Positions 1-64,000 of a stretch of 64,000 bases of DNA are shown piece by piece. Location: assembly GCF_024300825.1 (NCBI RefSeq), contig NZ_CP101323.1, positions 992,001 to 1,056,000 on the forward strand, read 5' to 3'. Source of the stretch: Natronomonas gomsonensis. Its GTDB lineage: Archaea > Halobacteriota > Halobacteria > Halobacteriales > Haloarculaceae. The stretch's first letter is position 1. Every line of letters starts with the position of its first letter. The notes below the pieces were generated by a model. It ran no database searches, had not been told where the DNA came from, and saw only the letters and a program-made list of their open reading frames with translations. The translations under genes and the position numbers were made by a program.

Positions 1-2
1 CA

Positions 3-860
3 CTTTTGACCGTCGGCGCGGAGAACCACTTCCTACCAGAGTGGGACCCCGACGCCGCACTGGCGACGATGGCCGAACACGACGCCACCTACGCCTTCTT
101 CATCCCGACGATGGTCATCGACTTACTGGAGCGTGATGTGTCCGACCACGACCTCTCTTCGCTGGAATTGATTGGTGTCGGCGGGTCGCCGATGCCGAAA
201 GAGCGCATCGAGACCGTCGAGGAGACCTTCGGCGTGACGCTCCTGGAGGGGTACGGCATGACCGAAACGACGCCGCTCGCTGCCATCAACCGCCCGGGGC
301 AGGACGTTCGGAAGGCCGGCAGCATCGGCCCGCCGGCGACGGAAGTCGTCGACGTACGCATCGAGAACCCCGAGACCGGCGAGGCCGCCGATACCGACGA
401 GAAAGGCGAACTGCTGTGGCACGGCGACACCGTCACGCCGGGGTACTTCCGGATGCCCGAAAAGAACGAGGAGGCCTTCGTTCAGCGAGAGGGCAAACGG
501 TGGCTCCGCTCGGGCGACATCGCCCGGATGGACGAGGACGGTCACCTGTTCGTCGAGGACCGCATCGACGACATGATAATCACCGGCGGGGAGAACGTCT
601 ACCCCCGTGAAATCGAGGACGTAATCTACGAACTCGATGGCGTCGTCGAGGTGGCCGTCATCGGGACACCACACGATCGACTCGGTGAGACGGTCACCGC
701 CGTCGTCGTCGGTGATGGACTCTCGGCCGACGATGTCGAACAGCACTGCCGTGGCCGGTTGACCGATTACAAGATTCCCCGTCGCATCGAGTTCGTCGAG
801 GAGTTACCGAAGACCTCCACGCGGAAAATCGACAAGGTGTCGCTTCGGGACGATTTCTGA
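3..860 (+). CDS. Acyl-CoA synthetase (AMP-forming), 5' end outside window
   Basis: The window opens inside this gene, so the N-terminal nucleotide-binding loop is missing. The remaining 285 residues are the C-terminal part of an ANL-superfamily adenylating enzyme: GYGMTE, a GELLWHG segment, the hinge stretch SGDIARMDEDGHLFVEDR, the GGENVYPREIE motif, and a terminal KTSTRKID loop carrying the presumptive catalytic lysine. The family activates a carboxylic acid as acyl-AMP and transfers it to CoA in the cytoplasm. Substrate cannot be read from the fragment. A dienoyl-CoA-reductase-like gene follows on the same strand, which fits fatty-acid or aromatic-acid degradation (inference). Confidence 0.9.
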   Translation, partial: LLTVGAENHFLPEWDPDAALATMAEHDATYAFFIPTMVIDLLERDVSDHDLSSLELIGVGGSPMPKERIETVEETFGVTLLEGYGMTETTPLAAINRPGQDVRKAGSIGPPATEVVDVRIENPETGEAADTDEKGELLWHGDTVTPGYFRMPEKNEEAFVQREGKRWLRSGDIARMDEDGHLFVEDRIDDMIITGGENVYPREIEDVIYELDGVVEVAVIGTPHDRLGETVTAVVVGDGLSADDVEQHCRGRLTDYKIPRRIEFVEELPKTSTRKIDKVSLRDDF

Positions 861-895
861 CGCCCGTATTAATCCCCCGGTAGTGGGAGACGACG

Positions 896-903
896 GATTA
901 ATA
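896..903 (+). promoter_or_regulatory. TATA-like box of the SDR gene
   Basis: The sequence GATTAATA is centred about 29 nt upstream of the ATG at 929. That is the spacing expected for a leaderless or very short-leadered haloarchaeal transcript. Confidence 0.5.
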
Positions 904-928
904 CTGGCTCCCTGCGGGGGTTGTTCGC

Positions 929-1738
929 ATGCCGAACGATTGGCCGGAGACGCCACCGAGTACCGACATATTCGCCGACGACTTGCTGGACGGAGAGACC
1001 GCGCTCATCACGGGCGGCGGGACCGGTATCGGCGAGGAGATGGCGCTGGCCTTCGCCGACCACGGTGCCGACGTTGCCGTCGCTTCCCGCAACATGGACC
1101 ACCTCGAACCCGTCGCCGAAGCCATCGAGGAGAAGGGCCAAAACGCCTGTGCGACCACCGTCGACATCCGCGAGAAGGAAGAGGTCGACGCGATGCGCGA
1201 TACGGTTCTCGACGAGTTGGGCGACATCTCGATTCTCGTCAACAACGCCGGTGCGAACTTCCTGACGCCGCTTGAGGACCTCTCGGCGAACGGCTGGCGG
1301 GCCGTCGTCGGCACCATCCTCGACGGCACGGCCTACTGTACGATGAGCGTCGGCGATTACATGATAGACAACGGCGGCGGCTCCATCATCGCGATGGGTG
1401 CGACGAACTCCGTCCACGGTGCGCCGTTCCACGGCCACTCCGGGGCGGGGAAGGCCGGCGTCCACAATCTGATGCAGACGGTCGCAAGCGAATGGGCGAA
1501 GTACAACGTCCGCGCGAACACTATCGCACCGGGCATCATCGAAACCGAAGGCGTCACCGAAGCGGCAGGCGGTGCCCTCCCGGAGCAGATACTCGACACC
1601 GTCCCGGCCGACCGCTTCGGAACGGCCGACGACTGCGTGCCGCTTGCGGTGTTTCTCGCCAGCGACGCCTCGGCGTACGTCACCGGCAGTTACTACGTCG
1701 TCGACGGCGGCCACCTGCTGTTGCCGTCGCCGTACTAG
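929..1738 (+). CDS. 2,4-dienoyl-CoA reductase-like short-chain dehydrogenase
   Basis: A 269-residue SDR with the NAD(P)-binding glycine motif (GGGTGIGEEMA, near residue 28) and NNAG near residue 108. The classical catalytic YxxxK is absent: Ser171 precedes Lys175 in HSGAGKAGV. The stretch around it (SGAGKAG, then SEWAKYNVRANTIAPG) matches the layout of 2,4-dienoyl-CoA reductases of the DECR type, which use Ser/Lys plus a Tyr elsewhere. These reduce 2,4-dienoyl-CoA with NADPH during oxidation of unsaturated fatty acids. It follows an acyl-CoA synthetase on the same strand, which fits. A generic SDR with other substrates remains possible. Confidence 0.85.
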   Translation: MPNDWPETPPSTDIFADDLLDGETALITGGGTGIGEEMALAFADHGADVAVASRNMDHLEPVAEAIEEKGQNACATTVDIREKEEVDAMRDTVLDELGDISILVNNAGANFLTPLEDLSANGWRAVVGTILDGTAYCTMSVGDYMIDNGGGSIIAMGATNSVHGAPFHGHSGAGKAGVHNLMQTVASEWAKYNVRANTIAPGIIETEGVTEAAGGALPEQILDTVPADRFGTADDCVPLAVFLASDASAYVTGSYYVVDGGHLLLPSPY

Positions 1739-1797
1739 GGTTTGATTTCCCTCCCGCTCCGAGCGCCGTCTATGCCCTCCATTCGTGGTGGTTCGAC

Positions 1798-2586
1798 GTG
1801 AGCGTCGTCGTCGGTGTTCTCGGCTTGCTGTTGTTCACCGTGGGCGTTCTCGGCGTCGGATACGGCTGGCGCCGACGCCGACACCGAAGCGTCATCGCCA
1901 GCACCGAAACGACCGACGTGTTACGACTGACCCCCGGACCGGCCGAAGTGGTCGGGACCGCCGAACGGAGCGACGACGGGCCGCTCCCGGCGCCCTTTTC
2001 AGAGGAGTCGTGTCTCCTCGCCGAGTGGGAAATCGAGGAGTGGGAGGAGTCGGGAAAACACTCCAGTTGGCGAACCGAAGGGAAAGGAACGGTGACGACG
2101 CCGTTCTACGTCGACGACGGCACCGACCGGGTGTTGGTACGGCCGAGCGAGGCGACGGTCGACCTCGCCGGTTCACGGGAGACGACTCACGTTGGCGTCG
2201 ACGAGGAACCGCCGGAGTCGATACGCCGGTTTCTCGACCTCGATTCGACGCCGGGAGACCCCAACGAGGCGCTCATCAAGGCCCTCGACTGGGGAACGCA
2301 GGTCGGCGACCGGAAGTATCATCAACGACTCCTGAAACCCGGCGATGAGGTGTACGTCCACGGAACCGCGACCCGAGTCGGCGCGGAGACGTTCGGGAGC
2401 AACGACTTCGAGTTGATCGAGTCGGCCGACGACGGCCATCCCGACGCGGAGTTGTTCCTCGTCGCCGACAGCACCGAGTCGGAACTCATCGCTGACAGAC
2501 GCGACTGGCTGCTGTACGCCGGGGCGGGAAGTCTCGCCGCCCTCGCCGGTCTCGGGGTGGTGGCAGCGACGGTTCTCCCACCGTAA
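1798..2586 (+). CDS. GIDE-like membrane protein with two transmembrane segments
   Basis: No ATG is available near the front. The GTG at 1798 is the likely start because it immediately precedes the hydrophobic segment SVVVGVLGLLLFTVGVLGVG. That gives 262 residues with one membrane helix at the N-terminus and another near the C-terminus (GAGSLAALAGLGVVAATVL), and a soluble domain of about 200 residues between them. The soluble part has the arrangement of the GIDE/MULAN domain (GPAEVVGTAE, PFSEESCLLAEWEIEE, LLKPGDEVYVHGTA), which in eukaryotes sits between two helices in organelle membranes. There is no RING finger, so ubiquitin ligase activity is not implied. Function in archaea is unknown. Confidence 0.7.
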   Translation: MSVVVGVLGLLLFTVGVLGVGYGWRRRRHRSVIASTETTDVLRLTPGPAEVVGTAERSDDGPLPAPFSEESCLLAEWEIEEWEESGKHSSWRTEGKGTVTTPFYVDDGTDRVLVRPSEATVDLAGSRETTHVGVDEEPPESIRRFLDLDSTPGDPNEALIKALDWGTQVGDRKYHQRLLKPGDEVYVHGTATRVGAETFGSNDFELIESADDGHPDAELFLVADSTESELIADRRDWLLYAGAGSLAALAGLGVVAATVLPP

Positions 2587-2629
2587 TCGCCGGCGGAGAG
2601 GCGCTACGGCGTGAGTTCGTCCGACCCAC

Positions 2630-2882
2630 GTACTTTTTAACCCCGGAGGTAGAAGCTTCGGATAACCGAGCAACGGTCGCCCCGGACACGCATGGGCGAC
2701 CGGCAGACGCTGGCGGGAGACGGCCGATTGGGCAGGAACGTGGCGGCGTTGCCGCGACGGTTGCCTCGTCGGTTCCGACCGCCGGCCCACCGAATCGGTC
2801 GGTGTCGCGTCCGTCATAGACGGCCCTGCGGAAGCCGGTCGCTCGTTCGTGAGTCCGGAGAGCGGTCTCTCGGCTCTCAACT
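2630..2882 (+). promoter_or_regulatory. Promoter and long structured leader of the RNase J gene
   Basis: A TATA-like TTTTTAA at about 2633-2639 would start transcription near 2660, leaving a leader of about 220 nt before the ATG at 2883. The leader holds a strong hairpin: arms GGTCGCCC (2675-2682) and GGGCGACC (2694-2701) around an 11-nt loop. A smaller GCGGC/GCCGC hairpin follows near 2740. The only open frame inside it is arginine-rich and unlike the acidic proteins around it, so I read the stretch as untranslated. Confidence 0.45.
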
Positions 2883-4229
2883 ATGGAAGTAGAAATCGCG
2901 ACAATCGGCGGCTACGAGGAAGTCGGACGACAGATGACAGCGGTACGGGCAGGCGACAACGTGGTCATCTTCGACATGGGATTGAACCTCTCGAAGGTGC
3001 TCATCCACGACAACGTCGAAACCGAACGGATGCACAGCCTGGACCTCATCGACATGGGGGCCATTCCGGACGACCGCGTGATGAGCGACATCGAGGGCGA
3101 CGTACAGGCCATCGTTCCGACGCACGGCCACCTCGACCACATCGGCGCCATCTCGAAACTCGCCCACCGCTACGACGCACCCATCGTCGCCACGCCGTTC
3201 ACCCTCGCGTTGGTCGAACAGCAAATCGAGAGCGAAGAGAAGTTCGGCGTCCAAAACGACCTCGTCGAGATGGAAGCCGGCGGCACGATGCCCATCGGCG
3301 AGAAGTGCGAACTCGAGTTCGTCAACGTCACCCACTCAATTATCGACGCTATCAACCCCGTCCTCCACACGCCGGAGGGCGCCGTCGTCTACGGCCTCGA
3401 CAAGCGAATGGACCACTCGCCGGTGCTGGGCGACCCCATCGATATGAAGCGGTTCCGGGAAATCGGCCGCGAAGGCGAGGGCGTTCTCTGTTACATCGAG
3501 GACTGCACCAACGCCAGCAAGAAGGGCAAAACACCCTCGGAGTCGGTCGCCCGCGAGCAACTGAAGGACGTGCTGTACTCGCTTGAAGACTACGACGGCG
3601 GCATCGTCGCCACCACGTTCAGTTCCCACATCGCACGCGTGAAATCGCTCGTCGAGTTCGCCGAGGACATCGGCCGCCAGCCCGTCCTGCTGGGCCGCTC
3701 GATGGAGAAGTACTCCGGCACCGCAGAGCGACTGGACTTCGTCGACTTCCCGAGTGACCTCGGGATGTACGGCCACCGCAAATCCGTCGACCGCACGTTC
3801 AAGCGCATCATGAACGAGGGCAAAGAGGACTACCTCCCGGTCGTGACGGGCCACCAGGGCGAGCCGCGAGCGATGCTCACCCGGATGGCCCGCGGCGAGA
3901 CGCCGTACGAACTCGAAGACGGCGACAAGGTCGTCTTCTCGGCACGAGTCATCCCCGAACCGACCAACGAGGGGCAGCGCTACCAGGCCGAAAAACTGCT
4001 CGGCATGCAGGGCGCCCGCATCTACGACGACATCCACGTCTCCGGGCACCTCAACACTGAGGGCCACTACCAGATGCTGGAGGCACTCCAGCCGCAGAAC
4101 CTCATCCCGGCCCACCAGGACATGAAGGGCTTCTCGCCGTACGTCGACCTCGCGCGGAATCAGGGCTATCAGCTCGGTCGTGACCTCCACGTCACCGAGA
4201 ACGGGAACACGATACAGCTGACGGAATGA
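2883..4229 (+). CDS. rnj: Ribonuclease J (metallo-beta-lactamase/beta-CASP family)
   Basis: A 448-residue archaeal RNase J. The metal-binding HxHxDH motif is at residues 81-86 ([10 protein letters not shown]), followed by beta-CASP regions including [13 protein letters not shown] and the C-terminal [15 protein letters not shown] motif. The family degrades RNA 5'-to-3' with preference for 5'-monophosphorylated ends in the cytoplasm. The stop overlaps the start of the GGPP synthase gene (ATGA), so the two are cotranscribed. Pairing of RNase J with isoprenoid genes recurs in haloarchaea (family knowledge). A long structured leader precedes it. Confidence 0.95.
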
Positions 4230-5251
4230 GCTCATCAGACCGCGTCGAATCGGCGATTGCGGAGCGACGAGAAATCGTCAACGAGGCGATTACCGAGCAG
4301 TTGCCGGTCCAGAAACCCGAGCGACTGTACGCCGCCTCCCGCTACCTTCTGGACGCGGGCGGAAAGCGACTCCGACCGACTATCTTACTGCTCACTGCCG
4401 AGGCCATCTCCGGCGTGGAGCCGTTCGACGCCGAGTACCGCGAGTTCCCGTCGCCCGCCGGTGAGGAGGTTGACGTGCTCTCCGCGGCCGTATCCATCGA
4501 GGTCATCCAGTCGTTCACCCTCATCCACGACGACATCATGGACGACGACGACCTTCGGCGCGGTGTCCCCGCGGTCCACCGCGAGTACGACCTCGAAACC
4601 GCAATCCTCGCCGGGGACACGCTGTACTCGAAGGCTTTCGAATACATGCTCGACACCGGTGCACCGGCCGAGCGGAGCGTCGAGGCGCTCGACGAACTCG
4701 CCACCACCTGTACCGAAATCTGTGAGGGGCAGGCGCTGGACGTGGACTTCGAGAACCGCGGGGACGTGACGACAGAGGAGTACCTCGAGATGGTGGAGTT
4801 CAAAACCGCCGTCCTCTATGCGGCGGCGGCGTCAATACCCGCCATCCTGTTGGGTTCCGACGACGAGACTGTCGACGCGCTCCACGGCTACGGCCTCGAC
4901 ATCGGGCGTGCGTTCCAGATTCAGGACGACCTCCTCGATTTGACCGTCTCCAGCGACACGCTGGGCAAACAGCGCGGATCGGATCTCATCGAGGGGAAAC
5001 GGACGATTATCACGCTGCACGCCCGCGACCAGGGCATCGACGTGGAGAGTCTCGTCCCCGAGGACCCGACCGAGGCCGAAATCGAAGCCGCCGTCGAGAC
5101 GCTGGAAGACGCCGGCAGCATCGACTTCGCACGCGAGATGGCACAGGACCTCGTCGAGAGCGGCAAGGAGCGACTCGAAGTGCTTCCCGACGGTGAGTCC
5201 CGTCGACTGCTCGAATCCATCGCGGATTACCTCGTCGAGCGCGGGTACTAA
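4226..5251 (+). CDS. idsA: Geranylgeranyl diphosphate synthase (polyprenyl synthetase)
   Basis: A 341-residue trans-prenyltransferase. The first aspartate-rich motif is HDDIMDDDD (from Asp102), with the longer spacing typical of archaeal short-chain enzymes. The second is QDDLLD (from Asp234). GGKRLRP, which binds isopentenyl diphosphate, lies near residue 40. It condenses IPP with allylic diphosphates to make the C20 (or C25) chains of archaeal ether lipids, carotenoids and quinone tails. The start overlaps the stop of rnj by 4 nt. A T5 run follows the stop. Confidence 0.95.
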
Positions 5252-5257
5252 GACCCC

Positions 5258-5262
5258 TTTTT
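5258..5262 (+). terminator. Oligo-T terminator after idsA
   Basis: A run of five T residues lies 7 nt after the idsA stop, just before a fresh promoter region. Short U-runs without a hairpin act as archaeal terminators. The run is short, so confidence is modest. Confidence 0.4.
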
Positions 5263-5507
5263 GCACGGTTGCTCACCGACGGTGACTCTCGAACCACCTC
5301 GATGAAAAAGACACTCCGCCCGGCTTTTTATAAATGATAGCGCGGCCAGAGGGCCCATGCCCTGACGATTCGCCGGCTATCCGCCGAGACGGGAGTGTGG
5401 AATACGGATAGTCGAAAAGGTGAGGTTCGTTCCGCCTGTTCGCCATCTGCCGACAGGTTCGTGACAAGAGCTTTGAGGTTCGTGATAGATATTGACCGAC
5501 AAGGCTC
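5263..5507 (+). promoter_or_regulatory. Promoter region of the second acyl-CoA synthetase, with spaced direct repeats
   Basis: This gap holds a good TATA-like CTTTTTATAAATG at 5323-5335 and three copies of AGGTTCGT (5423-5430, 5455-5462, 5476-5483). The last two extend to AGGTTCGTGAYA. Spacings are 32 and 21 nt, about three and two helical turns, so the copies face the same side of the DNA. The last copy overlaps the likely core promoter of the ATG at 5508. This looks like an operator array for an unidentified regulator. I see no gene here. Confidence 0.4.
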
Positions 5508-7109
5508 ATGAAGCGAGAGATGCGCACCACGGACTTCCTCGACCGGGCCGTCGATATCTACGACGACGTGACTGGAGTCGTCGCTCACGACGGGAGCGAA
5601 TACACCTACGCGGAGGTCAACGACCGCGTCAACCGGTTGGCCCACGCCCTCGAGGAGCGCGGGGTCGAAAAGGGCGACCGCGTGGCGCTTTTGGCGCCGA
5701 ACACCCACTACTTCATCGAGACGCTCTACGCGACGAACAAACTCGGCGGCGTCTTCGTCCCGATGAACTACCGGCTGACCGCCGGCGAACTGGAGTACAT
5801 CCTCAACGACTGTGCGGCCGACGTCGTCATCGCGGATTACGACTTCGCCGAGGAGGTCGAACCCATCCGTGAGGACGTAGCCGCCGACCACTTCATCGGC
5901 TACGAGGCCGGCCGCATCGACGGGGAGTGGGACGACTACGAGGACCAACTCTCGGAGCAACCGACCGCCGAACCCGACCGCCCGGACATCGCCGAGGACG
6001 ACGACGCGAGCATCAACTACACCTCGGGGACGACAGGCGACCCGAAGGGCGTCGTTCGGACCCACCGGACCGAACACTGGCATGCACTGGTCCTCAACCA
6101 GCACATGGAGATTCGCGACGACGACACCTACCTGTGGACGCTGCCGATGTTCCACTGCAACGGCTGGGGCCACACCTACGCAATCACGGGTACCGGCGGG
6201 ACCCACGTCTGCCAGCGCACCTTCGACGCCGCCGACACCTTCCGGCGCATCCAGGAGTACGACGTTAGCTTCCTCTGTGGGGCGCCGACGGTGCTGAACA
6301 ACCTCATCCAGTTTCACGAGGACAACGACGGGGATGTCGTGACGACCGGCGACCGCGACGTGCGCATCGCGACGGCCGGGAGCGCCCCCGCGACGGCGAC
6401 CATAGAGACCGTCGAAGATGAGTTCGGCTGGCGCATCATCCACATCTACGGCCTCACCGAGACCGCGCCCATCATCACGACCAGCAACTCGCCCCGACGG
6501 CTGGCCGAACGCGGTCGTGACCTGAAGGTCAAACAGGGCTCGGAGACACTCTGTACCGATGTTCGGGTCGTCGACGAGGACGGCAACGACGTCCCCCGAG
6601 ACGGGACGACCATCGGCGAAATCGTCGTCAACGGCAACCAGGTCATGGACCGCTATCTCAACAAGCCCGAAGCGACGGAGCAGGCGTTCAGCGACCGAAT
6701 CGAGGGGTATTTCCACACCGGCGACCTCGCGACCATCGACGAGGACGGCATGGTCGCCATCCAGGACCGCCGCAAGGACATAATCATCTCCGGCGGCGAG
6801 AACATCTCCTCCATCGAAGTCGAGGACGCCCTCTACGACCACGAGGACGTGATGAAGGCCGCCGTCATCCCCGTTCCCAGCGAGAAGTGGGGCGAGACGC
6901 CGAAGGCCATCGTCGTCGAACGACCCGGAGCCGACCTAGCCGAAGACGGGCTCATCGATTTCGTCAAGGAGCGGTTGGCGAACTACAAGGCGCCGACCAG
7001 CGTCGATTTCGTCGACGACTTCCCGGAGACGGCGACCGGCAAGGTCCAGAAGTACGAACTCCGAGAGCGGTACTGGGACGACGAGGAGCGTCGGGTCGGC
7101 CAGGAGTAG
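5508..7109 (+). CDS. Long/medium-chain acyl-CoA synthetase (AMP-forming)
   Basis: A complete 533-residue ANL-family ligase. The ATP-binding loop is YTSGTTGDPKG (about residues 171-181), followed by YGLTETAP, the hinge HTGDLATIDEDGMVAIQDRR, GGENISSIEVED and the terminal catalytic-lysine loop TATGKVQKYEL. It activates a fatty or other carboxylic acid to the CoA ester. The start ATG gives MKREMRTTDFL, usual for the family. It is the second such enzyme in 7 kb. The promoter carries spaced direct repeats, so substrate-responsive control is plausible. Confidence 0.92.
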   Translation: MKREMRTTDFLDRAVDIYDDVTGVVAHDGSEYTYAEVNDRVNRLAHALEERGVEKGDRVALLAPNTHYFIETLYATNKLGGVFVPMNYRLTAGELEYILNDCAADVVIADYDFAEEVEPIREDVAADHFIGYEAGRIDGEWDDYEDQLSEQPTAEPDRPDIAEDDDASINYTSGTTGDPKGVVRTHRTEHWHALVLNQHMEIRDDDTYLWTLPMFHCNGWGHTYAITGTGGTHVCQRTFDAADTFRRIQEYDVSFLCGAPTVLNNLIQFHEDNDGDVVTTGDRDVRIATAGSAPATATIETVEDEFGWRIIHIYGLTETAPIITTSNSPRRLAERGRDLKVKQGSETLCTDVRVVDEDGNDVPRDGTTIGEIVVNGNQVMDRYLNKPEATEQAFSDRIEGYFHTGDLATIDEDGMVAIQDRRKDIIISGGENISSIEVEDALYDHEDVMKAAVIPVPSEKWGETPKAIVVERPGADLAEDGLIDFVKERLANYKAPTSVDFVDDFPETATGKVQKYELRERYWDDEERRVGQE

Positions 7110-7184
7110 TCGACGGCCTGCCCCGACCGCTCCCCCCGGTCGGAATCCACGATGTTTTGGTGCTCCCCGGGGAAGTCGTCGTCA

Positions 7185-8900
7185 ATGGACGACGACCTCC
7201 GAGAGCGGGTCGAACGCGAGGCCGAGACGGCCGCGCTGTTCAACGCGCTCAAACACGAAAGCGACGCACAGGTCGGCGCGATAATGGGACCGATGATGGG
7301 TGAAAACCCGGAATTCCGCGAACACGGCGACGAGATTCCCGGCGCCATCGCACCCGTCATCGAGCGGGTCAACGGCCGCTCGACCGAGGAGCAACGCGAG
7401 CGACTCGAAGAACTGGCCCCCGAGTTAGTCGAAGAACTCGACGCCGACGACGAGGAGGACGACCAGCCGTTGCCGGACCTGCCGAACGTCGAGGAGTACG
7501 ACGAAGTCAGGATGCGGCTGGCACCGAACCCGAACGGTCCGTGGCACCTCGGAAGCGCCCGAATGCCCGCCGTCATCGGGACGTACAAGGAGATGTACGA
7601 CGGCTGGATGCTGTGTCGCTTCGACGACACCGACCCCGAAACGAAACGCCCGGACCTCGACGCCTACGGCGAGATTCTCGACGCCATCGACTATCTCGGC
7701 TTCGACCCCAACGAGGTCGTCAAGGCATCCGACCGCGTCGAGACCTACTACGAGTACGCTCGGGACCTCATCGACGAAGGGGGAGCCTACACGTGTAGCT
7801 GTAGCGGCGAGGAGTTCTCCGAATTGAAGAACAACGCCGAGGCCTGTCCCCACCGCGAGAAGGACGCCGAGACCACCCACGAGGAGTTCGATGCGATGAT
7901 AGACGGCGAATACGGCGCCGGCGAGATGGTTCTCCGCGTTCGGACCGACATCGAACACAAGAACCCGGCGCTGCGCGACTGGGTCGCCTTCCGGATGGTC
8001 GACACGCCCCATCCACGGGAGGAGGCAGCGGAGTATCGCTGTTGGCCGATGTTGGACTTCCAGTCGGGTATCGACGACCACCTCTTCGGCATCACCCACA
8101 TCATCCGCGGTATTGACCTACAGGACTCGGCGAAACGACAGGCGTTCGTCTACGACTACTTCGGCTGGGAGTACCCCGAGGTGCTCCACTGGGGACACGT
8201 TCAAATCGACGCCTACGACGTACAGATGTCGACATCGACCATCAAGGAACTCGTCGAGTCGGGCAAACTCGACGGCTGGGACGACCCCCGTGCGCCGACG
8301 GTCGCGAGTTTGCGGCGACGCGGCATCCGCGGTGAGGCCATCGTCGAAGCGATGGCGGAACTCGGCACGTCGACCTCGAACGTCGACCTCGCGATGTCGT
8401 CGGTGTACGCGAAGAATCGCGAGTTGATAGACGACGAATCCGACCGCGCCTTCTTCGTCCGCGACGGCGTCGAGAAGACCGTCCTCGGTGCTCCCGAAGT
8501 CGGTGAACCGCCGGTTCACCCCGACCACGAGGACCGCGGAACCCGGTCGATTCCGGTCGGCGGCGCCGTCCTCGTCGAACCGGAGGACGTGCCGCCGAAC
8601 GGCAAGCGAATCTGGCTGAAGGGACTCGGCCCCGTCCGTCACACCCGCGACGCCTTCGAGTTCACCGGCGAAGACCTCGACATCGTCCGCGAGGAGGGCG
8701 TCGACGTGGTCCACTGGGTGCCCGCCGACGAGAACGTCCCGCTCCGTCTCCGGACGATGGACGGCGACGAGGCCGGCTACGCCGAACCCGGTCTCGCCGA
8801 CTACGACCCGGACGATGTCGTCCAGTTCGAGCGCATCGGCTTCGCACGGGTGGACGAACATGCCGAGGAGGAGTCCGTCGCCTACTTCGGCCATCCCTGA
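7185..8900 (+). CDS. gltX: Glutamyl-tRNA synthetase (archaeal type)
   Basis: The protein has 571 residues from the ATG at 7185; an upstream in-frame ATG at 7152 gives an unlikely leader. The HIGH-like motif is PNPNGPWHLGSAR (His at residue 121). The KMSKS-like loop is degenerate (DVQMSTSTIKELVESG). The C-terminal beta-barrel anticodon-binding region begins near residue 410. It charges tRNA-Glu, and in archaea also tRNA-Gln, which is then amidated by GatDE. An N-terminal helical domain of about 100 residues precedes the catalytic core, as in archaeal and eukaryotic GluRS. It is separated from idsA by the acyl-CoA synthetase gene. Confidence 0.95.
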   Translation: MDDDLRERVEREAETAALFNALKHESDAQVGAIMGPMMGENPEFREHGDEIPGAIAPVIERVNGRSTEEQRERLEELAPELVEELDADDEEDDQPLPDLPNVEEYDEVRMRLAPNPNGPWHLGSARMPAVIGTYKEMYDGWMLCRFDDTDPETKRPDLDAYGEILDAIDYLGFDPNEVVKASDRVETYYEYARDLIDEGGAYTCSCSGEEFSELKNNAEACPHREKDAETTHEEFDAMIDGEYGAGEMVLRVRTDIEHKNPALRDWVAFRMVDTPHPREEAAEYRCWPMLDFQSGIDDHLFGITHIIRGIDLQDSAKRQAFVYDYFGWEYPEVLHWGHVQIDAYDVQMSTSTIKELVESGKLDGWDDPRAPTVASLRRRGIRGEAIVEAMAELGTSTSNVDLAMSSVYAKNRELIDDESDRAFFVRDGVEKTVLGAPEVGEPPVHPDHEDRGTRSIPVGGAVLVEPEDVPPNGKRIWLKGLGPVRHTRDAFEFTGEDLDIVREEGVDVVHWVPADENVPLRLRTMDGDEAGYAEPGLADYDPDDVVQFERIGFARVDEHAEEESVAYFGHP

Positions 8901-8912
8901 GCGTCGGGAACG

Positions 8913-8918
8913 TTTAAG
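8913..8918 (+). promoter_or_regulatory. TATA-like box of the ferredoxin gene
   Basis: TTTAAG is centred about 31 nt upstream of the ATG at 8947, directly after the gltX stop. The ferredoxin therefore has its own short-leadered promoter. Confidence 0.45.
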
Positions 8919-8940
8919 TCCCGCCCAGTATTGGTGATAG

Positions 8941-9276
<336 letters not shown>

Positions 9277-9399
9277 CAGCCTCGTCGTACTCCTCGGCTA
9301 GCCCCTCGATACAGCCTTTTATCGCGATTTTCACTTTTGTTCCGCACTAACAACTATTAGGGAGCGGTAGCAGTATTTGCCACAGGTGATGAGGTACCA

Positions 9400-10254
9400 A
9401 TGAACACACTCGTGTTGACGAAAGGCGTTCCCGACTTCCGAGAGGGGAAGGTCTCCTTCGACGAGGACGGCCACCTCGAACGTGGGAAGACGCCGACGGT
9501 GATGAATCCGAACGACAAGTTCGCGCTCCGGGCGGCGCTACAGACGAAGGTCCGTCACGGCGGAACGGTTTCGTTGATGAGCATGGGTCCGCCCGGCTAC
9601 AAGGAGGTCCTTCAGGAGGGAATGCGGGACGTCTACGCCGACGAGTTGTATCTGCTCTCCGACCGGGAGATGGGCGCGGCGGACACGTGGGCGACGGCGA
9701 TGACCGTCGCGACCGGCATCGAAAAAATGGAGGAGACGCCGGATTTGGTGTTCGCGGGGTTCAAGAGTGCCGACGGGGAGACCGGCCACACCGGCCCACA
9801 GACGAACTGGTGTCTCGACTGGCCGCTTGTCACCCACGTCATTGCTCTGGACATCGACGAGGAGGCCGGCCGACTCCGAGCGAAGCGACTCGTCAAGGGA
9901 GACGTCGAGGAGATAGAGACCGTCGAGGCCGATCTCCCGGCGTTCGTCGTCACCGACCCGGAGTTCGAGCCGACCTATCGGAAGGCCAAACACCGGCTCA
10001 AACACAAGGAACTCCGCGAAGAGACCCAACAGCGCGCGGAGAACTACGAGGACATCGTGACGGTATGGGACCACGAGGACCTCAACCTCGACCCCGATTA
10101 CATCGGACTCGACGGTTCGCCGACTATCGTCTCCGGCGTCGACCCGATTCCGAAGGCGCCCTCCGAGCGCGAGGCGACGACGGTCACGCCGGATGACGAG
10201 GAGGGAATGCGAAACGTACTCGAGGAGATGGAGCCGTTCGCGGCAGGTGACTGA
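9400..10254 (+). CDS. fixA: Electron transfer flavoprotein beta subunit (FixA/EtfB)
   Basis: A 284-residue ETF beta subunit. It begins MNTLVLTKGVPD and has the nucleotide-binding-type segment MNPNDKFALRAAL, the GFKSADGETGHTGPQ region and the C-terminal recognition-loop area. It forms a heterodimer with the downstream FixB and holds an FAD or AMP. GGTGATGAGGT lies 5 nt before the ATG and may be a Shine-Dalgarno element. fixA, fixB and fixCX follow without gaps, so this is the Fix-type ETF branch linked to quinone and ferredoxin reduction rather than a lone ETF. Confidence 0.93.
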   Translation: MNTLVLTKGVPDFREGKVSFDEDGHLERGKTPTVMNPNDKFALRAALQTKVRHGGTVSLMSMGPPGYKEVLQEGMRDVYADELYLLSDREMGAADTWATAMTVATGIEKMEETPDLVFAGFKSADGETGHTGPQTNWCLDWPLVTHVIALDIDEEAGRLRAKRLVKGDVEEIETVEADLPAFVVTDPEFEPTYRKAKHRLKHKELREETQQRAENYEDIVTVWDHEDLNLDPDYIGLDGSPTIVSGVDPIPKAPSEREATTVTPDDEEGMRNVLEEMEPFAAGD

Positions 10255-10256
10255 TT

Positions 10257-11885
10257 ATGGTATCCGTAGACCCAACCGAACACGAAATCGCGGAGTTGGG
10301 ACCGAAAATCAAGGACATCGAGGACCTCGACGAGTTAGAGGAGATGCTCGAACTCGAAGAGGACGGGGAGGACCGCGACCCGGTAAAGACGCTTATCGAG
10401 GGACGAATCGAGAAGCTCTCGGCGGACGACGAGGAACCCGACCCGAGCGAGGCGGATTTGACCGAACTGACCGTCGCGGACATCGCGAACCTCGTTCGAG
10501 GCATCGAAGACGTCGACGTTCTCGAGGACATCTTGGAGCGCGAACGCGACGGGAAGGAACGGAAATCCGCCATCTCTCAAATCGAGAATCGAATCGAGGA
10601 CCTGACACAGGCCGACGACGGCGAGGAGGCGGAAGTCGAGTACGTCCCGCCGGAGGAGAAGTACCCCGAACTCGACCATCCGACCTCCGAGAAGCGGTGG
10701 GTCGAGGGAACGGTCGACGGCGACTACCGAGATATGTGGGTGTACTGTGAGACCCAACAGGGCGAGTTGCTAGACGCCTCCAAGGAGATTCTCGGAAAGG
10801 CCAGCGAACTGATGGCCGACTACAACGAGGAGTACGACGAAGAGGAGGTAGTCGTCGCGGTGCTCATCGGCGACGGCGTCTCGGAGTTGGCCGAAGAGGC
10901 CGTCTCCTACGGCGCCGACCGCGTCGTCTATCAAGAGGACGAACGTCTCGGACGGTTCCGACACAAGCCCTACACCGAGATTTTCTGTTCGATGTGTCGG
11001 GACAGCGACTTCGAGTGGCGCGATTACCACGAACCGCGGTACACCGTCTTCCCGGCGACGAACAACGGCCGTGACCTCTCGGCGTTGGTACAGGCGGAAC
11101 TCGATTCGGGGCTGGCGTCGGACTGTTCGGACCTCTACATCGATTCGGCCACCATCTCGAACCCCGCGAAGACGGGGACGCCGGGCGACAACAAGGTGTT
11201 CGAGCGAGTCCTTCACATGCCGCGACCGGACTTCTCGGGCTTCGAGTACTCGACGATTCTCTGTATCGACAAACCCCACCGGGACTTCCACCCACAGGGT
11301 GCGAGCGTCATTCCCGGAACGTTCGATTTGCCCGACCCGGACCCGGAACGCGAGGGCGAAATCGTCGAACACGAACTCGAGTTGCCCGAGGAGTGGTTCC
11401 AAGTCGAGGTGACCGACTACGACCAACTCGAAGGTGGCGTCGATTTGACGGGCAACGAAGTCGTCGTCGCGCTCGGCCGTGGCATCGGCGAGAACCCGAC
11501 GAAGGGAATGGAGTTGGGTCTCGAACTCACCGACGCCTTCGAGGAGGCCGACCTCGGTCTCTCCCGGGGCGTCATCACGGCCTCCTATCAGTTCGACGGC
11601 CACGTCGAGGACTACGTCGCCGAGGAGCGGCAAATCGGCGAGTCCGGACAGGTCGTCGAACCCGACCTCTACATCGCCGCCGGCATCTCCGGGGCAGTCC
11701 AGCACAAGGTCGGCATGGACGAGTCCGACACCATCGTGGCCATCAACACTGACCCCGACGCCGACATCCGTGGGTTCTCCGATTACTACATCGAGGGCGA
11801 CCTCTTCGAGGTGTTACCGCGGCTGACGGAGGCGCTGAAGGAAGGCGAGTTCTCCCGTGCGGTCGCGGAGGTGAGCGATGACTGA
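10257..11885 (+). CDS. fixB: Electron transfer flavoprotein alpha subunit (FixB/EtfA) with duplicated N-terminal module
   Basis: At 542 residues this is far longer than the usual 310-330. The C-terminal part is a standard ETF alpha subunit with the FAD-binding motif (SRGVITASYQFDG, GISGAVQHKVGM, NTDPDADIRGFSDY). Residues about 145-205 look like the alpha/beta nucleotide-binding half. The extra N-terminus of about 120 residues is two similar helical repeats (KDIEDLDELEEMLELEEDG and RGIEDVDVLEDILERERDG, each followed by a basic patch and RIExL). Between residues 225 and 300 there is also a possible Fe-S or metal loop (CSMCRDSDFEW). It starts 2 nt after fixA and overlaps fixCX by 8 nt. Confidence 0.9.
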   Translation: MVSVDPTEHEIAELGPKIKDIEDLDELEEMLELEEDGEDRDPVKTLIEGRIEKLSADDEEPDPSEADLTELTVADIANLVRGIEDVDVLEDILERERDGKERKSAISQIENRIEDLTQADDGEEAEVEYVPPEEKYPELDHPTSEKRWVEGTVDGDYRDMWVYCETQQGELLDASKEILGKASELMADYNEEYDEEEVVVAVLIGDGVSELAEEAVSYGADRVVYQEDERLGRFRHKPYTEIFCSMCRDSDFEWRDYHEPRYTVFPATNNGRDLSALVQAELDSGLASDCSDLYIDSATISNPAKTGTPGDNKVFERVLHMPRPDFSGFEYSTILCIDKPHRDFHPQGASVIPGTFDLPDPDPEREGEIVEHELELPEEWFQVEVTDYDQLEGGVDLTGNEVVVALGRGIGENPTKGMELGLELTDAFEEADLGLSRGVITASYQFDGHVEDYVAEERQIGESGQVVEPDLYIAAGISGAVQHKVGMDESDTIVAINTDPDADIRGFSDYYIEGDLFEVLPRLTEALKEGEFSRAVAEVSDD

Positions 11886-13539
11886 CGACTACGAACACTT
11901 CGAGGCGGTCGTCGTCGGTGCCGGCCCCGGCGGGGCGGCGGCAGCGGCGACGCTGGCCGAACAGGGCGTCGAAACGCTCGTCCTCGAACGCGGCGTCGAC
12001 GCCGGGTCAAAGAACGTCTCGGGCGGCCTCATCTACGCCGAGGAATCGGCGCCCTACACCATCGACAGTATCTTCGATGGGTTCCGCGAGGCGGCTTCCG
12101 AACGGCCCATCTCGGAGTACTACATCCACAACCTCGCCGGCGAGAAGGTCAAGACGTTCGACCTCTCGGAGGTCCACCACAACGATACCGAGTGGTGTGA
12201 TTCGGTACTCCGACGACAGATGGACTCGTGGCTTGCCGAGCGCGTCCACGAGAAGTGCCGAGACACCGGTGGTGGACTGTTAACCGAAGTGCGGGTCAAC
12301 GGGCTACTCCGTGAGGACGGGGAGATAGTCGGCGTCACCTGCGACGAAATCGACCCGATTACGGCCGACGTCATCATCGCCGCCGACGGCGTCAACTCCG
12401 AGTTGGCACGCGACGCCGGGTTGATGGATTGGGAGGAACCCGACGAGTGGTTCCAGGGCGTCAAGGCCGTCGTGGATATGGACCCCGGAGCCGTCAACGA
12501 GCGGTTCGGTGTCGAATCGGACGACGGCGTCGCCCACCTGTTTTCGGGGGACCTCTTCGAGGGCGTCCGCGGCGGCGGCTTCCTCTATACGAACGAGGAT
12601 TCGCTGTCCATCGGGACGGTGTTCCATCTCGATTCGCTAACCGAAGAGGAGGCCGAACCGCACGAACTGCTCGATTCGCTGCTCACCCATCCGCTGTTGG
12701 ACCAGTGGTTCGACGGCGAGTACCAAGAGCGGGAATACTCGGCGAAACTGGTCCCCGACTCGAAGAAGGCGGCCAACCCCTCGCCACATCGGGGCCGGCT
12801 ACTGCTCGTCGGCGACGCCGCCGGACAGATGCAGGCACAGGGACCGATAATCAAGGGGATGAACCACGCGGTCACCGCCGGCGGACTGGCCGCCGAAGCG
12901 TTCGCGGAGGCGAAATCCCGTGGCAACCCCGACAGTGCGGGCGATCTCTACGAGAAGAAACTCGTCGACGAGGGCGTGATGGCCAAACTCCGCCCCCAGC
13001 GGTACCGGATGACCCGAACCCTCTCGGAGAGCGACCTGGTGACGAAAGTAGCCGGCGGAGTCCTCAACTCGGCGGTCGGCCGGGCCGGCGTGAAACTCTT
13101 CGACGGAACCATCGAGCGGGCGTTCAACTCCCCGTTCCTGCTGGGGATGATACCCGACACCCGGACCTCATACGTGACGATTCCACGAGTCGTCGGTGAG
13201 GTACTTGGCGAGGAAATCGACGCCGAAAACACCATCGAACCGCCGGAACTCGACGACCGAATCGGCGAGTTGACTTACGACGTTGGGGACCCCCACATCG
13301 AGTTGGTCGACAACAGTTTCGCAGCCAGCGGCGCCGCCGTGGCCGCCTGTCCGGTCAGCGCGAAGGACTTCGGCGGCGGCTGTTACCGCGAAGAGACCGT
13401 CAAGACCAACGGCAGCGAGGAGAAGGTCGTCAGCCTCGACACCCAACCTTGCGTCGAGTGCGGCACCTGTGCGGTCGTCGCCGACACCGACTGGGAACAC
13501 CCGGCCGGTGGCAAGGGCGTGGAGTTCAGGGACGGGTAG
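11878..13539 (+). CDS. fixC: FixC-type ETF:quinone oxidoreductase fused to FixX ferredoxin
   Basis: A 553-residue fusion. Residues 1 to about 435 are the FAD-dependent FixC reductase, with the dinucleotide motif VVGAGPGGAAAAATLAEQG near the start and the second FAD segment LLVGDAAGQMQAQGPIIKGM. The last 80 or so residues are FixX-like: ACPVSAKDFGGGC then PCVECGTC, a 4Fe-4S site. FixC accepts electrons from the ETF and passes them to menaquinone through the Fe-S centre at the inner membrane face. Fix complexes can bifurcate NADH electrons to quinone and ferredoxin. The fusion ensures 1:1 stoichiometry. It overlaps fixB and directly abuts the next gene. Confidence 0.93.
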   Translation: MTDDYEHFEAVVVGAGPGGAAAAATLAEQGVETLVLERGVDAGSKNVSGGLIYAEESAPYTIDSIFDGFREAASERPISEYYIHNLAGEKVKTFDLSEVHHNDTEWCDSVLRRQMDSWLAERVHEKCRDTGGGLLTEVRVNGLLREDGEIVGVTCDEIDPITADVIIAADGVNSELARDAGLMDWEEPDEWFQGVKAVVDMDPGAVNERFGVESDDGVAHLFSGDLFEGVRGGGFLYTNEDSLSIGTVFHLDSLTEEEAEPHELLDSLLTHPLLDQWFDGEYQEREYSAKLVPDSKKAANPSPHRGRLLLVGDAAGQMQAQGPIIKGMNHAVTAGGLAAEAFAEAKSRGNPDSAGDLYEKKLVDEGVMAKLRPQRYRMTRTLSESDLVTKVAGGVLNSAVGRAGVKLFDGTIERAFNSPFLLGMIPDTRTSYVTIPRVVGEVLGEEIDAENTIEPPELDDRIGELTYDVGDPHIELVDNSFAASGAAVAACPVSAKDFGGGCYREETVKTNGSEEKVVSLDTQPCVECGTCAVVADTDWEHPAGGKGVEFRDG

Positions 13540-13944
13540 ATGGACGACCTCAGCGACCGCATCGCCGAACTGTCGGAGCGTGCCCGTCGGGACCGAGAGG
13601 CCTTCGAGCCGCCAGTGGACCCGCCCGACGAGGAGGCCGCACTCGAGTACCTCGTCGATGGCGTCGGTGATGTCGTCGGGCTGTACATCGAAGCGCGGAC
13701 CGGCGAACTGGTCCGGTTCGACGACGCCGAGTTCGCCATGCTGGAGCGGGCGCTCAACGACTGGCTCGACCTGTATGCGGCATGCTACGGCGTTGACCTC
13801 GAGGCGTCGTTCACCGTTCGGGAGGCCGCAGAGCTGGTCGTCGACACCCACAGCATCCGCGAAACCGCGATACTGCTGACGAACGTCCCCGACAGGGACC
13901 GCAGAAAGCCGTGGTCACAGAGCGTTTCGAAAACTGACATATAA
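13540..13944 (+). CDS. Conserved-looking small acidic protein in the fix operon
   Basis: I do not recognise this 134-residue soluble protein. Its ATG directly follows the fixCX stop with no spacer, so it is translated with the operon. The first 25 residues are a charged helix (LSDRIAELSERARRDREAF). A compact alpha/beta segment follows (ALEYLVDGVGDVVGLYIEARTGELVRFDD), then a helical C-terminus. No cysteines suit an Fe-S site. The position suggests a chaperone or regulator of the Fix complex (inference). Confidence 0.7.
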   Translation: MDDLSDRIAELSERARRDREAFEPPVDPPDEEAALEYLVDGVGDVVGLYIEARTGELVRFDDAEFAMLERALNDWLDLYAACYGVDLEASFTVREAAELVVDTHSIRETAILLTNVPDRDRRKPWSQSVSKTDI

Positions 13945-13965
13945 CTAGTTCGGCTCCGGCAACAA

Positions 13966-13973
13966 TTTTATAT
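13966..13973 (+). promoter_or_regulatory. TATA box of the HTH-GNAT gene
   Basis: TTTTATAT is centred 27 nt before the ATG at 13997. This supports the 13997 start over the in-frame GTG at 13982 and indicates a leaderless message. Confidence 0.6.
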
Positions 13974-13996
13974 GTTGGTTCGTGCTACCAATCCTC

Positions 13997-14731
13997 ATGC
14001 AGTTCTCCGACGAGCTCGAATTCAGCCACCGGGACCGCAAGGACATCTACGAGTACGTCGAGCGGTACGGGACGGCCGACTACGACGAGACGCGTCGGGC
14101 ACTGAACATGAGTCCGGAGGCGTTCGGTCACCACATCGCCGTCCTTCGGCGTGACGGCATCGTCACCAGAGATGAGGACGAACTCCGCATCGCTTTCGAG
14201 GACGACAGCGAGGAGACGTACGTCGACGACGGCCTCGAAGTCACCATCCGGGCAGCCCGCGAGGACGACCTAACCGGGTTGGTCGGCGCGATTCGGGAGG
14301 CGCTTGGCGATAAGACCTACATCGAGGGTGAGACGGTCGCCGACGTGGTCGAAAGCGAGAACGTCCTGTTGCGACACAACGAACTGCAAAAACGGATGTT
14401 CTTCGTCGCGACGGTCCACGGCGACGTGGTCGGATGGGTCCACCTCAACGCGCCGGAGTTGGAGAAACTCGAACACACTGCACAGTTGACCGTCGGCGTC
14501 ATCGACGAGTACCGCGGCCACGGCATCGGGACGAAACTGCTCGACCACGGCGTCGACTGGGCGCTCGACAACGGCTTCGAGAAACTGTACAACAGCGTCC
14601 CCTCCTCGAACGAGGCGGCCATCGAGTTCCTCGAAGCCCGTGGCTGGGAGACCGAGGCCGTCCGGAAAAAGCACTACAAAATCGACGACGAGTATCTCGA
14701 CGAAGTGATGATGGCGAAACTGCTGGCGTAA
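13997..14731 (+). CDS. GNAT acetyltransferase with N-terminal winged-helix domain
   Basis: 244 residues from the ATG at 13997, set by the TATA box 27 nt upstream. Residues 1-60 look like a winged helix (DIYEYVERYGTADYDETRRALNM, then a GIVTRDEDELRI wing). Residues about 75-244 are a GCN5-type acetyltransferase with the acetyl-CoA loop VIDEYRGHGIGTKLLDHGVDWA and the motif B end SSNEAAIEFLEARGWETEA. The family transfers acetyl groups from acetyl-CoA to amines. The fused DNA-binding domain suggests a regulator or a DNA-associated acetyltransferase. The substrate is unknown. Confidence 0.85.
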   Translation: MQFSDELEFSHRDRKDIYEYVERYGTADYDETRRALNMSPEAFGHHIAVLRRDGIVTRDEDELRIAFEDDSEETYVDDGLEVTIRAAREDDLTGLVGAIREALGDKTYIEGETVADVVESENVLLRHNELQKRMFFVATVHGDVVGWVHLNAPELEKLEHTAQLTVGVIDEYRGHGIGTKLLDHGVDWALDNGFEKLYNSVPSSNEAAIEFLEARGWETEAVRKKHYKIDDEYLDEVMMAKLLA

Positions 14732-14755
14732 CGATACCAAAACCACCACGGCCCG

Positions 14756-14760
14756 TTTTT
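14756..14760 (+). terminator. Oligo-T terminator after the HTH-GNAT gene
   Basis: Five T residues lie 25 nt after the stop and 39 nt before the next start. This is consistent with an archaeal U-run terminator. Confidence 0.35.
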
Positions 14761-14799
14761 GCCGACACCGTATTACACCCCCTGCTTAAACAATCGCGT

Positions 14800-15243
14800 A
14801 TGAGCGAGAGTAGTCTCCGACTTCGGGGCGCCGACTTCGAGGCACTCGAGTACGTCGAAACCCTGCTGGCAGCGGCGGACCTCCCTGTCGAGGACGTTCG
14901 GTCGAACCCGGAGTGGTTCTACGTCGCTTTCGACGGCGACGACCGAGTCGGAATCGGCGGCATCGAACCCGCCGGTGACGACGCCCTCCTTCGGTCGGTC
15001 GTCGTCGAAGAGTGCGTTCGAGGACGGGGCTACGGCGGAGCGCTTCGGGCGGCGCTGGATGCAAAAGCCCGTTCCGACGGCGTCGACACGCTGTACCTGC
15101 TTACGACGACCGCCGCTGATTTCTTCGCCGAGGGAGGTTACGCGGTCATCGACCGCGAAGAGGCTCCCGATGCTGTCCGAGAGACCCGCGAATTCGCGGA
15201 GTTCTGTCCGTCGACGGCCACCTGCATGAAGAAGTCGCTGTAG
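14800..15243 (+). CDS. GNAT acetyltransferase, ArsN2-like
   Basis: 147 residues from the ATG at 14800. The acetyl-CoA loop is VVEECVRGRGYGGALRAAL, followed by the typical strand LYLLTTTAADFFAEGGYAVI. The layout (short protein, ending in CPSTATCMKKSL) matches the ArsN2-type acetyltransferases often found in arsenic resistance loci. No arsenic genes lie nearby here, so the specific substrate is not assigned. It is transcribed separately from the preceding GNAT gene. Confidence 0.82.
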   Translation: MSESSLRLRGADFEALEYVETLLAAADLPVEDVRSNPEWFYVAFDGDDRVGIGGIEPAGDDALLRSVVVEECVRGRGYGGALRAALDAKARSDGVDTLYLLTTTAADFFAEGGYAVIDREEAPDAVRETREFAEFCPSTATCMKKSL

Positions 15244-15258
15244 CTGCAGCAATCGGGT

Positions 15259-15420
15259 TCAGGACCACTCGTCGCCAGCGTCCGTCAGTGGGTCGGCGAC
15301 GATGCCGTCCTGCCGGGCGAAAACCCGGGCATGTCCCGAACACACCACCCTGTTTTCGGCCCACGGGATGTGGAGTTCGACGGCCGCCGTCTCCTCACAG
15401 TCCGGTTCTGTACACTCCAT
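15259..15420 (-). CDS. Very small zinc-finger protein (53 residues)
   Basis: The minus strand between a GNAT gene and a DUF456-like gene encodes a 53-residue protein starting MECTEPDCEETAAVELHIPW. Cys3, Cys8, Cys27 and His30 (spacing Cx4C...CxxH) look like one zinc site. Composition is acidic, in keeping with its neighbours. It ends in DPLTDAGDEWS. Haloarchaea encode many such tiny zinc-finger proteins. Function is unknown. It could be cotranscribed with the DUF456-like gene upstream on the same strand. Confidence 0.75.
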   Translation of the reverse strand: MECTEPDCEETAAVELHIPWAENRVVCSGHARVFARQDGIVADPLTDAGDEWS

Positions 15421-15457
15421 GTCAGCCGTAGGACCCCCCGGCTAACAGCCGTTGTGG

Positions 15458-15937
15458 TCAGACGAACACAGCGAGGAGAAATCCGACCAACACGACCCCG
15501 GACAACAGCGCCTGCATCACCGACGAGGCGAGCATCCCGACCGTCGCGTACGCCGCCGTTCGAAGCCCCCGTTCGACATCGCCGTGGCGATAGTACTCGG
15601 CGGCGAAGACGGTGCCGCCGACGCCCACGACGACGCCGAGCGGGCCGAGGACGAACAACAACAGGAACCCAGCGACAGCGGCGATGGCCGTCGTCCGAAG
15701 TGAGGCGCCGCCATATCGGGCCGACAGCGCCCCCGCAAGCCAGTCGACGACGAGCGTCAACAGGCCGACCGAGACGAGAAGTGCGACGACCAATAGACTC
15801 GGTTCGCCGGTGGCATACCAGTAGTAGCCGACGCCGGCGATGGAGAGCGCACCGCCAGGGACGAAGGGGACGAAACTGGCGACGACGGCCGCGACGAGCA
15901 ACGCGAGGGCGACGTACAGCGGGTCGACGGGGAGCAC
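15458..15937 (-). CDS. DUF456-like integral membrane protein
   Basis: A 159-residue protein with four to five hydrophobic segments. Glycine-rich helices (FVLGPLGVVVGVGGTVFAAEY) and the PFVPGGALSIAG segment near the front match the DUF456 family (from memory), small multi-pass membrane proteins without an assigned activity. It ends in a hydrophobic helix (LLSGVVLVGFLLAVFV). The tiny zinc-finger gene lies 38 nt downstream on the same strand. Confidence 0.8.
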   Translation of the reverse strand: MLPVDPLYVALALLVAAVVASFVPFVPGGALSIAGVGYYWYATGEPSLLVVALLVSVGLLTLVVDWLAGALSARYGGASLRTTAIAAVAGFLLLFVLGPLGVVVGVGGTVFAAEYYRHGDVERGLRTAAYATVGMLASSVMQALLSGVVLVGFLLAVFV

Positions 15938-15980
15938 GTTCGGATGTTCGGCGGCGAGTGGATAACGCTACTGGGCCTGA

Positions 15981-16394
15981 CTACTCGGGGGCGACGACTT
16001 CGAGCTTTACGCCCTCCGGTCCCTCACAGTACAGCGCGTAGTAGCCGCCGGCGAAGGGGTGACGGTCCTCGTACAGCACCGTCGCGTCCTCGCGGTCCCG
16101 AACGGCCTCGGTGAGTGCATCGACCCGCTCGCGGGAGGCGGCATGGAAGGCGAGGTGATTCAGTCCGGGCGCAGTCCGGTCGAAAGGGTGGTCGTCGGTG
16201 TCCGCCGACACGAGAACGATGTACGTCGGGTTGTTTTTCCACGAACGGCCGTCCGCCCAGTCGTTCTTCAGTTCGTAGCCGAGTTCGCCAAGGAACCACT
16301 CCCAGAAACCGACGGCAGCGTCGAAATCGGCCGCGTACAGTTCGATGTGGTGGAGTTGGCCTGCGCTGTCGGGGTCCGCGTGGTCGTGCTCCAT
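15981..16394 (-). CDS. VOC-family (glyoxalase-fold) protein
   Basis: 137 residues from the ATG at 16394; longer in-frame starts overlap tmcA and give a basic leader. It has the paired beta-alpha-beta-beta-beta modules of the vicinal-oxygen-chelate fold. LHHIELYAADFDAAVGFWEWFL provides the first metal histidine, GLNHLAFHAASRERVDALTEAV the second module, and YYALYCEGPEGVKLEVVAPE the closing glutamate strand. Such proteins isomerise, cleave or bind small molecules such as methylglyoxal adducts or antibiotics. The particular reaction is not evident. Confidence 0.85.
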   Translation of the reverse strand: MEHDHADPDSAGQLHHIELYAADFDAAVGFWEWFLGELGYELKNDWADGRSWKNNPTYIVLVSADTDDHPFDRTAPGLNHLAFHAASRERVDALTEAVRDREDATVLYEDRHPFAGGYYALYCEGPEGVKLEVVAPE

Positions 16395-16425
16395 CGGTCG
16401 AGTGTCGATTCGCCCGTTGAAAAAG

Positions 16426-18687
16426 TCACCCCCGGTAGCGGTCGGCCTCCTCGCGGGCCGCCGCAGTCCCGTAGCGATCGACGAGCGGCCGGTAGGCGTC
16501 ACCCAACGAGCGCATACACTCCCGGCGGGAGACGTAGCCGAGGCGGTCGGCGGTCTCCTCCCACGGCGTCGCCTGCAGGACCTTTACGACGAGGAGTCGC
16601 TCTGCGTCGGGGTCGTCAAGCGCCCCGTCGACGAGCGCCCGGAGCGCCACCTGTCGGAAGGGGCCGGGAGCCACGTCGTACAGTCCCGGGCCGTAGGCGG
16701 CGCTTGCGAGGACGCGCCACTCGGTGTCGGTCAGGTCCAATCGAACGGGGCCGGACGCCGCGGCGAGGGCGCCGCGGACGACATCCGGGTCGGCATCGTC
16801 GAGTGCGTCCGCGAGGACGTCCGGGATTCGCCGTCGGAACCACGCAGCGTGCCGGTCTGCGAGGTCGGTGCCAGCATCCGACAGCGGACGAACCATCAGC
16901 GCCGAGTACTCGCCGCTCGTGTCGTTGCGGGTCGTCGAGAGATGGACCGTCCTGTAGCCGTTATCGTCCCAGAACGACAGTAAATCCGGCGTCGCGCCGT
17001 AGCCGACGCCGAGGTAGTCGACGGCGTCGAATCGGCCCGAGAGAGGCCGGTCGCCGTCGGCGTCGAACTCGGCCTCGATTGCCGACAGCAGCCGTGAACC
17101 GAACCCACGGGAGCGGACGGCGTGATGTGTCGCGATGCGCATCACGCGCAATCCGACCGGGCGGGCGGCCTCGATGTCCCGGAGTTGGCTCGTCAGCACG
17201 TCGGGGAGCATGTTCCCCCGAACTCGGGCGCCCTCGTACATCTCGCGTCGCCTCGACTCGGAGAGGCCACCCTCACGGGCGAGCAGGGCGACCGCGAGGA
17301 CGTGGCCGTCGACGGTCAGCGCCCGCAACGCGATGTTCGGCGCGTCGAGCAGGCGAGCGAGGTCGTCGGGTTCGGTGCGGTAGTGGGCGTTGACGAGGAG
17401 GCCGAACGTTTCCCGGAGCCGGTTCTCGTTGCCGACTAACGCCGTCGGGTCGAGGCGTTCGTAGGTCGCGTCGTCGGGCGTCGCCTCGGCGACGAGCGGT
17501 TCGACCGCGGGGCGGGCGTCAAGCAGCAGCGCCCGGAACAGCCACACTTCGATTGGGTCGGCCGCGGCGTAGCGAATCGGGTCGTCGAGCGTCACGGTGT
17601 CGACCGCCCGCTCGTCGTCGAGAGTGTCCCGAAATCGAACGTCGAAACCACGACCTGCACCTTCGTAGCCGTGGACCGTCGTCGCGAAGCAGACGCTCGG
17701 GGCGACCGACAGCAGCGACTGGAGGACGCGAACCGGGAGCGCGGCGGCTTCGTCGATGACGAGTACGTCGGCGGTTTCGGCTTCGGCGTCAGTCGGTCGG
17801 CAGAAGCGAACCCGGCCGCCGCCCTCGGCTCGGAGTTCGTGAGCGGCATCGGTGTCCCGCTCGTCGGAGACGAGAGCGTCGAGTTCTCCCAGAGTCTCGG
17901 CGGCGCGGTCGAACAGTTCGGCGGCGTTGCGGTAGTTCGGCGCCGCCACGAGTACGTCCCGGCCGTCGGCGGCGAGGGCGGCGGCCGCCAGTCCCGCGGC
18001 GCTGGATTTCCCGCGGCCCCGGTCGGCTTCGAGGACGACAGCGTTGCCGGGGTCGGCGAGCGCCTCACAGGCGAGGACGGCGTCGCGCTGGTCGGCGGTG
18101 AGACAGGCCTCGTAAACGGACTTCGGGAAGGCGGCGTCATCGGGTGGCGAAAACGGGACCTCGGCAAACTTCGGCGAGGGGTCGGTTCGCCCGTCGGCTT
18201 CGACAGTTCCGGCGTCGACATCGACGATAGCGATACCGCGGTGTTCGCGGAGCGTCCGGACGAGTCGACGACGGAACGTTCCAGCCACATCGTCGAGGCC
18301 GAACGGGGGGACCGCGAGGGTTTCGTCGAACCCGTCGCGTTCGTCCGGCCAGCGGTCGAGCGGCGGCGCCACGAGGACGAGCAGACCGCCGCCGTCGACG
18401 GCGCCGACGGCACGACCGAGTGCGTTCGGCCGACAGGCGTCGTGGCAGTCGACGACGACGCAGTCGTGGGTTTCCCCGAGGAGTTCGTCGGCACGGGCGG
18501 GAGCGAGTCGTCGACCGACGATGTCGCGTTCCGACAGCGCGATGGCATCGAGGTCGGCCGCTTCACAAGCGGCCCGAGCGGCGGCGTAGCCATCATCGTG
18601 GCTGCCGGCACAGACGAGGAGCCGTCGCTCGTTGGTCGCTTCGGCCTCCGAGCGCAGGGCGAGTGCCGTCTCGCGAACCGCGTCCAT
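16426..18687 (-). CDS. tmcA: tRNA(Met) cytidine acetyltransferase TmcA
   Basis: 753 residues from the ATG at 18687; a further in-frame start at 18744 would add a basic, unlikely leader. N-terminal domain, then a RecA-like helicase domain with Walker A EADRGRGKSSAAGLA (near residue 217) and Walker B VLVIDEAAALP. A GNAT domain follows, with the acetyl-CoA loop MRIATHHAVRSRGFGSRLL. The family acetylates N4 of cytidine using acetyl-CoA and ATP, in bacteria at the tRNA-Met wobble base and in archaea more widely in tRNA and rRNA. ac4C would help stabilise RNA. Confidence 0.95.
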   Translation of the reverse strand: MDAVRETALALRSEAEATNERRLLVCAGSHDDGYAAARAACEAADLDAIALSERDIVGRRLAPARADELLGETHDCVVVDCHDACRPNALGRAVGAVDGGGLLVLVAPPLDRWPDERDGFDETLAVPPFGLDDVAGTFRRRLVRTLREHRGIAIVDVDAGTVEADGRTDPSPKFAEVPFSPPDDAAFPKSVYEACLTADQRDAVLACEALADPGNAVVLEADRGRGKSSAAGLAAAALAADGRDVLVAAPNYRNAAELFDRAAETLGELDALVSDERDTDAAHELRAEGGGRVRFCRPTDAEAETADVLVIDEAAALPVRVLQSLLSVAPSVCFATTVHGYEGAGRGFDVRFRDTLDDERAVDTVTLDDPIRYAAADPIEVWLFRALLLDARPAVEPLVAEATPDDATYERLDPTALVGNENRLRETFGLLVNAHYRTEPDDLARLLDAPNIALRALTVDGHVLAVALLAREGGLSESRRREMYEGARVRGNMLPDVLTSQLRDIEAARPVGLRVMRIATHHAVRSRGFGSRLLSAIEAEFDADGDRPLSGRFDAVDYLGVGYGATPDLLSFWDDNGYRTVHLSTTRNDTSGEYSALMVRPLSDAGTDLADRHAAWFRRRIPDVLADALDDADPDVVRGALAAASGPVRLDLTDTEWRVLASAAYGPGLYDVAPGPFRQVALRALVDGALDDPDAERLLVVKVLQATPWEETADRLGYVSRRECMRSLGDAYRPLVDRYGTAAAREEADRYRG

Positions 18688-18765
18688 GCCCGGCGGAAGG
18701 AGTCGGTACCGGAAGGCTCCACCGGTTGGGCGAAGCCCTTTCACCGATGGGGCTGACCTCCGAGC

Positions 18766-19779
18766 ATGGCAACCGCAACCAGACAGTGGATACTCGACAG
18801 CCGACCCGTCGGCGAGCCGACGATGGAGAACTTCGAGTTGGTCGAAACGGAACTCCCCGACCCGGAGCGGGGCGAAGTGCTCGTCCGGACGCTGTATATG
18901 TCAGTCGACCCCTACATGCGTGGGCGGATGCGGGACGCCGAATCCTACGCCGAACCGTGGGATGTGGGCGACCCGATGCAGGCGGGCGTCGTCGGCGAGG
19001 TCGAAGCCTCCGAACACCCCGACTTCGAAGTCGGCGACGTGGTGACCGGTGACCTCCAGTGGGCCGACTACGCAATCGCCGACGGTCGGGACCTCCGGCG
19101 TGTCAACCCGGAACACGGGCCCATCTCGACGGCGCTCGGCGTGTTGGGTATGCCCGGCGTCACCGCCTACTTCGGGACGACGGACGTAGCCGAACCGACG
19201 CCCGGCGACACCGTCGTCGTCAGCGCCGCCGCCGGCGCCGTCGGTAGCGTCGTCGGCCAACTCGCCGACCTCACCGGCTGTCACGTCGTCGGCATCGCGG
19301 GCGCCGAGGGGAAACTCGAGTGGCTCGAATCCGTCGGCTTCGACGAGGGCATCAACTACAAAGAAGAGGACGTGAGCGCGGCGCTCCGGAAAGCCTGTCC
19401 CGACGGCATCGACGTGTACTTCGACAACGTCGGTGGACCGGTCACCGACGCCGTCTGGCCGCTGTTGAACGTCCGGGCACGGGTGGCCGTCTGTGGACAG
19501 ATAGCGCTGTACAACGCCACTGAGGTGCCGACGGGGCCGCGGAAACTCGGCAAACTCATCGAGTCACGCGCCCGCGTCGAGGGACTGCTCGTCCGCGACT
19601 ACGAGGACCGCTGGGGGGAGGCGCTGAAGCGGCTCTCCGAGTGGGTCGCCTCGGGCGAGGTCGAGTACCGCGAGAACGTCGTCGATGGACTGGAGAACGC
19701 ACCCGACGCCTTCCTCGGGCTGTTCGAGGGGACGAAAATCGGGAAACAGCTCGTGCAGGTGGGCCAACGGGAGGCCTGA
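18766..19779 (+). CDS. Zinc-independent medium-chain dehydrogenase/reductase (NADPH:enone reductase type)
   Basis: 337 residues of the YncB/curcumin reductase/leukotriene B4 dehydrogenase branch of the MDR superfamily. SVDPYMRGRMRDAESYAEPW near residue 45 is the branch hallmark. The nucleotide-binding loop is SAAAGAVGSVVGQLADLTGC, followed by YFDNVGGPVTDAV. No zinc ligands are seen. Such enzymes reduce the carbon-carbon double bond of alpha,beta-unsaturated ketones and aldehydes with NADPH. It is divergent from tmcA, and the methyltransferase gene follows within 2 nt, so the two form an operon. Confidence 0.92.
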   Translation: MATATRQWILDSRPVGEPTMENFELVETELPDPERGEVLVRTLYMSVDPYMRGRMRDAESYAEPWDVGDPMQAGVVGEVEASEHPDFEVGDVVTGDLQWADYAIADGRDLRRVNPEHGPISTALGVLGMPGVTAYFGTTDVAEPTPGDTVVVSAAAGAVGSVVGQLADLTGCHVVGIAGAEGKLEWLESVGFDEGINYKEEDVSAALRKACPDGIDVYFDNVGGPVTDAVWPLLNVRARVAVCGQIALYNATEVPTGPRKLGKLIESRARVEGLLVRDYEDRWGEALKRLSEWVASGEVEYRENVVDGLENAPDAFLGLFEGTKIGKQLVQVGQREA

Positions 19780-19780
19780 G

Positions 19781-20389
19781 ATGCCCACGTGGGACGAACG
19801 GTTCGCCGCCGGCGAGTATCCCCAAAACCCAGAGCCATCGCCGGTGTTGTGTGATTACGTCGAGTCGTTTCCCGACGGACGGGCCCTCGACGTAGCGACC
19901 GGAACGGGTCGCAACGCGGTGTTCCTCGCCGAATCCGGATACGAGGTCGACGCCCTCGACCAGTCCCGCGAGGGCCTGAAAATCACCCGCGAAAACGCCG
20001 CCGAGGCGGGCGTCGAAGAGCGAATCGAACCGATTCAGGACGACGTGGGGACCTACGAGTTCCCCGAGGACCGATACGCAGCCATCACTATCAGCTACTA
20101 CCGCGCTGTCGACCGATTTCCCGACATCAAAGAGGCGCTGGTCGACGGGGGCGTCCTGTTCATCGAACACCACCTTCGGTCGACTGACGGCCCGCTGTCC
20201 GGGCCGAGTACGGACCGCCATCGGTTCGCTTCGAACGAACTCCTCCACGCCTGTCTCGACATGACGGTGCTGTACTACGACGAGACGACGACGCCTCACG
20301 AGGGAAAACACAGCGCGACGGCCCGAATCGTCGCCCGGAACACGACGGGAGCCAGCCAATCCTATCCCGCCGTCGAACGGGGGGCCTGA
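19781..20389 (+). CDS. Class I SAM-dependent methyltransferase
   Basis: 202 residues from the ATG at 19781, 1 nt after the preceding stop. SAM-binding motif I is [19 protein letters not shown] (near residue 35), followed by the acidic motif [14 protein letters not shown] and the post-I strand [11 protein letters not shown]. The TehB/tellurite-resistance-like layout suggests a small-molecule methyltransferase. Cotranscription with the enone reductase hints at detoxification of electrophiles, but that is inference. Confidence 0.88.
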
Positions 20390-20411
20390 CGGGACGAACG
20401 CGCTTGATAAG

Positions 20412-20418
20412 GGTTAAA
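20412..20418 (+). promoter_or_regulatory. TATA-like box of the zinc-finger/aEF1B operon
   Basis: GGTTAAA is centred 28 nt before the ATG at 20443, giving an essentially leaderless transcript. Confidence 0.5.
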
Positions 20419-20442
20419 TGTCGCCGCGCCGGACCAGTTGAT

Positions 20443-20625
20443 ATGAGTAGCGAGAGTACCCAACGGAGGGAACGGAAGTGCATCTCCTGTGGGATAAACA
20501 TCTCCGGGACGAGCGCGGCGAAGTTCGACTGCCCCGACTGTGGGCACCAGATTTACCGCTGCTCGAAGTGTCGCAAGCAGAGCAACCTCTACGAATGCCC
20601 GGATTGCGGGTTCATGGGGCCGTAA
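20443..20625 (+). CDS. Small double zinc-ribbon protein (HVO_2753-like)
   Basis: A 60-residue protein with four CPxCG-type knuckles: CISCG, CPDCG, CSKC and CPDCG, enough for two zinc ions. It closely follows the layout of the Haloferax HVO_2753 family (recognition from memory), for which roles in swarming and biofilm formation have been reported. It lies 2 nt before the aEF1B gene, an association I recall as conserved, which suggests a link to translation. The start is fixed by a TATA box 28 nt upstream. Confidence 0.9.
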
Positions 20626-20627
20626 CG

Positions 20628-20894
20628 ATGGGGAAAGTCGCAGCCAAGATGAAGGTCATGCCGCAGAGCCCCGAGGTGGACCTCGACGAACTGCAGGACC
20701 GCCTCGAGAACTCCCTACCCGAGGGTGCGAAAATCAGCCGCGTCGACCGCGAGGACGTGGCGTTCGGACTCATCGCGCTGTTCCCGACCGTGCTCATCCC
20801 CGACGAGGCCGGCGGCACCGACGCCGTCGAGGAGGCCTTCGGCGGCGTTGAGGGCGTCGAGAGCGTCGACGTCGACGAAGTCGGCCGAATATAG
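20628..20894 (+). CDS. ef1b: Translation elongation factor 1-beta (aEF1B)
   Basis: An 88-residue aEF1B, the guanine-nucleotide exchange domain only, as is usual in archaea. It begins [20 protein letters not shown] and ends in the conserved [18 protein letters not shown]. It recharges elongation factor aEF1A with GTP. It is directly downstream of the small zinc-ribbon gene. Confidence 0.95.
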
Positions 20895-20978
20895 TCGGTC
20901 GTTTCTTTCCTCTTTCGACGCATCACCGAGAGGAATCGCCGACCGTCGGGCGGCCGACGGGGCGTCGCCGGAACGCAC

Positions 20979-20986
20979 GTTTTATG
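20979..20986 (+). promoter_or_regulatory. TATA box of the rpl21e operon
   Basis: GTTTTATG is centred about 32 nt before the ATG at 21015, indicating a leader of only a few nucleotides. Confidence 0.5.
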
Positions 20987-21014
20987 TGTCGGAGTTGATT
21001 AGGACTCATCAACA

Positions 21015-21308
21015 ATGCCGAGTTCCAACGGTCCGCGGAAGGCGACCCGAAACAAGCTGAAGAACAAACCCCGAGAGCGCGGAGCATCCCCGCCGCAGCG
21101 CTCGGTCGAAGAGTACGAAAACGGCGAGAAAGTCCACCTCAAGGTCGACCCCTCGGTTCCGAAAGGCCAGTTCCACCCCCGATTCAACGGCCGAACCGGA
21201 ACGGTCGCCGGCAAGCAGGGCCGTGCGTTCAAGGTCGAAATCAAGGACGGCGGCGTCACGAAGACGCTCATCGTCGCGCCTGCCCACCTCCGACGCCAGC
21301 AGGAATGA
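21015..21308 (+). CDS. rpl21e: 50S ribosomal protein L21e
   Basis: A 97-residue basic protein beginning [23 protein letters not shown]. The KOW-like beta segment ([20 protein letters not shown]) and the VAPAHLRRQ end are diagnostic of L21e. It is one of the few basic proteins in this acidic proteome. Its stop overlaps the start of rpoF by 4 nt (ATGA), a pairing found widely in archaea. Confidence 0.97.
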
Positions 21309-21661
21309 CGATATTCAAGGAGGTCGTCGACGAGGAGTTCCTCACCGTTTCCGAGGCGAAGGAACTGCTCGCCGACATCGAAGCCGAGCGCGCACTCGAC
21401 GAGGACCGCGAGATGCGCTATGAGTTGGCGCGCGCCATCGAGCACGTCAACCGCTTTGCAGTCCTCGACGCCGAGGAGTCTCACGAACTCGTCGCGGAAC
21501 TGACCGAACTGGAGAAGGTCGACGAGGCGACGGCGTACAAAATCGCCGACCTCCTGCCGCAGGACCGCAACGAACTCCGCTCGGTGTTCTCACAGGGGCG
21601 GTACTCGATGTCCGGTGACGAACTCGACGACGTTCTCGACATCGTCGTCAAGTACGCCTGA
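21305..21661 (+). CDS. rpoF: RNA polymerase subunit F (Rpo4/Rpb4)
   Basis: 118 residues. The Rpb4 layout is clear: [20 protein letters not shown] at the front and the HRDC-like helical end with [20 protein letters not shown]. Rpo4 forms the stalk of RNA polymerase with Rpo7 and helps DNA melting and elongation. It overlaps rpl21e by 4 nt. The next gene has its own TATA box. Confidence 0.95.
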
Positions 21662-21677
21662 CTCGGACCGGCACCTG

Positions 21678-21686
21678 TTTTAAATA
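21678..21686 (+). promoter_or_regulatory. TATA box of the DUF655 gene
   Basis: TTTTAAATA is centred about 26 nt before the ATG at 21708, so the transcript is leaderless. Confidence 0.55.
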
Positions 21687-21707
21687 TCGCCTCCCCGTAC
21701 CGTAGGT

Positions 21708-22286
21708 ATGAGCGACAGCGACGCCGGAAACCCTACTACCGCAGTCGTGCTGGATTTCTTGCCTCGGGGCCGCCCCGACGACGACCGGCCACAGTATCAG
21801 AAGTCACCGGTCGCCTACGCCCTCGGCGAGTCGGATTTCCGACTCGTCGAACTCGCCCTCACCGACGACGCGGGCGTCAACATCGGCGACCGGGTCGAAA
21901 TCGACCCGCCCGGCGAGAACGTCAAGGACTGTCGAGCGATAGCCTACGGTGACCTCTCCAGTACGGCCGAGTCCGAACTGGAGTACGCGCTCAACGAAAT
22001 CATCGACGCAAACGAGAAGCGCTTCGTCGACTTCTACAACGACGCCCAGCCGATTACGACCCGACTGCACGTGCTCAATCTACTGCCCGGTATCGGGAAG
22101 AAACTCCGCAACAACATCCTCGATGCGCGCAAGCGCAAGCCCTTCGAGAGCTTCGAGGACATCGAAGGGCGCGTGTCGGGACTCCACGACCCCCGGGGCG
22201 TCCTCCTGGAGCGAATCGAGGAGGAACTCGGCGAGGAGGACCTCAAGTACCGTATCTTCGCCCGCCGGGAGAGCGACGAGGAGTAA
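21708..22286 (+). CDS. DUF655 family protein, OB-fold plus helix-hairpin-helix
   Basis: 192 residues. The N-terminal half is a beta-rich OB-like domain (VVLDFLPRGRPDD). The C-terminal half has a helix-hairpin-helix motif (LNLLPGIGKKLRNNILDARK) and a second hairpin FESFEDIEGRVSGLHDP. This is the archaeal DUF655 family, predicted to bind RNA or DNA and regularly located between rpoF and ksgA. A ribosome or RNA role is likely; no activity is established in what I know. Confidence 0.9.
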   Translation: MSDSDAGNPTTAVVLDFLPRGRPDDDRPQYQKSPVAYALGESDFRLVELALTDDAGVNIGDRVEIDPPGENVKDCRAIAYGDLSSTAESELEYALNEIIDANEKRFVDFYNDAQPITTRLHVLNLLPGIGKKLRNNILDARKRKPFESFEDIEGRVSGLHDPRGVLLERIEEELGEEDLKYRIFARRESDEE

Positions 22287-22344
22287 TCACTCGCGACACC
22301 AAAGGGTGAACGATATACGGGGTGCGGGCATACGGCGGGACAAC

Positions 22345-23181
22345 ATGCGGGACCCCGACGCGCTCATCGCTCGTGCTGGCGTCCGTGGCGACCCAGACCA
22401 CGACCAGCACTTCCTCGTCGACGACCGCGTCCTCGATAGACTTCCCGGCTACCTCCCCGAGGACGCCGACACGACCCACGTTCTGGAGGTCGGCGGCGGG
22501 ACGGGCGCGCTCACCGACCGCCTCCTCGCCATCGCAGACCGCGTGACGGTCATCGAGCGCGACCCGGAACTCGCGTCGTTTCTGCGCGAGGAGTTCGAGT
22601 CCGAAATCGCCGACGGTGACCTCACCGTCGTCGAGGGCGACGCCCTGGAGGTCGCGTTACCCGACTTCACCGCCTCGGTGTCAAACCTCCCCTACGGCGT
22701 TTCCTCGGAAATCACGTTCCGGCTCCTCCCGGAGAAGCGGCCGACGGTGTTGATGTTTCAAAAGGAGTTCGCCGAGCGGATGGCCGCGGAACCGGGGACC
22801 GACGCCTACGGTCGACTGTCGGTGACTGCAGGTCACTACGCCGAAATCGAAGTCGTCGAACCCGTTCCGAAGGAGGCGTTTTCGCCAGCGCCGGCCGTCG
22901 AAAGCGCCGTCGTCCGGACGACGCCGCGGGACCCGACCTACGAGGTGCCCGACGACGAGCAGTTCATGTCGTTGGTTCGAGCAGTCTTCACCCAGCGTCG
23001 GAAGACGATGCGGAACGCGGTTCGGAACACGACACACATCTCGGGTATCGACGATGCAGATGCCGTCGTCGAGGCGGCCGGTGAGGAGTTAATGGGCAAG
23101 CGGGCCGGGAACGTGCCGCCAGAGGAGTTCGCCCGACTGGCCCGAATCGCGAGTGAAGTCGGCGGAGGTGACGGCGGGTGA
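22345..23181 (+). CDS. ksgA: Ribosomal RNA adenine dimethyltransferase KsgA/Dim1
   Basis: 278 residues from the ATG at 22345; the longer frame upstream overlaps DUF655. Motif I is LEVGGGTGALTDRLL, with DQHFLVDDRVLDRL before it and the NLPY-type catalytic motif SNLPYGVSSEI. It N6,N6-dimethylates two adjacent adenosines in the 3' hairpin of 16S rRNA, a late step of small-subunit maturation. The stop overlaps the GTG start of the mscS gene. Confidence 0.95.
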   Translation: MRDPDALIARAGVRGDPDHDQHFLVDDRVLDRLPGYLPEDADTTHVLEVGGGTGALTDRLLAIADRVTVIERDPELASFLREEFESEIADGDLTVVEGDALEVALPDFTASVSNLPYGVSSEITFRLLPEKRPTVLMFQKEFAERMAAEPGTDAYGRLSVTAGHYAEIEVVEPVPKEAFSPAPAVESAVVRTTPRDPTYEVPDDEQFMSLVRAVFTQRRKTMRNAVRNTTHISGIDDADAVVEAAGEELMGKRAGNVPPEEFARLARIASEVGGGDGG

Positions 23182-24620
23182 AATCGGTCGTCCTTCAGGG
23201 CCTTCCGTGGTGGACTGACCTCCAGTTCGAGTTCTACCGGACGTTCTCGTCGACCGAGCGGTACTACCTGACGGCGCTCGCACTCGCTGTGTTCGGTCTC
23301 CTGATGGCGATTGCATACTTCAGTGGAAAGCTCCTGAAGCGACGGGTCCGGAGCGACGCGGTGCGGGCCATACAGGGCGTGTTCGTGACAATCGGAAGCA
23401 TCGTCCTCAGCGGGTTTCTCGTCGTCGTTTGGGGACTCACCGGAACGGTCGTACAGTCGCTGTCGTTTCTCGCATTCGGCCCCGAAGTCGGGGTGAAAGT
23501 CCTGTTGACGTTCATCGTCTTCGTGGGTGCGTTCACCGTCTCGCGCCTGACGAAACGCTCCATCAAATACGGCGCGGGCCGGAACGTCATCACGGCCCAC
23601 CAGCGGGAGGTGGCCCACCACATCATCCAAATCGTCGTCTTCGCGCCGGCGATACTGTTCACCATCGCGCTGTGGGGGGTGCCGGTCCAGAGTCTCTTTC
23701 TCGGTGCCGGTGCCCTCGGAATCATCCTCGGTTTCGCCGCGAGACAGACGCTGTCCGGTGCGCTGTCGGGCTTCGTCATCCTCTTCGCTCGACCCTTCGA
23801 GGTCGGCGACTGGATTTCGGTCCACGACCGACAGGGCATCGTCACCGACATCACGCTGTACAACACCCAGATACGGACGTTCGACGAAGAGCACGTCCTC
23901 GTCCCAAACGACCAGGTGACCGGCAGCGAGATAATCAACTACTCGAAGACCGACCGGCTTCGCATCACGACCGATGTGGGCATCGACTATGACGTGGACG
24001 TGGCAACGGCAGCGAACGTCGCCAGGGAAGCGATGGAACGCTGTGAGTCGGTGTCCGACTCGCCGTCACCCGACGTTGTCCGGACGGCCTTCGACGATTC
24101 GGCCGTCGCCCTCCGGCTTCGCTACTGGATAGACAAGCCGACCATCCAGCACAAATGGCGCGCGAAAAACGAGGTCATCGAGGCAGTGAAGGGTGCCTTC
24201 GAATCCGAGGGCATCAAGATACCGTTCCCACAGCGGGAGTTGATGGGCCGAGAGGAGACCGGCGGCCTCCAGGTCGCCGAAGCCGAGCGGAAACAGCTCT
24301 CCGCCGACGAACGGACCGTCGCGGACCAACACACGGACGACCGAGATAGCCGTTCTCAGGGGAGTTCCGCGACCGACGTGTCCGAACCGGTCGAGGAGGA
24401 TTACGGCGGCGACCCCTCCGGAGACCCCGTCGACGAGGACGAAGCCGACGACGAGTACGAAGAGAAAGGAGGCGAGGACCCGAACGACGTAAGCGAACCC
24501 GTCAGCGAGGAACACAGCCACGACCCCGACGACCCGATGGCAGTCGACGGCTTCGAGCGCGACCCCGACCCGGTGCGTGAAAGCCCCGAAGACGAGGACG
24601 AGCGGGGCGACGACGAATGA
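23178..24620 (+). CDS. mscS: Small-conductance mechanosensitive channel (MscS family)
   Basis: 480 residues starting at GTG 23178, which overlaps the ksgA stop by 4 nt. Four to five membrane helices lie in residues 25-210, with the pore-helix glycine/alanine pattern (LFLGAGALGIILGFAARQTL). The MscS beta domain follows (PFEVGDWISVHDRQGIVTDI). The last 110 residues are a very acidic low-complexity tail with two copies of DVSEPV(S/E)EE. The channel opens under membrane tension to release solutes during osmotic downshock. The acidic tail is not part of the usual fold. Confidence 0.92.
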   Translation: MKSVVLQGLPWWTDLQFEFYRTFSSTERYYLTALALAVFGLLMAIAYFSGKLLKRRVRSDAVRAIQGVFVTIGSIVLSGFLVVVWGLTGTVVQSLSFLAFGPEVGVKVLLTFIVFVGAFTVSRLTKRSIKYGAGRNVITAHQREVAHHIIQIVVFAPAILFTIALWGVPVQSLFLGAGALGIILGFAARQTLSGALSGFVILFARPFEVGDWISVHDRQGIVTDITLYNTQIRTFDEEHVLVPNDQVTGSEIINYSKTDRLRITTDVGIDYDVDVATAANVAREAMERCESVSDSPSPDVVRTAFDDSAVALRLRYWIDKPTIQHKWRAKNEVIEAVKGAFESEGIKIPFPQRELMGREETGGLQVAEAERKQLSADERTVADQHTDDRDSRSQGSSATDVSEPVEEDYGGDPSGDPVDEDEADDEYEEKGGEDPNDVSEPVSEEHSHDPDDPMAVDGFERDPDPVRESPEDEDERGDDE

Positions 24621-25198
24621 CGCTTTCGGACCACCGGGAGATGCCGACGGTGTACGAGGCCGCCGAGGACTCCCGACTGTTGGCCAAAACGGCCGCCGAG
24701 ACTGTGGACGGTGCGGATTTCGTCCTCGAAGTCGGAACCGGGTCGGGCCACGTTGCCGAGTACGTCGGCGAGGAGACGGGCGCCCGGGTCGTCGGCAGCG
24801 ACATCAACCCCGAGGCCTGCCGGCAGACCCGCGAGCGCGGCGTGCCGGCCGTCCGCGGGAACCTGACCGACCCCTTCGGCGCCGACACCTTCGATTGGGT
24901 GCTGTTCAATCCGCCCTACCTCCCGACGCCCCCCGAACGGGAGTGGGACGACCCGCTAGAACACGCGCTGTCGGGTGGTGAAGACGGCCGCCGCGTGATT
25001 CGACCGTTCCTCGCGGACGTTGCCCGAGTGCTCGCTCCCGACGGCGGAGTCCTGCTGTTGGTCTCCTCGCTGACCGACATCGAGGCCGTAGCCGACCTCG
25101 CCGCCGACGCTGGACTCACCGCACGCGAACTCGCCGAGGAGACGTTTCCCTTCGAGCGGTTGGTCGTTCTGGAATTACTCCCAGACATTCGTGAGTAG
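24617..25198 (+). CDS. HemK2/MTQ2-like protein methyltransferase
   Basis: 193 residues. SAM motif I is VLEVGTGSGHVAEYVGEETG and the substrate glutamine motif is NPPY (LFNPPYLPTPPE), typical of release-factor methyltransferases. The short form without the PrmC N-terminal domain is the archaeal/eukaryotic MTQ2 branch, which methylates the GGQ glutamine of release factor 1 (and lysines in some proteins). No Trm112 partner is seen here. The start overlaps the mscS stop by 4 nt. Confidence 0.88.
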   Translation: MTLSDHREMPTVYEAAEDSRLLAKTAAETVDGADFVLEVGTGSGHVAEYVGEETGARVVGSDINPEACRQTRERGVPAVRGNLTDPFGADTFDWVLFNPPYLPTPPEREWDDPLEHALSGGEDGRRVIRPFLADVARVLAPDGGVLLLVSSLTDIEAVADLAADAGLTARELAEETFPFERLVVLELLPDIRE

Positions 25199-25200
25199 GA

Positions 25201-25210
25201 AATATTAAAC
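25201..25210 (+). promoter_or_regulatory. TATA box of the methionine synthase operon
   Basis: AATATTAAAC is centred about 29 nt before the ATG at 25234 and lies directly after the HemK2-like stop. Confidence 0.5.
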
Positions 25211-25233
25211 GCCGTCATTACGTAGCGCCGGTA

Positions 25234-26211
25234 ATGACGGAGGTAATCGCTACGACACCGGGACTGTTCCCGCTGCCCGACTGGGCGAAGGACGACCTCT
25301 CGGATTTGAAAGGTCACCAGAAGGACGACCTCATTTCCGGCGACGAGGGCGACGACGTCGTCGCGGCCTACGAGCGCGCACGGACGGAAGTCATCGAGCG
25401 CCAACTCGAGGCCGGACTCGACGGCGTCGTCGAGGGGCAACTCCGGTGGGACGACATGCTCGCTCACCCACTGTGCGTCCACGACAGCGTCGACACCCGC
25501 GGTATCGTCCGCTACTACGACAACAACAACTTCTATCGAGAGCCGGTCGTCACCGGCGACCTCGACTTCGACGGCGACGTGGCCGAGGAGTTGGCCGGCC
25601 AGTCGGACGTGACGCAAGCCGTCCTGCCCGGCCCCTACTCGCTTGCTGACCTCGCGACCGACGAACACTACGGCGACGACGCCGCGTTCCTCGATGCCAT
25701 CGCCGAGTTCCTCGCCGGCGAAGCCGCCGAATTCGACACCGAGACGCTGTTCCTCTTGGAACCGTCGCTCGTCGAGAACGCTCCCGACGATGGCGAAGAC
25801 GAACGCGCAAGCGAGGCCATCGACCGCGTGGCGACGGCAGTCGACGCCGATGTCGTCGTCCACACGTACTGGGGTGCGATTCCGGAGAAACCCTACGCGC
25901 ATCTGATGGACGCCCAAATCGACGCAATCGGCTTCGACTTCGTCGCCGACCACGAGCAGAACGTCTACAACATCCAAGAGTACGGCACGAAAGACAGCAT
26001 CGCCCTCGGCGTCGTCGACGGCCAGAACACCCTCGTCGAGACGGCTGACGAAATCGCCGAGCGCATCGAGTGGGTCGACGACAGCGTCCCCGCTCAGACG
26101 TTCGACACCGTCTACGCGACGAGCAACACCGAACTGTTCTACCTCCCACAGAACAAGTTCGAGGCTAAACTGGATGCGCTGGCCGACGGCGCCGCGGAGG
26201 TGACACTATGA
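25234..26211 (+). CDS. MetE-like barrel protein without the zinc-ligand cysteine
   Basis: A 325-residue TIM-barrel homologue of cobalamin-independent methionine synthase. It keeps the family pattern PGLFPLPDWAKDDL and LPGPYSLADLA. However, where the partner has the zinc ligands HxC it has VVHTYWG (His210, Tyr212), and no later SPDCG motif is present. It should not bind the catalytic zinc. Its stop overlaps the next gene by 4 nt (ATGA), so it probably forms a complex with the catalytic subunit and supplies a methyl-donor or structural half (inference). Confidence 0.88.
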   Translation: MTEVIATTPGLFPLPDWAKDDLSDLKGHQKDDLISGDEGDDVVAAYERARTEVIERQLEAGLDGVVEGQLRWDDMLAHPLCVHDSVDTRGIVRYYDNNNFYREPVVTGDLDFDGDVAEELAGQSDVTQAVLPGPYSLADLATDEHYGDDAAFLDAIAEFLAGEAAEFDTETLFLLEPSLVENAPDDGEDERASEAIDRVATAVDADVVVHTYWGAIPEKPYAHLMDAQIDAIGFDFVADHEQNVYNIQEYGTKDSIALGVVDGQNTLVETADEIAERIEWVDDSVPAQTFDTVYATSNTELFYLPQNKFEAKLDALADGAAEVTL

Positions 26212-27278
26212 GCCCCACGAACCAGACCAACACCCGCGAGCAGTTCCGTCCCGAGGACCACCCGACCGAACACTTCCTGCTGACGACCGTCGTCGGCTCG
26301 TATCCCAAGCCCAAGTGGCTCAACCGCGCGAAGGAACTCCACGAGGACGACGACCGCGATTTCGACGAGGAGAACCTCCAGGAGGCCCTCGACGACGCCG
26401 CCCGCCTCATCACCCACGAACACGAGCGTTCGGGTCTCGACGTGGTGTGTGACGGCGAGATGCGGCGCAACGAGATGGTCGAGTACTTCGCCGACCGCAT
26501 CGACGGCTACGAGTTCAACGGCCCCGTGAAAGTGTGGGGCCACAACTACTTCGATAAGCCCTCGGTCGCCGACGAGGTGGCCTACGACGAACCGTGGCTC
26601 GTCGACGAGTTCGAGTTCACCGCCGGCGCGACGACCCGACCCGTGAAGGTTCCCATCACCGGCCCCTACACGCTGGCGTCGTGGTCGTTCAACGAACACT
26701 ACGATAGCGAGGCGGAGTTGGCCTACGAACTCGCCGGCCTCGTCAACGAGGAAATCGAACGGCTCGTCGACGCGGGCTGTCGGTACATCCAAATCGACGA
26801 ACCCGCCCTCGCGACGACGCCCGACGACCACGCCATCGTCGGCGAGTGTCTCGAACACATCGCCGAGGGGATTCCGGAAGACGTCCGACTCGGCCTCCAC
26901 GTCTGCTACGGCGACTACTCGCGCATCTATCCCGAAATCCTCGACATGCCGGTCCACGAGTACGACCTCGAACTCGCAAACGGCGACTACGAGCAGTTGG
27001 ACGTGTTCACCGCAGACGAGTTCACCAAGGACCTCGCGTTGGGCGTCGTCGACGTCCACACGACGGATGTCGAATCCGTCACGGAAATCAAGGAGAACAT
27101 CAAGAAGGGCCTCGAAATCGTTCCGCCGGAGCGTCTGACCGTCTCGCCGGACTGTGGCGTCAAACTACTGCCCCGTGAAGTGGCCTACCAGAAGATGGAG
27201 AACATGGTGCAGGCCGCCCGCGAGGTCGAGGCCGAACTCGACGCGGGCGAAGTCGACGCGGCCTACGTCGGCGACTAA
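26208..27278 (+). CDS. metE: Methionine synthase, cobalamin-independent (MetE catalytic unit)
   Basis: 356 residues. Zinc ligands are visible: His231 and Cys233 (LHVCYGD), Glu255 (YDLELA) and Cys316 (SPDCGVK), matching the spacing of the C-terminal domain of E. coli MetE (H641, C643, E665, C726). TTVVGSYPKPKWL at the front and ITGPYTL are further family motifs. It methylates homocysteine to methionine. The donor in archaea with this short form is not methyltetrahydropteroyl triglutamate as in bacteria and may be a corrinoid protein (literature on methanogens; not visible here). Confidence 0.93.
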   Translation: MSPTNQTNTREQFRPEDHPTEHFLLTTVVGSYPKPKWLNRAKELHEDDDRDFDEENLQEALDDAARLITHEHERSGLDVVCDGEMRRNEMVEYFADRIDGYEFNGPVKVWGHNYFDKPSVADEVAYDEPWLVDEFEFTAGATTRPVKVPITGPYTLASWSFNEHYDSEAELAYELAGLVNEEIERLVDAGCRYIQIDEPALATTPDDHAIVGECLEHIAEGIPEDVRLGLHVCYGDYSRIYPEILDMPVHEYDLELANGDYEQLDVFTADEFTKDLALGVVDVHTTDVESVTEIKENIKKGLEIVPPERLTVSPDCGVKLLPREVAYQKMENMVQAAREVEAELDAGEVDAAYVGD

Positions 27279-27457
27279 AGCACGGTCGTCCACAACAGCC
27301 CGACCACGAACAACGCGACGGCCGCTATCGTGCCCCAGTCGCTCCACCGTGTCTCTTTGCCCGTGCCGTCGTCAGACTGGGTCAGCACGTAGGCGTAGCC
27401 GCCGATTGCGACCACTGCGACGATGACCCCGTAGACGATGTTCAATGCTCCTGCCAT
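27275..27457 (-). CDS. Small membrane protein, two transmembrane helices
   Basis: 60 residues with two hydrophobic helices (IVYGVIVAVVAIGGYAYVL and WGTIAAVALFVVGLLWTTVL) around a short charged loop. It runs convergent to metE with a 4-nt overlap of ends. TTTTTATG on its strand, about 30 nt upstream of its ATG, serves as promoter. Function unknown. Confidence 0.7.
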   Translation of the reverse strand: MAGALNIVYGVIVAVVAIGGYAYVLTQSDDGTGKETRWSDWGTIAAVALFVVGLLWTTVL

Positions 27458-27534
27458 ATGTTACCATACTTCTCGGCCGCATAAAAACGTTGGCGGCACA
27501 ACCGTCTTTACCGGTCCAGTCGATACAGTGACCC

Positions 27535-27936
27535 ATGCGAATCGAGTTGCGGGTGTGCAAGCACTGCCACGAGGGAGACCATGGGAACCAACAGAAGACG
27601 GCGGTGACGAGGGACATGGTGGACTGCGCCGAGCGCGTCCGCGAGTACAAGGACCTCATCGGTCTCGACTCCGTCTACATCACCAAAGTCGAAGAGGGCG
27701 ACCCCGGGGGCGCCGAGGCGCTTCCGGCCATCGTCGCCAGCATCGAAAACGACCAAGTGACCCTCTCGGACACCCAGTTGGTCATGGAGGACGAAGACGG
27801 CAACATGCTGGTGTATCCGGAGCCGAAGGACATCCTCGAAGTGCTCACGCGTAACATCGACCAGATTCAAGAGCAGACTCGACAGGACGTCACCGTCGAG
27901 TTATCCGAGGAAGGAGCAAAACTGCTAACGGCCTGA
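27535..27936 (+). CDS. Uncharacterised acidic protein with N-terminal CxxC and histidines
   Basis: 133 residues; I do not recognise the family with certainty. It opens MRIELRVCKHCHEGDHGNQQ, so a Cys-Lys-His-Cys-His cluster lies at the very front and could bind metal. The middle is acidic alpha/beta and the C-terminus helical (ILEVLTRNIDQIQEQ). The gap to the small membrane protein gene is only 77 nt and must hold both divergent promoters. Confidence 0.75.
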   Translation: MRIELRVCKHCHEGDHGNQQKTAVTRDMVDCAERVREYKDLIGLDSVYITKVEEGDPGGAEALPAIVASIENDQVTLSDTQLVMEDEDGNMLVYPEPKDILEVLTRNIDQIQEQTRQDVTVELSEEGAKLLTA

Positions 27937-27953
27937 ATACGAAATCGGAAGCC

Positions 27954-28967
27954 TCAGTCGTCGGTCTGTGGCTCCCCGCCGTCAGCGACCGTCTCGCCCT
28001 CGCGTTGTCGCTGTTGCATCTCTTTCTCCCAGCGGACTCGCATGACGTTGCCGTACATCGAGAGGACGATACCGACGAACAGCACGAACATCCCGATGTT
28101 GATGCCGATGGTGAGAAGCAGGTTGGTCACGTCGCCGCTGACGACCAGTTCCCTCGGGACGGGATACCCCTCCCGAACGATGCTTCCCATCAGCACCGAC
28201 ACGATGCCGACGACGACGAGCGAGCCGAAAATCGTCGACACGGAGTGCCAACTCGGCGCGAGTTCCAGCGCCTCGATGCCGGTTCCCTCGTGGTCGTCGT
28301 CTTCGTCGTGGGACTCCGGAATCATGCTCCGTGGGATGAACGCCTTCGTCTCCACCGGGTAGAACGCGGGGTGCATCCCGTGTTCGAAGATGTGGAACAT
28401 CACTCCCATGACCATGATGACGCCCAACAGGCCGTGGAAGATGACGAACGCCATCGCCGCGGTCCGCGTCGCGAAGTACTGCATCAGTCCGGTTTTCGAC
28501 CAGATGAGCAGCCCCGAGATGGTGAGCAACAGCAGTTCGATGGCGAAGATGAAGACGACCCCCTTGCCGACGTAGGACAGAAGCGGCACCTCGTCGGCCT
28601 CGTAGCCGGCGAACTGCCGGGCGTGCGGGTGGCGTTCGTCCGTCCGCCCGAGCATGAACTGGACGTCCTGCAGGAACGCGTCGACGTCCGCTTTCCGCGG
28701 GAGGATTTCACGGAAGTTGCTTCGGCCGGTCGGACTGATGACCATCAGCACCATCCAGAAGACGATGAGCGCAATGAGTCCGAGTCCCGCGGCGCGGTGG
28801 AGTGCGGTGACCCCGGTCGCACCGCCCATCAGCGTCACCATCCACCACAACTCCGAGTTGAACATGATGGCATAGCCGGTGAAGAACAACAGGAACACGT
28901 CGAGCGCCAAAAGCGAGTGGAACAGCGTCGTCACCCGCGTGAACTTCCCGTGGTCGAGGTTGGTCAT
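27954..28967 (-). CDS. Formate dehydrogenase cytochrome b subunit (FdnI-like)
   Basis: 337 residues with at least five membrane helices. Histidines in the helices (TLFHSLLALDVFLLFFTGY; ALHRAAGLGLIAL; FHGLLGVIMVMGVMFHIFEH) are candidate b-haem ligands. It belongs to the FdnI/HybB-like cytochrome b group that passes electrons from the Fe-S subunit to quinone. It is the last gene of the fdh operon and overlaps the upstream small membrane subunit by 4 nt. Confidence 0.88.
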   Translation of the reverse strand: MTNLDHGKFTRVTTLFHSLLALDVFLLFFTGYAIMFNSELWWMVTLMGGATGVTALHRAAGLGLIALIVFWMVLMVISPTGRSNFREILPRKADVDAFLQDVQFMLGRTDERHPHARQFAGYEADEVPLLSYVGKGVVFIFAIELLLLTISGLLIWSKTGLMQYFATRTAAMAFVIFHGLLGVIMVMGVMFHIFEHGMHPAFYPVETKAFIPRSMIPESHDEDDDHEGTGIEALELAPSWHSVSTIFGSLVVVGIVSVLMGSIVREGYPVPRELVVSGDVTNLLLTIGINIGMFVLFVGIVLSMYGNVMRVRWEKEMQQRQREGETVADGGEPQTDD

Positions 28968-29353
28968 TCCGTCTCACCTCCCGAACCGGAGCCGTCGGCC
29001 ATCACGGCATCACCCGACTCGCTCTCATTGGGGTGACGCATTCGGGCAGCGATTCGACGGAAACTCGCCCAGTGGAGGAACACCATAAACAGGATGAACA
29101 CCCCCATGATGACGTCTGCGGCGTGAACCAGCGCGATGAGGAAATCCAGCGAGGGGATGGTGTTGCCCGCGACCCAGTCGCTACCGACGCCGCCGCCCTC
29201 GACGGTTGGGCTGACCCGGAACAGCGTCTCGTAGAACGGCCCGAAGCCGCTGGCCCACCACACCGACAGGAGCGCGACGGCGACCCCGACGACTGCCGAA
29301 ACGAGGACGGAAATCGGAGAGTAACCGTCGACGTCCGGCGTCTCGTAACTCAT
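28964..29353 (-). CDS. Small membrane subunit in the formate dehydrogenase operon
   Basis: 129 residues with two hydrophobic helices (SPISVLVSAVVGVAVALLSVW and DFLIALVHAADVIMGVFILF). The second contains a histidine, then LHWASFRRIAARM. It overlaps the Fe-S subunit gene (4 nt) and the cytochrome b gene (4 nt), so it is part of the same operon. I do not recognise it in bacterial Fdh-N, which lacks an equivalent; it may be an extra anchor or haem subunit. Confidence 0.8.
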   Translation of the reverse strand: MSYETPDVDGYSPISVLVSAVVGVAVALLSVWWASGFGPFYETLFRVSPTVEGGGVGSDWVAGNTIPSLDFLIALVHAADVIMGVFILFMVFLHWASFRRIAARMRHPNESESGDAVMADGSGSGGETE

Positions 29354-30006
29354 CGGAACTCACCGGCGTCCTCGCCGAAGACGATGTCCATCGCCACGTC
29401 GTTGAAGAACGTACCCTCGTCGCGTTTATCGAGTTCGTCCGCGATTTGGGAGGGTTGCCCGACGAGGATGGCGTCGGTCGAACACTCCTCGGCACAGGCC
29501 GGCCCCTTTCCGATGTCCTGGCGTTCCTCGCACATCGTACACTTGTCCATCTTGCCACCGGTGCCGAACACCTGTGCGGCGCCGTCGTCGGATTCGGGGA
29601 ACTGCGGCGCGCCGAACGGACACGCCGACAGACAGTACTGACAGCCGACACAGAGGTCTTCTCGCACGTCGACGAACTCCTCGTCGGTCTTGATGAGGGA
29701 ATCGGTCGGACACACCGAAACGCAGGGTGCGTTCTCGCAGTGGTAACACTGCATCGGGATGGCCGTCTCGCCGGGGGATTCCCCCTGTGCGAGCGCGGCC
29801 GCACCGGACATCTCGGACCCCTCTTGGCCCTCCAGCATCGTCGAGATGCTGATTCGCTGTTCGTCTCGTGGGACGTCCCACGTGCGTTTGCAGGCGACGA
29901 CACAGCCGCCACAGTCGATGCAGGCGCCGACGTCCGGGAAGATTCGCGTCCCCTCCCCGACGCTCATCACGCCATCGCCCATTACCTCTTTGTTCGATTG
30001 GGACAT
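29350..30006 (-). CDS. Formate dehydrogenase Fe-S subunit, four 4Fe-4S clusters
   Basis: 218 residues of the DmsB/FdnH family. Four cysteine motifs are seen: CIDCGGCVVAC, CYHCENAPCVSVCP, CVGCQYCLSACP and CTMCEERQ...CAEEC. There is no signal of its own, so it would be exported with the Tat-signal-bearing catalytic subunit. It carries electrons from the molybdenum subunit to the cytochrome b. It sits 11 nt downstream of the catalytic gene. Confidence 0.93.
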   Translation of the reverse strand: MSQSNKEVMGDGVMSVGEGTRIFPDVGACIDCGGCVVACKRTWDVPRDEQRISISTMLEGQEGSEMSGAAALAQGESPGETAIPMQCYHCENAPCVSVCPTDSLIKTDEEFVDVREDLCVGCQYCLSACPFGAPQFPESDDGAAQVFGTGGKMDKCTMCEERQDIGKGPACAEECSTDAILVGQPSQIADELDKRDEGTFFNDVAMDIVFGEDAGEFR

Positions 30007-30017
30007 GGATTATCACC

Positions 30018-33000
30018 TCATTGAACTGTTTCGCTGTCACGGACATCGAAGTTCTTCTGTGAACCGATGTCGTTGCGGTCCTGCGGGAACTCGAGGTCCG
30101 CGTCCATCCCGAGCTCCTCGAGTAGCTCCTGTGTCGCCGGTCGGACGGCGACCATCGACACCTTCGTCTCCTGCATCTGCGTCTCGACGTCGTAGCCGCG
30201 CGACGTAATCGCGTTCGCGGAGTCGCCGATGGCGTAGGGGACGGTCCCCTCCGGGTATTTGTCTTCCTGACTGTTCCCCTTGAACACGCCACCCCAGTGG
30301 AACGGCAGGAACACCTCGCCGTCGTTCGGCCGGTCGGTCACGCGTGCCTTCACCAACACCGACCCCCGGTCCGTCGAGGAGACGACGACGAGGTCGCCGC
30401 CGTCGACGCCGATTTCCTCGGCCTTCGCGGGCGTAATCTCGGCGTACATGTGGGGTTGGAGGTCGGCCGTGTGAATGTTCGACCGCGTCTCCGAGCCACC
30501 ACCCTGGTGTTCGACCTGTCGGCCGGTCGTCATGATGGTATCCAGTTCCGGCCCGTCGCTTTCGCCGTGGATGATGTCCATCGCTTCCTGCTGTTCGACG
30601 GCGTTGTTCTGGTCGAGTCGGTAGAAGTTCTGCTGTTGGCCGTTGGCCGGCCACTCCTCGACGAGGTCCGGCCGCGGACTCTCAATGGGTTCGCGGTGAA
30701 CCGGAACCTTGTCGAGGAAGCTCCAGACCACCGCCCGCGCCCGCCCGCGACCGGTCGGGGCGTCGGGCTGGCTGTAGTCGTACTGCTCGTAGAACGACGG
30801 GTCGACGTCTTTTGTGCGTTCGAGATACTCGTCGAACGTCACGCTCCCAGTATCCGGGGAGTCAATCGCCTGTGCGGCGGTGTACACCGACTCTTGGCTG
30901 TCGAGTGCGTACTGCTGTGGAATCGTCAGTTCGTCGGATTGGGTCGACTGCGTCGGGTCGATGAGACTCTTCGGCGGCGTCGTTTTCCAGCCCGGATACT
31001 CGGGGACGCCGTGAATCTGGCCGTCGGCGGCCAACTCCCTGTCGCTGGCCCAGCCGGGGACGTAGGGGTCCCGAATCAGACTCAGCGCGTCCGCTTGGCT
31101 GTCGTACCTGTCGCCGACGGCGTCGACGGTCTCCTGAAGTGGGTAGTCGGCGTCGGTCGGCATCGCGTCCCACTCCTCCGGCGTCGGCGCTTGGACGCCC
31201 CACCGCGTCCGGAAGTCCTGTCCCCCGTCGTTGGGGTTCATATCGTCGTTCCAGATGATGGGCGTCCCTGGATGGCCTTCGCCCCAGCAGGGCCACGGCA
31301 GCATCCAGTACTCGCCCTCGACGGGCGTTCCCTCGGCGCCTTTGAGGTCCTCACTGGAGAAGGCGTAGTCGTACTCCAAGTGCTGTTGGAGCCGTTCGGG
31401 CGTCTGCCGGTAGCCGATGGTGTTCGTCCCGAGGTTGAACTCCCGAATGACGTTCTCGTATGTCGATTTCCCGTTGTAGATTTCGGGACCTGACCCCCAA
31501 TCGAAGTGTTCGCCGAAGCCGAGCGCGTCGGCGAGCTCCTGCATGATTCGCAGGTCGGGTCGGGAGTTGTGTGCGGGCTTTGCGACCGGTTCCGACCACT
31601 GCACCGACCGGTTCGTGTTCGTCAGCGAGCGGTAGTGCTCGTACTGACTCGACGCCGGCAACAACAGAACCGGCGGGCCGTCCTCGTAGTCCGGAAGGAC
31701 GCTCGCGACCGACGGGAACACGTCGATGACGACGAGCAAATCGAGGTTCTCCATGCCCTCTTTCATCTGCTCCATCTCGCTGATGGAGTTCGCCGAGTGG
31801 CCCCAGAACACCGCGATTTTCACCTGGTCGGGTTGGTAAATCGGCGTCTCCTGATAGCGGTCTTCCTGGTCGAGGGCCCCCTCGAACCAGCGGGCTACCG
31901 TGAGCCCGTTTTGGAACATCATCGAGTTCTCGGCGGGTTCCTCGGGACTGTGTCCGGGGTCGTCCCGATTCGCCGGGAGGTCCGCCTCGTCGTTGCCCTC
32001 GTACACCGGGTGTTGACGGACGTACTTATCGGGAGGCATCAACTCGAAGCGGTCGTACATGTCCCCAAAGGACGTCGAACCGCTGGTGTAGGGGTTTTTG
32101 TCCCAGATTTCGGCCCACCACGACCAGCCGCCGGGCGTGAGGCCGTAATAGCCCGGCAGGATGTGACTCGCCACCGCGAGGTCGGTCGCACCTTGGACGT
32201 TGGCGTGGCCACGCATGACCTGCAGGCCGCCGCCGCTTCGGGCGGAACTCCCGGAGGCGAGGCTCAGCGCGGCGTACGAACGGATGTTCTGGGTGCCGTT
32301 GTTGTGCTGGGTGCCGCCCATCGCCCACTCGATTTGGACCTGTGGGCGGTTCTCGTGGACGAGTTCGGCGATTAGCTCTATGTCCTCCTCGGCGACCCAC
32401 GTGATGTCCGACACCGTCTCCTTGTCGTACTGGTCGAGTTCCGCGTCGACGTCCTCCCAGCCCTGGACGCGGTCCGTGAGCATGTTCTGGCCCGTGTCGT
32501 CGGCGGTCGGGTCCATCGCCAGCCCGTACTCGTCGCGGAGTTCCTTGATGACGCCCATCATCAACGCCACGTCGGTGCCGGGCCGGAACCGGACGAACTC
32601 GTCGGCGTGGGCCGCGGTCTTGGTGAACCGGGGGTCTAAAACGAGTATCGTCCCGCCACGTTTCTGGCCCTCCAAGATGTGCTGCATCGCGATGGGGTGG
32701 GCTTCGGCTGGGTTCTGCCCGACGATGATGTTCAAATCGAAGTTCCGGTAGTCCGGAACCGTGTTCGTCATCGCACCGTAGCCCCAGGTGTTCGCCAGTC
32801 CTGCAACCGTCGTCGAGTGACAGATGCGCGCCTGATGGTCGATGTTGTTCGTCCCCATGAACGCCGCGAGCTTTCGGATGGCGTAGGACTCCTCGTTGGA
32901 ATGGTGGGCACTCCCGAGTAACATTACGCTCTCGCGGCTGTGCTCTTCGTCGACGTCGACCGCATCGCTCGGCGATACGTCCGAGTCGGGCCACAGCGCC

Positions 33001-33407
33001 CGGATGTCGGTGGCGAGGCGGTCGTAGGCGGTGTCCCACGAGAGCTTCTGCCACTCGCCGTCCTCCCGAATCATCGGGTGTTTGAGGCGCTTTTCGGAGT
33101 GTTCGGTCTCGTAGATGCCCGCCCCTTTCGAGCAGAGCGAGCCGTTGTTTATCGGGTGATCTTCCCACGGCTCCATGCCGACGAAGGAGTCGCCCTTCCG
33201 CTCGCCGTGGAAGCCACAGCCAACCGAACAGTAGTTACAGATGGTCTTTGTCAACTCTCCTTCCGTGTCCTGTCCGTCGACCTCGTCGTCGTTTTGGGCG
33301 AGTACCTGCCCGGCCGTACCGCCACCGAGTGCCGCCACGCCCGCCAGCGCGCTCGCCTTCATGAACGACCGCCGGTCGAGGTCGAGGGAGACTGGTTCCG
33401 TGCTCAT
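30018..33407 (-). CDS. Formate dehydrogenase catalytic subunit (molybdopterin, Tat-exported, Cys type)
   Basis: 1129 residues from the ATG at 33407. A twin-arginine signal (DRRSFMKASALAGVAALGGG) starts at residue 11. A 4Fe-4S site is at Cys57, Cys60, Cys64 and Cys92. ARICHSTTVAGLAN puts Cys197 and His198 where FdnG has selenocysteine and histidine, followed by GAMTNT, which makes formate the best substrate call. The C-terminal guanine-dinucleotide binding domain (FLPFHWGGVFKG) is present. It oxidises formate to CO2 outside the membrane or in the reverse sense. First gene of a four-gene operon; operator-like repeats precede it. Confidence 0.93.
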   Translation of the reverse strand: MSTEPVSLDLDRRSFMKASALAGVAALGGGTAGQVLAQNDDEVDGQDTEGELTKTICNYCSVGCGFHGERKGDSFVGMEPWEDHPINNGSLCSKGAGIYETEHSEKRLKHPMIREDGEWQKLSWDTAYDRLATDIRALWPDSDVSPSDAVDVDEEHSRESVMLLGSAHHSNEESYAIRKLAAFMGTNNIDHQARICHSTTVAGLANTWGYGAMTNTVPDYRNFDLNIIVGQNPAEAHPIAMQHILEGQKRGGTILVLDPRFTKTAAHADEFVRFRPGTDVALMMGVIKELRDEYGLAMDPTADDTGQNMLTDRVQGWEDVDAELDQYDKETVSDITWVAEEDIELIAELVHENRPQVQIEWAMGGTQHNNGTQNIRSYAALSLASGSSARSGGGLQVMRGHANVQGATDLAVASHILPGYYGLTPGGWSWWAEIWDKNPYTSGSTSFGDMYDRFELMPPDKYVRQHPVYEGNDEADLPANRDDPGHSPEEPAENSMMFQNGLTVARWFEGALDQEDRYQETPIYQPDQVKIAVFWGHSANSISEMEQMKEGMENLDLLVVIDVFPSVASVLPDYEDGPPVLLLPASSQYEHYRSLTNTNRSVQWSEPVAKPAHNSRPDLRIMQELADALGFGEHFDWGSGPEIYNGKSTYENVIREFNLGTNTIGYRQTPERLQQHLEYDYAFSSEDLKGAEGTPVEGEYWMLPWPCWGEGHPGTPIIWNDDMNPNDGGQDFRTRWGVQAPTPEEWDAMPTDADYPLQETVDAVGDRYDSQADALSLIRDPYVPGWASDRELAADGQIHGVPEYPGWKTTPPKSLIDPTQSTQSDELTIPQQYALDSQESVYTAAQAIDSPDTGSVTFDEYLERTKDVDPSFYEQYDYSQPDAPTGRGRARAVVWSFLDKVPVHREPIESPRPDLVEEWPANGQQQNFYRLDQNNAVEQQEAMDIIHGESDGPELDTIMTTGRQVEHQGGGSETRSNIHTADLQPHMYAEITPAKAEEIGVDGGDLVVVSSTDRGSVLVKARVTDRPNDGEVFLPFHWGGVFKGNSQEDKYPEGTVPYAIGDSANAITSRGYDVETQMQETKVSMVAVRPATQELLEELGMDADLEFPQDRNDIGSQKNFDVRDSETVQ

Positions 33408-33607
33408 TCCATTAGTTGGCTCTCTGCCTCGTCTTTGCTTGCGATTCCCTAGCACGTTAGGAATCATCCTATATTAAAATACGGGGCTAGCCGTGGACAT
33501 ATTTTTAAACCAGTGGTCAAAAGCCGTGAGTATTCAACCATTTATCGTTTCTTTTCTGAAAGAAACCGTCGCAAGGCATATATCCGTGGTAGCATTGAAC
33601 ACACTCG
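33408..33607. promoter_or_regulatory. Divergent promoter region of the formate dehydrogenase locus
   Basis: Minus-strand TATA TTTTAATAT at 33471-33480 serves the catalytic subunit with a leader of about 40 nt. Plus-strand TATA CATATATCC at 33577-33584 lies 27 nt before the ATG at 33608. An inverted repeat GTTTCTTT-TCTG-AAAGAAAC (33547-33566) lies just upstream of that box. A second one, GATTCC...GGAATC (33443-33465), lies between the fdh TATA box and start. A GGCTAGCC palindrome is at 33485-33492. The 200 bp are AT-rich relative to the genes. Confidence 0.6.
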
Positions 33608-35755
33608 ATGAATGTAGGGGCGTTCGTCTGCGGCTGTGGTGGAACGTGTAGTGTCGACCTCGAGGGCGTCCGCGAGGGCGTCCGCGACGTCGACGTCGTC
33701 GCGTCCTCGGAGTTGCTCTGTGAGGGCGGCCTCGACGGCGTCGAGCACGTCATCGACGAGTACGACCTCGACCAACTCATCGTGACGGCCCCCGACGACC
33801 GGTGTCAAGAGACGTTCCGGAAGGTACTCGACCGGAAGGGGCTGCACCCGAAGGCCGCGGCGTTCGTCGACCACAGGGAACGCAACGCGTGGGTCCACGA
33901 CGACGCGGCTGCCACCGACAAGACCGCACGCCTGCTCAACGCGACCCACGCCGGTCTACAGGAAGAGGCCGTCTCCCGGACGGTGTCCCGAGAAGCCAGC
34001 GACGAGGTCGCCGTCGTCGGCGACGCCGAAGCGGCGGCGGCCCTCGCCGACTCCGCGGACGTGACCCTCGTCGCCGACGGCAAGGAGTTCGAAAACGCGG
34101 ACATCGACCTCGAAGCCGTCGATATCGCTCGCGGGGAGGTCGTCGGCGTCGATGGGTCGTTCGGCGAGTTCGAACTCACGCTCGAGTCGCGAGTCACCGA
34201 CGCCTGTATCGACTGCATGGAGTGTGTTCGGGAGGGACCCGACAGCGTCACGGCCAGACCCGTACAGATTCCCGCCGACGCCCCCGACGGCGGGTGGACC
34301 GACCTGTGTCCCACCGACGCCATCGAGATGGAGGGAACGACCCGGCGAATCGTCGTCGACCAGGTAGTCTACCCCGACGCCGACTCCGACACCCGCGGCG
34401 GCCGCGTCGGCTACTACACCGGACCCGTCGACGCCGCCACGATAGCGGCCGTCGAAACCCATCTCGGCGGCATCGAGAAGCCAGCCTTCCTCAACCTCGA
34501 GATGGACGTGTGTGCCGCGGGGGAGTCCTCCCAACAGGGTTGTACCGCCTGTACAGACGCCTGCCCGCACGACGCGGTCCAGCGACCCACCATCGACTCC
34601 GTCGAGTTCGACGAGGTAGCCTGTCAGAACTGCGGGGCCTGCACCTCGGCGTGTCCCACGGGTGCGACGAAGCTTCGTGACCCATCCAACCGACGCATCG
34701 CCCGCGAAGTCGAGGCGCTTCTCACCGCCGAGAACGACGACGGTGGCTGGCTGTTTGCCCGCGGGACCGACGGCATCGAACGACCAGTCGTCGCCTTCGT
34801 CTGCTCGGAGCGGGCCGCCGACCGCCTGCGGGAGTACGGCCGTCAGGCCGCACTCGATGAAGGCGTTTCCTACCCGCCGGTGTTGCCCGCGGAGGTCAAC
34901 TGCACCGACACGGTCGGCGAGGCCCACGCCCTCCACGCACTGGCCGCCGGCGCCGACGGCGTCGCGGTCGTCGGCTGTGGGGATTCCTGTCTCCACTCCG
35001 GCCCCGACCCGAAGGCCGAACTCGTCGAGCGACTGAACCGCGCCTGCTCGGATCTCGGATTGGGCGAGCGCGTAACGTTCCTCGCACCGGGTGCCAATCC
35101 CGAGACGTTCTGTGCGGAACTGGAGTCGTTCGTCGACGGCCTCGACGAGTCGCCGGTTCCCACCGGCGAACACGAGGCGACGGGCACCATCGACGGCGAC
35201 ATCGACCGTCCGTCCTTCGCCTCCCACGCGTGGACCCTCGAATCCGTTCGCGTGCTCCTCGAACACGTCGACCCCGACCGAGAAATCGTTCGTGGGCTGA
35301 AGGACTTCGGTCGGATGGAGGTGTCGGACGCCTGCAACCTGACGCCGACGTGTACGAACCTCTGTCCGACCGACGCCATTCAGCGGACCGACGGCGGTGA
35401 CCTGCTTTTCAACCACGAGCGCTGTGTCAACTGCGGCCTCTGTGAGGAGGGCTGTCCGGAGACGGCGATTACGATGCAGGAGGGCTTGGAACTGTCGCTG
35501 TTGCCGGAAAACCGCGAGGAACCGACCGATGGCGTCCCGGAGGAACTCGGGACCGCGTGGACCCGCGTCTACGACGGCGAGATGCAGGAGTGTGTCCGCT
35601 GTGGCAAACCGTTTGCCTCCGCCGGCACCATCGAGACGGTTCGTGGGGAAGTCGGCGACGCCGTCGAAGGTATCGCCCCAGACTCTCCACACTCGGTGTT
35701 CGAGTACTGTGGTGACTGCCGGACGCACCTGCTGTTCGAACGAGGTGAGAACTGA
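33608..35755 (+). CDS. HdrA-like polyferredoxin with embedded MvhD-like domain
   Basis: 715 residues. It begins with the HdrA-type motif FVCGCGGTCSVDL. A shrunken dinucleotide-binding region follows (EVAVVGDAEAAAALADSADV) that lacks the glycine loop for FAD. Fe-S motifs then follow: CIDCMECVREGPDS, CTACTDACPHDAV and CQNCGACTSACP. Residues about 395-515 resemble MvhD, the delta subunit of F420/heterodisulfide-coupled hydrogenases (VVGCGDSCLHSGPDPKAE). After that come CNLTPTCTNLCPTDAI, CVNCGLCEEGCPET and a final CVRCG...CGDC. Divergent from fdh and followed by a TorD-like gene with 1-nt overlap, so probably an electron wire for formate metabolism (inference). Confidence 0.85.
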   Translation: MNVGAFVCGCGGTCSVDLEGVREGVRDVDVVASSELLCEGGLDGVEHVIDEYDLDQLIVTAPDDRCQETFRKVLDRKGLHPKAAAFVDHRERNAWVHDDAAATDKTARLLNATHAGLQEEAVSRTVSREASDEVAVVGDAEAAAALADSADVTLVADGKEFENADIDLEAVDIARGEVVGVDGSFGEFELTLESRVTDACIDCMECVREGPDSVTARPVQIPADAPDGGWTDLCPTDAIEMEGTTRRIVVDQVVYPDADSDTRGGRVGYYTGPVDAATIAAVETHLGGIEKPAFLNLEMDVCAAGESSQQGCTACTDACPHDAVQRPTIDSVEFDEVACQNCGACTSACPTGATKLRDPSNRRIAREVEALLTAENDDGGWLFARGTDGIERPVVAFVCSERAADRLREYGRQAALDEGVSYPPVLPAEVNCTDTVGEAHALHALAAGADGVAVVGCGDSCLHSGPDPKAELVERLNRACSDLGLGERVTFLAPGANPETFCAELESFVDGLDESPVPTGEHEATGTIDGDIDRPSFASHAWTLESVRVLLEHVDPDREIVRGLKDFGRMEVSDACNLTPTCTNLCPTDAIQRTDGGDLLFNHERCVNCGLCEEGCPETAITMQEGLELSLLPENREEPTDGVPEELGTAWTRVYDGEMQECVRCGKPFASAGTIETVRGEVGDAVEGIAPDSPHSVFEYCGDCRTHLLFERGEN

Positions 35756-36402
35756 TGGACGATAACCGAATCTACGAGGCCCGACTGGAAGTGATAGATT
35801 TCCTCATCGAGGTGTTCTACGACGCCCCGAGCGAGGAGTTCCTCGGACGGCTGTTCTCCGGCGACGTAGCCGTTCCCGACGACGAAATCAACGAGCGAAT
35901 GGACCGCGGCTTCGAGCGACTCGAGGCGTTCATCGAGGCCAACCGGTCCCGTCCGGTCGAGGCGGTAGCGGACGAACTCCGAACGGAGTACACCCGGCTG
36001 TTCGTGGGGCCGCGACCGCCGGCGTTGCCCCACGAGACGTACTTCCGTGAGGACACCGAACTCATCGGTGAGGGTCTCACGACGGTCGAAGCCGCCTACT
36101 CGGCGGCCGGGTGGACACCACCGGAGAACTACCCAGAGGAAAACGACCACGTCGCCGTCGAACTCGCGTTCCTCCGGAACCTCGTCGACCGCCAGCGACG
36201 CGGCGAGGAGGCCGCCTTCGATTACGAGCGCGTGCTCATCGATGAGCACCTCCAGACGTGGCACGAACCGTTCCTCGAAACTATCGAATCGGAGCTGGAT
36301 GAGGGCGACGCAGAGACGAACCTCTTTCTCGCTGGCGCGGAGGTACTCGTCGGGTTCGTCGAGTTCGAGGACGAACTCGTCGCCCAGCAGGTTCCTACGT
36401 AG
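35755..36402 (+). CDS. TorD/DmsD-family chaperone
   Basis: 215 residues, all-helical, with the family motif EYTRLFVGPRPPALPHETYF and an EENDHVAVELAFLRNLV helix. TorD-type proteins bind the Tat signal and the apoprotein of molybdoenzymes, so it most likely matures the nearby formate dehydrogenase. The ATG overlaps the stop of the polyferredoxin gene by 1 nt. The end overlaps a convergent small gene by 8 nt. Confidence 0.88.
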   Translation: MDDNRIYEARLEVIDFLIEVFYDAPSEEFLGRLFSGDVAVPDDEINERMDRGFERLEAFIEANRSRPVEAVADELRTEYTRLFVGPRPPALPHETYFREDTELIGEGLTTVEAAYSAAGWTPPENYPEENDHVAVELAFLRNLVDRQRRGEEAAFDYERVLIDEHLQTWHEPFLETIESELDEGDAETNLFLAGAEVLVGFVEFEDELVAQQVPT

Positions 36403-36613
36403 CCCCGTAGACGACGACGAACCCCGACAGTAACGCGAGCACCGCGAGGGCGGCCGCGAGAGGTGCACCAGCCGCAATCGTCCGTTCCATCAGGAAATAG
36501 CTACTCCAGACGCCGCGCCACTCGGCGAACAGCGAGACGACGCCGACGCCGGCGACCACCGCAAGCAGGGCGCCGACCGCGGCCGTCAGCGCCGCGGTAC
36601 TCATCTCACCCAT
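36395..36613 (-). CDS. Small membrane protein (two helices), third gene of a small operon
   Basis: The likely start is the MGEMSTAAL methionine, giving 72 residues with two helices (ALTAAVGALLAVVAGVGVV and APLAAALAVLALLSGFVVVY). It overlaps the upstream membrane protein gene by a few nucleotides, so the two are translationally coupled. Alternative in-frame starts (36628 or 36604) change only the first few residues. Function unknown. Confidence 0.6.
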   Translation of the reverse strand: MGEMSTAALTAAVGALLAVVAGVGVVSLFAEWRGVWSSYFLMERTIAAGAPLAAALAVLALLSGFVVVYGAT

Positions 36614-36884
36614 CGTACCACCGCCCAACGACGAGGATGCCGAACAGCGGAACGAGCGCCGTGAGCAGATAGCTCACCAGCGTCGACATGTATCTGATGG
36701 TCGATTCGAGGTGGATAGACCAGTGCCACGTTCCCTTCAGCCCGGCGATGATGGCGACGGTACCGACGACCAGAAGCGACAGTCCGATGAGCGCCGCGAC
36801 TACGTAGACGGCCGCGCGAACGTAGCTCAAAACACGGTCGGCGCCGAAGTCGGTCGGCGCGTCGGAGTCCGTTTCGACGGCCAT
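36606..36884 (-). CDS. Small membrane protein (two helices), second gene of a small operon
   Basis: 92 residues from the ATG at 36884, chosen because the longer frame is arginine-rich and overlaps the previous gene. Two long helices (YVVAALIGLSLLVVGTVAII and YMSTLVSYLLTALVPLFGIL) flank a WHWSIHLES segment. It starts 2 nt after the stop of the preceding tiny gene. Operon position next to the TorD and formate dehydrogenase genes is suggestive, but nothing in the sequence shows function. Confidence 0.65.
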   Translation of the reverse strand: MAVETDSDAPTDFGADRVLSYVRAAVYVVAALIGLSLLVVGTVAIIAGLKGTWHWSIHLESTIRYMSTLVSYLLTALVPLFGILVVGRWYDG

Positions 36885-36886
36885 CT

Positions 36887-37021
36887 TCAACACCAGTGTT
36901 CCCTGTAGGCGTCGTAGACGACGACGGCGACGGCGACGAACCCGAGACCGAGAACGACGAACGAGGTCAACGACGCCTGTGGTGTCGTCCCAAGATGTGC
37001 GATACCATGGACCATGGTCAT
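36887..37021 (-). CDS. Tiny single-helix membrane protein (44 residues)
   Basis: A 44-residue protein starting MTMVHGIAHLG (37021; the second methionine at 37015 is equally possible). It has one helix, SFVVLGLGFVAVAVVVYDAY, and ends in REHWC. The plus-strand motif CTAAAC about 25 nt away gives TTTAG on its strand as a TATA-like element. It leads a three-gene operon of small membrane proteins. Function unknown. Confidence 0.55.
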   Translation of the reverse strand: MTMVHGIAHLGTTPQASLTSFVVLGLGFVAVAVVVYDAYREHWC

Positions 37022-37139
37022 AGTTGTGAATCGCCAGTCTAAACCCTTGTGGACCCCAATCGATTCTGTCACGAATGAAAATCGAACAGTTCACCGAGCC
37101 GCGAAAAACGCTTTTGACTGTTCAGACGTACTCCAGCGC

Positions 37140-38372
37140 ATGCCATCGCGACGCGGCCTCCTCGGACGGCTGGTGGCGCTCGGTGCCGCGACGATTCCGG
37201 GGTGTTCGGCGGTGCTTTCGCGGCGCCGTAACTCGCCGGTGTCGCTCCCGCCGAACCCCCACGAGGTGCCCGACCGCCAGCACGCGTGGGACGCCGTGTT
37301 GCACACCGACGAACATGACAACCGCCAGCCACCGCGTCACCACCGGGTGCTCCTGTTGGAGTTGGATGCCGAGCCGTCAGTCGAGGCAGCCGACACCGTC
37401 GAGACGGCGATGCGAGAGGTGGAAGCCACCTACGAGTGGTCGCCGGAAGGACTCCTCCACGCGCTGGCGTGGGGGACCGACTACTTCGAGCGAATCGGCG
37501 AGTTGAGCGCCTCGCCTATTCGCAAGCCGGAGGTGCTGTCCCGAACCGACGACCCCGACCTCCTCTCCTACGACGCGGCCCTCGTCCTCGCCGCCGACGT
37601 GCCCTCACATCTGGTCCGCACGGAGACGGCGCTGTTCTCGGAGTCCGACTCCCTCGAAGGACGTGACCTCGACGCCCGACTCGGCGAGGTGTTCTCGATT
37701 GCCGGCCGTCGAACCGGGTTCCACGGGGCGGGCCTTCCAGCAGAACACACCGACGCCGAAGGCGTCCCGAACGACATTCCCCAGGACGCACCCATGTTTA
37801 CCGGCTTTATGTCGATGCGCCGGGGCACACAGCCGAGCGAGGACCGCGTTACCATCGACGACGGAGCCCTCGACGACAGCCGCTTCGACGGCGGCACGAC
37901 GATGCATCTCTCGCATCTCTCGGAGTCACTCGACGACTGGTGGGCGATGGCCGACGAAGAGCGCGTCGCTCGGATGTTCTCACCCGACTTCTCCCCCTCG
38001 GACATCGACGCGCTGACCGACACCGTACCGTTTGCCGACAGCGCCTTCGACCACGCCGCGGAGTTCGGCGTCGTCGGCCACCACGAGAAGGTGGCTCGGG
38101 CGCGCGAGGATGGCAAACCGGTCATCCTGCGTCGGGACTTCAACACCACAGACGGCGGCCGAGCGGGCGTCCACTTCCTGTCGTTTCAGGCGTCCCTCGA
38201 CGACTTCGTCGCCACGCGGAAGGCGATGAACGGGTGGTTCCTGCGCAACGAGCACGAACAAGTGACCGACAGGAAGAACAACGGCCTGCTGAACTTCATC
38301 GAGGTGGAGTCGCGGGCGAACTTCTACGTGCCGCCGCGTTCCGACCGAGCGTTTCCGGCGTTCTCGCCGTAG
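37140..38372 (+). CDS. Tat-exported DyP-like haem peroxidase
   Basis: 410 residues from the ATG at 37140. The N-terminus reads MPSRRGLLGRLVALGAATIPGC: a twin-arginine signal with a lipobox-like cysteine at residue 22. The body resembles dye-decolourising peroxidases: GFMSMRRGTQPSEDRV and GGTTMHLSHL, then LRRDFNTTDGGRAGVHFLSF near the C-terminus. Such enzymes use H2O2 with a haem bound through a histidine in the C-terminal half. The family may be the haloarchaeal DUF7405 group (from memory). The preceding region is divergent from the small membrane operon. Confidence 0.75.
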   Translation: MPSRRGLLGRLVALGAATIPGCSAVLSRRRNSPVSLPPNPHEVPDRQHAWDAVLHTDEHDNRQPPRHHRVLLLELDAEPSVEAADTVETAMREVEATYEWSPEGLLHALAWGTDYFERIGELSASPIRKPEVLSRTDDPDLLSYDAALVLAADVPSHLVRTETALFSESDSLEGRDLDARLGEVFSIAGRRTGFHGAGLPAEHTDAEGVPNDIPQDAPMFTGFMSMRRGTQPSEDRVTIDDGALDDSRFDGGTTMHLSHLSESLDDWWAMADEERVARMFSPDFSPSDIDALTDTVPFADSAFDHAAEFGVVGHHEKVARAREDGKPVILRRDFNTTDGGRAGVHFLSFQASLDDFVATRKAMNGWFLRNEHEQVTDRKNNGLLNFIEVESRANFYVPPRSDRAFPAFSP

Positions 38373-38375
38373 CTC

Positions 38376-38513
38376 TTACTCTTCGAGGGAAACGTCGCCG
38401 TCGACTTCGCCGGTTGGGAGTTCGTTCGGCCAGACCCCGTGGTCCCACACCTCGAAGCCGTCGAACGTCTCGGTTGCGCCTTTGGGACGCCATTCGCCGT
38501 CCTTGTGTGCCAT
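38376..38513 (-). CDS. Tiny aromatic-rich protein (45 residues)
   Basis: 45 residues starting MAHKDGEWRPKGATETFDGF. The ATG at 38513 is supported by a TATA-like element about 27 nt upstream on its strand (TATTAAG on the plus strand, 38537-38543), so the message is leaderless. It is rich in Trp, Phe and Gly and ends VDGDVSLEE. It converges on the DyP-like gene with a 3-nt gap. Unknown function. Confidence 0.7.
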   Translation of the reverse strand: MAHKDGEWRPKGATETFDGFEVWDHGVWPNELPTGEVDGDVSLEE

Positions 38514-38567
38514 ATAGTGACATACTCCCGAGACGGTATTAAGTTTTGTGCGGTGTCCTGTCAAGGG

Positions 38568-38903
38568 CTACCCGGTCGGCGGTGCGTTGGACGGTCGGTC
38601 GGCCTCGTCGAGGAACACCCGCGCGAACAGGTCGACGTACATCGCGAGTACGTCCGAGGCCTCGATGTCGGCCGAGGCGGCCTGCGTTTCGAGGAACGCC
38701 GCCAACTCGTCGGTCGGTTCGTGGTGGACGGTTCTACCCTCGAGTTCGAACGTCACCTCGTGGGCTCCGGAGACGAGGTGTTCGACCTCTAACAGCGCCT
38801 GTTCGACCTTGGTCTCGAGTGCGTCGTCGATGTCCTCCAGACGCGCCTCACCCCACTGCTCGGCGGCGTCGTACAGCCGGTCGCTGACCTCGAAGGATAT
38901 CAA
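38568..38903 (-). CDS. Uncharacterised small acidic protein (111 residues)
   Basis: A soluble helical protein starting MISFEVSDRLYDAAEQWGEA with an amphipathic middle (ALLEVEHLVSGAHEVTFEL). It overlaps the upstream zinc-ribbon gene by 4 nt and is the last of a three-gene operon (membrane protein, zinc ribbon, this). I do not recognise the family. Confidence 0.65.
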   Translation of the reverse strand: MISFEVSDRLYDAAEQWGEARLEDIDDALETKVEQALLEVEHLVSGAHEVTFELEGRTVHHEPTDELAAFLETQAASADIEASDVLAMYVDLFARVFLDEADRPSNAPPTG

Positions 38904-39046
38904 AACGACGCTCCCTCCTCGGCTTCGAAGGCGGTCGTCCAGACGGTTTCCTCCTCACACACCGGACACTGCTGGCGGAGTTCCGACCGCTCCATCCGGG
39001 CGAAGTTGCCCATCTGTCCGCAGTCGGTGCACTCGAAGTACGTCAT
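38900..39046 (-). CDS. Zinc-ribbon protein (48 residues)
   Basis: 48 residues starting MTYFECTDCGQMGNFARMER. CTDC and CPVC make one zinc-ribbon site. The start overlaps the stop of the upstream membrane gene (4 nt, ATGA) and the stop overlaps the next gene by 4 nt. A tiny adaptor-type protein; function unknown. Confidence 0.75.
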   Translation of the reverse strand: MTYFECTDCGQMGNFARMERSELRQQCPVCEEETVWTTAFEAEEGASF

Positions 39047-39297
39047 TCGGGTGGCCAACTCTCCGGCGACGGCTCTTCTTCGCCCAGTTCGCCGAACAGG
39101 GCGACGAGCAACGCGAGGAAGGCCGCGAGGACGACCAACCCGACGACCCCACTGGGGGCAGACCGGCCGATGTAGTCCATCGACGCCCACTGTATCGACC
39201 CGAACACCTCGAACCAGACGACGACCGACCAAATCGCGACTGCGAGCGCCGCGAACGTTATCCACCGCGTCCGTTGAAGCGCAGTTCTGAGACCCAT
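39043..39297 (-). CDS. Small membrane protein (84 residues)
   Basis: 84 residues with two hydrophobic helices (WITFAALAVAIWSVVVWFEV and SGVVGLVVLAAFLALLVALF) and an acidic tail (GELGEEEPSPESWPPE). First gene of a three-gene operon with the zinc ribbon and the 111-residue protein. Function unknown. A short CCACA/TGTGG hairpin (39309-39325) lies 11 nt upstream. Confidence 0.7.
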   Translation of the reverse strand: MGLRTALQRTRWITFAALAVAIWSVVVWFEVFGSIQWASMDYIGRSAPSGVVGLVVLAAFLALLVALFGELGEEEPSPESWPPE

Positions 39298-39340
39298 GGT
39301 AACTTACCACACGACTGTTGTGGGGCCGAGGATGAAAAGG

Positions 39341-40054
39341 TTACTCCACCTGCCACTCTGCTTTCTCCGCGGCGTCCTCCAGCGGGAGGAACTCCCAGCC
39401 ATCCGGTGTCCACCCCGCCTCCTCGGGGACGCCGACGAGGACGAACCGCTCGGCGTAGAACATCGAGTGGCGGTTGATTTCCGCGAGGCGTTCGGTGGGA
39501 CCGGTGCCGCTTCCGCTGAAGAAATCCACGTCTATGGTGTGCTCTCGCTGGAATCGGTTGATGACGTGGGCCGGTACGTCGCCGACCAACCCGAGCCAGT
39601 CGGCCCACTCTGCCGCGTCCGCGAAGACGTAGGCGGGATTTTCCAGCCGTTTTGCGGCTTCGTAGGTGAGCGCGAGCGTCATGTCGTCGGCGTCCCCGCC
39701 GTGTGGACCGGACGCCTGCTGGCTGTCGGCCTCCGACGCCTCCGGTTGCGCGGCTTCGGGGTCCGCACTCCGGCCGGCACCGCCCCCGGAACCGCCGCCT
39801 TCGACGGGAATACCTGCCGGCCTGTCTTTGTTCTCGTGGGGGACGTGGGGGACCGCCCCGGAGCCACCGTCTTCGTCGGTGGTGCTTCCACCCCCTGGGT
39901 CCGCGTTCCGAGCGGCCCTTGTTTCGGCTTCCGGGGAGTCGGATTGCTCCGGCTGCGATTGGTCGGCATCATCGCGCCAGAGCCAGTCACCGTCGTTTCC
40001 GGTCTCCGATTCGGATTCGGTCTCGATGTCGTCGAGATCGATTTCGTCAGTCAT
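39341..40054 (-). CDS. DUF7124-like protein with long low-complexity acidic N-terminus
   Basis: 237 residues. The first 120 are disordered, rich in E, D, S, G and P. The C-terminal 115 are a compact domain starting MTLALTYEAAKRLENP and ending LPLEDAAEKAEWQVE. The same domain occurs alone at 50784-51173, so this is a family member with an added tail. The ATG overlaps the stop of the aldehyde:ferredoxin oxidoreductase gene by 8 nt, so it is translated with it. Confidence 0.75.
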   Translation of the reverse strand: MTDEIDLDDIETESESETGNDGDWLWRDDADQSQPEQSDSPEAETRAARNADPGGGSTTDEDGGSGAVPHVPHENKDRPAGIPVEGGGSGGGAGRSADPEAAQPEASEADSQQASGPHGGDADDMTLALTYEAAKRLENPAYVFADAAEWADWLGLVGDVPAHVINRFQREHTIDVDFFSGSGTGPTERLAEINRHSMFYAERFVLVGVPEEAGWTPDGWEFLPLEDAAEKAEWQVE

Positions 40055-41786
40055 CGTCGAGTGTCAGGGAGTTCGACGCCACGGGCGTCTCCTCGTCGAC
40101 CGCTTCGAGCAGGTCCAGCCGGTCAAGCGTCTCTTGGGCCGGGATGCCGGCTTCGCTCCAGCCGCGGGCCGCGTAGTAGCGGTCGAGCGTCGCCTCGAAC
40201 TCAACCGACAACTCCTCGGGGTCGACGACGGCAGGGAGCGCGTCGTCGGCTCGGTCGAACCCCTCCCGGACGTTGAACAGCCGAACGAGGTTCCAGATGC
40301 GCTCGCCGGTCCGGCCGAGGTCGTCGTAGGGGGCGCCGACCGAATCGAGCCACTCGGCGCCGTCGTCGGCCAGTACCTCGCCGACGAAGTCGTCGGCGAC
40401 GAGCGACCACCGCACCGAGCGGGTGTCCTGTGCGGCGGCGACCGACCGGACCGCTCGGTCGGGGCTCCACGGCCCGTCGAACGCCTCTTCCTCGACCGGG
40501 CGGGCCCGGCGGTGACACCCACCTCGGTCGCTCGTCGCGTAGGCCAGCGCCATGCTCGCGGCGCCGCGGGGGTCGTATGCTGGAAGTTCCATCTCCTTGA
40601 CCGTCGGCACCAACTCGCCGCCACCGTACTCCCGAGCCGCGGCGTCGACGCCGTCTGCCAGGGCGTCACCGAGCGGCGTCGAACGGGTCGCCACGGCTTC
40701 CAGTAGCTCTCGGGCGCCCGCCGCATCGCCGAAACGAACGTTGACCTCTACCAACCCCGCCTCGCTGGCGCGGGCCGCCCACGCCACCGCATTGCCCGCG
40801 GAAATGAGGTCGAGCCCGAGCCGGTTACAGCGCTCGCCCAACTCGGCGACGGCGTCGAAATCGTCCAACGCGAGGCCGGCACCGAGCGTCATGGCGGTCG
40901 CACCTCGTGGCACCGAGTCGCCGGCCTCAGTCTTGATGCGAAAGCCGCCCGGAATCGGTCCGTCGTGCTCCCGCTCGATTGTGCGTGCCCGGACGGCACC
41001 GACGCCGACGCTTTCGGCGCTGTCGAACCCGCGCTCGGTCCACCCGCGCGCAGCGAGCACGCCGGTTTCGTCGGCGAACTCCACCGTCTCGACGGTGCCA
41101 GAGGCGGCTTGCCACTTGCCGGTATCGTCGCGCCGATACCGCTCGGCGTAGCGCCGACGGAGGTCCGAAAACCCCTCCGGAGAGTCACCCCGGGCGACGA
41201 CCGCCTTCAGCGATTTCGAGCCCATCACCGCGCCGGCACCGCCGCGCCCGGCGTGGTGTTCGGCGCCGTCGGAGGCTATCGTCGCGTACGCCACCTCGGC
41301 CTCTCCGGCCGGGCCGATACATGCCACCGCGCCGTCGTGGGCCTCGGCCGTCTCGGCGGCGTCGAGGCCCGCAGTCTCTGCTGGCTCGATGCGTGCGTCA
41401 CCGTCTTCGACGACGAGGCGGACGAACTCCTCGGCCGCACCGGTCACGAGAACGCCGAGGTGGTCACCGAGCGCACCGGCGAGCGTCGTCGGGAACGAAC
41501 CACCGGCATAGGAGTCGAGGAACGTCCCCGTCAGCGGCGATTTCGTCACCGCGGCGTAGCGGTCCTCGCCGGGGAGAAGCCCCGAAACCGGACCCAGCAT
41601 GAACAGCAAGGCGTTGTCGGGCCCCAGCGGGTCCACGCCCGGAGACAGTTCCTCGTAGAGATACCGAGCGCCCAGTCCCTTCCCGCCGACGTACTTCCGT
41701 CGCCACGCCTCCGGAACGCGTTCGCTCTCGACGGTGCCCGAAGAGAGGTCCACGCGCAACAGCCGATTCGGGGCAGGGCGTGCCAT
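40047..41786 (-). CDS. Aldehyde:ferredoxin oxidoreductase family protein
   Basis: 579 residues of the tungsten/molybdenum AOR family. N-terminus LLRVDLSSGTVESERVPE and GGKGLGARYLYEELS, then the family segment VMGSKSLKAVVARGD. Further family blocks are GLDLISAGNAVAWAARASE and the C-terminal region. The canonical CxxC-x3-C cluster motif is not obvious near residue 300, where I see NRLGLDLISAGN instead of a CxxDxxxC-type loop. Cluster content should therefore be checked. It oxidises aldehydes to acids with ferredoxin as acceptor in characterised members. It overlaps a DUF7124-like gene. Confidence 0.82.
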   Translation of the reverse strand: MARPAPNRLLRVDLSSGTVESERVPEAWRRKYVGGKGLGARYLYEELSPGVDPLGPDNALLFMLGPVSGLLPGEDRYAAVTKSPLTGTFLDSYAGGSFPTTLAGALGDHLGVLVTGAAEEFVRLVVEDGDARIEPAETAGLDAAETAEAHDGAVACIGPAGEAEVAYATIASDGAEHHAGRGGAGAVMGSKSLKAVVARGDSPEGFSDLRRRYAERYRRDDTGKWQAASGTVETVEFADETGVLAARGWTERGFDSAESVGVGAVRARTIEREHDGPIPGGFRIKTEAGDSVPRGATAMTLGAGLALDDFDAVAELGERCNRLGLDLISAGNAVAWAARASEAGLVEVNVRFGDAAGARELLEAVATRSTPLGDALADGVDAAAREYGGGELVPTVKEMELPAYDPRGAASMALAYATSDRGGCHRRARPVEEEAFDGPWSPDRAVRSVAAAQDTRSVRWSLVADDFVGEVLADDGAEWLDSVGAPYDDLGRTGERIWNLVRLFNVREGFDRADDALPAVVDPEELSVEFEATLDRYYAARGWSEAGIPAQETLDRLDLLEAVDEETPVASNSLTLDDD

Positions 41787-41942
41787 CTGCTAGCACGTAG
41801 ACGGAGACGAGGTTAAGTTTTCCGCCGGTCGCCGCTCTTGATTTTCTACCGCCACGGGTCGATAGTCATCGATGGCACAGTCGGTGCTGGTGGACCGAAT
41901 CAGTCTGAAGAAACGAAAACGCGGACCGTCGCGATGACGCCG

Positions 41943-42404
41943 TTACTCGTACAGCCAGGCTTCGTCGTTGCGCTCGTAATCAATGAGTTCCTCGTCGTCG
42001 AAGAACAGCTCGATTTCGCGCTCGGCGGAGCCGGGTTCGGTGTCCGAACCGTGGATGACGTTCCGACCCAAATCGATGCCGTAGTCGCCACGGATGCTGC
42101 CCGGCGGCGATTCGGCGGGGTCAGTCTCGCCCATCATGTTCCGAACCTGGGCGACCGCGTCCTGTCCCTCCCACACCATCGCGAAGACGGGGCCGGAGGT
42201 GATGAACTCGACGAGACCCTCGAAGAACGGCTCCTCGGAGAGGTCCGCGTAGTGTTCGCGGGCGTGGTCGTCGCTCAACTGCATGAACTTGCCCGCGACC
42301 ATCTTGAGTCCGCGGTCCTCGAAGCGGGAGACGATTTCGCCGATGAGTCCGCGGTGGACGCCGTCGGGCTTGACCATGACGAACGTGCGCTCGTGGTCGC
42401 TCAT
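41943..42404 (-). CDS. ndk: Nucleoside diphosphate kinase
   Basis: 153 residues. The active-site histidine is His118 in [14 protein letters not shown], and the front has [17 protein letters not shown]. It transfers the gamma phosphate from ATP to nucleoside diphosphates via the phosphohistidine. Last gene of the operon rpl7ae-rps28e-rpl24e-ndk, directly abutting rpl24e. Confidence 0.97.
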
Positions 42405-42779
42405 CTACGCTTCAGCCTCCTCTTCGTCGGCTTCTTCGTCGCTAGAGGCGTCCTCAGCCTCGTCGGCCTCGTCAGTTTCCGCCGACTCCTCGTCGGCTGC
42501 CGATTCGCTCTCGGCGGCTTCGAGGTCGGGGGTCGTTGCCTCGGTGTCCTCCTCGGGTTCCGCGTCCGGTTCGGCTTCGGGTTCGGCCTCCGCCGCTTGT
42601 CCCTCCGCGCGTGCCGTCTCGGTCCACTCGAGGTCTCGCGGTTCGCGGCCGAGGTCGGCGTTCTTTTCGCACTTTCCGGAACAGTAGTGCGTGACCGAAC
42701 CGTCGACGCGGACGAACATCGTTCCCGAACCGGGTTCAATGTCCGCACCGCAGTAGTCACATTCTCGGGTCTGTGGCAT
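42405..42779 (-). CDS. rpl24e: 50S ribosomal protein L24e with acidic C-terminal extension
   Basis: 124 residues. The first 60 or so are the zinc-binding L24e domain (CDYCGADIEPG and HYCSGKCEKNAD give four Cys). The remaining 65 or so residues are an acidic low-complexity extension of Glu, Ala, Asp and Pro, which ordinary archaeal L24e lacks. It lies 3 nt from rps28e and abuts ndk. Confidence 0.95.
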   Translation of the reverse strand: MPQTRECDYCGADIEPGSGTMFVRVDGSVTHYCSGKCEKNADLGREPRDLEWTETARAEGQAAEAEPEAEPDAEPEEDTEATTPDLEAAESESAADEESAETDEADEAEDASSDEEADEEEAEA

Positions 42780-42782
42780 TGG

Positions 42783-43007
42783 TTACTGGCCTCCGATGGA
42801 GTCGGCTTCACGAGCCGTCTCGCGAAGCTGTAGGATGTCGCCGACACGCACCGGTCCGAGGACGTTCCGAGCGATGATTCGGCCCTGGTTTTCGCCCTCC
42901 TGAATCCGGCACTTGACCTGCATGGCTTCACCGTGCATGCCGGTTTTGCCGACGACTTCGATTACTTCGGCAGGGGTTGCGCCGTCCCCTTCGTTTTCAG
43001 CACTCAT
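42783..43007 (-). CDS. rps28e: 30S ribosomal protein S28e
   Basis: 74 residues with the S1-like OB fold: [20 protein letters not shown] and [20 protein letters not shown]. An N-terminal extension of about 10 residues ([10 protein letters not shown]) is haloarchaeal in style. It lies 10 nt after rpl7ae in the same operon. Confidence 0.96.
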
Positions 43008-43017
43008 CTTCGGTCAC

Positions 43018-43380
43018 CTACCGGAGTTCCTCGACTTTCTCGGCGATGTCTTCGACGTCACCTTCGGCGTCGCCGGCATCGACGATGGCGGCGGCGGCAC
43101 TGCCGACTTCCAGACCCGCCGCGTGGCCGACATCGTCCTGCGTGCCGACGAAAACGTAGGGAATCTCCTTTTCGGCGGAGAGTTCGGGGAGGTGCATGAC
43201 GACCTCCTCGGGGCTGACGTCCTCGGCGACGAAGACGAGTTGGGCGTTCCCGCGCTCGACTGCCTTGGTGGTCTCGTTCGTTCCTTTCTTTACCGAACCT
43301 GTGTCCCGGGCGACCTCGAGGGCCTCAAGGGCGTCCTCTTCGAGGTCTGCCGGCACGTCGAAATCTACGTACACTGACAT
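43018..43380 (-). CDS. rpl7ae: 50S ribosomal protein L7Ae (k-turn binding)
   Basis: 120 residues from the ATG at 43380; a longer frame upstream is rejected. It has the L7Ae signature: [36 protein letters not shown] and [14 protein letters not shown]. It binds k-turns in 23S rRNA and in box C/D and H/ACA guide RNPs and RNase P. First gene of the operon with rps28e, rpl24e and ndk. It has an unusually long (about 145 nt) structured leader. Confidence 0.97.
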
Positions 43381-43557
43381 TGTTTGTATTGGCTCCTCCC
43401 ACGCGCAGGCTCGCGCTCCCCCGCCGTCGAACCGAGTCATCCCGAGTCGGGACGCGGTTCTCGCACCCGCGACGGGCGCGCTTGTCCTTGTCCGGCTAGG
43501 AGCATCACAACCCCGCGTAGGCTGTACACTCCCGTACTGCATCACCGCATAAAAGCG
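43381..43557 (-). promoter_or_regulatory. Long structured leader and promoter of the rpl7ae operon
   Basis: On the minus strand GCTTTTATG (plus 43548-43556) is a good TATA box and puts the start near 43525. The leader of about 145 nt folds, by eye, into several hairpins. ACAGCC...GGTTGT lies at 43507-43524. GCGCCCG-TCG-CGGGTGC is at 43463-43479. A longer stem, GAACCG...CGGTTC, encloses TCCCG-ACT-CGGGA at 43429-43460. GCTCC and GGAGC close the 3' part. An autoregulatory leader or a guide RNA upstream of the gene is possible. Confidence 0.5.
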
Positions 43558-43657
43558 CTTATGAACTCACTCGGGCGTGCGAACAGGACGCAGACCGCCC
43601 GTTCCGGAGCGGCTGTCAATCGCTCTCTCCACCTTCGACACAGAAGTCGGGAGAACA

Positions 43658-43706
43658 ATATTTTTGAAATCGTAAAATATCCTTTCTTCAATAGAAAGGG
43701 TTTAAG
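43658..43706 (+). promoter_or_regulatory. Palindromic operators and TATA box of dpsA
   Basis: Two inverted repeats stand back to back: ATATTTT-(9 nt)-AAAATAT (43658-43680) and CCTTTCT-TCAAT-AGAAAGG (43681-43699). They are directly followed by TTTAAG (43701-43706), about 32 nt before the dpsA ATG at 43735. The layout is that of an operator touching the core promoter. DpsA is commonly iron- or peroxide-regulated in haloarchaea, so a metal- or redox-responsive regulator is the likely reader. Confidence 0.6.
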
Positions 43707-43734
43707 AGAGATGCGTCCCAATTTGTAGGTACCC

Positions 43735-44280
43735 ATGAGCACCCAAGAGACAGTTCGTCGTCAGGCAGGAAGCGTCGAAGAGACCGCACTCCGCATCGAA
43801 CCGGAGAAGGCCGAACAACTCGTCGACGCGCTGAACACCGACCTCGCGGCGACGTACGTGCTGTATCACCAAACCAAGAAACACCACTGGAACGTCGAGG
43901 GCGCGGAGTTCCTCGACGTACACGAGTACCTCGGCGAAGTCGCCGAAGACCTCGAAGCGGGCGCCGACGAACTGGCCGAACGCGCACAGGCCATCGGTGG
44001 CGTTCCGCTGGCCAGCGGTGGGACCTTCGAAGAGCACGCACCCATCGAGCCCGAAGGTGAGGACGTCTACGACGTCCGGACTTCACTGGAAAACGACATC
44101 GAGGCCTTCGGCATCATCATCGAGTCCCTCCGCGACCACATCGAATTGGCCAACGACCTCGGTGATTACACGACCGAGGAACTGCTCCGCGATATCTTAG
44201 AGGACGTAGAGGAGCACGCCCACCACCTCGAACATTACCTCGAAGACGATACGCTGGTCGTCGCGTCGGCGACGAAGTAA
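43735..44280 (+). CDS. dpsA: DNA starvation/stationary phase protection protein DpsA (ferritin-like)
   Basis: 181 residues. Ferroxidase-site residues are visible: HHWNVEG (His51 is the likely ligand) and VHEYLGEVAEDLEAGADELAER. The Dps signature and the helical ferritin fold follow (VEEHAHHLEHYLE). It oxidises and stores Fe(II) inside a dodecamer and protects DNA. The promoter carries two palindromes, consistent with iron/oxidative control. Confidence 0.95.
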   Translation: MSTQETVRRQAGSVEETALRIEPEKAEQLVDALNTDLAATYVLYHQTKKHHWNVEGAEFLDVHEYLGEVAEDLEAGADELAERAQAIGGVPLASGGTFEEHAPIEPEGEDVYDVRTSLENDIEAFGIIIESLRDHIELANDLGDYTTEELLRDILEDVEEHAHHLEHYLEDDTLVVASATK

Positions 44281-44293
44281 CTCGGCCGCCGAA

Positions 44294-44434
44294 CTATCGT
44301 TCTATGTCGACGGTGTAGTCGGTCGCTATCCAGCCATCGTGGTTTTCCGGTTCGATGAAAACCGTCCGGTCGGGTGAGGTACAGTGTGCCTTGAGTCCGA
44401 CCGGCGAGTCCTCGTCGTCGGAGGTAACTGCCAT
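44294..44434 (-). CDS. Tiny protein, DUF7331-like (46 residues)
   Basis: 46 residues, MAVTSDDEDSPVGLKAHCTS, ending WIATDYTVDIER. It resembles small haloarchaeal proteins of the DUF7331 type (from memory). A motif TTTTGGTCGGCCTAAA (44467-44482), nearly identical to one upstream of the ABC ATPase, lies about 33 nt before the start and next to a TATA-like CATTTTACC on the same strand. It probably responds to the same regulator. Confidence 0.72.
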   Translation of the reverse strand: MAVTSDDEDSPVGLKAHCTSPDRTVFIEPENHDGWIATDYTVDIER

Positions 44435-44466
44435 TACCGACTCTCGTTGCCCAGGTGGGTAAAATG

Positions 44467-44482
44467 TTTTGGTCGGCCTAAA
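44467..44482. promoter_or_regulatory. Candidate metal-regulator operator (site 1)
   Basis: TTTTGGTCGGCCTAAA is an imperfect palindrome that lies just upstream of the tiny gene starting at 44434. It shares 13 of 16 positions with the site at 49107-49122. The core resembles DtxR/IdeR/SirR-type metal-dependent repressor sites (inference). Confidence 0.4.
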
Positions 44483-44483
44483 T

Positions 44484-45089
44484 CTAGACCCACTCCGTCT
44501 TCGGTTCCTCCGAACTCAACTGCCAGCGCTGGTACGTGGCGTCGCCCTGACGACGTACCTCGACGACCAAATCGACGGCATCGAACAGTGTCGACGGCAC
44601 CGCTTTCGGCATCGCCGGGAGGTGGAAGTGGACCACAGCATCCGTCTCGCGGGCAGTCGAGCGAATCGCTTCGAGTGCGTCGGCGAGTCGTCGGTCCGCC
44701 CCCGAGTCGACGAACGGCCGAAGCGAGTCGAAACACACCCGCAACGACGACGCTTCTCCGGCGGCATCGCGCATCTCGACCCGGAGGTCCTCGCTGACCG
44801 ACTCGATGTCGACGCTCGTCGACGACTGCCCCCTCGCAGTCCGACTCGCCGACGCACTCCGCGTCGGAATCGTCCGCTCGATGACTCTATCGACGGTGTT
44901 GTCACCCGAGGCGGAGCGCTCGGTCCGGACGGCGATTTCCTCGGCGTCGCCGTCAAGGAAGCGTCGACAGATGTCGGTGTGGGACACTTCGGAGGGCCCC
45001 ACGACGAGCACCGAACCGCCTCGCTGTTTCACCGCCGAGAGCGTCTCTGCGACGGCGGCGTCGAACGGCGGGGGCGATTCGAATTTCAT
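44484..45089 (-). CDS. Uncharacterised DUF7504-like protein (RecA/KaiC-like remnant)
   Basis: 201 residues. The front, SVLVVGPSEVSHTDICRRFL, resembles a KaiC/RecA-type P-loop that has lost its lysine/threonine (GPSEVSHT in place of GxxxxGKT). LRVCFDSLRPFVDSG and VVHFHLPAMPKAVP resemble the strand structure of these ATPases. The resemblance to the haloarchaeal DUF7504 family is from memory. ATPase activity is not expected. TTTTTATC about 25 nt upstream serves as the TATA box. An IS copy sits about 60 nt upstream. Confidence 0.7.
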   Translation of the reverse strand: MKFESPPPFDAAVAETLSAVKQRGGSVLVVGPSEVSHTDICRRFLDGDAEEIAVRTERSASGDNTVDRVIERTIPTRSASASRTARGQSSTSVDIESVSEDLRVEMRDAAGEASSLRVCFDSLRPFVDSGADRRLADALEAIRSTARETDAVVHFHLPAMPKAVPSTLFDAVDLVVEVRRQGDATYQRWQLSSEEPKTEWV

Positions 45090-45150
45090 TGACTAATCCT
45101 TTGATAAAAAGTCCGCGAGAGGCATAAACGTTCGGACGGGTTCGGCGGTA

Positions 45151-45839
45151 GTGTTCAGATAAGCTGATTCCATGCGAAGGCGAAGGATCGAAGCCAATCG
45201 TCGGCGGTGTCTGCTTCGGCGTTGCTGAAACAGTTTGAGAAGCTGGTAGTTCGTCGTTTTATCTCACGAAAGACACGTTCGACGCTGTTCCGATTTCCGT
45301 GTTTTTCGTATCTGAAATCGAGGCCGTGACGACGGCAGGCGTCTTTCAACGAGTGCGAGCCGTCGATGAGAAAGACAGCGTCCTCGACGTTGTGTTTTTT
45401 GCGGAGTTCAGCAAAGAATGCTTGAGCAAGAACGCTGTTTGTGGTCGGTTCAAGCGCTGTCTGGAGTACTTCGTTCGTCGTCGGATCGACTGCGGCATAC
45501 AGCCAGTACTGCTCGTTATTGAGTCGAATCACGGTTTCATCGACTGCAACGTGATTCGGGTTCTGATCAGACTCGGGCTGTAGATCGGCTTTATGAACCC
45601 AGTTGTGGACGGTAGATCGCGCCCGATTGACACCGAATATCTCAAGAATAGAAACGGTATTCGAAAGTGATAATCCAGCCAAATGGAGGTGAATACCGAG
45701 CTTCATTAGCAGTCGCGGTGTCGCTTCGCGCTCCACAAAACCTAACTCAATCTCGTCCAAACATCCGCTGAGGCGTGTGTTTTCGGGCATGAACCACTCA
45801 GAAAACACACCGCCTCACTCTTCATCCTTATCTGAACAC
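45151..45839 (-). mobile_element. IS6-family insertion sequence, complete (689 bp)
   Basis: One transposase gene between perfect 13-bp terminal inverted repeats, GTGTTCAGATAAG at 45151-45163 and its complement at 45827-45839. The flanking 8-mers, CGGCGGTA and CGCCGGTT, agree at 6 of 8 positions; they are not a clean target duplication. It lies between the divergent genes starting at 45089 and 45940, in their shared control region. Codon usage and GC are lower than the neighbours. Confidence 0.93.
45155..45790 (-). CDS. IS6-family transposase (DDE)
   Basis: 211 residues from the ATG at 45790 (a longer frame starts at 45808). DDE residues appear as Asp84 (AVDETVIR), Asp143 (FLIDGSHS) and Glu171 (NSVERVF), followed by IKRR. 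The N-terminal part is a helix-turn-helix (SNTVSILEIFGVNRARSTVH). The gene runs into the terminal repeat: its stop codon lies inside the left repeat. It is intact by eye. Confidence 0.95.
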   Translation of the reverse strand: MPENTRLSGCLDEIELGFVEREATPRLLMKLGIHLHLAGLSLSNTVSILEIFGVNRARSTVHNWVHKADLQPESDQNPNHVAVDETVIRLNNEQYWLYAAVDPTTNEVLQTALEPTTNSVLAQAFFAELRKKHNVEDAVFLIDGSHSLKDACRRHGLDFRYEKHGNRNSVERVFREIKRRTTSFSNCFSNAEADTADDWLRSFAFAWNQLI

Positions 45840-45939
45840 CGCCGGTTCGGCCGACATAGCCCTCGGGAGCGTACCCCATATGCGTCCTGAATCGACAGCC
45901 ACCCCCGAGGTTTTGGTCGTCGGCCACCGACACACGCGT

Positions 45940-46569
45940 ATGAACGACCGTGAACGGGAGCTCACAGCCGCCACGGAGGACCTCACTGACACGCTCGAGG
46001 CGCTTCGGGAGGAACTACAGTCGCCGCCGCGCGGCCCGGGGGGCCTCCCCCGACCGCCGACGCCCGGGGAACTGTTCCGGTTCACCGAACAGTACACTAT
46101 TCCGGCGCTGATTTCGCTGCTGGAGACGAGCATTCGCGTTCTCGAGTTGCTCGGCGGCGCCATCAGGCTGGCCGAAGGACGAGCCTTCGACGACTCGAAC
46201 GAACGCACCGACCGCCTCGCCGAGGTGAGTCGGTCGACGCTTCGAAAACTCGACGACGCACTCGCGGAGGTTCAAAACGCCGCTGCGGGTGGCCAGCCCG
46301 ACGACCCCGAGGTTCGGCGATTACTCGGGGAAGCCCGTTCGCTCCGCGAAGAGGTCGACGACCGACTGGCGGCGGCGACCGACCGACCCGAATCGGACCG
46401 TAAACGCGTCGACGACAGCGTCGGCATCACCGTTCGGGACGCGTCAGAAGACGACGCCATCGGCATCGACGTGGACGCGGAACTGGAATCGATAAAACGA
46501 GAAGTCGATGGCGAGGAAAGCGACGAGTCGACTGACGGGGGCGACGGTCAGACGGGGTCGAACCGGTAG
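45940..46569 (+). CDS. Coiled-coil protein with membrane-like helix (DUF7547-like)
   Basis: 209 residues from the ATG at 45940; an upstream in-frame ATG at 45880 adds a non-conserved leader. The first helix (LTAATEDLTDTLEALREELQ) and the C-terminal half are coiled-coil-like. A short hydrophobic stretch, YTIPALISLLETSIRVLELL, lies at residues 56-75. The tail is acidic. It resembles the haloarchaeal DUF7547 family (from memory). The IS ends 100 nt upstream, so it may have altered this gene's promoter. Confidence 0.7.
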   Translation: MNDRERELTAATEDLTDTLEALREELQSPPRGPGGLPRPPTPGELFRFTEQYTIPALISLLETSIRVLELLGGAIRLAEGRAFDDSNERTDRLAEVSRSTLRKLDDALAEVQNAAAGGQPDDPEVRRLLGEARSLREEVDDRLAAATDRPESDRKRVDDSVGITVRDASEDDAIGIDVDAELESIKREVDGEESDESTDGGDGQTGSNR

Positions 46570-46907
46570 CCGTCCCATGCTTGGCTGTCCGGTTCGCGGA
46601 TGCCGGTCTCGGGGTCGCGTAGCTCCTCGCAGTAGACGGGTTCGACTTCGTCGCCGATGTCGACATCGCCGGTCGTGAGTTGTCCGAGCGCACGCACGGG
46701 CGTGCCTTCGATATCGAACTCCACGATTGCGAGGTGGTTCGGTTCGCGGACGCCCGGCGGCGTCGCGTTTGATGTCGTCCACGTCACGACTTCGGCGGTG
46801 TACTCCGAGAGGTCGACGGTGTCGACCGGTTCGCTGCCGTCCGGGCCGATGGGGTGTCCCGGATACGTTATCGAGCCATCCTCGTAGCGGTAGGCTTCCA
46901 TCGTCAT
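46548..46907 (-). CDS. DUF35/OB-fold acyl-CoA-associated protein
   Basis: 119 residues starting MTMEAYRYEDGS. The C-terminal OB fold has VVTWTTSN, NHLAIVEFDIEGTPVRALGQ and EVEPVYCEELRDPE. The usual N-terminal zinc-ribbon cysteines are not seen, so it is a stripped-down DUF35 protein. In archaea DUF35 proteins bridge a thiolase and HMG-CoA synthase to channel acetoacetyl-CoA. It overlaps the thiolase gene (ATGA, 4 nt) and is therefore its partner. Confidence 0.85.
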   Translation of the reverse strand: MTMEAYRYEDGSITYPGHPIGPDGSEPVDTVDLSEYTAEVVTWTTSNATPPGVREPNHLAIVEFDIEGTPVRALGQLTTGDVDIGDEVEPVYCEELRDPETGIREPDSQAWDGYRFDPV

Positions 46908-48058
46908 CGTCGGCCCTCCATAATCGCGGTGGTGACACAGTTTCCGAAGCCACCGACGTTGCAGGCCAGCCCCACGTCGGCGTCGACCTGCCGGTCGCCG
47001 GCCGAATCGGTGACCTGTTTGTATATCTCGTACCCCTGTGCGACGCCGGAGGCGCCGAGCGGGTGGCCCTTCGATTTCAGACCACCGGAGGTGTTGATGG
47101 GTAATTCCCCGTCCAGTTCGGTCGTCCCGCGGTCCATCTCTTTCCACGCCTCTCCTTTGGGCGCGAAATCGAGACCCTCCATCTGGAGGAACTCGAGGAT
47201 GGTGAACATGTCGTGGAGTTCCGCCACGTCGATGTCGTCGGGGCCGACTCCGGCCATCTCGTAGGCTTCTCGACCGGATTCGACGACGGCGCCCATCGTC
47301 GTCGGGTCGGCGCGCTCGTGGACGACGTGGGTGTCGGTCGCGCCGCCGATGCCGGAGACGACGGCGTACTCGTCGGTGTACTCGCTGGCCTTCTCTACGG
47401 GACAGAACAGAAGCGCCGCCGACCCGTCCGTGATTGGACAGAAATCGTACAGTCGCAGCGGGTCGGCGACTATCGGGGACTCCATGGCCGTCTCGACGTC
47501 GATTTCCTTCTGGAACTGCGCGTGTGGATTCCGGGCGCCGTTGGCGTGGTTCTTCACCGCCACCTTCGCGAGGCTCTCTCTGGGCGCGTCGAACTGCGAG
47601 AGGTACAGTCGGGCCGTGAGCCCGGCGAAAGATGGCAGCGTGACGCCGTGTTTGTACTCGACTGGGTGGGTGAGCGAGGCGATAACGTCGGTCGCTTCGC
47701 CGGTCGTGCGGTGGGTCATCTTCTCGCCGCCGACGAGCAGTGTCATGTCGCTGGCTCCGCTGGCGATGGACTGCCAGGCGGCGTAGATGCCGGCGCCACC
47801 GGATGACGAGGTCTGGTCGATGCGCGCCGTGTACGCCGGGACGGCCGCGAGGTCGTGAGCGAGGGCGTTCGGGACGCCGGTCTGTCCCTCGAACTCGCCG
47901 CTGGCCATGTTCGAGACATAGAGGTGTTCGACCGCGTCGGGTGCGACACCCGCGTCGTCGAGGCAGGCTTCGCCCGCCTCGGCGAGCAGTTCACGCACCC
48001 ACGTCTCGCGCTGTCCGAACTTCGTCATCGAGGCGCCGATGACAGCAACGTCGGGCAT
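46904..48058 (-). CDS. Thiolase-like protein, SCP-x/acetyl-CoA acetyltransferase family, with Ser at the nucleophile position
   Basis: 384 residues of the thiolase superfamily. The C-terminal motifs are present (SKGHPLGASGVAQ with the catalytic histidine, and CNVGGFGNCVTTAIM). At the nucleophile position the sequence is DQTSSSGGAGIY around residues 81-92. Ser84 stands where thiolases have Cys. It may be a thiolase-like ligand-binding or hydrolase protein rather than a Claisen condensing enzyme. It is translated with a DUF35 partner and preceded by an SDR gene on the same strand. Confidence 0.85.
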   Translation of the reverse strand: MPDVAVIGASMTKFGQRETWVRELLAEAGEACLDDAGVAPDAVEHLYVSNMASGEFEGQTGVPNALAHDLAAVPAYTARIDQTSSSGGAGIYAAWQSIASGASDMTLLVGGEKMTHRTTGEATDVIASLTHPVEYKHGVTLPSFAGLTARLYLSQFDAPRESLAKVAVKNHANGARNPHAQFQKEIDVETAMESPIVADPLRLYDFCPITDGSAALLFCPVEKASEYTDEYAVVSGIGGATDTHVVHERADPTTMGAVVESGREAYEMAGVGPDDIDVAELHDMFTILEFLQMEGLDFAPKGEAWKEMDRGTTELDGELPINTSGGLKSKGHPLGASGVAQGYEIYKQVTDSAGDRQVDADVGLACNVGGFGNCVTTAIMEGRR

Positions 48059-48130
48059 GGTTCCGACTCACGGCGGAACTGCCCTAAGCGTTCGGGAGCG
48101 AAAACGCCGACGCGAACGTCGGTTGGCGAC

Positions 48131-48874
48131 CTACCACTCCATGCCGCCGTTGACGGCGAGGATTTGGCCGGTCATGTAGCCGGCGTCCTCGCTGGCGACG
48201 AAGCGGACGATGCCCGCCACGTCCTCCGGCGTCGCAAACCGGTCGAGGGGGACCCGCTGGAGGATTTTCTCCTGGACCCGTTCGGGAACCGTCTCTAACA
48301 TGTCCGTCTTCACGAACCCGGGGGCGACGCAGTTCGCCGTCGACCCAGTGGACGCCAACTCGAGCGCGAGCGTCCGGGTGAAGCCGAACAATCCTGACTT
48401 CGTCGTCGCGTAGTTCGCCTGCCCGTAGTTGCCCTGCTGGCCAACCACCGACGAAATGTTGATGAGGCGGCCGTCCTCCGCCGACTTGATGTCATCGAAG
48501 TAAGCGTTCGTCGCGTTGAACACCCCACCGAGGTTCACCTCCACGACCCGTTTCCAATCCTCCCGACTCATGTTCTCGAACTTCTTGTCGACGGTGACGC
48601 CGGCGTTGTTCACGAGGATATCCGCCGGTCCGAACGCCTCCCGTGTTGTCTCGGCCATCGCCTCGATTTCGGCTTCGTCGGCCACATCGGCTTGTACCGG
48701 CAGCGCAGCGCCCCCCGAGTCCTCGATAGCCTCGGCAACCTCGTGTGCCTCCCCCTCGGAAGAGCGGTAGTTGACGACAACGTTCGCGCCGTAGTCACCG
48801 AACTCCTCGGCAATTGCCCGCCCGATACCCCGCGATGCGCCCGTGACGACGCAGGTTCGGTTTTCGAGTGTCAT
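48131..48874 (-). CDS. Beta-ketoacyl/acetoacetyl-CoA reductase (FabG/PhaB-type SDR)
   Basis: 247 residues. The Rossmann motif is VTGASRGIGRAIAE, followed by NNAGVTVDKKF, the catalytic serine region NISSVVGQQGNYGQ and YATTKSG (Tyr/Lys), and the C-terminal FVASEDAGYMTGQILAVNGG. It reduces 3-oxoacyl-CoA or -ACP with NADPH. It lies 72 nt upstream of the thiolase-like gene on the same strand. Together with DUF35 this suggests polyhydroxyalkanoate or acyl-CoA chain metabolism. No PHA synthase is in the window. Confidence 0.9.
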   Translation of the reverse strand: MTLENRTCVVTGASRGIGRAIAEEFGDYGANVVVNYRSSEGEAHEVAEAIEDSGGAALPVQADVADEAEIEAMAETTREAFGPADILVNNAGVTVDKKFENMSREDWKRVVEVNLGGVFNATNAYFDDIKSAEDGRLINISSVVGQQGNYGQANYATTKSGLFGFTRTLALELASTGSTANCVAPGFVKTDMLETVPERVQEKILQRVPLDRFATPEDVAGIVRFVASEDAGYMTGQILAVNGGMEW

Positions 48875-49134
48875 GGCTTCGAATTGTCCCCAGTAGTTTA
48901 TCGTTACAGCCTCTATTACACGGCTTCTTCAATACAACACTACCACGGATTCGTATAACGGTTACCCTACGAGACATTATACACCACCCAAAGGTACCCA
49001 AGGCTGCCAAGAGGTTCCGTATCGGAACATGTGGTTTATCCGTATCGCCTCGTGCGATACAAAGTGGTTTTCACCCAACACTTAGTACGGTCAGAGCGGA
49101 AAGTATTTTTGGCTTGCCTAAACAATACGATGTA
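48875..49134 (+). promoter_or_regulatory. Divergent low-GC control region between the SDR and ABC ATPase genes
   Basis: 260 nt without a gene. It contains two inverted repeats: GTTCCG-TAT-CGGAAC (49014-49028) and GTATCG-CCTCGTG-CGATAC (49042-49060). The palindromic site TTTTGGCTTGCCTAAA at 49107-49122 lies just before the start of a short open frame. The minus-strand TATA element for the SDR gene is near 48900. Otherwise I see nothing in it. Confidence 0.5.
49107..49122. promoter_or_regulatory. Candidate metal-regulator operator (site 2)
   Basis: TTTTGGCTTGCCTAAA is an imperfect palindrome (TTT-GGC/GCC-AAA arms) 12 nt before the ATG of a 15-codon open frame, and therefore overlaps the promoter or transcript start of the ABC ATPase gene. 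It shares 13 of 16 positions with site 1 at 44467-44482. It resembles DtxR/SirR-type sites (inference). Confidence 0.42.
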
Positions 49135-49182
49135 ATGAGTCCATACGCGCCGATGACGAGGGGAGGTGTCTCCGATGTCTAG
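49135..49182 (+). CDS. 15-codon upstream open frame overlapping the ABC ATPase start
   Basis: ATG at 49135 encodes MSPYAPMTRGGVSDV and stops at TAG 49180-49182, which overlaps the ATPase start codon at 49175. A GGAGGTG Shine-Dalgarno (49162-49168) lies inside it and serves the ATPase. It may be a leader peptide or just a chance frame on the leader. It has no visible ribosome site of its own, but a leaderless start is possible. Confidence 0.3.
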   Translation: MSPYAPMTRGGVSDV

Positions 49183-50335
49183 CGGAACGGCGGAGTTCAC
49201 GGGCGGCGCGGCAGACGTCACCACCGACCTATCGAGGGAACGCCCCACGGTGCTCGAACTCGATGGAGTTCGGAAGTCCTACAGCGGAACCCAGGTGATT
49301 CACGACCTCTCGCTTACGGTTCGGGAGGGAGAACTGCTCACCCTCTTGGGGCCATCCGGCTGTGGAAAGACGACGACGCTCCGGCTTATCGCCGGTCTCG
49401 AACGCCCCGACGGCGGGGCCGTCCGACTCGATGGGGCTACCGTCTCCGGAGAGCGGTTCGTCGCTCCGGAGGACCGAGACGTCGGCGTGGTCTTCCAGGA
49501 GTTCGCGCTGTTTCCGCACCTGAACGCCCGCGAAAACATCGCCTTCGGAATACAGGACCGCTCCGAGACGGAACGCGAGCAGCGCATCGACGAACTGCTG
49601 GAACTCGTCGGACTAACCGAACACGGCGAAAAAACGCCCGAAGAGCTCTCCGGCGGCCAACAGCAGCGCGTTGCCCTGGCTCGGTCGCTGGCACCCGAGC
49701 CGAGTCTCCTCCTTCTGGACGAGCCGTTCTCGAATCTCGACGTCGACCTCCGCGTCGAGATGCGCGAAGAGGTCCGGGAAATCCTCAAGGAGGCCGGCGT
49801 CACGGCAATCTCCGTCACACACGACCAAGAGGAGGCGATGTCCATCTCCGACCGCGTCGCCGTGATGAGCGAAGGCGGGCTCGAACAGGTCGGAACCCCC
49901 GAAAAGGTGTTCCAACAGCCCCGCTCGCGATTCGTAGCTGGCTTTCTCGGCCACGCGTCGTTCGTCTCCGGGCGCGTGCGCGAGGACTGTGTCGACACCG
50001 GCGTCGGCTGTATCCCCTTCGAGCAGGTCAACGGCCTCACCGAGGAGTACGTCGGCTCCGATATCGACCTCATGGTCCGGCCGGACGACGTTCGCTCACG
50101 CGGTGCGGAACCCGGAACGGCCAACGGCGAAGTGGTCCACCGCCGATATCTCGGCCCGACAGTGCTGTACCGGGTGGAACTCGACTCCGGTGACGTCGTC
50201 GGCTGTATGCACAACCACGCCGACGAGGTGTCGCTGGACGACCCCGTCTTCGTCAGCCTCGACGCCGACCACGAACTCGCGTGGTTCCCCCGTGGAGAGC
50301 GGAAGATGGCCGACGGCGGAACCGTCGAAGAGTAA
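49175..50335 (+). CDS. ABC transporter ATPase (FbpC/PotA-type, TOBE domain)
   Basis: 386 residues. The ATG at 49175 is set by GGAGGTG 6 nt upstream; the in-frame GTG at 49166 is less likely. Walker A is LGPSGCGKTTTL, the signature is LSGGQQQRVALARSL, and Walker B is SLLLLDEPFSNLD, followed by a switch histidine (VTHDQEEAM). The last 110 residues are a TOBE-like regulatory domain. The subfamily energises iron, spermidine/putrescine or maltose-type importers. No permease or binding protein is in the window. The candidate metal-regulator site upstream favours iron. Confidence 0.9.
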   Translation: MSSGTAEFTGGAADVTTDLSRERPTVLELDGVRKSYSGTQVIHDLSLTVREGELLTLLGPSGCGKTTTLRLIAGLERPDGGAVRLDGATVSGERFVAPEDRDVGVVFQEFALFPHLNARENIAFGIQDRSETEREQRIDELLELVGLTEHGEKTPEELSGGQQQRVALARSLAPEPSLLLLDEPFSNLDVDLRVEMREEVREILKEAGVTAISVTHDQEEAMSISDRVAVMSEGGLEQVGTPEKVFQQPRSRFVAGFLGHASFVSGRVREDCVDTGVGCIPFEQVNGLTEEYVGSDIDLMVRPDDVRSRGAEPGTANGEVVHRRYLGPTVLYRVELDSGDVVGCMHNHADEVSLDDPVFVSLDADHELAWFPRGERKMADGGTVEE

Positions 50336-50402
50336 CCTACCAGTTTTCGAAGTCGGACGAACCTGTCGATAATAGTTTCTCCGAGACCGAGCCCCACCGA
50401 CA

Positions 50403-50633
50403 CTACCGGAGGTCGGCGACAAACGGTTCGATTTCTTCGTCGTCACGAGTGTACGGCGTTGCGTGGTCGGTCTTCGGTGGACGGTCGAACGGTGGTGATA
50501 GCTCGCACCCGGACCCGTCAGTTCGGACTGTTTCGTCGGTCGAGCGGTCGGGTGTGTACGGAACGAGTGGTGCGTCGTCGGTGTCAGGTGACTGCATGGT
50601 TTGTGGTGTGTAGACGGTCGAGTGGCGATGCAA
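50403..50633 (-). CDS. Possible small hydrophilic protein (76 residues)
   Basis: An open frame that is acidic and Pro/Thr-rich (PYTPDRSTDETVRTDGSG, ending DDEEIEPFVADLR), in keeping with haloarchaeal composition. A start at the second methionine (MQSPDTDDAPL) would give 64 residues. No family is recognised and no clear promoter is seen, so it is uncertain. It converges with the ABC ATPase gene. Confidence 0.35.
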   Translation of the reverse strand: MHRHSTVYTPQTMQSPDTDDAPLVPYTPDRSTDETVRTDGSGCELSPPFDRPPKTDHATPYTRDDEEIEPFVADLR

Positions 50634-50783
50634 CTCTCGAAGAAGCAGGATTACGTGGGTACGGGTTTGGGGTGCATCGCGTATCCCACCGTTCGAGAGT
50701 ATACATAATAAATGTTCATGATAGTTGTGCTTTGCCGCGGGCGGAGCCGAACACTCAATTCCCTCGAAGGGCGAAAGTCATCC

Positions 50784-51173
50784 ATGAGTTTGACCCTCGC
50801 CTTCGAGCTTTCGGCGCTCCGTTGCCTCGCTGACCCCGAGGGAGCCGTCCGCGAAGCGCGCCAATGGAGCGAACACGTCGGCGTCGTTACCGACCGGCCG
50901 CCGCACGTCCTGACGAAGTTCACTCGCGATAACCACATCCGAAACGACTTCGAGCCCGCCGTCGAGTCGGCTGACAAGACGCTCGAACATCTGCTGGCGC
51001 ACTTCGACACCGACAGGTTCGTCTTCGTAGCCGAGTCGGGAACCGACGCACCGGACGGGTGGGAACTCCAGTCGACGACCGACGCCGCCGACCGTGCTGG
51101 CTGGGAACTCGCCGACGAAACACCGTCGACGCCACCGCAGTCGAGCACACACGAACGCGACGACTGGCCGTAA
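50784..51173 (+). CDS. DUF7124-like single-domain protein, paralogue of the 39341-40054 gene
   Basis: 129 residues from the ATG at 50784 (MSLTLAFELSALRC). The domain matches the C-terminal half of the 237-residue protein: LTLAFELSALRCLADPEGAV against LALTYEAAKRLENPAYVF, then a shared core (FVFVAESGTDAPDGWELQ against FVLVGVPEEAGWTPDGWEF). Here it has only a short Thr/Pro-rich tail. The function of the family is unknown to me. Confidence 0.78.
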   Translation: MSLTLAFELSALRCLADPEGAVREARQWSEHVGVVTDRPPHVLTKFTRDNHIRNDFEPAVESADKTLEHLLAHFDTDRFVFVAESGTDAPDGWELQSTTDAADRAGWELADETPSTPPQSSTHERDDWP

Positions 51174-51310
51174 CGCCAACAGTGTGCCCGAAATCCGACA
51201 TCGAATGAGTGCATCGATGAGAGGGCGTTGTGTATAGCACCATACGATTTATGAGTTTGCCACAACACAGTTAGAGATGGCAATAACCCACTATCCAACC
51301 ACTGAAGATA

Positions 51311-51372
51311 CGAAAACGGGACTCGAACACCCATTACGAGCCCAAGGGCCTCAACCGACAGAGCTACTCAGA
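51311..51372 (-). pseudogene. tRNA-like remnant
   Basis: On the minus strand there is a D-arm-like GTAGCTC (plus 51361-51367), a CTCGTAA stretch that could be an anticodon loop, and a T-loop GTTCGAGTC (plus 51320-51328). The arms do not pair well: the acceptor stem cannot be formed, the D-stem has three of four pairs and the T-stem is broken. It looks like a decayed tRNA or tRNA-derived attachment-site copy. Confidence 0.35.
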
Positions 51373-51648
51373 AGATCCATACGACCCACCACCAGGCAGA
51401 ACCACAACGACACGAACACGCCATACAGCAGCTCGTGTGGCCCAAAGATACCAAAGAGCCGGAGGAGGCCACGAATTAGAAACACACCCGACAACACCAC
51501 CGACTCAGTTTCCGATGCCCGTCAAAGGTTCGAGTAACGCGCGCCCGACCACACTCCGAGGTGTAGCACTCGAAACGAGTCACGCCGAGAAACCACCACA
51601 TATCCTGTCTCCCAGAACACCACAAATTTAGAATCGGTTATCGTCTTT

Positions 51649-51683
51649 TCTAAATCGGACCGGTAATATCTAAATCAGATTGG
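51649..51683 (+). repeat. Direct repeat upstream of the RHH-recombinase pair
   Basis: TCTAAATCGGACCGG (51649-51663) and TCTAAATCAGATTGG (51669-51683) match at 12 of 15 positions and start 20 nt apart, about two helical turns. A partly inverted half (TTTAGAATCGG) lies about 20 nt upstream. They stand about 110 nt upstream of the RHH gene and could be its operator. Confidence 0.4.
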
Positions 51684-51790
51684 CCGATAAGCGCCCACAA
51701 CACCACCAGGCTGGAGCTCACATTCGTTGATAAAGACCCTTATCGGCGTGTCTGACGTACTTTGATGTGGGAGGGGTTCGTGACTCCACT

Positions 51791-52210
51791 ATGAGCAGCG
51801 AGGGCGAACGCGTCTCGGTGCAGACCTACGTGTCGTCGACCCAACGGGAGCGTTGGCGTGAGGAAGCCGACGAACTCGACATGAGTCAGGCCGAGTACGT
51901 TCGAACGATGATTCAGGCCGGCCGACGGAGCTTCGATTTAAATACGGAAGCGAGTTCTTTAAGTAGTGATTCGAGCAACTCCGTCGAAGCCCGTTCTCCG
52001 GACGCTACCCCTAGGGGAGAGGGCTTGAAAGACCGTGTTCTCGAGGTGCTTCGCGCCGAAGAGTTCGCTGACTGGGAGTTGTTGCTCGCCGGCGTCACCG
52101 ACGACATAGAAGAGCGACTCGAAGAGACGCTCGACGAGCTTCAGTCGGAGGACCGAATTCGATACAGTGGTCGCCACGGCGGATACACGGTGGTGGACGA
52201 TGGGCGTTGA
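51791..52210 (+). CDS. Ribbon-helix-helix-type regulator (DUF5805-like)
   Basis: 139 residues from the ATG at 51791 (the earlier in-frame start at 51767 gives 8 extra residues). The N-terminal segment VSVQTYVSSTQRERWREEAD plus DMSQAEYVRTMIQAG is an RHH fold. The C-terminal half is a winged-helix-like domain (ELLLAGVTDDIEERLEETL, then IRYSGRHGGYTVVD). It resembles the haloarchaeal DUF5805 family (from memory), which typically precedes a tyrosine recombinase. The recombinase start overlaps its stop by 11 nt. Confidence 0.8.
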   Translation: MSSEGERVSVQTYVSSTQRERWREEADELDMSQAEYVRTMIQAGRRSFDLNTEASSLSSDSSNSVEARSPDATPRGEGLKDRVLEVLRAEEFADWELLLAGVTDDIEERLEETLDELQSEDRIRYSGRHGGYTVVDDGR

Positions 52211-53240
52211 CGACCGCAGTGGAACGACGACACCGGAGGACCCCGTCGCGTACTTTCTCCAGGACATGACCTTCCACGGCCGGACCGACCGGACGAAGGC
52301 GGCCTACAAGCGCGTCTTGCGGGATTTCGAGTCGTTCGTCGCCGACGAACGGGGGACGACGCTTCCGACCGCGACACAGCGGGAGTGTATGGCGTGGGTC
52401 CACTCGCTTCGGGGCGAACACGCCGACAGCACCGTGGCGTCGTACGCCTCCTACGTCCACCGGTTTTACGCCTACATGACGCAGGTCGGCGCCTTCGATT
52501 CGAACCCGATGGCGCTTGTCACCGAGGAGATGGACGAATCAATCGACACAGACCCCGCCCGCCGGGAAATATCCATCCCCCAGATGCGGTCGTTCTTCGC
52601 GGACATCTGCCATCCCTACGAGCGCGCTCTCGTCGGCACGCTTCTGAAGACCGGAATCCGAGTTGGGGAGTGCTGCAATCTCGATTTACGCGACGTACAC
52701 CTCGACGATTCGGAGGTTCAGACGGCCTACCAAATCGAACATCGCGGCGCGTTAGACGGCCGTCCGGACTCCCTATACATCGCCAGCGACCCCGCGAAAG
52801 GGGAAGTCTACAACGGCGAGGAACGGACGGCATCGAACAAACGGAAGCGAGACACCGTCATCCCAATTGACGGGGGGCTAAAGCGCCTCCTGAAGGCGTG
52901 GCTGGCGATTCGTCCGGACACACAGTCGTCGGCGGAGCCGCTTTTCTGTTCGACGAGCGAGTGGGGAAAGCGGGCGACACCGTCGATGGTCCGGACTATC
53001 GTGGCCGAACAGGCCGGTAAACGCGGCTGGTATCGGGAGGGTGGCGACGCCTCGGAGAACGTCACGCCACACTACTTTCGGCACTTCTTCACCACGCATC
53101 TTCGCGATAGAACCGGCGACAGAGGCGTCGTAAAGTACCTCCGCGGCGACGTGGCCACGGATATCATCGACACTTACACCCACAACTGGGGCGACCGCGT
53201 CCGGGAGGTGTACGAAGCCAACGTCTACGACCTCCTGTAG
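52200..53240 (+). CDS. Tyrosine recombinase (XerC/D-like, phage-integrase family)
   Basis: 346 residues from the ATG at 52200; the N-terminal SAM-like domain starts FLQDMTFHGRTDRTKAAYK. Catalytic residues are visible: Arg154 in TGIRVGE, the HxxR box (His291, Arg294) and Tyr326 in DTYTHNWGD. It breaks and rejoins DNA strands at specific sites. It overlaps the RHH gene by 11 nt, so the pair is coregulated. The pair is common in haloarchaeal chromosomes (family knowledge), so it need not be a phage remnant. Confidence 0.93.
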   Translation: MGVDDRSGTTTPEDPVAYFLQDMTFHGRTDRTKAAYKRVLRDFESFVADERGTTLPTATQRECMAWVHSLRGEHADSTVASYASYVHRFYAYMTQVGAFDSNPMALVTEEMDESIDTDPARREISIPQMRSFFADICHPYERALVGTLLKTGIRVGECCNLDLRDVHLDDSEVQTAYQIEHRGALDGRPDSLYIASDPAKGEVYNGEERTASNKRKRDTVIPIDGGLKRLLKAWLAIRPDTQSSAEPLFCSTSEWGKRATPSMVRTIVAEQAGKRGWYREGGDASENVTPHYFRHFFTTHLRDRTGDRGVVKYLRGDVATDIIDTYTHNWGDRVREVYEANVYDLL

Positions 53241-53521
53241 TCGTTTTTCCTCGTAGACCCCGAATTTTGACCAGCGTCGACGACAGAACCGTGTCCGACA
53301 CCCAGCTCATAAATCATATAATGCTATATCAAATCGAGTTGGATTTTACACGCACAACGCACCCAAATTCCGCCAGCGCAGTAGTTAACCAGCGGAATCA
53401 GTCGCTGGACCGTCCCAGAATCATCGTCTTCTGCGGCTGTCGGGGGGCGACAAGTTGACTCCCTCAGGATCGAGCCCTTCGTGATGCGGCGACGACCGTC
53501 CTCGGTCTCGACACCGACCCC
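53241..53521 (+). other. Gap with a T5 terminator; no gene seen
   Basis: 281 nt. T5 at 53244-53248 can end the recombinase transcript. The middle third (about 53310-53390) is AT-rich (CATATAATGCTATATC) but no reasonable gene follows. Downstream there is only a convergent helicase gene. Confidence 0.4.
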
Positions 53522-55909
53522 CTATTCGAGCAATCCCTCAAGCAGTCGCTTCGCGAGAGCTTTGTCGAGCGGGTCGTTGGCATTGCCACAGTGTGGCGAC
53601 TGAACACAGCCCGGACAGCCATCCTCACAGGGACAGCCCGCAATCATCTTCCGAGTCGTTTCCAACAGTTCGCCAATGTCCTCGTAGCCAGTTTTCGCCA
53701 GGGCGACCCCGCCGGGGTAGCCGTCGTAGACGAATATCGTCGGCGCGTCGGTCCGTGGATGCAGCGGCGTCGACAACCCGCCCACGTCTCGACGGTCACA
53801 CAGCACCGTCGTCGGAAACATCGATATCATCGCGTGTTCGGCGGCGTGGATGCCACCCGGGAGGTCGCCACCCTCGACGAGTGCCGTCTCGAGGTCCGGC
53901 GGTACCGCGAAGTACAACGCCTGCGTCCGGAGGCTCGTCTCCGGGAGGTCGAGCTCCTCACTCCCCATCGGTTCGCCACTCGAAGCGTCGAAGCGCTGAA
54001 AGCCGGTTATCTGCTTGCGCATCTCCACCTCGGCGAACCGGACGGTCACGTCATCGCGTGCGGTAAGCGTCCGTTCGTCGATGTCTCGCTCGACGGTAAT
54101 GGCCTTCTCGTGGAGCACGCGCGTGAAGTAATCGGCCCACGTCGGCTGGAGCTGCGCCACGTTCGCCCGCAAATCCAGGTCGGTTACTTCGTAACTGCGA
54201 CCCTGATGGTGGTAGATGGCTCCGGGGTGTGCGTCCCGGAGTGCGTCGTCGAAGGCCAACTCGGCTAACGTCTCGCCATCGGAGCCACGCAGTTGCACCT
54301 GCCGGTCGTCGATGGCCCGGAGACTGGTGTCGTATTGGGGGCTGGAGCCGTCGTTCAGCCACCGGACGCCCTCACTCGTCTCGCGGCGCGAAAGCACCCC
54401 CTCGTCGGTGAGGTCGGCGACCACCTCGGGAAACCGCGGCCCGAAGTACCGGTCGTCGTCGAGTCGGAGCCACGACTCGTCGGCCGCAGACCGGACGTGG
54501 GCGGGCATGATTCGGTCGTTTTCGGGGTTGGTGACCGCCTTCTCCGGGTCGCCCTCGAAGAACGACTCGGGGTTCGACATCAGGTACTGGTCGAGTTGGT
54601 CCTCGCCGGCCACCAAGGCGACGAGAGAGGGGTCGGTTCCCCGGCCGGCACGGCCACCCTGCTGGAACGCCGCCATCCGCGTCCCCGGATAGCCGTCGAG
54701 AATGACGGCGTCGAGACCGCCGATATCGACGCCCAACTCGAGGGCGTTCGTACTCCAGACGCCGCGTATCTCCCCGGAGTCGAGTCCACTCTCTATCTCG
54801 CGGCGCCGGTCGTCCGACAGCGCCGCCTGATACGCTGCGACGCCGTCGGCGAGGTCGTACGCCCCGCGGTCGCGAAGCATGCTCGCGCTTTCGGTGGCGT
54901 AGCGTTCGGCGGTCTGTCTGGAGCCGGTGAACACAAGCGTCTGATGTCCCTTCGAGACGAGGTCACAGAACAGCCGTTCGGCCTCGGTGTGACTCGACTT
55001 GCGCCGCCCGCTCCCCCAGCCATCGCCGTCGCCGTACTCCGGCGGGTTCCACAACAGCCAGTGGGACGGCCCCGACTCGCTGTCGTCGCTGTCGACCAGT
55101 CGGATGCCGTCGGGGTCCCGGCCGGTCACCGTCGCCGCGTGCTCGATTGGGTTGCCGATGGTCGCCGAACAGCAGACGAACTCCGGGTCAGAACCAAACT
55201 CCGAACACAGGCGAGCGAGCCGTCGGAACACCAAGGAGACGTGACTGCCGAAGACGCCGCGATACTCGTGGACTTCATCGACGACGACGGTTTCGAGGCG
55301 CTCGAAGAACCACCTCCACAGCCGACGGGCGTGTGGGAGGAGTCCGTAGTGCAGCATATCCGGCGTACAGCAAAGTACGGTCGGCTGGCGCTCCCGAATC
55401 GCGGCCTTTTCGCTTCGTGACTGCCGGCCCGTGTACTGTTCGACGGTGACGCCGCTGGCGAACCCGAGTTCGTCGGCCAGCGCCGACAGCGACTCGGTCT
55501 GGTCGTTGATGAGTGCGACCTGCGGGGCGAGATACAGCGTCGTCGCGCGGTCGTCCATCGCCCGCTCGAAGGCCGGAACGGTGTAGGCGAGGCTCTTGCC
55601 GCTCGCCGTCTCCGTCGCGAGGACGACGTCGTCGCCGTCTCGGGCCGCCTCGATTGCCCTCGCCTGATGGCCGTAGAGGTGGTCGATACCGCTGGCTTCC
55701 AGCGCCTTTCGGAGACGAGCAGGAAGGTCGATATCCGTGAAGATTGCCTCGGAGGGGTCGAGAGTCTCGTGGGCGCGTATCTGTCCCTCGTAGTACGGAC
55801 GCTCCCGAAGCCACGCGACGGTTTCCTCCACAGGGTCGGTTCCGTCGGCGCCGCTCCTAACCGTTCCGACAGCGGCGAAAGGGATCGAGTGACGTTCAAC
55901 ATAAAACAT
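53522..55909 (-). CDS. MrfA/Hrq1-like superfamily 2 DNA helicase with DUF1998
   Basis: 795 residues. Walker A region ATETASGKSLAYTVPA, DEVH box (VVVDEVHEYRG), motif III-like CCSATIGNP, motif VI QQGGRAGRG. The C-terminal MZB/DUF1998 part ends in CPCEDGCPGCVQSPHCGN, four cysteines that could bind zinc. This is the bacterial MrfA/YprA and eukaryotic Hrq1 group, 3'-to-5' helicases linked to repair of crosslinked or mitomycin-damaged DNA. The start is MFYVERHSIPF at 55909. It faces the HTH regulator gene across a 57-nt divergent region. Confidence 0.92.
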   Translation of the reverse strand: MFYVERHSIPFAAVGTVRSGADGTDPVEETVAWLRERPYYEGQIRAHETLDPSEAIFTDIDLPARLRKALEASGIDHLYGHQARAIEAARDGDDVVLATETASGKSLAYTVPAFERAMDDRATTLYLAPQVALINDQTESLSALADELGFASGVTVEQYTGRQSRSEKAAIRERQPTVLCCTPDMLHYGLLPHARRLWRWFFERLETVVVDEVHEYRGVFGSHVSLVFRRLARLCSEFGSDPEFVCCSATIGNPIEHAATVTGRDPDGIRLVDSDDSESGPSHWLLWNPPEYGDGDGWGSGRRKSSHTEAERLFCDLVSKGHQTLVFTGSRQTAERYATESASMLRDRGAYDLADGVAAYQAALSDDRRREIESGLDSGEIRGVWSTNALELGVDIGGLDAVILDGYPGTRMAAFQQGGRAGRGTDPSLVALVAGEDQLDQYLMSNPESFFEGDPEKAVTNPENDRIMPAHVRSAADESWLRLDDDRYFGPRFPEVVADLTDEGVLSRRETSEGVRWLNDGSSPQYDTSLRAIDDRQVQLRGSDGETLAELAFDDALRDAHPGAIYHHQGRSYEVTDLDLRANVAQLQPTWADYFTRVLHEKAITVERDIDERTLTARDDVTVRFAEVEMRKQITGFQRFDASSGEPMGSEELDLPETSLRTQALYFAVPPDLETALVEGGDLPGGIHAAEHAMISMFPTTVLCDRRDVGGLSTPLHPRTDAPTIFVYDGYPGGVALAKTGYEDIGELLETTRKMIAGCPCEDGCPGCVQSPHCGNANDPLDKALAKRLLEGLLE

Positions 55910-55966
55910 GGGGAATATCCGGAGGCAGGCACTTTACGAAGAGATTACTGTACTGAAACAACCCAT

Positions 55967-56632
55967 ATGGAGTACGTCGAACTGAAGATTCGGCCCGGCG
56001 ACAGGTGGTTCCACGAGTTCGACGAACTGGTCGCCGCGGACCCCGAGTTGTGCCACGGGCCGATACACCACATCAACCTCCTGTCGGACGACACGATGGT
56101 CGTCCTCTACGAGATATACGGCTCCAAAGAGCGTGTCGACGCCCTACACGCCGAACACGACCACCCCGCCGAAACCGCACACCTCGGGGACGACACCCTC
56201 GTCTACACCCACCACGACCCGAGCGACGTGGCCTACGACCTACTCACCGTCGCAAACGAACACAGCGTCGTCGTCGACACGCCCATCGAGTTCAGCGATG
56301 ACGACGAACTACAGGTCCGACTCATCGGCACCGCCGAGTCCCTCCAGTCGGCGTTCGGTGCCGCCCCCGAGGGCGCACAGGTGACCGTCGAAAAGACCGG
56401 CGAGTACCGCCCCGGGACCGAACGGCTGTTCACCGACCTCACCGACCGACAGCGGGAAACCCTGCTGACGGCCCTGGAGATGGGCTACTACGACAACCCT
56501 CGTCGAGCGACCTACAGCGACATCGCGGGCGAACTCGACTGTACGGCCACGACCGTCGGCGAACACCTGCGGAAAATCGAGGGGTATGTCCTCCGGGAAA
56601 TCGCCCCGAGACACTGGGGGCCGACCCGATAA
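55967..56632 (+). CDS. HTH-10 (bacterio-opsin activator-type) transcriptional regulator
   Basis: 221 residues from the ATG at 55967; the long frame upstream is antisense to the helicase. N-terminal sensor-like domain (MEYVELKIRPGDRWFHEF and a beta-rich middle), C-terminal HTH of the Bat type: LTDRQRETLLTALEMGYYDN, then IAGELDCTATTVGEHLRKIE. This large haloarchaeal regulator family often controls adjacent metabolic genes. Target unknown. Confidence 0.9.
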   Translation: MEYVELKIRPGDRWFHEFDELVAADPELCHGPIHHINLLSDDTMVVLYEIYGSKERVDALHAEHDHPAETAHLGDDTLVYTHHDPSDVAYDLLTVANEHSVVVDTPIEFSDDDELQVRLIGTAESLQSAFGAAPEGAQVTVEKTGEYRPGTERLFTDLTDRQRETLLTALEMGYYDNPRRATYSDIAGELDCTATTVGEHLRKIEGYVLREIAPRHWGPTR

Positions 56633-56637
56633 CGGCC

Positions 56638-57507
56638 CTAAACGACCGTCTCGGCACCGCCGACGAGCTGTTTTGCGACGGTCTCGCTTTCAGCGACCGT
56701 CTCAGCCGGATTCCGCAACAGGACCGTCTCGCTGGGGAACAGTTCCTCTCCGAGGCGGAGACCGTGGTCGCGGGCGGTCGACCCCGTGACGGTAAGATAG
56801 ACGCCGAGGCCGACCGAGGAGATGGCGGCCTCCTCCTCGCGGTCGCCCGGATACCGGAACTCGATACCCTCCATCGCACGCGTGCCCAACACGGCCTCGA
56901 CCAACCGCTCGTATCGCGGGGAGATACACAGCGGTCCCTCGTAGGACTCGACGAATTCACGCGTCGCGGTCTCTGCGATGTCCGGCGTCGACAACAGCGT
57001 GTGATACACCGTATCGCCGAGGCCACCGACGACGCGAACGTCGGTGTCGTGAGGGTCGATGCGGTCGTTGAGTTCCGAAAGCGTCGAGAGGGGTTCGGGG
57101 GTGAGTTGGACGACCTCCTCTAAGACGAGGTCCGCACTGTCGAATCCGAGTGCGAACTCGTGTTTCCGGAGGGCGCGAAACGGCTCCTCGCGGCCGACCA
57201 ACTGGAGGTCGTCGTCGCCCAAATCGACCATCAGGCTGTCGAAGACGACCCGTCGTGGCATCCCGGGGCGGCTATCGCGGAACAGCGTGTACTCGGGTGC
57301 GTAGCGGTCGGTGTCGCTGTAGGATTTGAGACGGTCGTACACGCCGGCCTCGGCGGTCTGGGTTCCCTTCGTGACCGCCTTCTCGTAGCGGAGTGTCGAG
57401 GCGATTTCGTCGGCGGCGTCTTCGATGCCCGCGAAGCCGGCGACCCGTTCGAGGACGGCCTCCAGCGGGCGCCCCTTTCGCGGGACGGCAACACGGATAG
57501 TCGTCAT
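56638..57507 (-). CDS. Divergent HisG-like protein (ATP phosphoribosyltransferase family)
   Basis: 289 residues. The front, IRVAVPRKGRPLEAVLERV, follows the HisG opening. The C-terminal part ISSVGLGVYLTVTGSTARDH matches the PRPP-binding VETGTTLRxNG loop of HisG. The core region differs from the histidine enzyme, with loops such as YEKAVTKGTQTAEAGVYDRL. It is therefore a paralogue that binds a nucleotide or phosphoribosyl compound. The catalytic DxVDxxETG acid pattern is altered. It faces the HTH-10 gene convergently with a 5-nt gap, and no other his genes are nearby. Confidence 0.75.
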   Translation of the reverse strand: MTTIRVAVPRKGRPLEAVLERVAGFAGIEDAADEIASTLRYEKAVTKGTQTAEAGVYDRLKSYSDTDRYAPEYTLFRDSRPGMPRRVVFDSLMVDLGDDDLQLVGREEPFRALRKHEFALGFDSADLVLEEVVQLTPEPLSTLSELNDRIDPHDTDVRVVGGLGDTVYHTLLSTPDIAETATREFVESYEGPLCISPRYERLVEAVLGTRAMEGIEFRYPGDREEEAAISSVGLGVYLTVTGSTARDHGLRLGEELFPSETVLLRNPAETVAESETVAKQLVGGAETVV

Positions 57508-57570
57508 TGTCGGCGTGAAGAACTCGACCGATAAAACGGAACCGAAAGCGAAATCGGCCGGTCGCGGCGG

Positions 57571-58764
57571 CTACTCGTCGTCGCTGGGTGCGCCGAACGC
57601 CGCGGTCAGTCGCTCGCGCATCTCCGAGACGTCGGAGAGTTCGTCCTCGATGTCGGAGATGTCGCTCTCGATGGCGTCGAGGCGCTCGTCGTCGACGCCG
57701 TCTTCGACCTGCTGTTCGAGCGCTTCGATGTCCGAACGGAGTTCCTCGATGTGGTCGGCGACTCGCTCCTCGATTGTCTCCTCGATTTCGTCGGTGGCCT
57801 CCTCGACCCGCGTTTCGACCTTTTGGAGCGTCGAATCGACGCGGTCGTCGACGCCGTCAACCCGCTCGACGGCCTCATCGAGTTCCGTCCGGAACTCCTC
57901 GATGAGCGTCTGTGCGTCGCCGTTCTCGTCGAGGAACGATTCCAACGCGTCGGTGTACGCCTGCAGGTCTGCAACCTCCGACTGGAGGCGCTCGATTCTG
58001 GCGTCGACGGCACCACCCGAATCCGTGGCCCCACCGGCATCGATCTCGACGCCGAGTGCGTCACGAAGTTCCTCGAGGTCATCGTCGTCGACCTCGCCGT
58101 CCCGAATCTCGGCGGCGAGTGCGGCGGCGAGGCTTCCCCCGGCGACGGCCGCGGCGGTACCGTCGTCGTGGGCCGATTCGGATTCCGGCTGCGTCGGTTC
58201 CGAAGACTCCTCGGCCTCGGTATCGGCGGATGCCCCGTCGGTGTCCGCTTCGCGGATGGCGCTTTCGATGTCGTCGTGGGCTTCGGTGTCGGTCTCGGGA
58301 CTCGACTCCGCGTCGTCTGCGGATTCTGTGTCGTCTTCGGGCTCCTCTTCGCCCTCGATAACGTCACGGACGACGTCTTCTGAGTCCTCACCCTCCTCCA
58401 ACGGCGGGTGGACCGTCTCCAACACCGGGTCGGTCATGTACTTCTCTACGTCGTCGGAGTCACCGCCACGGAGGCCGTACACGGTAGTGTACTCCTCGCC
58501 CAGTTCGAACTCCCGCTCGAAGACGATTGCATCGCCGTCGACGCCCCAGAACTCGGCCCCGTATTTGGGGTGGAAGCCGATGTCCTCCGGCGTGACGTGT
58601 TCGGGAACGGAGTCGACCATCCGAACGGCGACGGTCTCCTCTCGCTCCGAACGAACGACGAAAGCGATAGCCGGCACTGGGAAATCGTCCGGCTCGAAGG
58701 ATTTCTCGACCGTGACGCCGTCGCTCGACGCCGTGACGCGTTCTTCTGGTTCGGCGTTGCTCAT
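57571..58764 (-). CDS. Acidic coiled-coil protein (397 residues)
   Basis: The N-terminal 105 residues are a globular domain (VEKSFEPDDFPVPAIAFVV, REFELGEEYTTVYGLRGG). A highly acidic disordered stretch (residues 120-230) follows. The C-terminal 150 residues are a long coiled coil (IERLQSEVADLQAYTDALES, then VETRVEEATDEIEETIEERV). This resembles haloarchaeal structural or signalling proteins but I cannot name the family. TTTATTG about 30 nt before the start is a TATA-like box. It is one transcript unit by itself. Confidence 0.75.
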   Translation of the reverse strand: MSNAEPEERVTASSDGVTVEKSFEPDDFPVPAIAFVVRSEREETVAVRMVDSVPEHVTPEDIGFHPKYGAEFWGVDGDAIVFEREFELGEEYTTVYGLRGGDSDDVEKYMTDPVLETVHPPLEEGEDSEDVVRDVIEGEEEPEDDTESADDAESSPETDTEAHDDIESAIREADTDGASADTEAEESSEPTQPESESAHDDGTAAAVAGGSLAAALAAEIRDGEVDDDDLEELRDALGVEIDAGGATDSGGAVDARIERLQSEVADLQAYTDALESFLDENGDAQTLIEEFRTELDEAVERVDGVDDRVDSTLQKVETRVEEATDEIEETIEERVADHIEELRSDIEALEQQVEDGVDDERLDAIESDISDIEDELSDVSEMRERLTAAFGAPSDDE

Positions 58765-58830
58765 ATCTCGTACTGTACCTTGCCATCAATAAACTTATTC
58801 GTGAAGTCGAATTTATCGCCGGCCACAGCC

Positions 58831-59658
58831 TCAAAGCGTGGTTTCGTCACCGATCTCCAGCACCTCGAGCGTCCGCGGGAACGCGAACGAGCGAACGTGG
58901 TGCCGGAGTGCCTCGGGGTCGGCGGTCAGCCCCTTCCACATGTCCCAGTGGGTCGGCAGCAGGCGGTCGAGTTGGAGTTGCGCCGCCGCCTCGGCGGCCA
59001 TGTTCTCGTCTGAGTACCACTTCGTATACTTCGGCTCGCGGGTCTGTTTGTCGGGAATCATGCCGGCGGAGCCGAAGGCGAGCACCCCGAGGTCGATGTC
59101 GTAGCGCTCGCCGACCGATTCGAAGGCCTCGCTCGGTCGGGCGTCGCCACCGTGGAAGAACGTCCCCGCCTTGTGGCGGATGACGTACGACACAGGGTGG
59201 TCGGCGTCGGGGTCGTGAGCCGGTTCGACTGCGATTTCCAGCGAGCCGACTTCGACGGTGTCGCCCTCCTCGATTTCGGTGAAATCGTCGTCGGTGAGGT
59301 CGTAGTCGGTCGTCCACTCGCGGGCCGTCTCGACGGAGGCCGACGGGCCGTAGAACGTCGCGTCGGTGTTTTCGAGTATCGGCGCCTGCGAGGGGCCGTG
59401 GACGTGGTCGGTGTGTTCGTGGGTTGCCAACACGGCGTCGGCCTCGACGACATCGGTCGGGTCGAAGGGAACTGGTATCATCCGAACCGTCCGCGGTGGG
59501 TCGCCCAATCCCAGATACGGGTCAATGAAGACGGTCGTTCCGTCGTCGGCCTTCAGCACGAAGCCGTTACAGCCCAGATACCACAGTTGGACGCCGTCGG
59601 GTTCGGCATCGGCGACGGCGGTGGGCAGCCAATCGCCCCAGTCGGAGTGGACGGTCAT
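58831..59658 (-). CDS. MBL-fold metal-dependent hydrolase (UlaG-like)
   Basis: 275 residues from the ATG at 59658; a longer in-frame start at 59685 adds 9 residues. The metal site is HEHTDHVHG, with the family strand VQLWYLGCNGFVLKADDG in front. Further family blocks are FHGGDARPSEAFESVG and LPTHWDMWKG. Such proteins hydrolyse cyclic phosphodiesters or lactones (UlaG hydrolyses L-ascorbate-6-phosphate); substrate not evident. A hairpin plus T5 terminator lies just upstream, so transcription is independent of the YlbF gene. Confidence 0.88.
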   Translation of the reverse strand: MTVHSDWGDWLPTAVADAEPDGVQLWYLGCNGFVLKADDGTTVFIDPYLGLGDPPRTVRMIPVPFDPTDVVEADAVLATHEHTDHVHGPSQAPILENTDATFYGPSASVETAREWTTDYDLTDDDFTEIEEGDTVEVGSLEIAVEPAHDPDADHPVSYVIRHKAGTFFHGGDARPSEAFESVGERYDIDLGVLAFGSAGMIPDKQTREPKYTKWYSDENMAAEAAAQLQLDRLLPTHWDMWKGLTADPEALRHHVRSFAFPRTLEVLEIGDETTL

Positions 59659-59683
59659 ACTCGTGACTGCACGGGGAGTGGAC

Positions 59684-59709
59684 AAAAAGTCGGTCGGTCC
59701 TCGACCGAC
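59684..59709 (-). terminator. Hairpin-plus-U-run terminator after the YlbF-like gene
   Basis: On the minus strand an 8-bp stem (GTCGGTCG / CGACCGAC, plus positions 59689-59696 and 59702-59709) is followed at once by five U residues (plus 59684-59688). It sits in the 169-nt gap between the YlbF-like gene and the MBL gene. Intrinsic-type hairpin terminators are less usual in archaea, so this clear one is worth noting. Confidence 0.6.
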
Positions 59710-59827
59710 ACATAAACCGAACTCCGTGATAGGAAACCGTCGCCTGTAGGGACGGGACTACAACCGGGAGTTCTAACTCGGGAGGCGTGGCTCGACGGGT
59801 GAGAAAACCGCAGAATCGCCGTCGCAA

Positions 59828-60226
59828 TCAGTCCTGACAGCAGCCGCCGGCCTTCTCGCCGAAGTCGACTTCCAGCGGTTCGGAGATGGTGACGTTGAGC
59901 TCCTGCAGCGTCAGTTCGATTTCGGATTGGGCCTGCAGGTACTTCGCCATCTTCGGCTTCTCGTGGAGTTCCTGCTGGGCGCTCTGGAGTTCCCGGAGGT
60001 CGTCGTTGGTCGCGTCGCCGGTCTGACGCGCCATCATGAACTCCTCACGGATGCGCTCGAACTCCCGGATTTCATCCTGAAGTTCCTCGTCGTTCTCGAC
60101 GGCAGCCTTCGCCTCGACGAACTCCTGATACGCCGGGAGTTCGGTGATGGCCTCGCCGAGCGACTCGGCGAGTTCGGTCACATCGTCGTCGGTCACGTCG
60201 CCCTCGGGGGTGGTCTCGACGCTCAT
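59828..60226 (-). CDS. YlbF-family protein with C-terminal CC
   Basis: 132 residues from the ATG at 60226. Two long helices make a hairpin (LQDEIREFERIREEFMMARQ, LRELQSAQQELHEKPKMAKY). The C-terminus is EVDFGEKAGGCCQD. It matches the YlbF/YmcA family, in bacteria a complex that helps RNase Y and phosphotransfer; bacterial YlbF/YmcA bind 4Fe-4S clusters via cysteines. The tandem Cys at the end here are candidates. It is divergent from dph2. Confidence 0.85.
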   Translation of the reverse strand: MSVETTPEGDVTDDDVTELAESLGEAITELPAYQEFVEAKAAVENDEELQDEIREFERIREEFMMARQTGDATNDDLRELQSAQQELHEKPKMAKYLQAQSEIELTLQELNVTISEPLEVDFGEKAGGCCQD

Positions 60227-60347
60227 TGTCGGCGTTTCGGTCCGGCGACGTATAGGCGTGCCGGATGGGGAACGGAGCCGTCTACGGCCCGCGACAGGGG
60301 CGTTTGGAAGCACGCACGTTTTACGCGGCGACATCCAACTGCGAGTA

Positions 60348-61403
60348 ATGAGTCAGGAATCGGAATCCGAGTACACGGAGGGAGACCTCCGGAATACGGG
60401 GATGTCGCTGAAGCACGACCGGACGTGGGATTACGAGTTGGACCGCATCGTCGAGGCGGTCGAGGAACGCGACGCCACGACGGTCGGCCTGCAGTTCCCG
60501 GAGGGACTCAAGCGACGCGCACCCCGCGTCGTCGACGACCTGCGAGACTTGCTTCCCGACGAGGTCAACGTAATGACCTCCGGAAAGCCCTGTTACGGCG
60601 CCTGCGACCTCGACACCTACATGATGCGCCGGACGGACGTGTTCGTCCACTTCGGGCACTCACCGATGAAGGAGTCGGAGAAAATCCTCTACGTGCCGCT
60701 GTTCTCGAACGTCGACGTGTTGCCCATCATGGAGGAGTCCCTCGAGGAGTTGGCCGACCCCGATGACGACGAGAACGTCGGACTGGTGACGACCGCCCAG
60801 CACATGAACAAGTTCGACGAGATGCGGACGTGGCTGGAGGAGCGCGGCTACACCGTCGAGACCCGTCGCGGTGACGAGCGACTCACCCACGAAGGGCAAG
60901 TGTTGGGCTGTAACTACGCCTCCGCGGACGTCGACGCCGACCAAATCCTGTACGTCGGCGGCGGGAAGTTCCACCCCCTCGGGCTGGCGATGGAACACCC
61001 CGAGAAGAAAGTCGTCATCGCCGACCCGGTCAACAACGTCGTCACCATCGCCGACACCGAGCAGTTCATGAAACAGCGCTACGCCTCGGTCCACAAGGCG
61101 ATGGACGCCGAGGAGTGGGGCGTCATCTTCTGTACGAAAATCGGGCAGGGGCGCTGGGAGACCGCCGAAGAAATCGTTGCGGAAAACGACAACGCCTACC
61201 TCATCACGATGGACGAGGTGACGCCGGACCGCCTGACGAACTTCGGCTTCGACGCCTACGTCAACACCGGGTGTCCGCGCATCACGACCGACGACGGCCC
61301 GCAGTTCAAACAGCCGATGTTGACGCCCGGCGAGTACAAAATCGCCATCGGTGAGGAACCCCTCGACAGCCTGGAGTTCGATACGTTCCACGGTACGTGG
61401 TAG
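60348..61403 (+). CDS. dph2: Diphthamide synthase Dph2 (3-amino-3-carboxypropyl transferase)
   Basis: 351 residues from the ATG at 60348. Three widely spaced cysteines bind a 4Fe-4S cluster: Cys82 (KPCYGACD), Cys188 (LGCNYAS) and Cys309 (NTGCPRIT). It is a noncanonical radical-SAM enzyme that adds the 3-amino-3-carboxypropyl group to a histidine of aEF2, the first step of diphthamide. In archaea a Dph2 homodimer is enough. Upstream TATA is GCACGTTTTACGC at about 60314-60326. Confidence 0.95.
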   Translation: MSQESESEYTEGDLRNTGMSLKHDRTWDYELDRIVEAVEERDATTVGLQFPEGLKRRAPRVVDDLRDLLPDEVNVMTSGKPCYGACDLDTYMMRRTDVFVHFGHSPMKESEKILYVPLFSNVDVLPIMEESLEELADPDDDENVGLVTTAQHMNKFDEMRTWLEERGYTVETRRGDERLTHEGQVLGCNYASADVDADQILYVGGGKFHPLGLAMEHPEKKVVIADPVNNVVTIADTEQFMKQRYASVHKAMDAEEWGVIFCTKIGQGRWETAEEIVAENDNAYLITMDEVTPDRLTNFGFDAYVNTGCPRITTDDGPQFKQPMLTPGEYKIAIGEEPLDSLEFDTFHGTW

Positions 61404-61481
61404 TCCCCGAACACCTCGCCCGACGTTATTCTCGGGGGTTCGAACAGTAAGAGTAACGTCGGTCGGCAGTAACACCCCACT
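61404..61481 (+). promoter_or_regulatory. Short gap with long inverted repeat before the membrane protein gene
   Basis: A 9-bp inverted repeat CCGACGTTA (61420-61428) / TAACGTCGG (61454-61462) encloses 25 nt. It lies between the dph2 stop and the start at 61482, and could terminate dph2 or control the next gene. Confidence 0.4.
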
Positions 61482-62336
61482 ATGTCAGGCCCTCCAGCCC
61501 GACGACGGTTGTCGATAGTCGGGAGTATCGTCGCACTCACAGCGCTCGCTGTCGCCGTGCCGGTCGCCGCACAGACTCAACCGGGAGTCGATTCCGGAGC
61601 CGAACTGGCGTTTTCGTTCCTCACGAACGTCGTCGGCGCCGTCATTGGCACCCTGATTCTCGGCGGCGGACTGATACTGTTGGCCCCGGAGTACACCGAA
61701 CGGACGACCGACCGAATCGAAAACGAACCCCTCGAAACGTTTCTCTACGGCCTCGGCATCTCGATTGCGGCCGTTGTCGTGATGTTCCTGCTCGCCATCA
61801 CCATCATCGGCATTCTCGCCGTGATTCCGATGGCCATCGCCCTCGCCATCGTCGGTCAGTTGGGCTACCTCGCGGTCGGCCGGTCGGTGAGCGACGAGTG
61901 GGCCGTCGTCCTCCTCGTCGCGCTGGTCGTCGCGGCCGTCGCCGGCGGAGTCCCGATTCTCGGTGGGCTCCTCGGGTTCGTCCTCTCCAGTATGGGCGTT
62001 GGCGCCGCGTACTTCGATTACAAGGAAGACGGCGGTACTGGCGGGTCGTCGACCTCGTCCACCTCACCGCCGGGCAGTCGTGGCGGCATCGACACGTCCG
62101 GAAGCCACCGCGACAGTGAGAGACAGCAGGAAGTCGACGAGGCGTGGGGAAGCAGTAACGATGAATGGGGCAGCGACGCCGCCGACGATTCCGGGTGGAG
62201 CAGCGACGAGACGGACGACTCGGCGTGGGAAAGCGACGAAACCGCCGACGAAAGCCAGTGGGACACCCGCGATGACACCGACACGAGCGACGAACCGAGT
62301 TGGAGCGTCGACGAAGAGGACGACACCGACCGCTGA
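61482..62336 (+). CDS. Four-helix membrane protein with acidic Trp/Ser/Asp-rich tail
   Basis: 284 residues. The front SIVGSIVALTALAVAVPVAA is a signal-like helix. Three more helices follow (TNVVGAVIGTLILGGGLILL, FLLAITIIGILAVIPMAIAL, VAAVAGGVPILGGLLGFVLS). The last 85 residues are hydrophilic and repetitive, with a repeating W-x-S-D-E pattern (GWSSDETDDSAWESDETADE). No enzyme motif is seen. The helix set resembles membrane-anchored bactofilin-like proteins (weak). Confidence 0.65.
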   Translation: MSGPPARRRLSIVGSIVALTALAVAVPVAAQTQPGVDSGAELAFSFLTNVVGAVIGTLILGGGLILLAPEYTERTTDRIENEPLETFLYGLGISIAAVVVMFLLAITIIGILAVIPMAIALAIVGQLGYLAVGRSVSDEWAVVLLVALVVAAVAGGVPILGGLLGFVLSSMGVGAAYFDYKEDGGTGGSSTSSTSPPGSRGGIDTSGSHRDSERQQEVDEAWGSSNDEWGSDAADDSGWSSDETDDSAWESDETADESQWDTRDDTDTSDEPSWSVDEEDDTDR

Positions 62337-62374
62337 CCCGAAGAGGTTTACCGCCGGATAGAAAACCTCGAACG

Positions 62375-63709
62375 ATGCCTGCTCCCTCCACTCGCCGCCG
62401 TTTCCTGACCGGAGCGGCCGGGGCGCTCGCGGTCTTGGCCGGCTGTAACGAACAGTCGAGTCCCTCCAGACGGGGGACCGTCACGCCGGTCGACGTTCCC
62501 CGGACCGACGAGGAACTACTGCAGGAAGCCGCCAACATCGACGTTCCGTCGGTCCCGAAGGCCGTCATCGTCAGCGAATCCCACCTCCAAGCGGCCATCG
62601 ACCACATCGAATCGGTGCGTTCGACGGTCAAATCGGTGCTCGCAGACAGCGATATCGAGCCGGAGAATTATGATGGGATTCGATACGGGACGCCGAAATC
62701 GATACTCGACGACACCGAACAGCGACTCGAAGACGTTCGTGAGTTGGGACGGACCGAGCAAGCGCTCAGCATCGCCTCGAATACACTCCGGGAACTCAGC
62801 CGTCTGCTCGGGGTTTTGCAGGCGGAGACCGGAGCGGCCGACGGTGAGTCACTTCGAAAAGAGATAGAAGCCGAGCGTGATGCCATCGACGCACTCCCCA
62901 GTCAGTTCGACTACCGCGTCGCCACCCCCGTCGAACGGTACCTGCCGACGCTGTACACCGCCGAATCGAAGCTAGAAAACCTGACTCAAGGGCCGTTCCC
63001 GGCCCGGGCCGAGACGGAGGAGGCGGACGACGAAACGGTTCCGCCGAGTCGAATCGGTGAACTTCGGCTGCACCTCGAACACCTCCGTCGGCAGCGCGAT
63101 GATGTCGAACGGTTCCACGCGACGGCAACCGACGAGAGTGCGCCCCCGGTTCGCGACGGAATCGACGATGCCTTGACGCAACTGGAGGCAGAAGTCCGCC
63201 AGATTGCCGAGGAGTACGGTGCCGAACCCTCCGGACAGCGAGAGGACCTAGGCGAGACAGCCGAAGGGCGAATTCGGGGCGTCCGCCGGTCGGTCGGCGC
63301 CCGGAGTCGGCGGTGGACCGAGGGGTTCGAGGAGTTTCGACAGGACGGACGCCGGATGGTGGGATTGCTAGAGGTCACGGAGTGGCTGTTGCTGTTCGAG
63401 GGCGTCGACGCCGCGGTCGACCGGACACTCACCCGTCTCGGCCCGGACGACTTCCCCACCGAGTCGGTCGTCACGGAAAAACGTCGAGCGGTCGAAGCGC
63501 TCGAGGCGGTAGCCGATGGGACGGCACTCCAGCGGCGGTTCGCCGAGCGTTCCCACGGACTGCTCCGAAGCGCCGACAGCCGCGCGGAGCGGGGCATCGG
63601 AAACACCGAGGAGGTCGCGTTCGTCCACCTGCTCTACGTCTCCGCGAAGGAGTGTGCCAATCGGGCGGCGGCTCGAAGCGAGACGGTCAGCGAAGCACTC
63701 GGTGGGTGA
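62375..63709 (+). CDS. Tat-exported lipoprotein with helical body
   Basis: 444 residues from the ATG at 62375. The signal is MPAPSTRRRFLTGAAGALAVLAGC: twin arginines at residues 7-9, with lipobox LAGC. The body is mainly helical (LRLHLEHLRRQRDDVERFHA, VRQIAEEYGAEPSGQREDLG) and acidic. No catalytic motif is seen. It would sit on the outer face of the membrane. The membrane protein gene lies 38 nt upstream on the same strand. Confidence 0.75.
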   Translation: MPAPSTRRRFLTGAAGALAVLAGCNEQSSPSRRGTVTPVDVPRTDEELLQEAANIDVPSVPKAVIVSESHLQAAIDHIESVRSTVKSVLADSDIEPENYDGIRYGTPKSILDDTEQRLEDVRELGRTEQALSIASNTLRELSRLLGVLQAETGAADGESLRKEIEAERDAIDALPSQFDYRVATPVERYLPTLYTAESKLENLTQGPFPARAETEEADDETVPPSRIGELRLHLEHLRRQRDDVERFHATATDESAPPVRDGIDDALTQLEAEVRQIAEEYGAEPSGQREDLGETAEGRIRGVRRSVGARSRRWTEGFEEFRQDGRRMVGLLEVTEWLLLFEGVDAAVDRTLTRLGPDDFPTESVVTEKRRAVEALEAVADGTALQRRFAERSHGLLRSADSRAERGIGNTEEVAFVHLLYVSAKECANRAAARSETVSEALGG

Positions 63710-63781
63710 GAGTGAGCGGCCCGGCGATTACCTCCAAACATACACCAATCTATAAGAATATCTGGCAAGTATTGAACGTCG

Positions 63782-64000
63782 ATGACCGACGGGACTCCCG
63801 GGGCGACGCGACGGCGGTTAGCACAGGAACTGGCGGTCGTCGCCGGCTTCGAGGACCCGCGGGCGCCGCTGGAGCAGTACCACACGCCGCCGGATTTGGC
63901 GGCTCACATCGTCCACGTCGCTGACTTACAGGGCGACATCGAGGGCGAAACCGTCGTCGACCTCGGCTGTGGGACGGGGATGTTGGCGCTCGGGGCGGCG
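63782..64000 (+). CDS. METTL5-like RNA methyltransferase, 3' end outside window
   Basis: Only the first 73 residues are in the window: MTDGTPGATRRRLAQELAVV, then APLEQYHTPPDLAAHIVHVA and the SAM motif I VVDLGCGTGMLALGAA. QYxTP at this position is typical of METTL5-like enzymes (N6-adenine methylation of rRNA in eukaryotes). A TATA-like CTATAAG about 32 nt upstream marks its promoter. Confidence 0.8.
   Translation, partial: MTDGTPGATRRRLAQELAVVAGFEDPRAPLEQYHTPPDLAAHIVHVADLQGDIEGETVVDLGCGTGMLALGAA

Follow-up and report, generated by a model that had tools for sequence, protein, structure and literature searches.

What does a long polyferredoxin that resembles the HdrA subunit of heterodisulfide reductase do beside a formate dehydrogenase (FDH) in the haloarchaeon Natronomonas gomsonensis? 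Its gene lies in the window, which is the whole stretch of 64,000 nucleotides that was analysed, and an earlier note had suggested that the product could be a previously undescribed wire joining formate to ferredoxin or another acceptor. As seen in Table 1, the gene is divergent from fdhA across a gap of 140-bp, and its stop codon overlaps the start of a TorD-type gene by one base; the divergent orientation and the tie to a TorD-type gene had already been described in the earlier note. This second gene matches PF02613 with 92 bits against a cut-off of 22.2; it is not TorD proper, for which it reaches 40 bits versus 132. FdhA displays the RRSFMK twin-arginine motif, the Mo-bisPGD domains PF00384, PF01568 and PF04879, and the RICHS motif of the FDH Cys-His type. 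The large subunit is probably a formate dehydrogenase according to its best matches and the RICHS motif, with 406.8 bits versus the FDH equivalog cut-off of 666.

Table 1. Features of the fdh locus and of the polyferredoxin, with positions in the window
Feature	Position	Strand	Remarks
Conserved neighbour	27535..27936	+	133 aa, CKHCHEGDH; possible locus member
Cytochrome b anchor of FDH	27954..28967	-	Ni_hydr_CYTB
Membrane protein of fdh operon	28964..29353	-	129 aa, no family
FDH beta subunit	29350..30006	-	ferredoxin type
Probable formate dehydrogenase large subunit (fdhA)	30018..33467	-	twin-arginine motif, RICHS active-site motif
Polyferredoxin gene	33608..35755	+	715 aa; HdrA-MvhD fusion, predicted flavin-less, with HycF-like C-terminal module
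HdrA N-terminal domain	33608..33997	+	residues 1-130; Cys 8/10/38/66 (HdrA type)
HdrA flavin-domain remnant	33998..34480	+	residues 131-291, without GxGxxG; contains C200/C203/C206/C234
Ferredoxin pair, equivalent of HdrA C-terminal ferredoxin	34511..34675	+	residues 302-356; core kept in bacteria too
MvhD/FlpD domain (PF02662)	34787..35143	+	residues 394-512; C399/C432/C457/C461
HycF-like module	35303..35740	+	residues 566-711; two ferredoxin motifs and quartet C662/C665/C701/C704
TorD/NarJ-type chaperone gene	35755..36402	+	
DUF7405/Dyp-type peroxidase-like gene	37014..38372	+	downstream of torD
AFOR-like tungstoenzyme relative	40047..41786	-	

Several other genes of this region were recorded in their own right. 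The 129-aa membrane protein, which has no family above cut-off, sits between the FDH beta and cytochrome b genes, and it is found in the same place in loci L055-L058. The 133-aa CKHCHEGDH protein belongs to no Pfam or NCBIfam family, and its structure model is weak (pLDDT 66.6). Its gene lies no more than 12 kb from that of the polyferredoxin in 69/70 loci, and immediately upstream of the latter in L037, L039 and L045-L047; a second clade of this protein (about 41-60% identity) exists in many genomes of the order. In L032 and L058, genes similar to the DUF7405/Dyp-type peroxidase-like gene are found close to the locus. All four Fe-S cysteines, those of CxxCxxxC together with the C-terminal Cys, are gone from the AFOR-like protein, a loss also seen in L032, L037, L039, L045, L046, L048, L057 and L058. 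At E 1e-60, relatives of this protein exist in 156/293 genomes of the order, part of which were checked for the cysteine loss, and the AFORs at the divergent polyferredoxin loci L050, L051 and L053 retain their cysteines.

The relationship of the polyferredoxin to HdrA was examined by profile comparison (hhalign), in which 18 haloarchaeal orthologs were set against 11 HdrA sequences, several of them fused to MvhD. Residues 1-516 are collinear throughout with HdrA and a C-terminal MvhD (probability 99.95, E 1.2e-37), and the front matches HdrA residues 2-145. The GxGxxG loop of HdrA reads VVGDAEAAAAL in the polyferredoxin, and the second half of the FAD/thioredoxin-reductase module is deleted. 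The HdrA-like front with a lost flavin loop proposed in the earlier note is thus borne out, and neither the profile nor the predicted structure contains an intact FAD site. Identity as an ordinary HdrA is ruled out by the deletion of the FAD half. PF02662 (FlpD/MvhD) matches residues 394-512 (E 7.5e-14; 52.2 bits versus a gathering score of 22.3), in agreement with the MvhD-like domain that had been placed at residues about 395-515. This domain was earlier taken for an insert; however, type Ia HdrA carries a C-terminally fused MvhD in the same place (PMC12054007), so that it represents the usual C-terminal fusion.

The AlphaFold2 model of the polyferredoxin (mean pLDDT 80, pTM 0.81) is consistent with this architecture. 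Modelled residues 1-374 appear to fit HdrA (Z up to 13.1), with residues 126-291 covering just part of the HdrA flavin domain, while residues 394-512 appear to fit MvhD (Foldseek rmsd 2.2) and residues 566-711 HycF of formate hydrogenlyase (Z 9.2). This HycF-like module, at about 566-711, was absent from the earlier description of the protein. Compared to HdrA2 or type Ia HdrA, the N-terminal domain with its conserved Cys, the C-terminal ferredoxin pair and the MvhD domain stand in identical order. By contrast, the FAD-binding thioredoxin-reductase half with its GxGxxG is lacking, an extra HycF-like C-terminal module is present, and the gene is tied to an exported FDH and TorD, with no HdrBC found in the locus. 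The protein also falls below the curated HdrA NCBIfam cut-offs, with 110.6, 91.3 and 79.8 bits versus 1100, 1300 and 1400. As previously noted, no HdrB, HdrC or hydrogenase gene was found in the locus, and a NiFe hydrogenase was not found in the genome. A genome-wide search for the CCG motif of the HdrB type, which does not separate HdrB from other CCG proteins, gave only two matches, both far from the locus and within open frames that are 737 and 1053 codons long. The favoured reading is that the polyferredoxin descends from a fusion of HdrA with MvhD which gave up its flavin and acquired a HycF-like module.

At the level of motifs, the earlier count of at least six predicted Fe-S motifs in the 715 residues was right. 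Apart from the front and MvhD-type cysteines, these are C200-x2-C203-x2-C206-x27-C234, C302-x9-C312-x2-C315-x3-C319 with C339-x2-C342-x2-C345-x3-C349, C576-x5-C582-x3-C586 with C606-x2-C609-x2-C612-x3-C616, and the C-terminal quartet C662-x2-C665-x35-C701-x2-C704. Among 18 aligned archaeal and bacterial sequences, the invariant core consists of C302, C312, C315, C319, C339, C345 and C349 in its first half, and of C576, C582, C586, C606, C609, C612, C616 and the C-terminal quartet in its second; outside the 18, a few sequences differ at two of these positions. This core would hold about four Fe-S clusters and one metal site. The main haloarchaeal clades retain the cysteines of the HdrA front and of MvhD, which more divergent clades have lost. 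Most bacterial forms are without the MvhD cysteines and many have a shortened front; the MvhD domain is retained in the SAR324 ortholog.

HycF has a C-terminal Cys quartet of the form CxxC-x34-CPxC, at which a metal ion is bound close to the interface with formate dehydrogenase (PMC9474812). The polyferredoxin shares with HycF of E. coli formate hydrogenlyase two Fer4 motifs and a CxxC-x35-CxxC quartet. It differs in that its Fer4 motifs are one Cys short (the C579 position is Thr in the main haloarchaeal type), in that the HycF-like part is only a portion of a longer chain, and in that the partner FDH is exported, not cytoplasmic, with no hydrogenase. Its score against the curated HycF model PRK12387 is 53.9 bits versus a cut-off of 204.

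The distribution of the gene was determined in 293 genomes of the order, with FDH counted as present at 48% identity or more to the FDH of this locus. The polyferredoxin exists in 89/293 genomes and FDH in 86/293; both occur in 84. The gene is thus not one that mostly occurs without fdh, the outcome that the earlier note had named as speaking against its idea. The number rises to 85 once the divergent polyferredoxin copy beside the FDH of the apparent exception G243 is counted. In G010, which has an FDH of this kind, no polyferredoxin was found in the 17 kb around it. Fisher's test gives p 1.6e-64, a value that describes the table, as the counts share ancestry. The usual arrangement is a polyferredoxin divergent from fdhA with a TorD-type gene directly after it, and a TorD match lies within 1 kb of 82 of the 94 polyferredoxin hit segments; several genes lie between the two in five archaeal loci. 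A twin-arginine-like motif was detected in 46/48 partner large subunits by a pattern search, which is not a trained predictor, and the other two look cut or frameshifted at the motif end.

An AFOR-like gene also lies within 12 kb in 54/70 loci, and in L050, L051 and L053 it is 30-55 bp from the polyferredoxin gene. It is nevertheless very improbable that the polyferredoxin exchanges electrons with the AFOR-like protein encoded in the same island and not with FDH: in the main type the AFOR-like protein has lost its Fe-S ligands, it is present in many genomes that have neither FDH nor polyferredoxin, and it is missing from most bacterial loci.

Bacterial orthologs are divergent (20-28% identity) and share the core cysteines. 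Of 42 orthologous bacterial loci listed, an FDH large subunit is encoded in 33 and TorD likewise in 33; several of those without one or the other are truncated by contig ends. The fdhD gene is often near. The label 'previously undescribed' holds only in part: a bacterial operon containing it was drawn in 2015, where the 'fer4' gene of the torD-fdhGHI operons with DUF3305/DUF3306 (PMC4464133) is a divergent ortholog in the same TorD and fdhA neighbourhood, whereas our literature search found no functional study of the polyferredoxin or its bacterial orthologs. Shewanella SO_4506, which an RNA-seq table lists together with FdhT and FdhA (PMC5826389), is probably another ortholog, judging by its position.

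FDH is not the only partner. In the haloarchaeal genomes G016, G025, G037 and G267, in a second copy in G063, and in N. bangense, the polyferredoxin is accompanied by a Phs/Psr-like molybdoenzyme with an NrfD anchor, and TorD is kept; in G223, TorD, polyferredoxin and Mrp are kept and no partner enzyme was seen. In the tree, the archaeal Phs/Psr-partnered clade (support 100/99) nests among FDH-partnered lineages. The betaproteobacterial locus L084 combines a Phs-like Mo enzyme with TorD and polyferredoxin, apparently through an independent switch. Because the polyferredoxin changes partner at least twice, an FDH-specific function is ruled out as the whole story, and the constant partners across the switches are TorD and a Tat-signalled molybdoenzyme. 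Additionally, in 6/7 haloarchaeal loci of the non-FDH type the polyferredoxin gene is followed by one for an Fe-S carrier ATPase of the Mrp/NUBPL kind, which has an FeS-assembly domain; such a gene also lies near the polyferredoxin in several alphaproteobacteria. As for the Phs/Psr-like operon itself (L035, 2990-8218; also L038 and L040-L043), it contains a Tat-signalled enzyme, an NrfD anchor and a small 64-aa gene, then TorD and polyferredoxin; that of N. bangense adjoins ars genes.

These data bear on the proposed wire, in which the polyferredoxin would take electrons from FDH through its HycF-like or MvhD-like part and pass them to ferredoxin or another cytoplasmic acceptor. All its modules are electron carriers, its co-occurrence with FDH is near-perfect, formate dehydrogenase of methanogens feeds HdrA through MvhD (PDB 7bkb), and HycF links FDH-H to hydrogenase (PMC9474812). 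However, the finished FDH active site is expected outside the cell because of the twin-arginine motif on FdhA and the cytochrome b anchor in the operon, whereas neither a signal peptide nor a hydrophobic segment was found in the polyferredoxin (maximum 19-residue hydropathy 1.31). Mature FDH and the polyferredoxin would therefore lie on opposite sides of the membrane, which disfavours a wire. Moreover, the FAD site is lost, neither a hydrogenase nor an HdrBC partner was found in the locus, and the polyferredoxin gene also accompanies enzymes other than FDH. We regard a wire from formate to ferredoxin as quite unlikely.

On balance, the comparative argument favours a different role, and the polyferredoxin probably acts in the cytoplasm, with TorD and before export, as an Fe-S maturation factor of Mo/W oxidoreductases that leave by Tat. 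TorD, which belongs to a known class of maturation chaperones, would keep hold of the signal peptide while the large subunit is still unfinished, and the polyferredoxin would dock on this precursor, perhaps via its HycF-like end, and supply Fe-S clusters, or electrons for cluster and cofactor insertion, before Tat export. Its cytoplasmic location, the docking, and the transfer of clusters or electrons are what we infer. In E. coli formate hydrogenlyase, HycF contacts an FDH large subunit. NapF is a cytoplasmic four-cluster protein on which the Fe-S loading of NapA depends in R. sphaeroides and which binds NapA in E. coli (both reviewed in PMC10609526). FDH-H reaches full activity only with HydN (PMC6004506), and FDH activity in C. 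jejuni requires FdhM, a TorD homologue encoded next to fdh (PMC4148689). By analogy, the polyferredoxin would, with the same modest likelihood, work like NapF or HydN, which are likewise multi-[4Fe-4S] accessory proteins adjoining a Mo enzyme; its most conserved core is predicted to hold a similar number of clusters, about four. It differs in being much longer, in its HdrA/MvhD origin, and in pairing with TorD, not NapD. NapF is also another family, since the polyferredoxin scores 39.1 bits versus 102.2 for the equivalog TIGR00402.

Several points stand against a maturation role. Every domain of the polyferredoxin is of a kind that transfers electrons, and in formate hydrogenlyase HycF itself forms part of a wire. 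Further points are the fdhD genes near bacterial orthologs, the FDH without a polyferredoxin in G010, and the five archaeal loci with the polyferredoxin apart from TorD. A related possibility is that the protein is a reductive activator or redox gatekeeper, which would reduce or sense the Fe-S/Mo centres of the precursor so that only working enzyme reaches TorD and Tat, with the clusters coming from Suf. Its many cluster types suit electron transfer, a HycF-type metal site has been proposed to be redox-responsive at the FDH interface (PMC9474812), and the genetic context is the same as for cluster delivery, for which, however, the Mrp/NUBPL neighbour argues somewhat. We consider this activator or gatekeeper role unlikely.

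The maturation role touches on a known gap. Halobacteria often have FDH without FdhD, and a 2023 review asks which proteins insert and sulfurate the cofactor (PMC10609526). In our search, FdhD (PF02634) was found in 0/293 genomes of the order, with or without FDH, while the search gave a signal in 8/14 control genomes; FdhE was found in 0/60 genomes. As the most constant neighbour of FDH, the polyferredoxin-TorD pair may well be a candidate that supplies part of the answer. It is not simply a replacement for FdhD, because bacterial orthologs are often near fdhD. The stronger proposal, that polyferredoxin and TorD, perhaps joined by the 133-aa protein and by the AFOR-like protein that lacks the cluster, are the missing haloarchaeal machinery for Mo/W-cofactor insertion and sulfuration in FDH without FdhD, seems rather improbable.

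The polyferredoxin appears to be an HdrA that has abandoned flavin chemistry. Its near-constant pairing, together with TorD, with FDH makes the question of FdhD-less maturation testable by deletion, and if the two were indeed the Mo/W-cofactor machinery, an HdrA-type electron-transfer subunit would have turned into a metalloenzyme maturase. Moreover, a role in maturation hints at what an uncharacterised gene found in many FDH operons of bacteria may do.
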